A DNA stretch of 40,456 nt, from the NCBI GenBank assembly GCA_947478005.1, contig CANJVG010000016.1, forward strand, positions 1 to 40,456, in the 5' to 3' direction. The position numbers were made by a program, and so were the translations under genes. The notes under the pieces are model-generated. The model saw only the letters and a program-made list of their open reading frames with translations, ran no database searches and was not told the DNA's origin. Below are positions 1-40,456 of this stretch, piece after piece. Source of the DNA: Bacteroidota bacterium (GTDB taxonomy: Bacteria; Bacteroidota; Bacteroidia; Chitinophagales; LD1). Numbering within the stretch: the stretch's first letter is position 1; each line of letters starts with the position of its first letter.

Positions 1-2
1 AT

Positions 3-239
3 GAAAAGTGCTCCGATACCTATAAGCGGTATCAAAAGGTTATAAGGGGAAAGACAGTTTATGAGGGTAACGATATCAGTATTCATACCTACTATTACCT
101 ATCGAGGTGGTTCGACTCCGGGCATAAGCAGTATTTGGACAAGATTAAGTCGAACTCTTTGCGTACGAAAAGTGATGCAGGTCCGGGAAAGGCCATTCAG
201 GAGTTTATCAAATACTTTGAGTTGCCTATTACTATTTAG
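3..239 (+). CDS. C-terminal fragment of an unidentified protein, truncated by the window start
   Basis: Frame 3 is open from the window edge to TAG at 237-239: ...EKCSDTYKRYQKVIRGKTVYEGNDISIHTYYYLSRWFDSGHKQYLDKIKSNSLRTKSDAGPGKAIQEFIKYFELPITI*. Family not recognised. Confidence 0.4.
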   Translation, partial: EKCSDTYKRYQKVIRGKTVYEGNDISIHTYYYLSRWFDSGHKQYLDKIKSNSLRTKSDAGPGKAIQEFIKYFELPITI

Positions 240-452
240 GTTTTATACCTGCCTGCCACAGCTAAATAAGGGCTATTCCAACACTTAAATACCTAAATTC
301 ATTTTTTGGGGCGATCTACTTGGCAGTACGATATTAAAGGTGTCAACATCTATTTTAACTAACAATCAATCTGTACCGGAAATTTATCGAAATAATGCTT
401 ACAGTTTCGATATTCGCCCTTGATACTATTTACATCTATAGAAGCATTTACT

Positions 453-1730
453 ATGAACAAGAGTTTTATTGAAGAGTTACGCTGGCGAAATATGCTGCAT
501 GATATAATGCCGGGCACCGAGGAATTACTGAACAAGGAAATTGTAAGTGGTTATATAGGTTTTGACCCCACAGCCGATTCATTGGGCATAGGCAACATGG
601 TGCAGATAATGACCCTGATGCATTTTCAGCGATGCGGCCACAAACCGATGGCATTGATTGGCGGAGCTACCGGCCGCGTGGGTGACCCTTCGGGCAAAAC
701 AGTAGAGCGTTCGCTGCTTAGTGTGGAAGAGATTCAACACAACCTCGATTGTCAGCAAAAGCAATTAGAGAAATTCCTCGATTTTGATTGTGGTGCTAAC
801 TCGGCTGAGATTGTCAACAACTACGATTGGTTTAAAGACTTTTCCTTCCTCGATTTTATTCGCGATGTGGGCAAACATATTTCCATCAACTATATGCTGG
901 CGAAAGACTCGGTACAAAACCGATTGGAAACCGGTATGAGTTTTACCGAGTTTACTTATCAGTTGATTCAGGGCTACGATTTTTACTGGCTTTGGAAGAA
1001 TAAGAATGTGAAGTTGCAACTAGGTGGAAGCGACCAATGGGGCAACATTGTAACGGGTACAGAATTGATAAGAAGAAAGGATGCTGGCGAAGCTTTTGCG
1101 GTAACTACCCAGCTTATCAAGAAGGCCGATGGCAGCAAATTCGGCAAGAGCGAAGGTGGCAATATTTGGTTAGATGCGAAGAAGACTTCGGTTTATAAGT
1201 TTTACCAGTTCTGGTTAAACGCCAGCGATGCCGATGCGGCAACTTTATTCCGTATTTTTTCGCTCAAAGGAAAAGAAGAAATCGAAGCTTTAGAAAAAGA
1301 ACATCTCGAAGCGCCTCATTTGCGCGTGTTGCAAAAAGCCTTGGCCGATGAAGTAACGGCCCGTGTTCACTCGCCTGAAACGTTGGAGCGAGCGAAGGAA
1401 ACCACCGATATTCTTTTCGGTTCTTCGTTCGAAGCCTTCAGGGGTTTATCGGCCAATGAAATTGAAGATGCCTTTGACAGCGATATTACGTTTAAGGTAA
1501 GCAAAGATTTGTTCGTAGCAGAAATAGATGCGGTGAGTTTGGTAGGCGAAAAGGCGGCTATTTTTCCATCGAAGGGAGAAGCTAAGAAGACCATTCAGGG
1601 CAACGGGGTGAGTGTAAATAAGGAGAAGATAACTTTGGAGAAGAAATTCAACACCAGCGATTTGCTGCATGGTAAATTTCTGTTGGTGCAAAAAGGAAAG
1701 AAGAACTACTATTTAATAATTGCGGAATAA
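453..1730 (+). CDS. tyrS: Tyrosyl-tRNA synthetase
   Basis: [13 protein letters not shown] (HIGH region), [40 protein letters not shown] (KMSKS region), C-terminal S4-like segment. Start chosen at ATG 453 ([21 protein letters not shown]). Confidence 0.96.
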
Positions 1731-1733
1731 AAA

Positions 1734-2057
1734 ATGAAGAAAACAGTTGGCCTTATTTTCGTGGTGGCTGCTTTTATGGCGGCTATACAATCATGCGGCA
1801 AAACACCCTTCTCCTGTTTTACTGCCAGCGTGAATATAGATAGCATCCATGTCAACCAGCCGGTTACCTTCTCGGCTCTTTGCACCCGCGATGGCAAAGA
1901 TTTTAACTGGGAGTTTTATGACAATGGCGATTCGATTGAGTTTGGCACCGTGGTCATTAAATCGTTTCCCGACACCGGCACCGTAAAAGTATATCTGCTG
2001 GTGACCAACGGTGGCAAAAGTTCCTCTACTACCCAAACGCTTCATATCCGGCCTTAA
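1734..2057 (+). CDS. Putative lipoprotein with a PKD-like domain
   Basis: Signal peptide with lipobox-like AIQSCGK, then a PKD-like pattern (VTFSALCTRDGKDFNWEFYDNGDS...FPDTGTVKVYLLVTNGG). Confidence 0.7.
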   Translation: MKKTVGLIFVVAAFMAAIQSCGKTPFSCFTASVNIDSIHVNQPVTFSALCTRDGKDFNWEFYDNGDSIEFGTVVIKSFPDTGTVKVYLLVTNGGKSSSTTQTLHIRP

Positions 2058-2092
2058 CGGGCTATCGTTTATTAAGCTCTTTCCAATTTCAT

Positions 2093-2554
2093 ACATTAAA
2101 TGGAACTCTTAGCATGTTAACTGTACCAATTAACAAGCTAAATGGAACTCTTAGCATGTTAACTGCGCCAATTAACAAGCTAAATGGAACTCTTAGCATG
2201 TTAACTGCGCCAATTAACATGCTAAATAGAACTCTTAGCATGTTAACTGTACCAATTAACAAGCTAAATGGAACTCTTAACATGTTAACTGTACCAATTA
2301 GCAAGGTAAATGAAACTCTTAACATGTTAACTGCAGCAAAACACATGTTAAATGAAACTCTTAACATGTTAACTGCGGCAAAACACAAGTTAAATGGAAC
2401 TCCTAACATGTTTTTTGTAGCAAAACACATGTTAAATGAAACTCTTAACATGTTTTCTGCGACAAAAAACAAGTTAAATGGAGCTCGTAACATGTTAACT
2501 GTGGCAAAACACAAGTTAATTGGGTCCCTTAACAGGTTAAGAGAACCAAATAGA
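2093..2554. repeat. Tandem array A: about 22 contiguous 21-bp units, mainly alternating as 42-bp dimers
   Basis: Units read by eye, e.g. ATGTTAACTGTACCAATTAAC / AAGCTAAATGGAACTCTTAGC repeated from 2114 in exact 21-bp steps, with a further unit at 2093-2113. Units degenerate toward 2554. Confidence 0.95.
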
Positions 2555-2668
2555 TAATAATTTTTCTGTTAAAAGCATTGGTTTTTGCTTCGTTTTCCCC
2601 ACTTCAATTATAGGCTAACCTCGGGAGATAGAATATAGATAGGCATAAGAATGGAATCAGAAACAAGA

Positions 2669-3961
2669 CTACTCTGCAATAGCCATTTGCAGCACGTCCA
2701 TCATGCTCTTGGCTTTCAGCAGTATTTCATCCCATTCCTTTTCGGCTATAGAATCGTAAGTAATCGCACCGCCCACCCTTACCGATAGATACTTTTGGGT
2801 GGCATTGTAAAATATACTGCGAATGACCACATTAAAATCGAAATCGCCCTGAGCAGTAATATAGCCCACACTGCCGCTGTATAGCCCGCGTTTAAAATCT
2901 TCGTAGCGCTCAATGTTCTTCATCACCTCCACCTTGGGCGATCCGGTCATGCTGCCCATCGGGAAGGCATTGCGCAGCGCATTGGTAAAATGAAGTCCTT
3001 CTTCCATTTCGGCACTCACCGTTGAAATCATTTGGTTCACGGTGTTGAATTCATATACACCAAACAACTCTTCTACCTTCACAGTTCCTGCTTTAGAACT
3101 TCGGGCCAAATCATTGCGCACCAAATCAACAATCATCACGTTCTCGGCCTGCTCTTTCAAATCATTTTGCAGTTGCGCTTTCAGCACCTGATTTTGCTCC
3201 TCTGTTTCGCCTTTGCCAATAGTACCTTTAATAGGTTGGGAAATCAGCTTACTAGCTTCCTTCTTCATAAATCGTTCGGGACTTGCGCAAAGCAGATACT
3301 TGTCATCGAGTTTGAAGAACGAACTGAAAGGCGCCTTTGCTTTTTCGTTCAACTCAAGAAAGGTTTGCACCGGCTGAATGGCGGCACCTTCGGCATAAAA
3401 CTCGTTGCAATAATTCAACTCATAAAAATCACCCGCCTCAATCTGCACTCTTATTTCCTCGATATTCTTTAAATAAACCTCTTTCGAAGTTCTTGTTCGA
3501 AGTGTCGTAGCTAAAGTCTTTTGTTTAAAATCTAAAGTCTCCCGTCTAATTACCTCTATCAATTCAAATGTCTCCGGATAGTTTCTGTTTACCGTCAACT
3601 TATTTTCGGTTATTTCAAAAATATATCTAGGCTTAAAGAAGAACAACTCAGGGAATTTTAAATCATCCCGGTTTTTGCTTTCAAGCTGCTCTGTTTGATT
3701 TTTTAAATCGTAAGAAAGAAACCCGAAGATAGTGCTGCCCGCTTGTTCGTGAAAGGCTTTTAGCTGTTGAAAGGAATCTTCCGAGCTTGTTATTTCATCT
3801 ACTGCATCTATGGCCAACATCCATTCTTTGCTTCGAGAAGTTTTGTGGGGATACTGATTGGAGTCTAATAAACAAACTACGTGGAAGCGGTTCGCCCATT
3901 GCAGCGCCTGCTGCTTGAACAGTTCAATATCGGGAAGCGAAACGGTTGTTGATTCTGCCAC
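2669..3961 (-). CDS. pabB: Aminodeoxychorismate/anthranilate synthase component I family (PabB-like)
   Basis: Chorismate-binding motifs: GDFYELNYCNEF, PFSSFFKLDDKYLLCASPERFMK, PIKGTIGKG, ENVMIVDLVRNDLARSSKAGTVKVEELFGVY, FPMGSMTGSPKVEVMKNIERYE, RGLYSGSVGYI. Confidence 0.88.
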   Translation of the reverse strand: MAESTTVSLPDIELFKQQALQWANRFHVVCLLDSNQYPHKTSRSKEWMLAIDAVDEITSSEDSFQQLKAFHEQAGSTIFGFLSYDLKNQTEQLESKNRDDLKFPELFFFKPRYIFEITENKLTVNRNYPETFELIEVIRRETLDFKQKTLATTLRTRTSKEVYLKNIEEIRVQIEAGDFYELNYCNEFYAEGAAIQPVQTFLELNEKAKAPFSSFFKLDDKYLLCASPERFMKKEASKLISQPIKGTIGKGETEEQNQVLKAQLQNDLKEQAENVMIVDLVRNDLARSSKAGTVKVEELFGVYEFNTVNQMISTVSAEMEEGLHFTNALRNAFPMGSMTGSPKVEVMKNIERYEDFKRGLYSGSVGYITAQGDFDFNVVIRSIFYNATQKYLSVRVGGAITYDSIAEKEWDEILLKAKSMMDVLQMAIAE

Positions 3962-3990
3962 GCGGTAATATTAGTGAAAGTGGCAAAGAA

Positions 3991-4506
3991 TTAATCCTGC
4001 GATAGGAGGGTAGCCTTAAACAAACCCTGCAAGCGTTTGGCCTTTGCATACTGCACAGAGTCTGTTACCAGCACCCGCATTAAAACAGCTCCTTGTTTAG
4101 AAGGAACCCGTATGCAACCGTTTACCCTGTTTACAGAAGAAAGTCTTACCGAATATTTTCTCTTAAACCCCTGTAAGTTATTCATGACATAATAAGGCTG
4201 CACATTATCGCCATAGAAAGCCAACGAGCAGTATTGAAGAGTAGTATCAGGAAATTCACCGGTGATGAGTAAATCATTTTTGCTTACATCGTAAAAGCAG
4301 GCATCGTACACAAAATCAGGATTAGGCAGAACCACCCTGCGCAATTTAGCATCTGTCTTGGGTGCTACGATAACCGTATTCAAGTCTTGACCCGAACGGT
4401 ATTTGGCAATGGCAAAAACAAGATTGGGCAAATAAGCAATCAGAATATATTGAGTGCCATAAACGATAAGCGCAAAGAGCACAATAGGTTTTAAATAGGA
4501 TTTCAT
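3991..4506 (-). CDS. DUF1254-like membrane-anchored protein
   Basis: N-terminal TM segment, then PNPDFVYDACFYDVSKNDLLITGEFPDTTLQYCSLAFYGDNVQPYYVMNN, resembling the DUF1254 N-terminal region. Confidence 0.6.
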   Translation of the reverse strand: MKSYLKPIVLFALIVYGTQYILIAYLPNLVFAIAKYRSGQDLNTVIVAPKTDAKLRRVVLPNPDFVYDACFYDVSKNDLLITGEFPDTTLQYCSLAFYGDNVQPYYVMNNLQGFKRKYSVRLSSVNRVNGCIRVPSKQGAVLMRVLVTDSVQYAKAKRLQGLFKATLLSQD

Positions 4507-5069
4507 TTCGCCAGTCGTTTTATTTGGGGTAATGAAATACTATCGAGCTTTTCTATAAAAGCCTTGTCGCCTTTGTAAATACGAAGCACCAGATTAAATC
4601 TCTTTTTGTCAGCAGTTGGCAACCAATTGCCACTTTGCTTAGTTGCGGAAACGTTGATTGTAAAGTTTCCCGCACTATCGGTTTGCAGATTGGTATTGTT
4701 GAATGAGTAGCGTTCCTTTTTATTCGGAATCAGATAAAGGTCTTTGCCGTATGCCGTAATGCTCCAGTATTTTGCATCTATCTCATTAACGTTGCCTTGA
4801 ATGCTGTAATCGTTTTCGGCATCCAATAGAGCCTCTTTATCATCGCGCTTGGCAAACAAATAAATTGCTTCTTCGCTGGGAAGGGCAAACAACGCAAACA
4901 GACTTACCTGTGTAGTCAGCAAATTGTCTTTTCCGAGTGGTAGCGCCTTACTTCCGGTCCAGCTTCCATTGCGGAAGAACGCTTTGTTATGCTCGAGATT
5001 AGCTATGCGATAGGTACCGACTGCTACACCCACTATAACTGCTACCAAAACGAAGAGCCATTTTTTCAC
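4503..5069 (-). CDS. DUF1214-like membrane-anchored protein
   Basis: N-terminal TM segment. 'AKYWSITAYGKDLYLIPNKKERYSFNNTNLQTDSAGNFTINVSATKQSGNWLPTADKKRFNLVLRIYKGD' matches the DUF1214-type C-terminal pattern. Overlaps the downstream gene by 4 bp. Confidence 0.6.
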   Translation of the reverse strand: MKKWLFVLVAVIVGVAVGTYRIANLEHNKAFFRNGSWTGSKALPLGKDNLLTTQVSLFALFALPSEEAIYLFAKRDDKEALLDAENDYSIQGNVNEIDAKYWSITAYGKDLYLIPNKKERYSFNNTNLQTDSAGNFTINVSATKQSGNWLPTADKKRFNLVLRIYKGDKAFIEKLDSISLPQIKRLAK

Positions 5070-5182
5070 AGCGCGAATATATTTATTGAAGAAGGAAGAT
5101 GGTATATTATTGAATCAAACAACTTTATCGATGTAAAGGTATTTTGATACAGTTTTCTATATTCGATTTTATATTTACCCGC

Positions 5183-5377
5183 ATGAAAACAATTTTTGCT
5201 ATTGCTGTAACCTGCTTTATCCTTTTCACTTTCAACTCCTGCAAGCAGTGTACTACCTGCACCAAGTATCCAAGTGCCAACGATAGTTTTAAGTTTTGCA
5301 AATCAGATTATGCCTCTGATGACTCCTATAATTCGGCTTATCGCTATTATCAATCGGTAGGTTACCGTTGCGAGTAG
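5183..5377 (+). CDS. Small Cys-rich putative lipoprotein
   Basis: MKTIFAIAVTCFILFTFNSCKQCTTCTKYPS...: signal peptide with lipobox-like FNSC, 6-7 Cys in the mature part. Confidence 0.6.
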   Translation: MKTIFAIAVTCFILFTFNSCKQCTTCTKYPSANDSFKFCKSDYASDDSYNSAYRYYQSVGYRCE

Positions 5378-5378
5378 A

Positions 5379-6077
5379 TTACTCGCTAAACATATACCCC
5401 ACTCCATGAACTGAGCGAAAGTGTTTCGGCTGAGTTGGATCAATTTCGAAATGTCTACGCAAGTTCAAAATGAAATTATCGATGGTCCTTGTGTTCGGAA
5501 AGTCTTTATACTCCCATACAAAAAGCAATATCTGCTGACGTGACAATGCCTTATTTTTATTGCGGATGAGATAGTTAAGTAGTCTTAATTCACGCACGGT
5601 CAATTCAAACTCACTGCCGTCAGTTCCTGTTGCTTTCGAATTGTTGAAGTTAATTTTGTTGTTGCCGAAATAGTAGATGTTAAGCGACTCCTGTGGAGCA
5701 GCAACAATCTTGGCCCTTTTCAATAGCGCTTTAACGCGCAAAAGGAGTTCTTCCAGATTAAATGGTTTGGAGAGATAGTCATCGGCTCCTCGCTTGAGTC
5801 CTTCCACCCTGTCGCTAATAGAATGCTTGGCAGTTAAAAAGATAATAGGCGTTTTGTTATCAGTTAGTCGTATTTTTTCGCAAATATCAAACCCGTTTAC
5901 TTCAGGCAACATCACATCAAGTATAATTAAATCGTGTTTACCTTTTGCGGCCAATTTAATGGCTTTTCCCCCGGTAGCTGCTTCAACGACCGAATAACCT
6001 TCCATTTCAAGATTCATTTTTATTGCTTCCCGAAGTGATTCCTCATCTTCTACCAAAAGTATACGGGTTTCTGCCAT
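5379..6077 (-). CDS. OmpR/PhoB-family response regulator
   Basis: Receiver domain (ILLVEDEESLREAI, DLIILDVMLPEVNGFDIC, PIIFLTAK, GADDYLSKPF) plus C-terminal winged helix (RTIDNFILNLRRHFE...FRSVHGVGYMF). Confidence 0.95.
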   Translation of the reverse strand: MAETRILLVEDEESLREAIKMNLEMEGYSVVEAATGGKAIKLAAKGKHDLIILDVMLPEVNGFDICEKIRLTDNKTPIIFLTAKHSISDRVEGLKRGADDYLSKPFNLEELLLRVKALLKRAKIVAAPQESLNIYYFGNNKINFNNSKATGTDGSEFELTVRELRLLNYLIRNKNKALSRQQILLFVWEYKDFPNTRTIDNFILNLRRHFEIDPTQPKHFRSVHGVGYMFSE

Positions 6078-6170
6078 GCGATTTATTTGTGCGGTAAAGG
6101 AAAAGCAAAAGCCTTAAAGAAAAGACTGTTTTGAAAATAAATTGTCATGGAATTGTAAAAAGAATCGGCA

Positions 6171-7181
6171 CTAAGATAAAGCGGCCGAGGGAAAGGTGAT
6201 TATAAAAACTGTCCCGCGCGGCTCATTATCCGTAACTGCAATAGTACCATGGTAAATTTGTACCACACTATTCACCAGATAAAGACCCAGGCCCGTGCCT
6301 TTGGTAGCACGGGTTTCTTCACTGCCAATGCGGTAGAATTTTTCAAACACCTTTTCTTTCAGACTATCCTCTATCCCTATACCGGTATCAGCTACGGTGA
6401 GCACAATAAAATTATCCCGGTGCATAAGCGACACATTTACTTTTGAGTCTTCTTCGGAATACTTTATAGCGTTTTCAATAAGGTTAGTAATGATAGATAC
6501 AAAGGCCATGGCATCGATGTACATCTGCACCTCAGGTTCAATCTCTGTTTCAATAACAATCGACTTTTTGTTGTTTAAGAACCTGTTGACGGTGTTGGCA
6601 GTAATCTCCGAAATGTCGGTTTCACTATTGATGAATCCCGTGGCATTTTGTTCAATTTTAGCTGCAAATAAAATATTGTCAACCAGCGCATTCAGTCGTT
6701 CCACATCCCCCAGTGAATTGGAGATGAGCCGCTCGCTCTGTTGCGGTTCGAGCTTGCGCTGCTGGATAGTTTGCAGCGCTAGCTTGATGCTGGAAAGAGG
6801 CGATTTTAACTCGTGCGTGATAGATAAGGTGAAATTCTTTTGCTGCTCGGCCAATTGTATTTCTTGAGCAAATACCTTGCGCACCCTAAATAAACCAAGA
6901 GCCATTAGAACCATAAAGGCAAAGCCTTCTGTCAAGATCATGAATTTTTGACGGTGATACTTGGCTTCGGTGGCTAGATATTCATTGCTCAATTTATAGT
7001 TAGCCTGATTGTTGGCTGCATGGAAGTAGATTTCGTTTAGTTGTATTTTCTCTTTGAAGGCTGTTTCGTTTTTGTCGTAAAGTAAGTAAGCCCACCAAAG
7101 AGTAAATGCCAATATATAAGCGGATACTATATAGAACGTACTAAAAAGATTGGGAGTGGTAATTTTTTTAAGCACGCTCAA
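6171..7181 (-). CDS. Sensor histidine kinase, partner of the adjacent response regulator
   Basis: Two TM segments, H-box SITHELKSPLSSIKLALQTI, N-box NLIENAIKYS, G boxes VADTGIGI...GTGLGLYLVNSVVQIYHG. Confidence 0.95.
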   Translation of the reverse strand: MSVLKKITTPNLFSTFYIVSAYILAFTLWWAYLLYDKNETAFKEKIQLNEIYFHAANNQANYKLSNEYLATEAKYHRQKFMILTEGFAFMVLMALGLFRVRKVFAQEIQLAEQQKNFTLSITHELKSPLSSIKLALQTIQQRKLEPQQSERLISNSLGDVERLNALVDNILFAAKIEQNATGFINSETDISEITANTVNRFLNNKKSIVIETEIEPEVQMYIDAMAFVSIITNLIENAIKYSEEDSKVNVSLMHRDNFIVLTVADTGIGIEDSLKEKVFEKFYRIGSEETRATKGTGLGLYLVNSVVQIYHGTIAVTDNEPRGTVFIITFPSAALS

Positions 7182-7246
7182 AAATAATAATTTAGCAGGC
7201 TACACTACTATTACAAAAGAACAACTGAATTTCTTATTTTTAGTTT

Positions 7247-8074
7247 ATGGCGAAAAAGAAGCGCAAAGAAAAGGACCCCGAAGAATTAAGTACTGAAAAT
7301 GAATTGATGAAGCTTAAAATGATGGCTGAATTTGGAGGTAAATTCGTTGACAACGAAAATATACCGCCCGAATTGGAAAATCTGTTTCTGAAACAAATCC
7401 TCAACTTTCACCGAAAAAGCGACCGCACTAAGCTAACCACAGTTTTCCAATTGATTGGTGAGCCGGAGTATGACCATGTAAATGATTTAAGCGAAAAGGA
7501 GATTACTAAGGAGTTAGCCCGGCTTCTGAAGATGATGCGGAAAAAAGGGATTGATTTAGATTTCTATCCCGAAACCGGTGAGCGCGAGATATACCGTTTT
7601 GTGGTGGAGGAGCTTTTTAAAGAAGAGGTACCGGAAGGTCGTGTAAAGGGTTGGATAAATGAGTTTACCTATGAAGATTATTACCCTAATCCCGAAGCAG
7701 ACGCGAAATATATCACTGAATTATGTCTTGAATTTGTCTTCGAAAAGGACGCATTCCTCCTTCCCGACCTGCTTAGCGATGATATGAAGGACCATTTGGG
7801 TCTCACGGTAGATACAGAAGATGTAATTGATGCGATTGAAGAATTTAAGCAACAGTTTAACCAATTGAAGTTAGCGGACCTTAATATGAAGGTTACAGAA
7901 CTGGGTGCTGATGGGCACACAGCCAGAGTAGTAGCTGATGTGGAGTATAAAACCCAATTTGAAAAGGGTAAGAAGTTTAAAACAGAAACCGCACGCCTTG
8001 AAATTGGGCTAACAAAAGGTGGGGATGAAGCCGACTGGTGGGTAGTGAATCAAATTATTTCGGACTTGTTTTGA
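7247..8074 (+). CDS. Conserved hypothetical protein, cytoplasmic and charged
   Basis: Uninterrupted 275-aa ORF with coding-like composition, ATG start, followed by a strong terminator hairpin. Confidence 0.7.
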   Translation: MAKKKRKEKDPEELSTENELMKLKMMAEFGGKFVDNENIPPELENLFLKQILNFHRKSDRTKLTTVFQLIGEPEYDHVNDLSEKEITKELARLLKMMRKKGIDLDFYPETGEREIYRFVVEELFKEEVPEGRVKGWINEFTYEDYYPNPEADAKYITELCLEFVFEKDAFLLPDLLSDDMKDHLGLTVDTEDVIDAIEEFKQQFNQLKLADLNMKVTELGADGHTARVVADVEYKTQFEKGKKFKTETARLEIGLTKGGDEADWWVVNQIISDLF

Positions 8075-8123
8075 ATCAGATTTCGGGCTTAGCTTATACA
8101 TCGTCAGTTAGGGTTAAAATAAA

Positions 8124-8159
8124 GAAAGCGGGTGCATTGAATTTTTTGCACCCGCTTTC
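8124..8159 (+). terminator. Rho-independent terminator-like hairpin
   Basis: GAAAGCGGGTGCA-ttgaatttt-TGCACCCGCTTTC: 13-bp near-perfect stem just downstream of the 7247-8074 CDS. Confidence 0.85.
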
Positions 8160-8377
8160 GCGTTTTTGGATTTTAATTGAACAATTAAACACCTTACACT
8201 TGTATAAACGAACATCTGCATCGAAGTGTTTCGTGGATTGGGCTCATTAAAACAAACCGCTTATTGTTTAACTAAAGGCGCAACATTCTTTGATGAGTTC
8301 TGTTGATGAATGCGATTAGTGGCGTGGTGGAGCGAATTGTTTAAGCAGATTTCCTTCTTGCTCAATAAGCCCTATTA

Positions 8378-8725
8378 TTGTGGATGAATTGGACCCCTTT
8401 AATTAATATTCATCAGTTGGATGAGATAGACCGAGAATCAGGAGCGAAAAAGATATTGCTTTTTAAACACAGTACCCGCTGCAGCATCAGCCATACTGCC
8501 AAAGCACGACTCGAAAGGTCGTGGAATGCGGAGAACGATAAAGAAGTGCACACTTATTACTTAGACCTTTTAGCCTACCGAAGTTTATCGAACGCTATTG
8601 CTGAAAGATATGGGATTGAGCATCAATCTCCACAGGTTTTAATGATTTCTAAAGGCAAGTGTATCCTCACACAATCGCATTTGAGTATTTCTGCTGCTGA
8701 TATAATGGAGGCAAGCGCCCTTTAG
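8378..8725 (+). CDS. ytxJ: YtxJ-like thioredoxin-fold protein (bacillithiol-system-type)
   Basis: LLFKHSTRCSISHTAKARLERSW...YYLDLLAYRSLSNAIAERYGIEHQSPQVLMISKGKCI...SHLSISAADI matches the YtxJ pattern. The start could be the internal ATG at 8384. Confidence 0.85.
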   Translation: MWMNWTPLINIHQLDEIDRESGAKKILLFKHSTRCSISHTAKARLERSWNAENDKEVHTYYLDLLAYRSLSNAIAERYGIEHQSPQVLMISKGKCILTQSHLSISAADIMEASAL

Positions 8726-8726
8726 T

Positions 8727-10691
8727 TTAACGATAGCAGTAACGCTGCATTATTTCGTAGGATTCTAAAATCCCCAACTCGCCCGCTTTGCTGAGGTTAT
8801 AGGCTGCGGTGGTATTGTCACGCAGTATGATTTCGACCAGGCCCTGATTGAAATAGGCTTCAGCAAGTGTTGGCTCGAGAGTGATGGCCCTCGAAAAATC
8901 GGCTGTGGCACCAAAGAAATCGTTGGTCATAAATTTGACCGTGGCCCGATTATACCAGGCATAAGAAAAAGCAGAATCGAGTTGGATGGTTTTGGTGTAA
9001 TCGCGGTTTACCATGTCGAATGTTTGATTGAAACCCGAAAGAGATTGAGTGTCATCCGGTTGCAGGGCTTTAAACTTTAAAGTAGCTGTTTGTTTCGAGG
9101 AACCCAGCAGTTCGAGCAGATGCAGACGAGTGGTGGCGCGACTGAAATAGGCCATGCTGTTGGTGGAATCAATGGCAATTGTCTTTTCATAGTCGGCAAA
9201 GGCCTGATTATATTGCTGCAACGAACTGTAGATGATGGCGCGATTGAGATAAGAACCCGCATTGTCGGGATAGCGGTTAATGAGAGCATTTAATTGCTCC
9301 AGCCTGGTCTGTGCTTTCTTCAAATCAATCGTATCGAGAAGATGGCAACTGAGCATGTACAGTGTTTTGTTAGCCCCGGTGTAAAGGTGAATTTGCCGGT
9401 CAACAGCACGGTCGGTTACGATAGCAAAGGCGGGTTTCAGTTCTAGGTCATCGAAGTTATCCTGAATCTTTTCTTTGAAGGCAGTAGGTACAGCATGGTC
9501 ATCATCGAGCCTTATTAGTTCCATCAACCGCATCTTATCGAGATTGCGCAAACTATCGCTTTGGGCAAACTTTACCTGCTCTATCTTCTTGGCTTTGCTA
9601 AAATCGCTGTTGGCCCCTTTTATATCTCCCAGTTCGCGTTTTACCTGCGAGCGCAGGTCGTAGGCATTGGCTAAGTCGGGAAGTATTTCTATTGTTTTAT
9701 TGAAGTCTTTCAATGCTCCTTTGGCATCACCATTTTGCCATCGCAGGCTGGCGCGGTTGTAGTAGGCCAACAGGTAGTTTGGTTTTAGCAGAAGCACCCG
9801 GTCATAGTCGGTCATGGCGCCTTCGTTATTCTGCATATTGCTTTTTATGATGGCGCGGTTAAAATAAGCCGAGGCGCAGGTAGGTGCCAATTGAATCACC
9901 CGGTTTAAATCGGCCAGTGCACTGGCATGCAGCGAGTCGTTCATATACATGCCTGCGCGCTGCAACAGAATGGAAATATCGGTGGAATCTACAAGCAATG
10001 CCCGCTCAAAATCAAGTGAAGCTGAGTCGGCCTCATGCAATGCGTTCCAGGCCATGGCGCGCTGTACATAGGCCCGTGCATTGTCGGTAGTTCGGCCAAT
10101 GGCACGGGTGTAATCAATAATGGCTTTGCCGTAATTTCGAAGGCCAAAAGAGGCGGCTCCTCTTACCAAATAGAGGTTTTCATCTACAAACTTTAGCCGC
10201 ACAGCTGTGTTGCAATCTTCAATGGCCGCTTGATATTTGTGCAGCGATAGGTAAGTGATGGCTCGGTTGGAATATATTTTTACATCGGTACTATCGATAG
10301 CCAGCGCCCGGGTATAATCTTCCAATGCACCGGAGTAATCGAAAAGCTGCTCGCGAAGAACCCCGCGAAGGCAAAACAAATCGGAGAGGAAGGGATAGAG
10401 TGAAATAGCTTTGTCAGCATCTTCTTCGGCTCCGGCAAAATCGTGGAGTTCGTATTTAGCTATAGCACGAACCTGAAAACCTTCATACATTACCGGTTGC
10501 TGGCTGATGTACAGGTTTGCGTTTTCAATAGCCTGAGCATAATGCTCTTTGCTCAACTCGAACCGTGCGGCCTGCAGGTAGTCTATTCTGCGCTGCGCCT
10601 GCACCAACGAAAACACACCAATGCCAACGAGCAATAGCATCAGTTTTGGCAGAAGTCGGGTCAATGATTTGGTTACAGCGGCTTTGATCAT
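8727..10691 (-). CDS. Multi-TPR-repeat exported or membrane-anchored protein
   Basis: Many TPR units (e.g. AYYNRASLRWQNGDAKGALKDFNKTIEILPD). Hydrophobic N-terminus from MIKAAVTKSLTRLLPKLMLLLVGIGVFSLVQAQ. ORF extends to 10808, but the internal Met gives a better signal peptide. Confidence 0.85.
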   Translation of the reverse strand: MIKAAVTKSLTRLLPKLMLLLVGIGVFSLVQAQRRIDYLQAARFELSKEHYAQAIENANLYISQQPVMYEGFQVRAIAKYELHDFAGAEEDADKAISLYPFLSDLFCLRGVLREQLFDYSGALEDYTRALAIDSTDVKIYSNRAITYLSLHKYQAAIEDCNTAVRLKFVDENLYLVRGAASFGLRNYGKAIIDYTRAIGRTTDNARAYVQRAMAWNALHEADSASLDFERALLVDSTDISILLQRAGMYMNDSLHASALADLNRVIQLAPTCASAYFNRAIIKSNMQNNEGAMTDYDRVLLLKPNYLLAYYNRASLRWQNGDAKGALKDFNKTIEILPDLANAYDLRSQVKRELGDIKGANSDFSKAKKIEQVKFAQSDSLRNLDKMRLMELIRLDDDHAVPTAFKEKIQDNFDDLELKPAFAIVTDRAVDRQIHLYTGANKTLYMLSCHLLDTIDLKKAQTRLEQLNALINRYPDNAGSYLNRAIIYSSLQQYNQAFADYEKTIAIDSTNSMAYFSRATTRLHLLELLGSSKQTATLKFKALQPDDTQSLSGFNQTFDMVNRDYTKTIQLDSAFSYAWYNRATVKFMTNDFFGATADFSRAITLEPTLAEAYFNQGLVEIILRDNTTAAYNLSKAGELGILESYEIMQRYCYR

Positions 10692-10876
10692 TATTGAAAT
10701 GAAACGCGAAGGTTTACTTTTATTGTGAATAGGGGTGTTAAAAAACTGTCCGTCTCTCGTTTGCAGTTTTATCGTTTGTCGTTCTGCAGCCAAATACAGA
10801 CTCACCAACAGGCCATCGGCTGCTCAACGTAAAGGAAGGATAACTATCCAAAGACCATTATGCATCCAATCATCAA

Positions 10877-11875
10877 ATGCTTTCATTATCAAATCCAAAT
10901 GAAAAGGTCATCTTCGCGCCCCAAAATTCTGCTATGCTGCGTAAAATAACCGGTGCTCTTCTTCTGCTACTCATTGTTCTTCTCCTGGTAGTTGTATTTC
11001 GAAAGGATCTTACACTGCCCAAGGCGGAAGTGAAAGCAAAGTACAGTTTGCCCAATTCGCATTTTATTAATTGGAAAGGTGGCGAACTGCACTATACCGA
11101 AAGCGGTAATGACACCAATAGGACCGTATTGATGATTCACGGGTTTGGCGGCAGCAATCGCGATTTTTACATGCTCGATTCTTTGATAAATAAGCAATAC
11201 CATGTCATTCGGGTCGACCTGCCGGGCTTTGGACTATCCGACTTTCCGTTTGCCTATGGCCAAATAAGCTTTCATGATGCCTATGCCGAATACTTCAGCT
11301 TTTTGCTCGATACGCTGCATATCGATTCGTGTTATCTCATGGGCAATTCGTTGGGCGGCCTGATGTCGATTGAACTGATTTCGCAACATCCCGATAAGGT
11401 TAAGAAGCTGGTGCTGTTTAACAGTGCAGGATATAATCTGAAAGAAGTAATGAAAACCGCCAATGCCGACTTTTTTCGCCTGTGGCCGGTGAAACAGTTT
11501 GTGAAAAAAGGAGTGCCGGAGTTTATGACCGCCAAGGGCATAAGCCGTGTGGCCTATGCGCAAGAGCTGCTGACGCCCGAAAAAATTACCCGCGTAAATA
11601 GTTTCTGGAACCGTGAAGGTAACCTGCGCCACATTGTTGAAATGGCCAATGCCGGGGAGCCTTTTGACGAAAGCAAGATAGGTCGCATTGCCTGCCCTAC
11701 ATTGGTTGTATGGGGTAAGCAGGATCAAATTATCCATGTAGAATATGCCGAGCAATTCCATCACGATATTAAAGGCAGCGAGCTGCTTATTTACGATTCG
11801 TGCGGCCATGTGCCGATGATGGAAAAACCAACTGAGGTGCAGCAGGCGGTGTTGCAGTTTTTGGCCCGACCGTAG
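10877..11875 (+). CDS. Alpha/beta-hydrolase fold protein, membrane-anchored
   Basis: VLMIHGFGGSNRDFY, YLMGNSLGGLMSIEL (nucleophile elbow), CPTLVVWGKQDQIIH, SCGHVPMMEKP. TM near the N-terminus; start may be ATG 10934. Confidence 0.92.
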   Translation: MLSLSNPNEKVIFAPQNSAMLRKITGALLLLLIVLLLVVVFRKDLTLPKAEVKAKYSLPNSHFINWKGGELHYTESGNDTNRTVLMIHGFGGSNRDFYMLDSLINKQYHVIRVDLPGFGLSDFPFAYGQISFHDAYAEYFSFLLDTLHIDSCYLMGNSLGGLMSIELISQHPDKVKKLVLFNSAGYNLKEVMKTANADFFRLWPVKQFVKKGVPEFMTAKGISRVAYAQELLTPEKITRVNSFWNREGNLRHIVEMANAGEPFDESKIGRIACPTLVVWGKQDQIIHVEYAEQFHHDIKGSELLIYDSCGHVPMMEKPTEVQQAVLQFLARP

Positions 11876-12023
11876 TCTGATAGAAAGCAAGATGTACACG
11901 ATACGTATATTTCATTAGCTTGAAATGTACCTACTATTCATTTATCGTTTACTTTGCCTAAGGCAACGATTCGTGTGTTTCGCTCGTTTCCTTTGTTAAG
12001 AGCAACATCTACAATAACCCGCT

Positions 12024-12866
12024 ATGCACAAAATCTACTCAGGAATTACCCGAAATAGAATTGTTCTAATCCTCTTTGCCTGTTTGGCTTTGAACATGGC
12101 CGCCCCGCCTCCCCCATATATGTGGGCCAATACGGGTGCCCCGGGAGAAGAAACCTGCTACAGTTGCCATGTCGAATTTCCGCTGAACGACACGGGCGGG
12201 TTTTTGAAAATAAACACAATACCACCCCTGCACAACGGCCTATATGTGCCCGGGCAAACCTATCTGGTTACCGAAACATTTACCCGGCCCCCTCTTATTT
12301 CGTATACCTGCAGCACCGAAATAGTCGATAGCCTGGGCAATGATGCAGGGGTAAAGGCCATCAGCGATTCGTTGAATACCAGTTTGGTTTCAACTCCATC
12401 GGGGCGATTTTGTGTTTGGGCGCGTTATTATGATGTAGATACCAGCATCCAATGCAATTTTATCTGGACCGCTCCCGCAAGCGGCCCTGTGAGCATATAC
12501 GCTGCGGGGGTTACCCATAGTTTTCAGTTGGGGGGCAGCGGAGGCTATGTATATACCGACAGTCTGGTGAACCTGCAGCCCGATTACAGCAATAGTGTAG
12601 CCGAAACGGATAAAGCAACCGGATTTGAATTGTATCCTAACCCAACGGGTGCCGAAATGACTATCGGTTTTAAGGTGGCTAAGCCAACCGATTATGAGCT
12701 GATAGTGTACAGCACCGCTGGTCAAAAAATGATGCAACAGAATGGCCGAACCTCAACCGGTGATTACAAGCAGCAATTGACCCTTACCACACTGCCCAAA
12801 GGTGTTTATCTGGTCTGCTTACAGGTAGATAAGGCTAAGTTTAGCCGGAAGGTGGTGGTGGAGTAG
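12024..12866 (+). CDS. Secreted protein with choice-of-anchor V-like domain and T9SS C-terminal sorting domain
   Basis: GAPGEETCYSCHVEFPLNDTGG near the N-terminus. C-terminal FELYPNPTGAEMTIGF...GVYLVCLQVDKAKFSRKVVVE is a type A T9SS sorting signal. Confidence 0.85.
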   Translation: MHKIYSGITRNRIVLILFACLALNMAAPPPPYMWANTGAPGEETCYSCHVEFPLNDTGGFLKINTIPPLHNGLYVPGQTYLVTETFTRPPLISYTCSTEIVDSLGNDAGVKAISDSLNTSLVSTPSGRFCVWARYYDVDTSIQCNFIWTAPASGPVSIYAAGVTHSFQLGGSGGYVYTDSLVNLQPDYSNSVAETDKATGFELYPNPTGAEMTIGFKVAKPTDYELIVYSTAGQKMMQQNGRTSTGDYKQQLTLTTLPKGVYLVCLQVDKAKFSRKVVVE

Positions 12867-12980
12867 GGACCGTTTAGTGTCTCATTAATCGTTAAATAGC
12901 CATGGGAGAAGTTCGGATTTCGGGTTTCGGAATGCGGATTTTGCAGCCAAATGCAGAATACGGTTGAACGCAAAGGGTGT

Positions 12981-13040
12981 TAAGGTGTTAAAGTGTTAAG
13001 GTTGGGCTTTGCCCTTCACCTTCGCACTTTAACACTTTCG
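12981..13040. repeat. Imperfect long inverted repeat / stem-loop
   Basis: AAGGTGTTAAAGTGTTAAGG...GGGCtttGCCC...CCTTCGCACTTTAACACTTT: arms complementary at 16 of 20 positions by manual comparison. Confidence 0.7.
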
Positions 13041-13077
13041 CGCCTTCGCACCTTTTTTGTCTTTCACCTTCGCGCAT

Positions 13078-13716
13078 TTAATACTGTATCACAAAACTCA
13101 CCGCCAGGCTCCAGCCGCTTGTAACATTTTTAACCGTTGAACGGAAACGAAACACTATCCGCGCACCCGAGGTCAGTCCGCTCACGGTCGTGTTGGCCAC
13201 GTTTGTAACCGGCAGGTCGGTCCAGCTTACTCCGTTGTTGATGCTCATCTGCCATTGATAGGCCGCTTTGAGTGCTGCCGACTGCCCTACCAGTTTTACC
13301 ATACCTGGTGTAATCAACTGCTTCACCGCCAGGCTCGGCTTCACGCGCACCCCGTTTACTTTTATGTCCAGCCCCGATGAAGACGCAATAATCATCTGCT
13401 GCTCCGGGTCTGGCTCTACCCTTATCAATCCCTGCACATAGGCTACCCAGGTTTCCATATCATCGGTTACCAGCGTGCGGGCTGCGTTGCGCGTGGCCAC
13501 CCCGTTTTCGGCCCGCGTTTCTACCAATATCTGGGCAGCATCCATAGCCGAAATATGGCCGTTTACGGCCGAAACGGTAGGGCTGGGGGTTGCAAAAATG
13601 GTGGTGTAAGCTGCAATATCGGCCGACACATGGGTGGCTTTCATGCGGAAAGCGCCATAGCTGCGATATTTACTGATTCCAAATACGACTGTAATTTTTC
13701 TGTTTAAAGGAGCCAT
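13078..13716 (-). CDS. Small protein with FnIII-like C-terminal region
   Basis: 212-aa ORF. C-terminal 'AYQWQMSINNGVSWTDLPVTNVANTTVSGLTSGARIVFRFRSTVKNVTSGWS' resembles FnIII-type beta sandwich wording. No signal peptide. Confidence 0.75.
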   Translation of the reverse strand: MAPLNRKITVVFGISKYRSYGAFRMKATHVSADIAAYTTIFATPSPTVSAVNGHISAMDAAQILVETRAENGVATRNAARTLVTDDMETWVAYVQGLIRVEPDPEQQMIIASSSGLDIKVNGVRVKPSLAVKQLITPGMVKLVGQSAALKAAYQWQMSINNGVSWTDLPVTNVANTTVSGLTSGARIVFRFRSTVKNVTSGWSLAVSFVIQY

Positions 13717-13816
13717 TGTTTTATTTATTTAAAGGTTAAAAAATACATTGTAATGAAGCTCAAAGTCAACAGTTCGAAGCTTAGCAACCATTCGGAGTTC
13801 ATTTAAAGCGGCCCCA

Positions 13817-14110
13817 CAATCGCTTAATGAGCCGCCTCCATCATTCAGTGAAGCGCTTCAATGTCTTAGTGAGGTTCGTCACTCGATTAGTGAAGTCCTT
13901 CAATCGTATGGTGAGGTTCGTCATTCGATTAATGAGGTCCGTCAATCGTATGGTGTGGTTCGTCATTCGATTAGTGAAGTCCTTCAATCGTATGTCGAGG
14001 TTCGTCATTCGATTAGTGAAGTCCTTCAATCGTATGGTGTGGTTCGTCACTCGATTAGCGAGGTCCTTCAATCGTATGGCGAGGCTCGTCACTCGATTAG
14101 TGAGGTCCTT
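13817..14110. repeat. Tandem array B: 14 contiguous 21-bp units
   Basis: CAATCGTATGGTGAGGTTCGT / CATTCGATTAGTGAAGTCCTT and variants. Fourteen 21-bp units fill 294 bp exactly, with no spacers. Confidence 0.95.
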
Positions 14111-14446
14111 CACTTGCCCTTATTCTGCTGCTAAAACTTCAATGAACTTCGATGGTGCAAATCTACAGGCGGGCACAGCTCCGAACGAATTCTGAACCCT
14201 GTTTAAAACGCCCTAATAACCCCACGGCCCTGCCGAGCGATTTGGCATCGGTCGGGCAGGCTCTGACTGCCCTGTTTGCCTATGGCGCGGGGTCAAATAT
14301 TTTGGCCAGAATGTATTTGTAGAATCAAAAATATTTTGTACCGTTACATCACGTATTGGGGTTTTACGCCATTTGCGTGGCTAAAACAGGGGAAGGTGAT
14401 TTTCGAAACAAAGCACTTTTTTACGTATGGAACCACACAAAAAAAA

Positions 14447-14842
14447 ATGTATGACGAACGCAAAAAAAAGAAGCAGTCGCAAAAACAGGTTTACACCGCG
14501 CTGGGCTGGAAACAGCAAAACTACAGCAAAAAAGAACTGGGCCAGCGCAGGCTGAGCGAATACGAAGCCAGCCAACTGGCCCATTACCACGGCAAGCCCG
14601 AAGACTACTTTAAACACAACGGCCCTGCCGATGATGAACCCATAGCCGATGCCGGCACATCGCCTGCGGTGGCCGCAGCCCATATAACTAAGGAAGATTT
14701 AATCGCCTTTGGCGAGAAATTGGGCTCGGTGGTAGCCGAAAAAGTAATAGACACCCTGAAAAATACCTTGCTAAAAGAATTGAAAACCGAAACGCAGGAG
14801 AGAAAGAAACCGGAGAAGGAAAGGGGGAGGAAGAAGGGATAG
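14447..14842 (+). CDS. Small XRE/HTH-like DNA-binding-type protein
   Basis: MYDERKKKKQSQKQVYTALGWKQQNYSKKELGQRRLSEYEASQLAHYHGKPEDYF resembles a Cro/CI-type HTH. Basic C-terminal tail. ORF open from 14276; ATG 14447 preferred. Confidence 0.55.
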   Translation: MYDERKKKKQSQKQVYTALGWKQQNYSKKELGQRRLSEYEASQLAHYHGKPEDYFKHNGPADDEPIADAGTSPAVAAAHITKEDLIAFGEKLGSVVAEKVIDTLKNTLLKELKTETQERKKPEKERGRKKG

Positions 14843-14964
14843 GGTAAACCGGATGAATAAATTAGAAGGTGCTTCCCGTTGATATGAAAAAATTATATTT
14901 GGAGTTGTGTATATTTATTAGTTATGTATAATGCTAAAAGACCGCCCATCAAGAAACAAAGGAT

Positions 14965-15846
14965 ATGAGTGAAGCACAATATTTTAAAGGTTTTTGCGAC
15001 AAACTAGTTATTGGGACGGATAAACGGTCGACAATTTTAACACGATATAAGGCAATTACAACTAGACTAAACACTGACTTTTGGAATAGTCCAAGTGATA
15101 TACTATTTAGCAGATACGTAGGTTCGTATGGCAGAAATACATCAATAAAAAACGAAAGCGATATAGATATGATATTCGTTATTCCCGTGCATTTGAAAGC
15201 AACTTATGATAACTATACTTACAATGGACAGTCAGCTTTATTGCAAGCAGTAAGTAAATCAATACAAAAAACTTATAGCACATCAAAAGTAGGTGCGGAT
15301 GGGCAAGTTGTGTCTGTGACTTTTACAGATGGAGTGAATTTTGAAGTTGTGCCAGCTTTCGAGAATTCTGACAAATCATATACATTTCCAGATGCAAACA
15401 GTAGTGGCTCTTGGAGAAAAACAGACCCACATCCGGAGATAAATAAAATTAATGAAGAAGATCCGAAACTAAACTATAATTTAAAAAGTCTTTGTAAAAT
15501 GACAAGAGCTTGGAAAGGGTTTTGTTCCGTACCAATGGGCGGACTTCTTATCGACACATTAGCGTATAATTTCTTAAAAAGTTGGGCTCATAGAAATGAA
15601 AGCTATTTCTATTATGACTTAATGGCAAGAGACTTTTTTGAATTTCTTAAAAACCAAAATGAAGCACAAGCTTATTGGTATGCCTTGGGTAGTAATCAAC
15701 TAATTTATAGAAAAGGAAATTTTGAATATAAAGCTAAGTTAGCCTACAATAAAGCAGTTGAAGCCATACTGCTTCAAAAAGATAATAAGGAGTGGAGTGC
15801 AAAACAAAAATGGAGAGAAATATATGGATACGAATTCCCATCATAA
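14965..15846 (+). CDS. SMODS/CD-NTase-like nucleotidyltransferase (predicted second-messenger synthase)
   Basis: Pol-beta NTase core VGSYGRNTSIKNESDIDMIFVIP, then VSVTFTDGVNFEVVPAFEN and SGSWRKTDPHPEINKINEED, then a helical domain (LCKMTRAWKGFCSVPMGGLLIDTLAYNFL). Confidence 0.85.
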   Translation: MSEAQYFKGFCDKLVIGTDKRSTILTRYKAITTRLNTDFWNSPSDILFSRYVGSYGRNTSIKNESDIDMIFVIPVHLKATYDNYTYNGQSALLQAVSKSIQKTYSTSKVGADGQVVSVTFTDGVNFEVVPAFENSDKSYTFPDANSSGSWRKTDPHPEINKINEEDPKLNYNLKSLCKMTRAWKGFCSVPMGGLLIDTLAYNFLKSWAHRNESYFYYDLMARDFFEFLKNQNEAQAYWYALGSNQLIYRKGNFEYKAKLAYNKAVEAILLQKDNKEWSAKQKWREIYGYEFPS

Positions 15847-16393
15847 CGAATTTGAGCTATTAGAAGCTCAGCTGCGAGAAAACTATGGAAAAATAGTTTA
15901 CTCGCATAAAACTCAGGAAAAGTGTGCGGACATTTTAAATGAACGAAACAATTGCATTAAAAATATCCAAATTTTACTTTCTGGATTAATAACAACAGGA
16001 CTTTTAGTTCGTGTTTTCAAAGGTGAAGAATGGGCTTTAATTGTAAGTACAACTTTATCAGCAATTCAGTTCGCAATGGCAAGTTACCTAAAAGAGTATA
16101 ACTTGGGCGAGACTATTCAGAAACATTCTACTGCTGCATTGGAATTATTAGAAATTAGAGAAAAGTACTTGTCTTTGTTGACAGACCTTAAAGCAAAACT
16201 TATTAGTTTAGAGGATATAATTAAAAAAAGAGACGAATTACAGGACGAACTTTCAAAAACATACAAGGGATCACCAAGGACATTTAGTAAAGCGTATGCG
16301 AATGCCCAAAAAGCATTGAAAATTAATGAAGAATTGACATTTAGTGATGAAGAAATTGATAACTTTTTACCGACCCCATTAAGGAAGAAATAA
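15824..16393 (+). CDS. SLATT-like 2-TM effector protein (predicted)
   Basis: ATG 15824 lies inside the end of the NTase gene (23-bp overlap). Two adjacent hydrophobic helices (IQILLSGLITTGLLVRVF / WALIVSTTLSAIQFAMASYL) flanked by amphipathic helices, as in SMODS/SLOG-associating 2TM effectors. Confidence 0.8.
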   Translation: MDTNSHHNEFELLEAQLRENYGKIVYSHKTQEKCADILNERNNCIKNIQILLSGLITTGLLVRVFKGEEWALIVSTTLSAIQFAMASYLKEYNLGETIQKHSTAALELLEIREKYLSLLTDLKAKLISLEDIIKKRDELQDELSKTYKGSPRTFSKAYANAQKALKINEELTFSDEEIDNFLPTPLRKK

Positions 16394-16512
16394 GCAATAC
16401 ACATAACAGCACCTATAAGAAATTGGCGGTACAGTGCTCGCATAATCATTTGTAGTAAAAAAAACAGCTATTGTAAATCTGCAAAACATCCGGTGCATTA
16501 TTATAAGACAGT

Positions 16513-18396
16513 GTGAAAAGTAAAATACCAATATCAGTAAGCCATCCGCATCTACTTAATGAGTGGGACTATAATTTAAACGAAACACGACCTGACCAAT
16601 TAACACACGGCTCATCCAAAAAAGTATTCTGGAGATGTCAAATTAATCATTCTTGGCAAGCATCCATTTACACAAGGGCTAAAGGCCATGGTTGTCCTTT
16701 TTGTAGATCGAGCACATCCCTAAATGAGTTAATCATATTTTCGGAATTGAGTTATATTTTTCCAGATGCAATACACAGATACATTAAGGATAAAAAAGAA
16801 ATCGATGTCTTTCTACCTGAAGTAAATATTGGAATTGAATATGATGGCTTTAGATGGCATAAAGAAAATGATTTAAAGGACAGAAATAAGAATGTATTCT
16901 ATGAAAAAATTGGCGTTAAGATTATTCGAGTTAGACAGAAAGGTCTACCGAAAATTGCAAACGATGATATTATAGCTGAAAAAAAAATAAATGCAAAAGC
17001 TGTAATTGATGATGTGCTAAGAAGTATCCTAAACTCTGGCCGTGCAAAAAATTATCGATCAAAAATTATAAATTACTTTAAACTTGCTGGTGTAGCAAAT
17101 GATTCAAAATATCAAGAACTATTAGCTTATCACCCATTCCCATTTAGAGGTAAAAGTTTAGAGGATAAATTTCCAACACTAGCTTCAGAGTGGAATATCG
17201 ATAAAAATAAAAATCTAACTCCAAATCATTTTTATCCGCAGTCAGCTACCATAGTGGGGTGGAAATGTGCTAAAGGCCATGAATGGGAGTCTAGAATTTC
17301 TCATCGAGTTAATGGTAGTGGTTGCCCAATTTGTTCAGGTCGCATTGCTGGATCAGAAAATAATCTCTTTGTAACTGATACCGAATTAGCAGAAGAATGG
17401 CATTTTCAAAAAAACAAACTACTTCCTTTTGATTATTTGCCCAATTCAGGTAAAAAAGTTTGGTGGAAATGCTTAAAAGGACATGAATGGCAGGCCACTA
17501 TTGCTAGCCGTAATTCCAATGGCGCAGGCTGCCCTTTTTGTTCTGGCAATAATATAGAAGAATCTGATAGTATCTTTTTCAACAAGGAAATAATGTCAAT
17601 TTGGAACTTTGACAAAAACAATTCTATAAGTCCAAAAAAGCTAAGTGAAAATTCGAATAAAAAAGTTTGGTGGAGGTGTAAAAAGAACCACGAATGGGAA
17701 TCCATTATTGCAAATATATCGAAAGGGAGCAGGTGTCCATTTTGCAGTGGACATAAAGCAACTTATGATTCTTCATTTGGAAATAATTACCCGGATTTAC
17801 TAAAAGAATGGAATTCCTTAAAAAATAACTTAAGTCCTTTCGATATAAGTTGTCAATCAAAAAAAAAGGTTTGGTGGAAATGCAATAATCAACACGAATG
17901 GCAAACCACAGTCCAGAATAGAACTAAAGGTTCAAGGTGCCCTTATTGCTCCAATAAAATTGTATTAGTAGGTAATTCTCTTTTTACATTGATGCCAGAA
18001 TTAATGAAAGAATGGGATTTCAAGAATAATCTAAAAGTAGATCCCAAAAAAATTAGTGTTGGCTCTGGTCTTAAAGCTTGGTGGATTTGTAAAAATGGCC
18101 ATTCATGGGAAGCATCAATTTATCATCGTACTAAAAACAAATCTGGATGTCCTTTTTGCTCAAATAAGAAGATTTCATCCGAAAATTCTATTGTGAAAAC
18201 ACATCCACATTTAACTGAAGAATGGGACTTTAAGAGGAATGCAGAAATTAAACCTGAAATGTATTCCCATGGTTCAACGAAAAAAGTTTGGTGGGAATGC
18301 ACTAAAGGTCACAGTTGGCTGGCATCAATCGGAAAAAGAACAAGCGGTAGAGGTTGCCCTGATTGTTATAAGCTAAAAAGAAAAAGTAGCACCTAA
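16513..18396 (+). CDS. Multi-treble-clef zinc-finger protein (DUF4379-like) with embedded PD-(D/E)XK/Vsr-like nuclease domain
   Basis: Seven repeats of the form [E/S]W(D/N)...VWWKC..GHEW.A.I..R..G.GCPFC. Between repeats 1 and 2: KEIDVFLPEVNIGIEYDGFRWHKENDLKDRNKNVFYEKIGVKIIRVRQKGLP. GTG start at 16513. Confidence 0.85.
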   Translation: MKSKIPISVSHPHLLNEWDYNLNETRPDQLTHGSSKKVFWRCQINHSWQASIYTRAKGHGCPFCRSSTSLNELIIFSELSYIFPDAIHRYIKDKKEIDVFLPEVNIGIEYDGFRWHKENDLKDRNKNVFYEKIGVKIIRVRQKGLPKIANDDIIAEKKINAKAVIDDVLRSILNSGRAKNYRSKIINYFKLAGVANDSKYQELLAYHPFPFRGKSLEDKFPTLASEWNIDKNKNLTPNHFYPQSATIVGWKCAKGHEWESRISHRVNGSGCPICSGRIAGSENNLFVTDTELAEEWHFQKNKLLPFDYLPNSGKKVWWKCLKGHEWQATIASRNSNGAGCPFCSGNNIEESDSIFFNKEIMSIWNFDKNNSISPKKLSENSNKKVWWRCKKNHEWESIIANISKGSRCPFCSGHKATYDSSFGNNYPDLLKEWNSLKNNLSPFDISCQSKKKVWWKCNNQHEWQTTVQNRTKGSRCPYCSNKIVLVGNSLFTLMPELMKEWDFKNNLKVDPKKISVGSGLKAWWICKNGHSWEASIYHRTKNKSGCPFCSNKKISSENSIVKTHPHLTEEWDFKRNAEIKPEMYSHGSTKKVWWECTKGHSWLASIGKRTSGRGCPDCYKLKRKSST

Positions 18397-18599
18397 CAAT
18401 GGTAGACGTTGTTGGCGTTTAGGATCGGCTCTGCGATGATTCACCCACAACACAAAACCCTTATTTGGTTCGTTCATATTGTATAGCACAATATATTGTG
18501 TTTTGTTTAATATACAGCTATGATTTCCTAACTTATTAAAAAAAAATAACCAGAAAAAATTTAGCACCCCTAAATTTCATCATACCAGAATCTTTATTA

Positions 18600-18607
18600 T
18601 ATTTTTG
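18600..18607 (+). promoter_or_regulatory. Bacteroidetes-type -7 box (TATTTTTG)
   Basis: TAnnTTTG match 31 bp upstream of ATG 18638. No clear -33 TTTG. Confidence 0.35.
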
Positions 18608-18637
18608 CAACAAGTAATTCAGAATTTAAGAATCATT

Positions 18638-18790
18638 ATGAATCAAACACTTGCATTTCTCCTATTAGTTGCAATTCCCTTTGTTTGTAGGTATTGTTTT
18701 AAAGTTTACATCATTAAAACATTTAAGGATAAAGACAGTGAACTTGATTTTAAAAATGACAGGTATATAATAAATGGTAAGAAAAAATAA
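18638..18790 (+). CDS. Small single-TM protein (about 50 aa)
   Basis: MNQTLAFLLLVAIPFVCRYCFKVYIIKTFKDKDSELDFKNDRYIINGKKK. One hydrophobic helix; small, so uncertain. Confidence 0.4.
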   Translation: MNQTLAFLLLVAIPFVCRYCFKVYIIKTFKDKDSELDFKNDRYIINGKKK

Positions 18791-18799
18791 GTAACCCCC

Positions 18800-18852
18800 C
18801 CCTTCTTCGTCCCCACAGGGTCTCCGCCTTGGGACCCTGCGCGAGTGAAGGG
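18800..18852. repeat. Nested inverted repeat / stem-loop
   Basis: CCCTTC...CAGGGTC-tccgccttgg-GACCCTG...GAAGGG: two nested complementary arm pairs. Confidence 0.65.
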
Positions 18853-18972
18853 CTAAGTGAATAGAGTACCTAAGAAACCTTTTGCATTAAGTTTCTCTTT
18901 CTTCACCGCTCTGCCGGAACCAACGCTAAGACCTCATTAATTTTATTTTTGCCGCCTCAATTAAAAGCATAG

Positions 18973-20601
18973 ATGGATATTAATGACGATAAGCTGCCTT
19001 CCAATTCCTTTCGCAAACAGCAAACATCCAATCCTTACACTCCTTTTATTTATGCGCTGATATTATCCTTCGGGGTCATGCTCGGTTTTGTCGTCAACAC
19101 GATTACCAGCGGCAAACAACAGGTATCCAACAGCAACTATGATAAGATTCTGGACATCCTGAATTATGTTGACGTAAAGTATGTAGACACTATCAACCGT
19201 TCGCAGCTCATGAACAAGACGATTGATAAAATGCTTTCCAATCTCGACCCTCACTCGGTATATATACCGGCCAGCGATTTAAGCGAAACCAACGAATCAC
19301 TCGAAGGCAATTTTGAAGGCGTAGGCATTGAGTTCTTCATTGTGCAGGATACTATCACGGTAGTTACCGCCATATCCGGTGGCCCTTCCGAAAGCGTAGG
19401 TATCAGAGCCGGTGACAGAATCATTAAGATTGAAGATAGCGTAGTAGCAGGCATAAAAATTAAGGACACGGAAGTAAAACATCGTCTTCGCGGCCCCAAA
19501 AACACTAAAGTTAGAGTTGCAATTCTTCGCAATGGGGTCAAAGACCTTATTGCCTTTACCATCCAGCGCGGCAAAATTCCGCTCTATAGCGTTGATGCTG
19601 CTTATATGCTGAATGAAAACACAGGCTACATCCGTATAAACACTTTCAGCTCTACAACCCATCGCGAGTTTGCTGAAAAGATAATGAACTTACAGAAGAC
19701 CGGTATGAAGAAACTCGTGATCGATTTGCGCGATAATCCAGGTGGATATTTGCAGGCAGCTACCACCATTGCCGATGAAATCCTGTCGGGCGAAAAAATG
19801 ATAGTGTACACCAAAGGCAAAGCCTATGAAAAGCAGGAATATCGAGCCAATAAAGAAGGTCTCTTCGAACAAGGCGAACTGGTCATCCTGATAGACCAAT
19901 ATTCCGCCTCAGCCAGCGAAATTCTTTCAGGAGCTGTGCAGGATTGGGATAGAGGCACCATCATTGGTCGAACTTCCTTTGGCAAAGGCCTGGTGCAGGA
20001 ACAGTATGATTTAAAAGATGGCTCTGCCATTCGATTGACAGTAGCCCGTTACTATACTCCTTCCGGTAGATGTATTCAGCGGCCTTACGACAAAGGCAAG
20101 GATCAATATGAAAATGATGTCTATGAACGCTATGCCCGTGGCGAATTCGTTCATGAGGATTCAATAAAAACTGCCGACAGCGTTGAATATAAAACATCGA
20201 AAGGGAAAAGAGTTTATGCCGGTGGTGGCATACGTCCCGACATTTTTGTGCCAATGGATACATCGGCCGACAATGCCTTCTTTTTCAATGTTCGGGCCCA
20301 TGTTCCCGAGTTTGTTTACAAATACTATTCGCAGCATGCCGGCTTGTTAGCAGCCTATAAAACACCACAGGATTTCGGTAAGCAGTATACGGTAACCAAT
20401 GAGATGGTTTTAGAGTTCTATAAATATGCCGAGAGTGCAGGCCTGAAGCGTAATGCAGATAAAGAAGCGAAGACTGAGGCCAAGTTGAAACTGAATCTCA
20501 AAGCATTTCTCGCCAAACAGCTTTGGCGTATGGATGGATTCTACTACATTATCAATGAAGATGACAAAGTAGTGAAAGCTGCTTTGGACAAATTGAAATA
20601 G
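18973..20601 (+). CDS. S41-family C-terminal processing peptidase with PDZ domain
   Basis: LDPHSVYIPASDL, PDZ GVGIEFFIVQDTITVVTAISGGPSESVGIRAGDRIIKIED, catalytic VILIDQYSASASEILSGAVQDWDRGTIIGRTSFGKGLVQEQ. Confidence 0.95.
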   Translation: MDINDDKLPSNSFRKQQTSNPYTPFIYALILSFGVMLGFVVNTITSGKQQVSNSNYDKILDILNYVDVKYVDTINRSQLMNKTIDKMLSNLDPHSVYIPASDLSETNESLEGNFEGVGIEFFIVQDTITVVTAISGGPSESVGIRAGDRIIKIEDSVVAGIKIKDTEVKHRLRGPKNTKVRVAILRNGVKDLIAFTIQRGKIPLYSVDAAYMLNENTGYIRINTFSSTTHREFAEKIMNLQKTGMKKLVIDLRDNPGGYLQAATTIADEILSGEKMIVYTKGKAYEKQEYRANKEGLFEQGELVILIDQYSASASEILSGAVQDWDRGTIIGRTSFGKGLVQEQYDLKDGSAIRLTVARYYTPSGRCIQRPYDKGKDQYENDVYERYARGEFVHEDSIKTADSVEYKTSKGKRVYAGGGIRPDIFVPMDTSADNAFFFNVRAHVPEFVYKYYSQHAGLLAAYKTPQDFGKQYTVTNEMVLEFYKYAESAGLKRNADKEAKTEAKLKLNLKAFLAKQLWRMDGFYYIINEDDKVVKAALDKLK

Positions 20602-20754
20602 AATATTTAGCCTCGATATTTGGGTGGCAAAACCGCTTTTATTTATACTGCTATCATTTAGTAATTCGAAGCGCTGAGCGGCACTCGCTGTAACCAAATT
20701 CTCTCATTCCCAATCCGATTCTTCTTGTTTAATTTGCGCACTCAGAAAATAGCT

Positions 20755-21579
20755 ATGAAAAACTTAGTAGAAAAGATAAAAGAAACCAGCGCGTTTCTGC
20801 AGTCGAAAATTAACGGAGATTATAAATACGGTATCATTCTCGGTTCGGGTTTGGGCAAACTGACCCATGAAATAACTGTTCACACCACTATAGCCTATAC
20901 TGACATACCGAACTTTCCGGTCAGCACCGTGCAGGGACATGGGGGCAGTTTGATTTTTGGCGAATTGGGCGGCAAACGCATAATAGCCATGAGTGGTCGC
21001 TTTCATTATTATGAAGGCTACAGCATGAGCGAGGTAACCTTTCCAGTAAGAGTGATGAAGGATATGGGCGTAGAAACCCTTTTGATTTCCAACGCATCCG
21101 GTGGTATGAATCCCGATTTTGAAGTAGGCGATTTAATGATTATCACCGACCACATTTATCTACAACCCGACCACCCCTTAAGAGGCAAAAATCATGAAGA
21201 ACTTGGCCCCCGTTTTCCGAATATGAGCCATGCCTACAATCCGTCAATGGTTAAAAAGGCTATTTCTATTGCCGATGAAAACAATATTACCTGCCGCACT
21301 GGGGTCTATGTGGGCGTACAAGGTCCTACTTTCGAAACTCCGGCAGAATATAAGATGTATCACATTCTTGGAGGAGATGCTGTAGGCATGAGCACCACTC
21401 CGGAGGTAGTAGTAGCGCGTCATGCAGGTATGGAGGTGTTTGCCATTTCGGTAATCAGCGACATTGGTTTCCCTTTCGAAAAGGCCGATAATGTAAGCCA
21501 CGAATTTGTGCTCAATGCCGCATCAGAGGCGGAACCCAAGATGACAAAGATTATCATCGAATTGCTGAAACAGATTTAA
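20755..21579 (+). CDS. Purine nucleoside phosphorylase
   Basis: GIILGSGLGKLTHEI, VQGHGGSLIFG, GRFHYYEGYSMSEVTFPVRVMKDMG, LLISNASGGMNPDFEVGDLMIITDHI, TGVYVGVQGPTFETPAEYKM...GGDAVGMSTTPEVVVARHAGM. Confidence 0.96.
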   Translation: MKNLVEKIKETSAFLQSKINGDYKYGIILGSGLGKLTHEITVHTTIAYTDIPNFPVSTVQGHGGSLIFGELGGKRIIAMSGRFHYYEGYSMSEVTFPVRVMKDMGVETLLISNASGGMNPDFEVGDLMIITDHIYLQPDHPLRGKNHEELGPRFPNMSHAYNPSMVKKAISIADENNITCRTGVYVGVQGPTFETPAEYKMYHILGGDAVGMSTTPEVVVARHAGMEVFAISVISDIGFPFEKADNVSHEFVLNAASEAEPKMTKIIIELLKQI

Positions 21580-21584
21580 GGCTA

Positions 21585-21673
21585 TTGACGATTGACCATT
21601 GAAATGAATCACCATTCCATTCCCAAGCTTTTCTTTTTCCTGCTATGGTCTATGGTCAATTGTCAATGGTCAA
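21585..21673. repeat. TTGACCATTGA-type inverted repeat spanning the 5' end of the porin-like CDS
   Basis: TTGACGATTGACCATTGA (21585-21602). TCAATGGTCAA (21663-21673) is the exact reverse complement of 21592-21602. TGGTCAATTGTCAA is complementary to 21585-21598 with one mismatch. Confidence 0.8.
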
Positions 21674-23544
21674 CTGCTTCTCCGGTTGATTCTGTCAAGA
21701 CACTATTCGGCAACAAAGTTGTTGCTTCGACAAAGAACGATACCTACTTTCTGAATGCAGACCCAGGGCAGCATTATGTTATAGACTCCAATATTTATGG
21801 CATTCAAAACTATAGCGTGGTGCAGCGCAGTGCCGGTAGGGAATATGCCAACCTGAGCAACACCGGAAGCGCTGCCTATCCTTTAGTGTTTGATATCAAT
21901 CGGTCCACCGGTTTTAACCTTGGCTACAATCAGTTTGATGCTTATCGTTACCACAAAGATTCGGTAAAATATTATCAGGTCATTCGTCCTTACACGGAAG
22001 TGAGTATGCTTATAGGGCTAAAAGCAGAGCAGATATTTCAAGGCATCTTTGCCAATCAACACAAAGGCATTATTTATTACGGAGTAGAATTCAGAAGGAT
22101 ATTTTCCAAGGGCATCTATCCCAATAGCCGCAATAACAACAACGGTTTCAATCTGTATGGCATTTACAATTCCAAAAACAAACGCTGGAATGTGCAGGCC
22201 GACATTATATTCAACTGGTTCCGGCCACAAGAGAATGGCGGAGTAACGGTGGACCCGTTTAGCGGCAAATACTTTCAAAAAACATTAGTGCCTGTGGTGC
22301 TGGGTGTGGCCGAAGGGAAATATTCGCAGGTAGATGCTTATTTAAAAACCTCTTACAACATCGGAAAAAAATACTACGAGCATCCAAGCGACACAAACGG
22401 TAAGAAGGTATTGATGCCCGTGTTTCGAATCTCCCATCAGTTAAATATAGAGAACAGCAAAAACAAGTATCATGACTTTGGTACCAATGCTTCACCTCTC
22501 AACTCCGGTTACTATGGTGCGTTCTACATTATTCCCGATTCCATTTCCAATCAATTGGATTATACAAAAATCGGCAATGCACTTCAACTTGATTATGTAG
22601 CCCGTAAACTTTCATCGGATTCTGCTTACAGCGAGAAGAACTTCATTGCCAGTGCCGAACTGGGGTTTGACTATTTCTACATTAAGCAAAATGAATTGAA
22701 AAGCAACACAAGCAATTTCTATGTGTCGGGAAACTTCAGAAATAATGCGTCATCGGGCTCCAAATTATTTTACCGAGCAGCAGTGAAATACTTCCTTTAT
22801 GGCTGGAATCAAAATGATTTATTGGCGGATGCCTTAGTGGGATATGATTTAGGCAAGGTCGGTGTGCTTTCAGGCAACTTCACTTATCAGTTAAAAGAAG
22901 CACCCTATATATATGAGCGCTACATCACCCATCCGGTAGTATGGGATTATAGTTTACCCAAAACGAAAACAATGGTGGCTGGATTCAGGTATCAGAACAT
23001 TCGTTACGGTTTAGATGCAGGGTTGAATTATTATGTATTGGATCATCTGCCTGTCTATCCGGGTCGTTCATCGCCCTATATCTCTACAGGTATTGAAAAC
23101 GCTTTTGTGGTTCATGCAGGAAACAGAAATGGGTTCTATGGGTTGCATATAGACAACGATGTATGGTTTACTATAACACCCAACAACGGCCTGATTAAAC
23201 AAACCTATCCTATGCTGGTTACCAAGCACAGCATTTATTATGAAAACAGACTGTTTAAGAAGATGCTTTGGTTTGCCACCGGTTTCGATTTGCGCTATCG
23301 CTATCAAAACAACGGACCTTACTATGAGCCTATGATGGGGGCCTTCTATCCAACGGGTATAAACAACAAGTTCTATCCGGTGCTCGATTGGTTCTTGAAT
23401 GCTAAGATTAAAACAGTGCGCATTTTCCTCAAGGTTACCAATATCAGTTCTAATATAGGGGGCAAAGGATATTACCAGATGTATGGATATCCTGCAACAG
23501 ACCTATCCTTCCAGTTTGGTTTGAAATGGAGATTCTTTGAATAG
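21604..23544 (+). CDS. Putative outer-membrane porin-like beta-barrel protein
   Basis: Signal peptide MNHHSIPKLFFFLLWSMVNCQWSTAS. Long beta-barrel-like sequence with aromatic C-terminus (LSFQFGLKWRFFE). ORF also allows TTG at 21592. Confidence 0.75.
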   Translation: MNHHSIPKLFFFLLWSMVNCQWSTASPVDSVKTLFGNKVVASTKNDTYFLNADPGQHYVIDSNIYGIQNYSVVQRSAGREYANLSNTGSAAYPLVFDINRSTGFNLGYNQFDAYRYHKDSVKYYQVIRPYTEVSMLIGLKAEQIFQGIFANQHKGIIYYGVEFRRIFSKGIYPNSRNNNNGFNLYGIYNSKNKRWNVQADIIFNWFRPQENGGVTVDPFSGKYFQKTLVPVVLGVAEGKYSQVDAYLKTSYNIGKKYYEHPSDTNGKKVLMPVFRISHQLNIENSKNKYHDFGTNASPLNSGYYGAFYIIPDSISNQLDYTKIGNALQLDYVARKLSSDSAYSEKNFIASAELGFDYFYIKQNELKSNTSNFYVSGNFRNNASSGSKLFYRAAVKYFLYGWNQNDLLADALVGYDLGKVGVLSGNFTYQLKEAPYIYERYITHPVVWDYSLPKTKTMVAGFRYQNIRYGLDAGLNYYVLDHLPVYPGRSSPYISTGIENAFVVHAGNRNGFYGLHIDNDVWFTITPNNGLIKQTYPMLVTKHSIYYENRLFKKMLWFATGFDLRYRYQNNGPYYEPMMGAFYPTGINNKFYPVLDWFLNAKIKTVRIFLKVTNISSNIGGKGYYQMYGYPATDLSFQFGLKWRFFE

Positions 23545-23547
23545 AGA

Positions 23548-24771
23548 TTACAGATTAGTAGCAAACAACAATTCCAGATTGCTGCTCTTGATGCCAAACA
23601 TGTTGGCTAAGTTTTCGTTGGTAAGGTTCCCTTTATACATATAAATACCACTACGGATTCCCTTGTCTTCATAAATCAGATTCTTCATGCCGCTCAAATC
23701 GCCACATTTGAGTAAGATAGGAGTGAGGATATTGCTAAATGCATAAGAAGCCGTGCGCGAAACACGCGAAGGAATATTAGGCACACAGTAATGGGTCACA
23801 TCGTATTTCTTAAAAGTCGGCTCGGCATGAGACGTAACTTCCGAAGTTTCGAAACAACCTCCCTGGTCGATACTTACATCAATAACCACACTTCCCGGTT
23901 TCATCTTAGCCACCATTTCCTCCGTAACGATAACAGGTGTGCGTCCTTGTTTGGAATGAACAGCACCAATAGCCACATCGGCACTTTCTAATTCCTGTTC
24001 TAAGATAACCGGAGAAATGGTAGAAGTGAAAACACGAGTATTTATCTTTTCTTGTAAACGTTGTAATTTGAAAACGTTGTTGTCAAAAACAGAAATCACT
24101 GCGCCTAATCCAATAGCTGCTCGAGCTGCAAAAACACCTACTACACCTGCACCCAGAATAACCACCTTAGCAGGCGGCACTCCGGAAATACCGCCCAGCA
24201 AAATCCCTTTTCCATCATTAGCATTACTCAGGAACTCTGCAGCCAGCAGAATTACACTATTTCCCGCAATTTCACTCATGGCACGTACAAAAGGGAAACG
24301 TCCTGCTTCATCATTCGTATATTCATAAGCCAAAGCTGTCACCTTCTTTTTCATCAACAACTGAATGTATTCTTTCTTCATCGTTGGAAGATGAATTGGG
24401 GAGATGAGGGTTTGGTTGCTTTGAAGCATTTCTATTTCTTCAATCTGCACGGGTGCAATCTTGATAACCGTGTCTGCTTTAAACACTTCTTCGGTGCTAT
24501 CGGTTATTTCGGCTCCCGATTCAGAGTAATCATTGTCTGAAAAATGGGAATCGTTTCCTGCACCACGCTCTATCAATATGCGGTGGCCATTAGATACAAG
24601 CGTTTTAACGCTCTCGGGAGTCAAGCCGATTCTATGCTCCTGAAAACTTTTTTCTTTTGGAATGCCAATAAACAGTTTGGCTTTTCGCATGGCCACCATC
24701 GAAGGTGATTCCATCGGTTGCAAACCAAGTTTGCTCACTATACCTTCAAAATCTTTTTTCTTTTCTGACAT
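23548..24771 (-). CDS. ald: Alanine dehydrogenase
   Basis: IGIPKEKSFQEHRIGLTPESVKTLVSNGHRILIERGAGNDSHFSDNDY, VVILGAGVVGVFAARAAIGLGAVISVFDNN, VVIDVSIDQGGCFETSEVTSHAEPTF, VTHYCVPNIPSRVSRTASYAFSN. Confidence 0.93.
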   Translation of the reverse strand: MSEKKKDFEGIVSKLGLQPMESPSMVAMRKAKLFIGIPKEKSFQEHRIGLTPESVKTLVSNGHRILIERGAGNDSHFSDNDYSESGAEITDSTEEVFKADTVIKIAPVQIEEIEMLQSNQTLISPIHLPTMKKEYIQLLMKKKVTALAYEYTNDEAGRFPFVRAMSEIAGNSVILLAAEFLSNANDGKGILLGGISGVPPAKVVILGAGVVGVFAARAAIGLGAVISVFDNNVFKLQRLQEKINTRVFTSTISPVILEQELESADVAIGAVHSKQGRTPVIVTEEMVAKMKPGSVVIDVSIDQGGCFETSEVTSHAEPTFKKYDVTHYCVPNIPSRVSRTASYAFSNILTPILLKCGDLSGMKNLIYEDKGIRSGIYMYKGNLTNENLANMFGIKSSNLELLFATNL

Positions 24772-24808
24772 ATCTTCGTGTTGATGATTGATTTACAGAA
24801 TGCGCTAA

Positions 24809-25234
24809 TCAGTTGCTAAAGATAGACAAGTTTCGCATATTTTCATCAGGTTTGATTTCAATTTTGACCACATCGTTGGGTAAAAGCCCTGCCACCAATT
24901 CTGGCCACTCAATAAAACAGTAGGTTTCACCATTCACATATTCCTCAATACCCACTTCTAATGCTTCTTCCAAACTCTTCAAACGATAAAGGTCAATGTG
25001 ATAAATCCTGCCCCAGGTATCGGACAGGTATTCATTCACGATGCTGTAAGTAGGGCTGCTGAAATTGTCGTTCGAGCCCAGCTGTTTGCACATCTCTTTG
25101 ATAAGTGTGGTCTTGCCTGCTCCCATGTCGGCATAGAAGGCGAACACTTTTCTGCCTTCCGAAAATTGCAGAATACTTTTAGCAACACTTGGAAGTTCAG
25201 CTATACTAACTATGGAAATCTCTGTATGTCTCAA
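24809..25234 (-). CDS. tsaE: tRNA threonylcarbamoyladenosine biosynthesis ATPase
   Basis: YADMGAGKTTLIKEMCKQLG (Walker A), FSSPTYSIVNEY, IYHIDLYRLKSLEEALEVGIEEY, FIEWPE. Confidence 0.95.
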   Translation of the reverse strand: MRHTEISIVSIAELPSVAKSILQFSEGRKVFAFYADMGAGKTTLIKEMCKQLGSNDNFSSPTYSIVNEYLSDTWGRIYHIDLYRLKSLEEALEVGIEEYVNGETYCFIEWPELVAGLLPNDVVKIEIKPDENMRNLSIFSN

Positions 25235-25255
25235 GTTGGTTTTGTCCTTTTATAT

Positions 25256-26059
25256 TCACTTTTTCAAACAAAATTTTCGGAAGGCAACCAACTTGTTGGT
25301 ATTTATCCAATCTACTTTGGCATCCAATAGCACTTTCCATGTTTTTGGATTGTCGGGGATGTGATAGAACCGAATTTGTTTGTTTATTTCATGACTGGCT
25401 GTAACCAGTGAGTCTAACTTTGCCTTTTGACAAGCAGGCATCGTTCCAATTCCAATCCAGCTGAAGTAGCTTTCCCAGGCACTGCTGTATCGAGTGCACA
25501 CTTTCGATGCGTTGTTATCGGACATGCTTTGAATGTTACCATCCAAAGTTGCCACGCTTGAGTCTTCTTTCAACAGAGCACTTTGTGGGCTGCTACCCGA
25601 AATTAAAATATTGATAGCGCGCTGACCAATAACCGAATCATGACGGTAAACGGTAATTAAGTTTTCGTAGTTTTTTAAAATCTTCTTCAATTGCTCGTAG
25701 GTTTCTGTGCCATCTGTTTTGAAATCAATCATAAAGATAACGGGCGTATCAAAACCTTTGTACACTGTTCCTCCGTTCTGAGTAATTACTTTTTTAATAG
25801 GTTCCAGGTACAACTGCTCAATTGTTTTCTTGAGGTCAAGGCCAACCGGTATGTGCGACACTATCAATTTCCCCTTGTGCAGAAAGACATCTATTTCTAT
25901 ACTGGTATAACCATTTTCCAACGCCTGAAACAAAGGACGGGCGTGGGTGTAATCATTGTGTGCATGACCACGCAATAGGAGAGGAGCCACCTGAGCGTCC
26001 ACTTTAGTGAAGGTGAAAAATGTATAAATAACAAGAACTAAAAACGATATTCTCAACAA
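25256..26059 (-). CDS. Secreted PI-PLC/GDPD-like phosphodiesterase family protein
   Basis: LLLRGHAHNDYTHARPLFQALENGYTSIEIDVFLHKGKLIVSH: TIM-barrel phosphodiesterase signature with N-terminal signal peptide. Confidence 0.8.
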   Translation of the reverse strand: MLRISFLVLVIYTFFTFTKVDAQVAPLLLRGHAHNDYTHARPLFQALENGYTSIEIDVFLHKGKLIVSHIPVGLDLKKTIEQLYLEPIKKVITQNGGTVYKGFDTPVIFMIDFKTDGTETYEQLKKILKNYENLITVYRHDSVIGQRAINILISGSSPQSALLKEDSSVATLDGNIQSMSDNNASKVCTRYSSAWESYFSWIGIGTMPACQKAKLDSLVTASHEINKQIRFYHIPDNPKTWKVLLDAKVDWINTNKLVAFRKFCLKK

Positions 26060-26359
26060 AAAAATGGTTTTGCGCGCGAAGGTAGGATTTTAAAGGACGG
26101 GTAAAACAGGTTTACAAACTGCCGGTTGTGGCTTTTAGAGCCCCTGGCCCTAAACTTTTAAAAAGTGCACGTATTGTTTAACTTAAACTGCAACTTGTAC
26201 AGCCAATTTTCCATTGGTAAATTCAGTCAAAAATGGCCAAAAATGAATGATTATAAGCTTTTAAAAAGGCACAACCTTTTTGTTGTAACCAACAAGTGAA
26301 ACCTTTTCAAAGTGGAGGGCGTAAAGGAAAACATCAGGCATTTATTTAAAACAGAAATC

Positions 26360-27217
26360 ATGAAAAAAGTTTACACCATAATCGCGGCAGTTCTTTCGCT
26401 TTCAAGCGCAAATGCTGAAACCTTCAAAGTAGGATCTGGAAAGTGGACGGACGCTGCAGTTTGGGGCGGTCACTATGCGGGAGCTACAGTAAAGGCAGAA
26501 GATGTGGTAATCATTACCGGTCAAATAACTTTGAACACAGCCATTGTAGTAGAAGGAACATTGCAAATTGAAAAAGGTGCGGGCATGGTGGGCATGAAAG
26601 ATATGATGGTGACCAAGAGCGGCAAGTTTGTAAACAACGGTAACACGGTGTTGAAAAGAATCATCAACGAAGGCACTATCAATAACAATCAGATAATGGA
26701 AGCTATCCTTGACATTGACAACAGAGGCGATATCAATAACAACAACAACATGGTGGCCGGTAACAGTTTCTCTAATATTAGCGGTGATGCAGCCGGCAAA
26801 GGCGGTGCATACTATATAAACAACAATGTGTCTTCTTCTCCAACTGCTAAGTTTGGCAAAGATGTAAAGGTGTTTGCGGGCAATATGATGGAAACAGTAT
26901 CTGCTCCTTCACCACTTAATTTAGATGCTATTGTTATTTCAAACTGTGTGATTTTGAATGTAACCAATCCTTCGAAGGTGGATGTAACTAACTTCTCTAT
27001 AGAAAAAAGCAGCGATGGACAGAACTTTTCTTTCGTGAAAATGATTTCGAATAGTGGTAGAAATGCAGAATCGGCAATGACTTATACCGATACTAAAATC
27101 AACAGCAACTTAACTTACTACCGTGTAAAGGCAATCAGCGCTAACGGAACTGAAACTACCTTGCCGTTGGCTACTGTAAAGGCACCTGTTACTTACAGCT
27201 ACGCAATGGCATTCTAA
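26360..27217 (+). CDS. Secreted protein with G8/beta-helix-like region and FnIII-like C-terminus
   Basis: MKKVYTIIAAVLSLSSANAETFKVGSGKWTDAAVWGG...; C-terminal FSIEKSSDGQNFSFVKMI...LTYYRVKAISANGTET. Start chosen at ATG 26360. Confidence 0.7.
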   Translation: MKKVYTIIAAVLSLSSANAETFKVGSGKWTDAAVWGGHYAGATVKAEDVVIITGQITLNTAIVVEGTLQIEKGAGMVGMKDMMVTKSGKFVNNGNTVLKRIINEGTINNNQIMEAILDIDNRGDINNNNNMVAGNSFSNISGDAAGKGGAYYINNNVSSSPTAKFGKDVKVFAGNMMETVSAPSPLNLDAIVISNCVILNVTNPSKVDVTNFSIEKSSDGQNFSFVKMISNSGRNAESAMTYTDTKINSNLTYYRVKAISANGTETTLPLATVKAPVTYSYAMAF

Positions 27218-27245
27218 AATAATTGGTTGGTTACTAAGGTGAAGA

Positions 27246-27271
27246 GCGAGTCCTACGGGGCTCGCTTTTTT
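27246..27271 (+). terminator. Rho-independent terminator
   Basis: GCGAGtcctacggggCTCGCTTTTTTG downstream of the 27217 stop. Confidence 0.8.
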
Positions 27272-27371
27272 GCGTTGGGTAATTCGTCATATTCTGCTCT
27301 TAGCAGTTTCTTAGTTATAATACGATATTAGAAGAGCCTGAGAATAATCACCCTAATGGGGGATAAATTGA

Positions 27372-27404
27372 TTTGTTTAATTCAGGCTGGATTGCCTACT
27401 TTTG
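27372..27404 (+). promoter_or_regulatory. Bacteroidetes-type promoter (TTTG-N21-TACTTTTG)
   Basis: -33 TTTG at 27372-27375 and -7 TACTTTTG at 27397-27404, upstream of ATG 27449. Confidence 0.5.
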
Positions 27405-27448
27405 TTTTATATTTATCCAATCCTTTTATTTTACTAAAAAACATCGTC

Positions 27449-30025
27449 ATGAAAAAAATCTACGCTTTCAGTTTCATGCTTTTCTTTTCAACGCTCTTCA
27501 TTTTTGCTAAGGATGTTGATTTGAGCTATGCTACGCAGGTGGCTAAGAACTTTTACCTGCAAAATACTCACAGTAATGAAACGGAAGTTTCGTTGCATTT
27601 AATTTACTCCTGCAAAACAAACGATCATGTTGGACGAACCAGCGATGGCAAGCCCGTGTACTACATCTTTGATGCCGATGGCAACAAAGGGTTTGTTATC
27701 GTTTCGGGTGATGATTTGGTAGAGCCGGTGTTGGGCTATAGTACTACAGGCCGCTTTACCATCGATAACCTGGCTCCCGCCACTCAAAAGTGGATGAAGA
27801 ACTATGAGCAGCAGATAGTTTTCGTTAAAGAAAACGTAACTGAAACCACTCCGGCCATTACTGCAAAATGGCAGAACTACTACAATAATGTGCAGCTGCA
27901 AAGTGGCTCGCGGGCCACCAATGCGGTGAGTCCTCTATGTGCTACTACGTGGAATCAGAATCCTTTTGAAAATGAAATGTGTCCGCTTGACAACGGTCAA
28001 CACGCGGTAACCGGATGTGTGGCTACGGCTATGGCGCAAATTATGAAGTTCTGGAATTATCCAACACAGGGTGTAGGTAATCACTCTTACAATGAGCCTC
28101 ACTTCGGCTCGCTGTCAGCTAATTTTGGTAACACGACTTACAACTGGGGCGCTATGCCGAATAACCTCACCAGCAGCAACAGCGCTGTTGCTTTGTTAAT
28201 GTCGCATTGTGGTATTTCGGTGGATATGAATTATAGCACACAAGGTAGTTACGCTTGGGTGGTTGCTAGCAACAGTCCTGTCTGCGCACAAAACTCTTAC
28301 AAAGATTACTTTGGTTATGATCCTGCCACTATTCAGGGTTTAGACAGACCAAACTACTCGGATCAGCAGTGGATTAGCATGATAAAGGGCGAGCTGGATG
28401 CCAACAGACCCCTGCAATATGCCGGTGCCGGTGGAGGTGGCGGTCATACTTGGGTGTGCGATGGGTATGATGCCAACGATTTTTTTCACATGAACTGGGG
28501 ATGGGGTGGCAACAGCGATGGTAACTTTTCGCTGGCTAACTTGGACCCTTCTTCCCTGGGTACCGGTGGTGGTTCGGGAGGCTTTAACAGTCAGCAGCAG
28601 ATAGTAATTGGTATTAAGCCGCTTGGTGGTGGAGGAGGGGGAGGAACGATTAATCAGGGAGGTATGGTGTTGCATGCCGCGACTACTGTTTCGGCTAATC
28701 CGTTTGTAACCGGCAATTCATTTAGTGTAAATGCCGAAATCGCTAACACCGGCACGGCTTCGTTTAGTGGTTATCTTGCTGCAGGTATCTTCAACAGCAA
28801 CGGAGTTTTTCAATCTTTTGTTCAGGAACTTTCCGGTCAATCTTTGCAAAACGGTTTCTATAACACATTTACCTTTACCACCGGTGCGCTTCAGTTGATA
28901 CCGGGTGTATATTCCATCGGTATTTATTATCAAAATGGCAGCAATCAGTATTCACTGGTAGATGCAGGCGCGTTCTATAATCCTGTAACTTTTACCGTTA
29001 CGGGCGCTTACAGCGATATTCAAATGGCGGGCAACACAACCGTAACGCCCTCCACTATTGTAAAAGGTCAGCCGTTTAATATAGCTACTGCCATCGGTAA
29101 TGCCGGATTGAGCAGTGCGACCGGCTGGTTGGATGCTTCTCTTTACGATTTGGATGGGAATTTTGTGGTCGACATAAAGGAGAATCAAGGCACTTTAGCG
29201 GCACAGACTTCTTACAATGTTCAGTTTTCTTCTACCGGATTAAATGTAGCTCCGGGTACTTACTACATTGCTTTTTTCTCGACACCTGACCAGAATAACT
29301 ATTCCTTGGTTTACACTACTTCTTACCCAAATCCGGTGCTTGTAAATATTGTAGAAGCTGCTCTATCGCCTGACGTGTATGAGAACAACAATACCGAAGG
29401 TGCTCCGGCTGTCTTGCCGGTGAACTTTAGTGGTAACAATGCTACCGTAAATACGGCAGGTTCTAATATGCATATCGGTACCGACTACGATTATTATCAA
29501 ATTAACCTGCCGGGTGGAACGAACTATGCCATAACCGCCAGTTTGTTGGATAAATACAATGCCGGTGGCGGCAATTATTCAAATGATGCAGTTTTTAGCT
29601 ATAGCGTAAACGGTGGCGGATGGAGCTCTGTGTATGATGATGTGATGCCGGGCCCTATTACCGTAATTGGCGGAGGCAACGTTAAGTTCTTTCTGGCCGA
29701 TTATTTTCAAGGCTCGGTGGGCACTTATCAATTCAACATGGACATTGCCCGCGGCAACAACCTCGGTGTAAATGATATTTCGGCCAACAAAATTCATGTT
29801 TTCCCTAATCCGGCTAAGGAAGAAGTATTTGTAGATGCCGGTGATGCAAACGGGGACTACACCTTGTCTCTTTATAATAAATTGGGCGAAGTGGTGAAGG
29901 ATATGAATGGAAGTTTCTCGAACAGTTTGGTGAAGGTGAGTCTAAGCGCTTTGCCTGCCGGCATTTATCAACTGCAATTGAAAACCGACAAAGGATTGGC
30001 TACTTCTAAAATTGTGGTGCAGTAA
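27449..30025 (+). CDS. C10-family (streptopain-like) cysteine peptidase with T9SS sorting domain
   Basis: N-terminal prodomain; catalytic HAVTGCVATAMAQIMKFWNYP and GGGGHTWVCDGYDANDFFHMNWGWGG; C-terminal IHVFPNPAKEEVFVDAG...LPAGIYQLQLKTDKGLATSKIVVQ. Confidence 0.93.
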   Translation: MKKIYAFSFMLFFSTLFIFAKDVDLSYATQVAKNFYLQNTHSNETEVSLHLIYSCKTNDHVGRTSDGKPVYYIFDADGNKGFVIVSGDDLVEPVLGYSTTGRFTIDNLAPATQKWMKNYEQQIVFVKENVTETTPAITAKWQNYYNNVQLQSGSRATNAVSPLCATTWNQNPFENEMCPLDNGQHAVTGCVATAMAQIMKFWNYPTQGVGNHSYNEPHFGSLSANFGNTTYNWGAMPNNLTSSNSAVALLMSHCGISVDMNYSTQGSYAWVVASNSPVCAQNSYKDYFGYDPATIQGLDRPNYSDQQWISMIKGELDANRPLQYAGAGGGGGHTWVCDGYDANDFFHMNWGWGGNSDGNFSLANLDPSSLGTGGGSGGFNSQQQIVIGIKPLGGGGGGGTINQGGMVLHAATTVSANPFVTGNSFSVNAEIANTGTASFSGYLAAGIFNSNGVFQSFVQELSGQSLQNGFYNTFTFTTGALQLIPGVYSIGIYYQNGSNQYSLVDAGAFYNPVTFTVTGAYSDIQMAGNTTVTPSTIVKGQPFNIATAIGNAGLSSATGWLDASLYDLDGNFVVDIKENQGTLAAQTSYNVQFSSTGLNVAPGTYYIAFFSTPDQNNYSLVYTTSYPNPVLVNIVEAALSPDVYENNNTEGAPAVLPVNFSGNNATVNTAGSNMHIGTDYDYYQINLPGGTNYAITASLLDKYNAGGGNYSNDAVFSYSVNGGGWSSVYDDVMPGPITVIGGGNVKFFLADYFQGSVGTYQFNMDIARGNNLGVNDISANKIHVFPNPAKEEVFVDAGDANGDYTLSLYNKLGEVVKDMNGSFSNSLVKVSLSALPAGIYQLQLKTDKGLATSKIVVQ

Positions 30026-30037
30026 TTTGTTTTTGAA

Positions 30038-30072
30038 CCCGCCACTAAAATCAATTCAATTTTAGTGGCGGG
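30038..30072 (+). terminator. Rho-independent terminator-like hairpin
   Basis: CCCGCCACTAAAAT-caattca-ATTTTAGTGGCGGG followed by TTTCTTGTTTCTT. Confidence 0.88.
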
Positions 30073-30119
30073 TTTCTTGTTTCTTCCCTATCCCGTTTAT
30101 GTTTTTAAAATACAAGGCC

Positions 30120-30608
30120 ATGAAAAAGATAACCATCCTTTTTACCACAGTTTCTTTCATCCTGTTTATGGGATGCAAAACCAAGCAGGCTGCTACCACC
30201 ACCAGCCAAAGCAGCGAATCGGCTGTGGTGTATAAAACTAAGGCCGACTACAGCAAGTATGTTCCTGTAATTTTGGATGAACGTAAAACCGCCATTGTCA
30301 GCTATCCTTCTCCCAAGGATGTTTTCTATCGGGGTAAGCTGGCCTATCCTTTGGCGCTCGATAATAATTATTGGCTCGATAACCGGGGCATTGGCCCTCA
30401 TGCTGCTTTCCTCAAGCTGACCTACGAAGAATATTCCAAGCTTAACGAAGCTCCTAAGCTGAACGAACTGATGAATATGATTTTAGAACGAGACCCTTTT
30501 ACCGAAATTTATAACCTCGGGGCGCGCAGTCAGTTTGCCCATGAAGCGGCCGAAATCAACAAGCTGATTAAGAATGACGGCCTGAAGAATTTCACGCGAA
30601 TTAAATAA
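30120..30608 (+). CDS. Putative lipoprotein of unknown function
   Basis: MKKITILFTTVSFILFMGCKTKQ (lipobox FMGC). 163-aa ORF with coding-like composition. Confidence 0.7.
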   Translation: MKKITILFTTVSFILFMGCKTKQAATTTSQSSESAVVYKTKADYSKYVPVILDERKTAIVSYPSPKDVFYRGKLAYPLALDNNYWLDNRGIGPHAAFLKLTYEEYSKLNEAPKLNELMNMILERDPFTEIYNLGARSQFAHEAAEINKLIKNDGLKNFTRIK

Positions 30609-30722
30609 CCCTCGACTTCGGTTTCTGTTTTCGTGGCTTGCTGTACTGAATAGCATCTACTCCTCCCTATTTTGTTGATATTCATTGCCGCGGTTTAGCG
30701 CTAATATTTTCATTTTGCATCC

Positions 30723-31343
30723 GTGAGTAAAACCTATAAATATTCCACCGAGCTGCCGTTGATGGAGCATTTCTACACGGTGCAGGGGGAAGGCTACCAT
30801 CAGGGCAAAGCCTCCTATTTTGTGCGCCTCGGTGGTTGCGATATTGGCTGCGTTTGGTGCGATGTAAAGGACAGTTGGGTGGCCGAAAACTTCCCCGCAA
30901 CTCCGGTGGAAGAAATTGTGAACCATGTGGCCGAAACCGGAGCTAGGATTTGTGTGCTCACAGGTGGCGAACCTATGATGCACGATTTGGAGCCCTTCAC
31001 CACAGCTTTGCACGCGCGCGGTATAATGGCGAATGTGGAAACTTCGGGCGCTTATCCCATCACCGGAAACTGGGATTGGATTTGTGTGTCACCCAAACGC
31101 TTCAAGTTGCCTTGTGAGGAAAGTTTAAAACTGGCAAGCGAATTGAAAGTAGTTATCTTTCACAAGAATGATTTCCGCCTGGCCGAAGAATATGAAGCGA
31201 AAGTGAGCAAGGGCTGTAAGCTCTACCTGCAACCCGAATGGAGCAAGGAGCAGGAAATGTTGCAGCTGATGATTGACTTTGTGAAACAAAACCAGCAGTG
31301 GGAGATTTCCTTGCAGATACATAAGTATATGAATATCCCGTAG
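30723..31343 (+). CDS. queE: 7-carboxy-7-deazaguanine synthase (radical SAM)
   Basis: EHFYTVQGEGYHQGKASYFVRLGGCDIGCVWCDVKDSW (radical SAM cluster motif), CVLTGGEPMMHDL, VETSGAYPI, WICVSPKR. GTG start. Confidence 0.93.
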   Translation: MSKTYKYSTELPLMEHFYTVQGEGYHQGKASYFVRLGGCDIGCVWCDVKDSWVAENFPATPVEEIVNHVAETGARICVLTGGEPMMHDLEPFTTALHARGIMANVETSGAYPITGNWDWICVSPKRFKLPCEESLKLASELKVVIFHKNDFRLAEEYEAKVSKGCKLYLQPEWSKEQEMLQLMIDFVKQNQQWEISLQIHKYMNIP

Positions 31344-31360
31344 GGGAAAAACGTTGTTTG

Positions 31361-31591
31361 AATTTGAAATGGTGATGAATCAACTCGGAACGACTACGTT
31401 ACAACTTAAACTGACTATAATCTAACTTAGAACTACTACGTTACAAGTTAGAATGACGGCAATCTAAGTTAGAACTACTACGTTCCAAGCTAGAATGACG
31501 ACATTCTAAGTTAGAATAAAGTAAATGTAACTTAGATTTATTTCGTTTTTGGTTCAAAAACCATTGTTTTTAAATAAAAATACTTCGTTTC
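31361..31591. repeat. Tandem array C: about 8 recognisable 21-bp units plus degenerate flanking units
   Basis: AAGTTAGAATGACGGCAATCT / AAGTTAGAACTACTACGTTCC and variants in exact 21-bp register from 31382 to 31549, with degenerate T-rich units on to about 31591. Confidence 0.9.
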
Positions 31592-31625
31592 TAATAAAAA
31601 GAACAAAATCGAATCTTACAATACC

Positions 31626-33545
31626 ATGAATACAACCACCTTCTTCTTCGTTATCGCTTTGTTTCCTGCTTTTTGCATGGCCGAAGTTATTACCAAAGAA
31701 ACCGTCAAGGGTAAAGCCAAGGATTATTTTGACCGGGCCGACCATTTCTACGCTTTCGGTAAATTGCAGCAGGCCGATTCGCTTTTACACGAAGCGGTGA
31801 AGGACAAAGACAACTTCATCGATGCCTGGATTTTCATGGGGCAGATAAACCTCGAATACCTTAAGCATTATGAAGAAGCCAAAAAAGCCTATGAAAAGGT
31901 AAAACTGTTGCAGCCCACCTACCTCAGCGATGTGGATTTTCAATTGGCTAAATGCAATATGAACCTGGGCAATTATGAAGCCGCCAAAATCCTTTTGACT
32001 TCTTTTCTGAAGCAGGAAAGGCTGGTGGCGCATGAGCGGATTGAGGCCGAAATGATGTTGCCTCACTGCGATTTTGCTATCGAGGCTATCAAACACCCTG
32101 TGCCTTTCAAGCCTGTCAACCTGGGCCCTTCTGTTAACACGGCTGATGATGAGAGTATGCCTTCGCTCACTGCCGATGGCAAGTATCTTTATTTCACCCG
32201 CCATTTCGGTCAGGGCGCTTATCAGGATGAAGACATCTTTATGTCGCTGCACACCAGCGCGGGATATGCACCCGCCACCAGTGTGGGCAGCATGATAAAC
32301 ACCGAGCAGTTTATTGAAGGCGCGCAGAACATTTCGCCCAGCGGCAAGTATTTGTTTTTTACCTCTGCCGACCGTCCCGATGGGTTGGGAAGAGCCGATT
32401 TATATATGAGCCGCAAAACGGGTGACGAATGGGAGCGCCCCAACAATATGGGAGCGCCCATTAACTCGGGCGGCTATGAAACACAGCCCTGCATTAGTGC
32501 CGATGGCAAACAGTTGTTTTTCTCGGCAGTAAAGGCCCATGGAAAAGGCGGTTCCGATATTTGGGTGAGTTATCTTAATGGTGATGGCACCTGGGGGCAA
32601 CCCGAAAACCTGGGCGACAGTATCAACACGCCTTTTAATGAAATGCGCCCGTACATGCACCCCGATGGCAACACGATCTATTTCTCTTCAGACGGATGGC
32701 CTGGCATGGGCAATTACGACCTTTTTGTAAGCCACAAGAACGAGAATGGAATGTGGGGCACCCCAGTGAACATGGGTTACCCGCTCAACACGGCTGGTGA
32801 TGAACTCGGCATGTATGTGACAGCCGATGGCGCCCATGGCTATTTCGCCAGCGAGCAGAAAGATAGCAAGGGGCAAATGGATATTTACACTTTCGACATG
32901 CCCGATGACCTTCGCCCGAATTACACGAGCTATATAAAAGGAAACGTGTTTGATAACGATAGCCGCGAACCGATCCAATCCAATGTGCAGGTATATGATT
33001 TAGAAACGGGCAAACTTTTCACCAGTTTCAGCAGCGACAAAGCGAACGGTACTTTCCTTTCCACCCTGCCTTCGGGCAAAAACTATGCGGTGGAAGTAAT
33101 GAAGGATGGCTACCTGTTTTTCTCCAAGCATATTGCTATGAAAACAACCATCTCGCGCAATCCTTTTGAAGTGGATATTCCGCTCAAGAAGATAAAGGCA
33201 GGAGAGAAGGTAGTGTTGAACAATATCTTCTTCCCATCCGAAAAAGCCGAGTTGAAGAACGAATCGTTTTCAGAGCTGGGTATCATCACCAAGATGTTGG
33301 AGAAGAATCCTTCGATGAAGATTGAAATAGGAGGCCACACCGACAACACGGGCACCGAAGAGAAGAACCAAATGCTGTCTGAAAACCGCGCAAAAACGGT
33401 GTATGATTATCTGGTTAAAAAAGGAATTGCGGCTGACAGACTTACCTATAAAGGTTATGCGGCTACTAAACCTATCGATAACAATACTACACCTGAAGGC
33501 AAAGCCCGAAATAGAAGAACAGAGTTTGTGGTTATAGCGATTTGA
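31626..33545 (+). CDS. PorE-like OmpA-family protein (TPR, PD40 propeller, CRD-like, OmpA C-terminal domains)
   Basis: N-terminal TPRs; PD40-type repeats (MPSLTADGKYLYFTR, NISPSGKYLFFTSADR, QPCISADGKQLFFSA, RPYMHPDGNTIYFSSDG); IKGNVFDNDSREPIQSNVQVYDLETGK; OmpA EIGGHTDNTGTEEKNQMLSENRAKTVYDYLVKKGI. Confidence 0.9.
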   Translation: MNTTTFFFVIALFPAFCMAEVITKETVKGKAKDYFDRADHFYAFGKLQQADSLLHEAVKDKDNFIDAWIFMGQINLEYLKHYEEAKKAYEKVKLLQPTYLSDVDFQLAKCNMNLGNYEAAKILLTSFLKQERLVAHERIEAEMMLPHCDFAIEAIKHPVPFKPVNLGPSVNTADDESMPSLTADGKYLYFTRHFGQGAYQDEDIFMSLHTSAGYAPATSVGSMINTEQFIEGAQNISPSGKYLFFTSADRPDGLGRADLYMSRKTGDEWERPNNMGAPINSGGYETQPCISADGKQLFFSAVKAHGKGGSDIWVSYLNGDGTWGQPENLGDSINTPFNEMRPYMHPDGNTIYFSSDGWPGMGNYDLFVSHKNENGMWGTPVNMGYPLNTAGDELGMYVTADGAHGYFASEQKDSKGQMDIYTFDMPDDLRPNYTSYIKGNVFDNDSREPIQSNVQVYDLETGKLFTSFSSDKANGTFLSTLPSGKNYAVEVMKDGYLFFSKHIAMKTTISRNPFEVDIPLKKIKAGEKVVLNNIFFPSEKAELKNESFSELGIITKMLEKNPSMKIEIGGHTDNTGTEEKNQMLSENRAKTVYDYLVKKGIAADRLTYKGYAATKPIDNNTTPEGKARNRRTEFVVIAI

Positions 33546-33587
33546 GGTTGGAGCGCGGCTGTTACCATACGCTAATTCCCTCATTCG

Positions 33588-34946
33588 CTACTCCGCTGAT
33601 TCAACAAACTCTCCTTCCCACTTCGCAATAACGATAGTGGCTAAACAATTGCCTATCACGTTCACCGAAGTTCGCGCCATGTCCATCAACTCATCTATAC
33701 CGAGAATGATAAACACCGGTTCAACCGGCAAATTGAAAGAAGACAAAGTGCCGAGAAGAATAACGAGCGAAGCGCGCGGCACACCTGCCACTCCCTTGCT
33801 GGTAAGCATCAAGGTAAACACCATCAGCAACTGGGTGCCGAATGTAAGATGAATACCCGCAGCCTGCGCCACAAAAATTGAAGCCAACGAAAGGTAAAGC
33901 GTGGTGCCATCGAGATTAAACGAATAGCCCATCGGCATAACGAAAGATACAATCTTGCGCGGCACACCGAGGTGTTCCATAGCCTTCATCGCTTTGGGCA
34001 AAGCGCTCTCCGAACTGGTGGTAGCAAAAGCAATAGACACGGGCTCGATGATGGCTTTTATGAACTTCTTAATAGGAACTTTTACAATTAAGGCCACGGG
34101 CAACAAAACACCGAGCAGAAAAACAAGAAGTGCGGCATAGAGGGTCAAGAGCAGTTTGATAAGATTCACCAGCACACCCAGGCCCATGTGCCCCACGGTA
34201 TAAGCGATAGCCGCACACACTGCCACGGGAGCAAAATACATGATAATGCCCGTGAACTTAAACATCACTTCGCTCAAACTTTCTACAAAGTCCAGCATCG
34301 GGCGCTTGTGTTTTTCATCCACCATCGCCAGGCCTATTCCGAACAGTATGCTGAAGACAACAATCTCCAGAACTGCTCCGTCATAAATACTCTTGGCAAT
34401 GTTCTCTGGGAAAATATGGAGGATGATGTCGTTCATCGTTTGCTTATTCACCGGAAGCGCATCTTGGTTAGCTACGGGCGGCAAAACAATACCTACACCC
34501 GCCTGCGAATAATTAATAGCCGCCAAACCGATAAACAAAGCGATGGTGGTTACGATTTCAAAGTACAAAAGACTCTTCCAACCCATGCGCCCCACTTGCT
34601 TAATGTTGCTGTGCCCTGCTATACCAAACACGAGTGTCCCGAAAAGGAGAGGAGCGATAATGCACTTGATTAAACGCAGAAACAGTTGAGAGAGAATCTT
34701 GAGGTTCTGCGAGAACTCAGGGAAGTCAATGCCAATCTCCACACCAATGACCATACTGATTAAGATAGTAGTAGTAAGCGAGCGTTTCAAAAAGCCGTAA
34801 TACACCAAGGTAGCCAGCGCCATCCAACGCATAACCGACAAAACGCTCAATGGAATATTGATAATTCCCTCTACAGTAGCAAAGGAAATAAGCGAAGCGA
34901 AAACAACCGCAATGAGCGCGGCTATGAGGATGGGTTTTTTGTTCAT
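33588..34946 (-). CDS. Dicarboxylate/amino acid:cation symporter (DAACS family)
   Basis: LFLRLIKCIIAPLLFGTLVFGIAGH, AFATTSSESALPKAMKAMEHLGVPRKIVSFVMPMGYSFNLDGTTLYLSLASIFVAQAAGI, LTSKGVAGVPRASLVIL. Confidence 0.95.
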   Translation of the reverse strand: MNKKPILIAALIAVVFASLISFATVEGIINIPLSVLSVMRWMALATLVYYGFLKRSLTTTILISMVIGVEIGIDFPEFSQNLKILSQLFLRLIKCIIAPLLFGTLVFGIAGHSNIKQVGRMGWKSLLYFEIVTTIALFIGLAAINYSQAGVGIVLPPVANQDALPVNKQTMNDIILHIFPENIAKSIYDGAVLEIVVFSILFGIGLAMVDEKHKRPMLDFVESLSEVMFKFTGIIMYFAPVAVCAAIAYTVGHMGLGVLVNLIKLLLTLYAALLVFLLGVLLPVALIVKVPIKKFIKAIIEPVSIAFATTSSESALPKAMKAMEHLGVPRKIVSFVMPMGYSFNLDGTTLYLSLASIFVAQAAGIHLTFGTQLLMVFTLMLTSKGVAGVPRASLVILLGTLSSFNLPVEPVFIILGIDELMDMARTSVNVIGNCLATIVIAKWEGEFVESAE

Positions 34947-35075
34947 GGTTTGAAAATAGCTTTCTGCTTCATCTGTCCAAAGAACTACTTGGGAATATTT
35001 AAATCAGTGAGATGAGGCAGTATTGTTGAGGAATCAAGAATAGTCACCGGAAAGGTAGTGAAGGGGAAGCGATAT

Positions 35076-35876
35076 TTAGTAGTAATAAAACTCCTTCTCA
35101 GTTGTTTGCAAAAATACAGGAATAATCCATCCCACTTTTAGGCCTACAAACATATCAATTCGTTTATCGTGGAGCGGGGCCATCGAATAAAAATCGTAAG
35201 CACGATGCCCTTGAGTAAAGGCAATGTCGAAAGTAGCTCCTATATAACCGCTGGCATATTTCTTCCGCATCATAAAAACGCCACCAATAAATTGCGAAAT
35301 CACCGGGCCATAGCTCATTCGGTCATAACCTTGTCGATATACCTTGCTAAGTTGCGGTAACGATGCTTCGCGAACATTCAAGGCAATTTTGTGATACAGA
35401 AAACCAAAACTGGTCATGGTTAATAAACCGGCATCCGGAAATTTCTTGTGAAACGGTATGATTTTCCCGGCAATCAGTTTTACATTGAACCCCTGCTCCT
35501 GCGGATTGATTCTGATTAAATCATTGTTCTGGCTGATATATTGGTTAGTCGTAGTTGCAATTTTTGTTGGTACGTAGCTCTCTTTTACATTGCTGCCATA
35601 AAGAAAAGCAGCTTCGCCACCAATCAACCAGTTTCTATCCGTCTTGTAGCTAATTTGCATCCCAAAAAGGGAGTTGAATCCAAAGCGGTCTTTCATGTTA
35701 CCGTAAGGAAACTGAGCGGTATAGTTTGGTGCAATCAACACTGCACTACTGGCATCAAATTTTTTTCCCTTCTTGTTCTTCGATTCTTTTTCCACCACCT
35801 GCCCCCAAACATGGGAGCTCCAAACTACATTTAGAAGGAGCAAGAAAAAGATGTTGCGCATTATTTTTGAAAGCAT
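35076..35876 (-). CDS. Putative outer-membrane beta-barrel protein of unknown function
   Basis: Signal peptide MLSKIMRNIFFLLLLNVVWSSHVWGQ, then beta-rich sequence. Family not recognised. Confidence 0.65.
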   Translation of the reverse strand: MLSKIMRNIFFLLLLNVVWSSHVWGQVVEKESKNKKGKKFDASSAVLIAPNYTAQFPYGNMKDRFGFNSLFGMQISYKTDRNWLIGGEAAFLYGSNVKESYVPTKIATTTNQYISQNNDLIRINPQEQGFNVKLIAGKIIPFHKKFPDAGLLTMTSFGFLYHKIALNVREASLPQLSKVYRQGYDRMSYGPVISQFIGGVFMMRKKYASGYIGATFDIAFTQGHRAYDFYSMAPLHDKRIDMFVGLKVGWIIPVFLQTTEKEFYYY

Positions 35877-35963
35877 ATTGGCGTTAATGTAGAGAAGACA
35901 AAAATATTATTTTAGCCCGCCCAAACTACTGAGCTATTCAGACAGTCAAGCAAATATAAAAGA

Positions 35964-37109
35964 ATGACTCAAGTGGTTAGAGATATAAGGATGGTTGATT
36001 TGAAATTGCAGTATCAACGCCTAAAGGTTGAGATAGATGCGGCAATGGCCGATGTCATCAATTCCACCCAGTTTATTAAAGGGCCACAACTTAAATCATT
36101 TGAAAATAATCTGGCCAAGTATCTTCAGACTAAGCATGTAATAGGTTGCGCTAATGGTACCGACTCTTTGCAGATTGCGATGATGGCGCTTGATTTGCAA
36201 CCGGGCGAAGAAGTTATTACCGCGAGTTTTACCTATGTAGCTACAGCCGAAGTAATAGCCCTGTTGAAACTGCAACCCGTGCTGGTAGAAGTAAATCCCG
36301 ACACGTTTACCATTGACCCTGATGCTATTGAAGCAGCAATTACTCCGAAGACAAAGGCCATTGTACCGGTGCACCTTTTTGGTCAATGTGCCGATATGGA
36401 AGCCATCATGAAGATTGCCGCCAGGCATAATCTTTATGTTATTGAAGATAATGCGCAGGCTATTGGTGCTGATTATGTTTTTACGAATGGTGAAAAGAAA
36501 AAATCAGGAACTGTTGGTATCGTTGGTTCTACTTCGTTCTTCCCCTCAAAAAACCTTGGTTGCTATGGCGATGGGGGTGCTTTGAATACCAACGATGACG
36601 AATTGGCAAAGAAGATAAGGATGATTGCCAACCACGGTCAAAGTGTGCAGTACGTGCATGATGAAATAGGTGTAAACTCAAGATTAGACACACTACAAGC
36701 CGCAGTGCTTGATGTGAAGTTGAAATACTTAGACGATTTTGCGGCAAGGAGAAGGTCTGTAGCTGATTTTTATGATGAGTCATTTAAGGGTTTAGAAAAT
36801 GTGCAAACTCCCGTCCGCGCAAATTTCAGTTCTCATGTGTTTCATCAATATACGTTGCTTCTGAAGAATGGCAACCGCGATGAAGTGCGCAAGAAACTGG
36901 AAGCGCAAGGGATACCGAGCATGGTTTATTATCCTATTCCGCTTCATCAACAGAAGGCATATCGGGATGAACGATATAAAGATAGCAGTTTCCCGGTTAC
37001 AGAACAACTATGTAAACAGGTGTTGAGTTTGCCTATTCATACGGAGTTTAAAAGTGAGGATTTGGAATATATTGCCGCAGAGTTTAAATCGATAACAAAT
37101 AATCAATAA
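35964..37109 (+). CDS. DegT/DnrJ/EryC1 (WbpE-like) PLP-dependent sugar aminotransferase
   Basis: MVDLKLQYQRLKVEIDAAM, VIGCANGTDSLQIAMMAL, ITASFTYVATAEVIALL, KTKAIVPVHLFGQCADM, STSFFPSKNLGCYGDGGAL. Confidence 0.93.
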   Translation: MTQVVRDIRMVDLKLQYQRLKVEIDAAMADVINSTQFIKGPQLKSFENNLAKYLQTKHVIGCANGTDSLQIAMMALDLQPGEEVITASFTYVATAEVIALLKLQPVLVEVNPDTFTIDPDAIEAAITPKTKAIVPVHLFGQCADMEAIMKIAARHNLYVIEDNAQAIGADYVFTNGEKKKSGTVGIVGSTSFFPSKNLGCYGDGGALNTNDDELAKKIRMIANHGQSVQYVHDEIGVNSRLDTLQAAVLDVKLKYLDDFAARRRSVADFYDESFKGLENVQTPVRANFSSHVFHQYTLLLKNGNRDEVRKKLEAQGIPSMVYYPIPLHQQKAYRDERYKDSSFPVTEQLCKQVLSLPIHTEFKSEDLEYIAAEFKSITNNQ

Positions 37110-37112
37110 CCC

Positions 37113-38426
37113 ATGAAAATTGCAGTAGTTGGAACCGGATATGTTGGATTAGTTACAGGTACGTGTTTTGCGGAAACAGGAAATGAAGTGGTTTGCATTG
37201 ACAACAATGCTGATAAAGTAAAGTCCTTAAAGGAAAATAAATTGCCAATTTATGAACCTGATTTGGATGTTTACTTTGAACGAAACACCAAAGCAGGACG
37301 GTTGAAGTTTACCACCAATCTTGCCGAAGGAATTGACGGTGCAAAAATTATCTTTCTAGCTTTACCCACACCGCCTGGTGAAGACGGTAGTGCCGATTTG
37401 AAATATGTATTGGGTGTAGCGGAAGACTTGGGTAAAATCATTAAGGATTATGTGGTAGTAGTGAATAAAAGCACGGTGCCAGTTGGAACTGCCGATAAGG
37501 TTCGCGCAAAAATAGCACCGAATACAAAGGTGGCTTTTGATGTGGTTTCTAATCCTGAGTTTTTACGGGAAGGTGTAGCGGTGGAAGATTTTATGAAGCC
37601 GGAGCGAGTGGTGGTGGGAACGAGAAGTGAACGAGCTAAAAAATTGATGGAGGAATTATATGAGCCGTTTGTTCGTCAGGGCAATCCGGTTTTGTTTATG
37701 GATGAAAGAAGTGCTGAGGTTAGCAAGTATGCCGCCAATGCATTCTTGGCTACCAAAATCTCCTTCATGAATGAGGTGGCTAACTTATGTGAGTTAGTGG
37801 GTGCAGACGTAGATAATGTTCGAAAAGGAATCGGAACAGACTCGCGAATTGGAAAACGATTCCTGTTTCCGGGGGTTGGATATGGGGGAAGTTGTTTTCC
37901 TAAGGATGTGAAAGCGCTTTACTATACATCCAAAGAAAATAATTACAACTTCCAAATTCTGGATTCTGTAATGAAGGTGAATGACTTGCAACGAGAGAAG
38001 TTCTATCATACTATTTCTAATCACTTTAAAGGAGATTTAAATGGAAAGACAATTGCCGTTTGGGGGTTGGCATTCAAACCAAATACCGATGATATTCGCG
38101 AAGCTCCTGCTCTTTATTTGTTAGAGAAGTTTTTGGAGGCAGGTGCTCAGGTTCGTGCTTATGACCCTGAAGGGATTAACAATGTAAAGCAGATTTTTGG
38201 CGACAAAGTATATTTCGGCAAAGATAAGGATGATGTTTTAACTGGAGCCGACTTCTTAGTTATTGTTACCGAATGGAATGAGTTCCGTTCTCCTGATTTC
38301 GACAGAATTACATCTTCATTAAATGAGAAGCTGATTTTTGACGGAAGGAATCTCTATTCGCTTCCCCATGTGAAGGAGCTGGGTTATACGTATTATTCAA
38401 TAGGAAGAGAAATTGTAAAACCATGA
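37113..38426 (+). CDS. ugd: UDP-glucose 6-dehydrogenase
   Basis: [105 protein letters not shown]. Confidence 0.95.
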
Positions 38427-39391
38427 AGAGAGTTTTAATAACTGGTGCTGCCGGCTTTTTAGGATCACATCTTTGTGACCGGTTTATCAAGGAGGGATAT
38501 TACGTCATAGGCATGGATAACCTTATTACGGGCGACTTGAAGAATATCGAACATCTTTTTAAGCATGAAAACTTTGAGTTTGCACACCATGATGTTTCCA
38601 AGTTTGTTTTTGTGCCGGGTGAGTTACATTATATTCTTCACTTTGCTTCTCCTGCCTCCCCTATTGATTACCTAAAGATTCCTATTCAAACCTTAAAGGT
38701 TGGTTCTTTGGGAACACATAATCTTTTGGGTTTGGCAAAGGCCAAGAAAGCTTGCATGCTTATTGCTTCTACCAGTGAAGTTTACGGGGATCCTGTGGTT
38801 CACCCGCAAACCGAAAATTATTGGGGTAATGTTAATCCTGTGGGCCCGCGTGGAGTTTATGATGAAGCAAAGCGTTTTCAGGAAGCAATAACGATGGCTT
38901 ACCATACTTTCCATGGATTGGATACAAAGATTGTCCGCATCTTCAACACATACGGGCCAAGAATGCGTCTGAATGACGGCAGAGTTCTTCCGGCATTTAT
39001 CGGACAGGCATTGCGCGGGGAAGACCTGACTATTTTTGGTGATGGTTCACAAACCCGTTCGTTCTGCTATGTAGATGATTTGGTAGAGGGTATTTATCGC
39101 TTGCTTCTAAGTGATTATCATCAACCGGTGAATATTGGTAACCCGAGTGAGATTACCATCTCTCAATTTGCAGAGGAAATAATCAAGCTTACAGGAACCA
39201 ATCAGAAAGTGGTGTATAAAGATTTACCCGTAGATGACCCTAAGCAGCGTCAACCTGACATTACGCGCGCAAGAGAGATTCTTGGATGGGAACCAAAGGT
39301 AAGCAGGCAGGATGGTTTGAAGATTACTTATGATTATTTTAGAAGTTTGAGCCACGAAGAATTGTATAAAAGTAAACATCGCTTTGCATAA
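38423..39391 (+). CDS. UDP-glucuronate decarboxylase-like SDR epimerase/dehydratase
   Basis: [116 protein letters not shown]. Confidence 0.9.
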
Positions 39392-39972
39392 TGGCTGACA
39401 AGGAATATTTTGTTCACGAAACCGCCATTGTTGATGATGGTTGCAAGATTGGTAAAGGAACCAAGATTTGGCACTTCTCTCACATCATGAGCAATTGCGT
39501 GATTGGCGAAAATTGCAACTTTGGTCAGAATGTTGTGGTGAGTCCTGAGGTGGTGTTAGGAAACAATGTGAAAGTTCAGAACAATGTCTCGATATATACT
39601 GGTGTTGTTTGTGAAGATGATGTGTTTCTCGGTCCCAGTTGTGTGTTTACAAACGTAACCAACCCGAGAAGCGGAGTAAACAGAAGAGGACAATATTCAA
39701 AGACAACCGTTAAGCACGGAGCAAGCATAGGAGCCAATGCAACTATTGTTTGTGGACACGATATTGGAGAATTTGCCTTTATTGGAGCCGGAGCGGTAGT
39801 TACTAAAAATATTCCGGATTATGCCTTAGTAGTGGGTAATCCTTCTAAACAAATAGGCTGGATGAGCGAGTTTGGCCATCGGCTTCATTTTAATAAGGAC
39901 GGGATAGCGGAGTGTGAACAGGGCAAAGAGAGGTATCAACTGAAGGATGGCCAGGTAAGCAAGATTAAATAA
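39391..39972 (+). CDS. Left-handed beta-helix (hexapeptide) sugar N-acetyltransferase, WbpD/WlbB-like
   Basis: Hexapeptide repeats [127 protein letters not shown]. Confidence 0.92.
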
Positions 39973-39989
39973 AGACAAATAGAAAAGAT

Positions 39990-40456
39990 ATGGTAGAGAA
40001 ATTATTGAAGAAAGAAAAGAAACTCGCAGTCATTGGTTTAGGTTATGTGGGTTTGCCTATTGCCTTGGAATTTGCAAAGAAAGTATCAGTCATCGGTTTC
40101 GATATTAATCAGAAGCGCGTTGATTTGATGAAGAACAAAATTGACCCTAGTAACGAATTGGAATCATCTGCCTTTGATGGGGCCGACATTCTTTTCACGG
40201 CAGATATTGAAGAGTTGAAACAAGCCAATTTTTTCATTGTGGCGGTTCCAACTCCAGTTGATAAGCACAACGTTCCCAATTTGAAACCAGTGCTGGCTGC
40301 CTCTACCACCATTGGCAAAGCATTGAAGAAAGGCGACTACGTTGTTTTCGAATCAACAGTTTATCCGGGTTGCACCGAAGAAGATTGCTTGCCTGTGATG
40401 GAAAAGATTTCGGGTTTGAGTTTAAAGAACGGAGATTTCAAATTGGGTTATTCACC
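39990..40456 (+). CDS. Nucleotide-sugar (UDP-N-acetylhexosamine-type) dehydrogenase, truncated by window end
   Basis: ATG 39990: MVEKLLKKEKKLAVIGLGYVGLPIALEFAKKVSVIGFDINQKRVDLMKNKIDPSNELES...FFIVAVPTPVDKHNVPNLKPVLAASTTIGKALKKGDYVVFESTVYPGCTEEDCLPVM. TviB/WbpA-type pattern; open to the window edge and absent from the ORF track. Confidence 0.92.
   Translation, partial: MVEKLLKKEKKLAVIGLGYVGLPIALEFAKKVSVIGFDINQKRVDLMKNKIDPSNELESSAFDGADILFTADIEELKQANFFIVAVPTPVDKHNVPNLKPVLAASTTIGKALKKGDYVVFESTVYPGCTEEDCLPVMEKISGLSLKNGDFKLGYS

Follow-up and report, generated by a model that had tools for sequence, protein, structure and literature searches.

Why should the DNA between two divergently transcribed genes consist of fourteen copies of a 21-bp unit, and what could these copies do there? 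The array in question, array B, occupies positions 13817-14110 (without assigned strand) of a 40,456-nucleotide stretch of contig CANJVG010000016.1 from a Bacteroidota bacterium, and the window refers to this whole stretch. Array B has 14 ungapped 21-bp units organized as a 42-bp dimer of two unit types, A and B, and is unique in the genome. In the homogeneous core (13880-14110), 11 units (units 4-14) alternate strictly between a CACTCGATTAGTGAAGTCCTT type and a CAATCGTATGGTGAGGTTCGT type, whose consensus sequences are identical at 14/21 positions; each of these units agrees with the consensus of its type at 17-21 of 21 positions. The three units at the edge on the FnIII-gene side (units 1-3, 13817-13879) are degenerate and agree with whichever consensus fits better at 13-16 of 21 positions. 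The self-identity of the array is 0.84 at lag 42 and 0.63 at lag 21 but only 0.19-0.25 at neighbouring lags, and it never exceeds 0.38 in shuffles of the array (n = 2000; lags 10 to 89). Tandem Repeats Finder (TRF) gives the 42-bp period a score of 383. On the lag self-identity, the shuffles, and the unit layout, the 14 perfect-register units without spacers that a sequence-only reading had described are therefore real, and the two alternating types with 14/21 identity which it named are exact for array B, units 1-3 being degenerate. Array B is not a CRISPR array, as its units are contiguous without unique spacers.

The gene on one side of array B (13078-13716, minus strand) encodes a 212-aa protein of a family called F1 here. 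Its AlphaFold model (pLDDT 95) has an N-terminal four-helix bundle (residues 20-114) and a C-terminal FnIII fold (117-210), and the Foldseek matches of this model are FnIII domains only. Searches of Pfam and NCBIfam gave no match, and a signal peptide is not evident. The gap between the array and the start codon (13717-13816, minus strand) is 100 bp long, the distance that had been given as approximate, and is without the Bacteroidota -7 element (TAnnTTTG). On the other side, about 336 bp separate the array from the ATG of a small divergent gene (14447-14842, plus strand); the array thus lies upstream of this gene too, as had been read. The encoded DNA-binding protein, a candidate array binder, has an HTH_3 domain (Pfam, E=3.6e-5) and a basic C-terminal tail. 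Note that the start is placed at ATG 14447, and analyses using a start at 14429 carry six extra residues. A CBASS-like defence pair (14965-16393, plus strand) directly adjoins the HTH gene and consists of a SMODS CD-NTase (14965-15846) and a 2TM SLATT_4 effector (15758-16393), with strong PADLOC and Pfam matches.

The window has two more arrays, neither with an assigned strand. Array A (2096-2540; 21/42-bp period) is found in a convergent intergenic region. It is 70-73% identical to its reverse strand, and its units are therefore partly palindromic; at this convergent site an operator role would be without an obvious target gene. Array C (31388-31517) is located about 109 bp upstream of the gene at 31626-33545 (plus strand). 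It holds true that arrays A, B, and C have the same period class but different sequences, and each is found once in the genome.

Many arrays of this kind exist in each of several genomes. In a 440-kb sample of the home genome (G000), Tandem Repeats Finder reports many arrays with a period of 21, 42, or 63, sometimes 41. Relatives also have many arrays with 21-, 42-, or 63-bp periods, and their sequences are nearly all unrelated. When self-similarity of intergenic regions is tested at every lag from 12 to 69, 56 of the 63 self-repeats in ten genomes have a lag of 21, 42, or 63, give or take 1 bp, where 9/58 of the lags tested would be expected by chance; in the home genome the count is 22/22. 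The home genome has about 5 arrays per 100 kb, as does G428, which belongs to another family of the class, and G017 has 3. The density is near zero in the equally sampled G007 and G018. G007, which is of the same genus (244 kb sampled, without 21-bp arrays), has CRISPR-like arrays at L042:3668-7943 and L050:12547-15825. The genomes are mostly metagenome-assembled and repeat arrays are prone to misassembly, but an assembly artefact is unlikely because dozens of independent assemblies agree. A search of the arrays against Rfam yields only chance matches far below gathering, and no account of FnIII genes accompanied by 21-bp arrays was found in the open literature (most subscription journals being outside the scope).

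The position of these arrays is tied to two gene families. F1 is an uncharacterised, apparently signal-less family that many genomes of Bacteroidia encode, often with several members per genome. F2 is likewise uncharacterised and apparently signal-less, and combines a helical bundle with a CnaB/transthyretin-like fold. Foldseek matched only the FnIII or CnaB/transthyretin-like tails and gave no functional clue for either family. Class-wide, a strong self-repeat exists within 800 bp on the 5' side of 41/58 stand-alone F1 genes, and in 39/58 its lag is close to a multiple of 21 (within 1 bp, or lag 62); lags outside this class include 44, 66, and 16. About a third of F1 genes have no detected array at the sensitivity used. 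For full-length F2 genes, an array is found within 800 bp 5' in 23 of 27; F2 was first spotted beside arrays in G428, which makes a biased seed, but its members were then collected across the class whether or not an array was nearby. In the sampled contigs, an array lies 5' of 15/21 F1/F2 genes and of 53/1100 (~5%) other genes (Fisher P=5e-15). The array is on the 5' side at a distance of 60-400 bp from the F gene. Long multi-domain proteins that merely share the FnIII domain (L098-L103) have no array. The tie between array and FnIII-like gene noticed in the window is thus strongly supported: homologs throughout the class have a 21-bp array at this position, and its letters differ between them. 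Searches for F1 on plasmids or phages gave no match. A genome-contig search with the single window F1 protein found nothing, and one with alignment A2 found four loci in freshwater Bacteroidetes MAGs, at least three of them on already sampled contigs. Another family found near arrays (MAIPILNPY..., 229-247 aa; L051, L066, L151) has no Pfam or NCBIfam match, and the gene order F1 - array - MAIPILNPY... gene exists in G017 and G009.

The gene across the array often differs from locus to locus. The arrangement of F gene, array, and small DNA-binding gene is seen at about a third or fewer of the F-gene arrays, where partner detection is limited by 1.5-kb flanks and missing small-gene models. The partners found are of several folds: HTH_3 (the window), HTH_19/31 (L010), HTH_26 (L189, L191, and L194), GerE (L081, L127, and L128; weakly in L151), and LytTR (L011 and L118), with weaker HTH matches in L006 and L019. 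Small ORFs beyond the array have a DNA-binding domain in 11 of 44 cases compared with 2 of 41 controls (P=0.014), a moderate enrichment, and one of the two control ORFs with such a domain lies divergently next to an F1 gene. A 132-aa ORF beside the array of the G017 ortholog (L004:593-991), LytTR-like by eye, has no Pfam match and no alignment to L118, and is not counted. Two further proteins, L032:15100-15630 (176 aa) and L033:15470-15964 (164 aa), are 36% identical without a Pfam match, and each is separated by an array from another F-like gene in divergent orientation; they are possibly an unrecognised DNA-binding family. The HTH gene of the window is present in 1 of the 18 genomes of the genus, the home genome. 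Its product therefore cannot be a general array binder. F1 genes with arrays recur with other small DNA-binding genes in its place, and it is plausible that the window HTH protein is the local binder of array B. Regulators beside close F1 homologs differ in fold, as would be expected if regulator and array were exchanged together.

These observations are best accommodated, at a chance that we put a little below even, by reading array B as a same-face operator array in a three-part module of small DNA-binding gene, 21-bp array, and F-type gene. A step of 21 bp corresponds to two turns of B-DNA and would place all sites on the same side of the helix. The small protein would bind cooperatively along the ~300 bp of the array, and would thereby switch the F gene and, probably, the divergent gene that encodes it. 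Such switching may be threshold-like, set by the number of repeats and the amount of protein. As the regulator is exchanged in evolution (Cro-type HTH, GerE, LytTR), the repeat letters would turn over, while unequal exchange or slippage would keep units alike within an array and period and position would be retained. That the small protein binds the array, that it does so cooperatively, which way the regulation runs, and what the F protein does are inferred here.

The same-face reading is favoured because of the period, the F1/F2 association, the DNA-binding partners, folding that is neutral between strands, and an excess of dyad symmetry, which is above shuffles at P<0.05 in 25/70 arrays and at P<0.01 in 13/70 (array B, P=0.04). 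Several results weaken it. A partner is seen at a minority of loci and its enrichment is moderate. Many home-genome arrays have no F gene nearby, some of them at convergent sites without an obvious target. Dyad strength shows no correspondence to regulator class. The -7 element is found in 0/32 of the A-rich gaps between array and gene, the arrays are likewise without it, and so no promoter can be placed confidently; the third of F1 genes without an array counts against the reading as well.

The arrays may instead be DNA-shape elements, for which the period alone matters and which serve as curved spacers, insulators, or nucleoid-protein sites without a locus-specific binder. In a wedge model, the ratio of end-to-end to contour length is 0.82 for the arrays and 0.90 for non-periodic shuffles, and period 21 gives the most curvature among the periods tested. 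Arrays are found in intergenic regions of every type (divergent, co-directional, and convergent), and their sequence is unconstrained between loci, both as a shape element would have it. Real units, however, do not exceed shuffled units of equal period in curvature (mean percentile 0.50), and a selection of the unit sequence for curvature is not seen. A shape role still has a place because 21-bp repetition of any unit curves DNA in this model, but it leaves the dyad excess, the focus on F1/F2, and the DNA-binding neighbours unexplained. We consider this explanation rather unlikely.

A neutral or selfish minisatellite, spread by lineage-specific slippage or recombination in long intergenic regions where F genes merely happen to be located, seems improbable. 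Array sequences do turn over. In G017, the gene for the ortholog of the window F1 protein (64% identical) is preceded at 79 bp by a 301-bp array with a 42-bp period, and the sequence of that array is visibly different from array B. Two paralogous loci of G017 are 89% identical across the gene region but only ~74% in the array, and each array is internally uniform; this fast concerted evolution would suit a minisatellite. So would the array sequence that some unrelated loci have in common: in three of the four pairs of similar arrays in the home genome the similarity ends close to the array border, and in the fourth it extends ~125 bp beyond the array. Long intergenic regions are also where arrays abound, with 13 of the 28 home-genome regions of 500-799 bp containing one. 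A minisatellite of this kind does not account for how strongly the position of arrays is bound to F1/F2 starts throughout the class or for the absence of arrays from the equally sampled G007 and G018, and no known process sets the period at 21 regardless of sequence. Among arrays with common sequence are two of period 41 at unrelated loci of the home genome, L019:4936-5335, which adjoins a small HTH gene, and L034:13065-13297, which adjoins T9SS-tail proteins. These are possibly two targets of one regulator.

Quite improbable is a transcribed repeat RNA, either a 5' leader or an RNA array like those of type III toxin-antitoxin systems, acting on the F product. In type III toxin-antitoxin systems repeat arrays precede a protein gene, and here an array is found 60-400 bp before the gene, from which an A-rich gap without the -7 element separates it. 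The predicted folding of the arrays is indeed stronger than that of shuffles, but on both strands, and the z-scores of sense and antisense are equal (P=0.63). This symmetry therefore points to a feature of DNA rather than RNA, and an RNA leader structure is rejected for want of a sense-strand bias. The F1 fold, with its helical bundle and FnIII domain and FnIII matches only, and the arrays that lie downstream of genes or between convergent ones also speak against it. Finally, that the repeat encodes a heptad (7-codon) peptide is largely refuted and very improbable: 21 is divisible by 3, most arrays are open in several frames, and open frames are slightly in excess (3.65 vs 3.33 of 6), but these are mostly expected by chance, the array C consensus appears closed when read in all six frames, and unit differences are without a codon-position pattern (P<0.05 in 6/64 arrays, median P 0.58). 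The arrays are non-coding.

The operator-array reading may extend beyond the window. The 21-bp spacing and the position before certain gene families suggest a landing strip for an often-changing DNA-binding protein. It is possible, but more doubtful than the reading of array B itself, that exchangeable cartridges exist across the Bacteroidia, each made of a small DNA-binding gene of one of several folds and its own 21-bp array before a gene of the large helical-bundle/beta-sandwich families, with many arrays per genome that have only geometry in common. A regulatory element is usually found through its conserved sequence, whereas here geometry (21 bp) and position are kept and sequence is free. 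Searches for motifs would therefore overlook this class entirely. If the small neighbours bind their own arrays, there would be many natural pairs of protein and operator array, from which rules of specificity and the evolution of regulator exchange could be learned. F1 and F2, some with at least ten members per genome and the tested members without an NCBIfam model, would gain a first functional handle, if this is true.

Among known systems, the type III toxin-antitoxin loci (ToxIN-like) are similar in having a tandem repeat array 5' of a protein gene. They differ from the loci described here, which have no sense-strand bias in RNA structure and no nuclease-like fold found. This identity is rejected, as no ToxN/AbiQ-like ribonuclease is encoded downstream; the F1 model of the window is a helical bundle with FnIII, and Foldseek gives FnIII only. 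The tandem repeats of archaeal Borgs have unit sequences that are almost all unique to a locus, fast evolving, and intergenic, as here. Their unit length varies and their copies are perfect (PMC9879509), whereas here the period is ~21 and the copies are imperfect. BrickBuilt, a minisatellite/MITE of Porphyromonas gingivalis, also has intergenic, spacerless tandem repeats in Bacteroidota, with a unit of 23 nt or approximately two turns, but it is one sequence in 19 genomic copies with leader and tail ends (PMC4596501). The arrays described here differ in sequence at almost every locus and have a fixed gene association. A BrickBuilt-like MITE/minisatellite is rejected, as arrays A, B, and C each exist once in the genome and most sampled arrays are unrelated.

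The closest comparisons for an operator array are found in two regulators. BldC of Streptomyces, a small DNA-binding protein, binds direct repeats of varying number as cooperative multimers (PMC5859096). Its repeat is ~9-10 bp with one genome-wide consensus, whereas here it is 21 bp and specific to the locus. At the fha and ptx promoters of Bordetella, several dimers of the GerE-family protein BvgA occupy a single face of the DNA at intervals of 22 bp, or two helical turns, upstream of the regulated gene (PMC7250471). BvgA uses six weak, barely similar sites and is one global regulator (PMC7250471), while the arrays here have up to 14 near-identical units, locus-specific sequence, and candidate regulators of varying fold. 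BvgA and BldC provide precedents for the physics of the proposed operator array.
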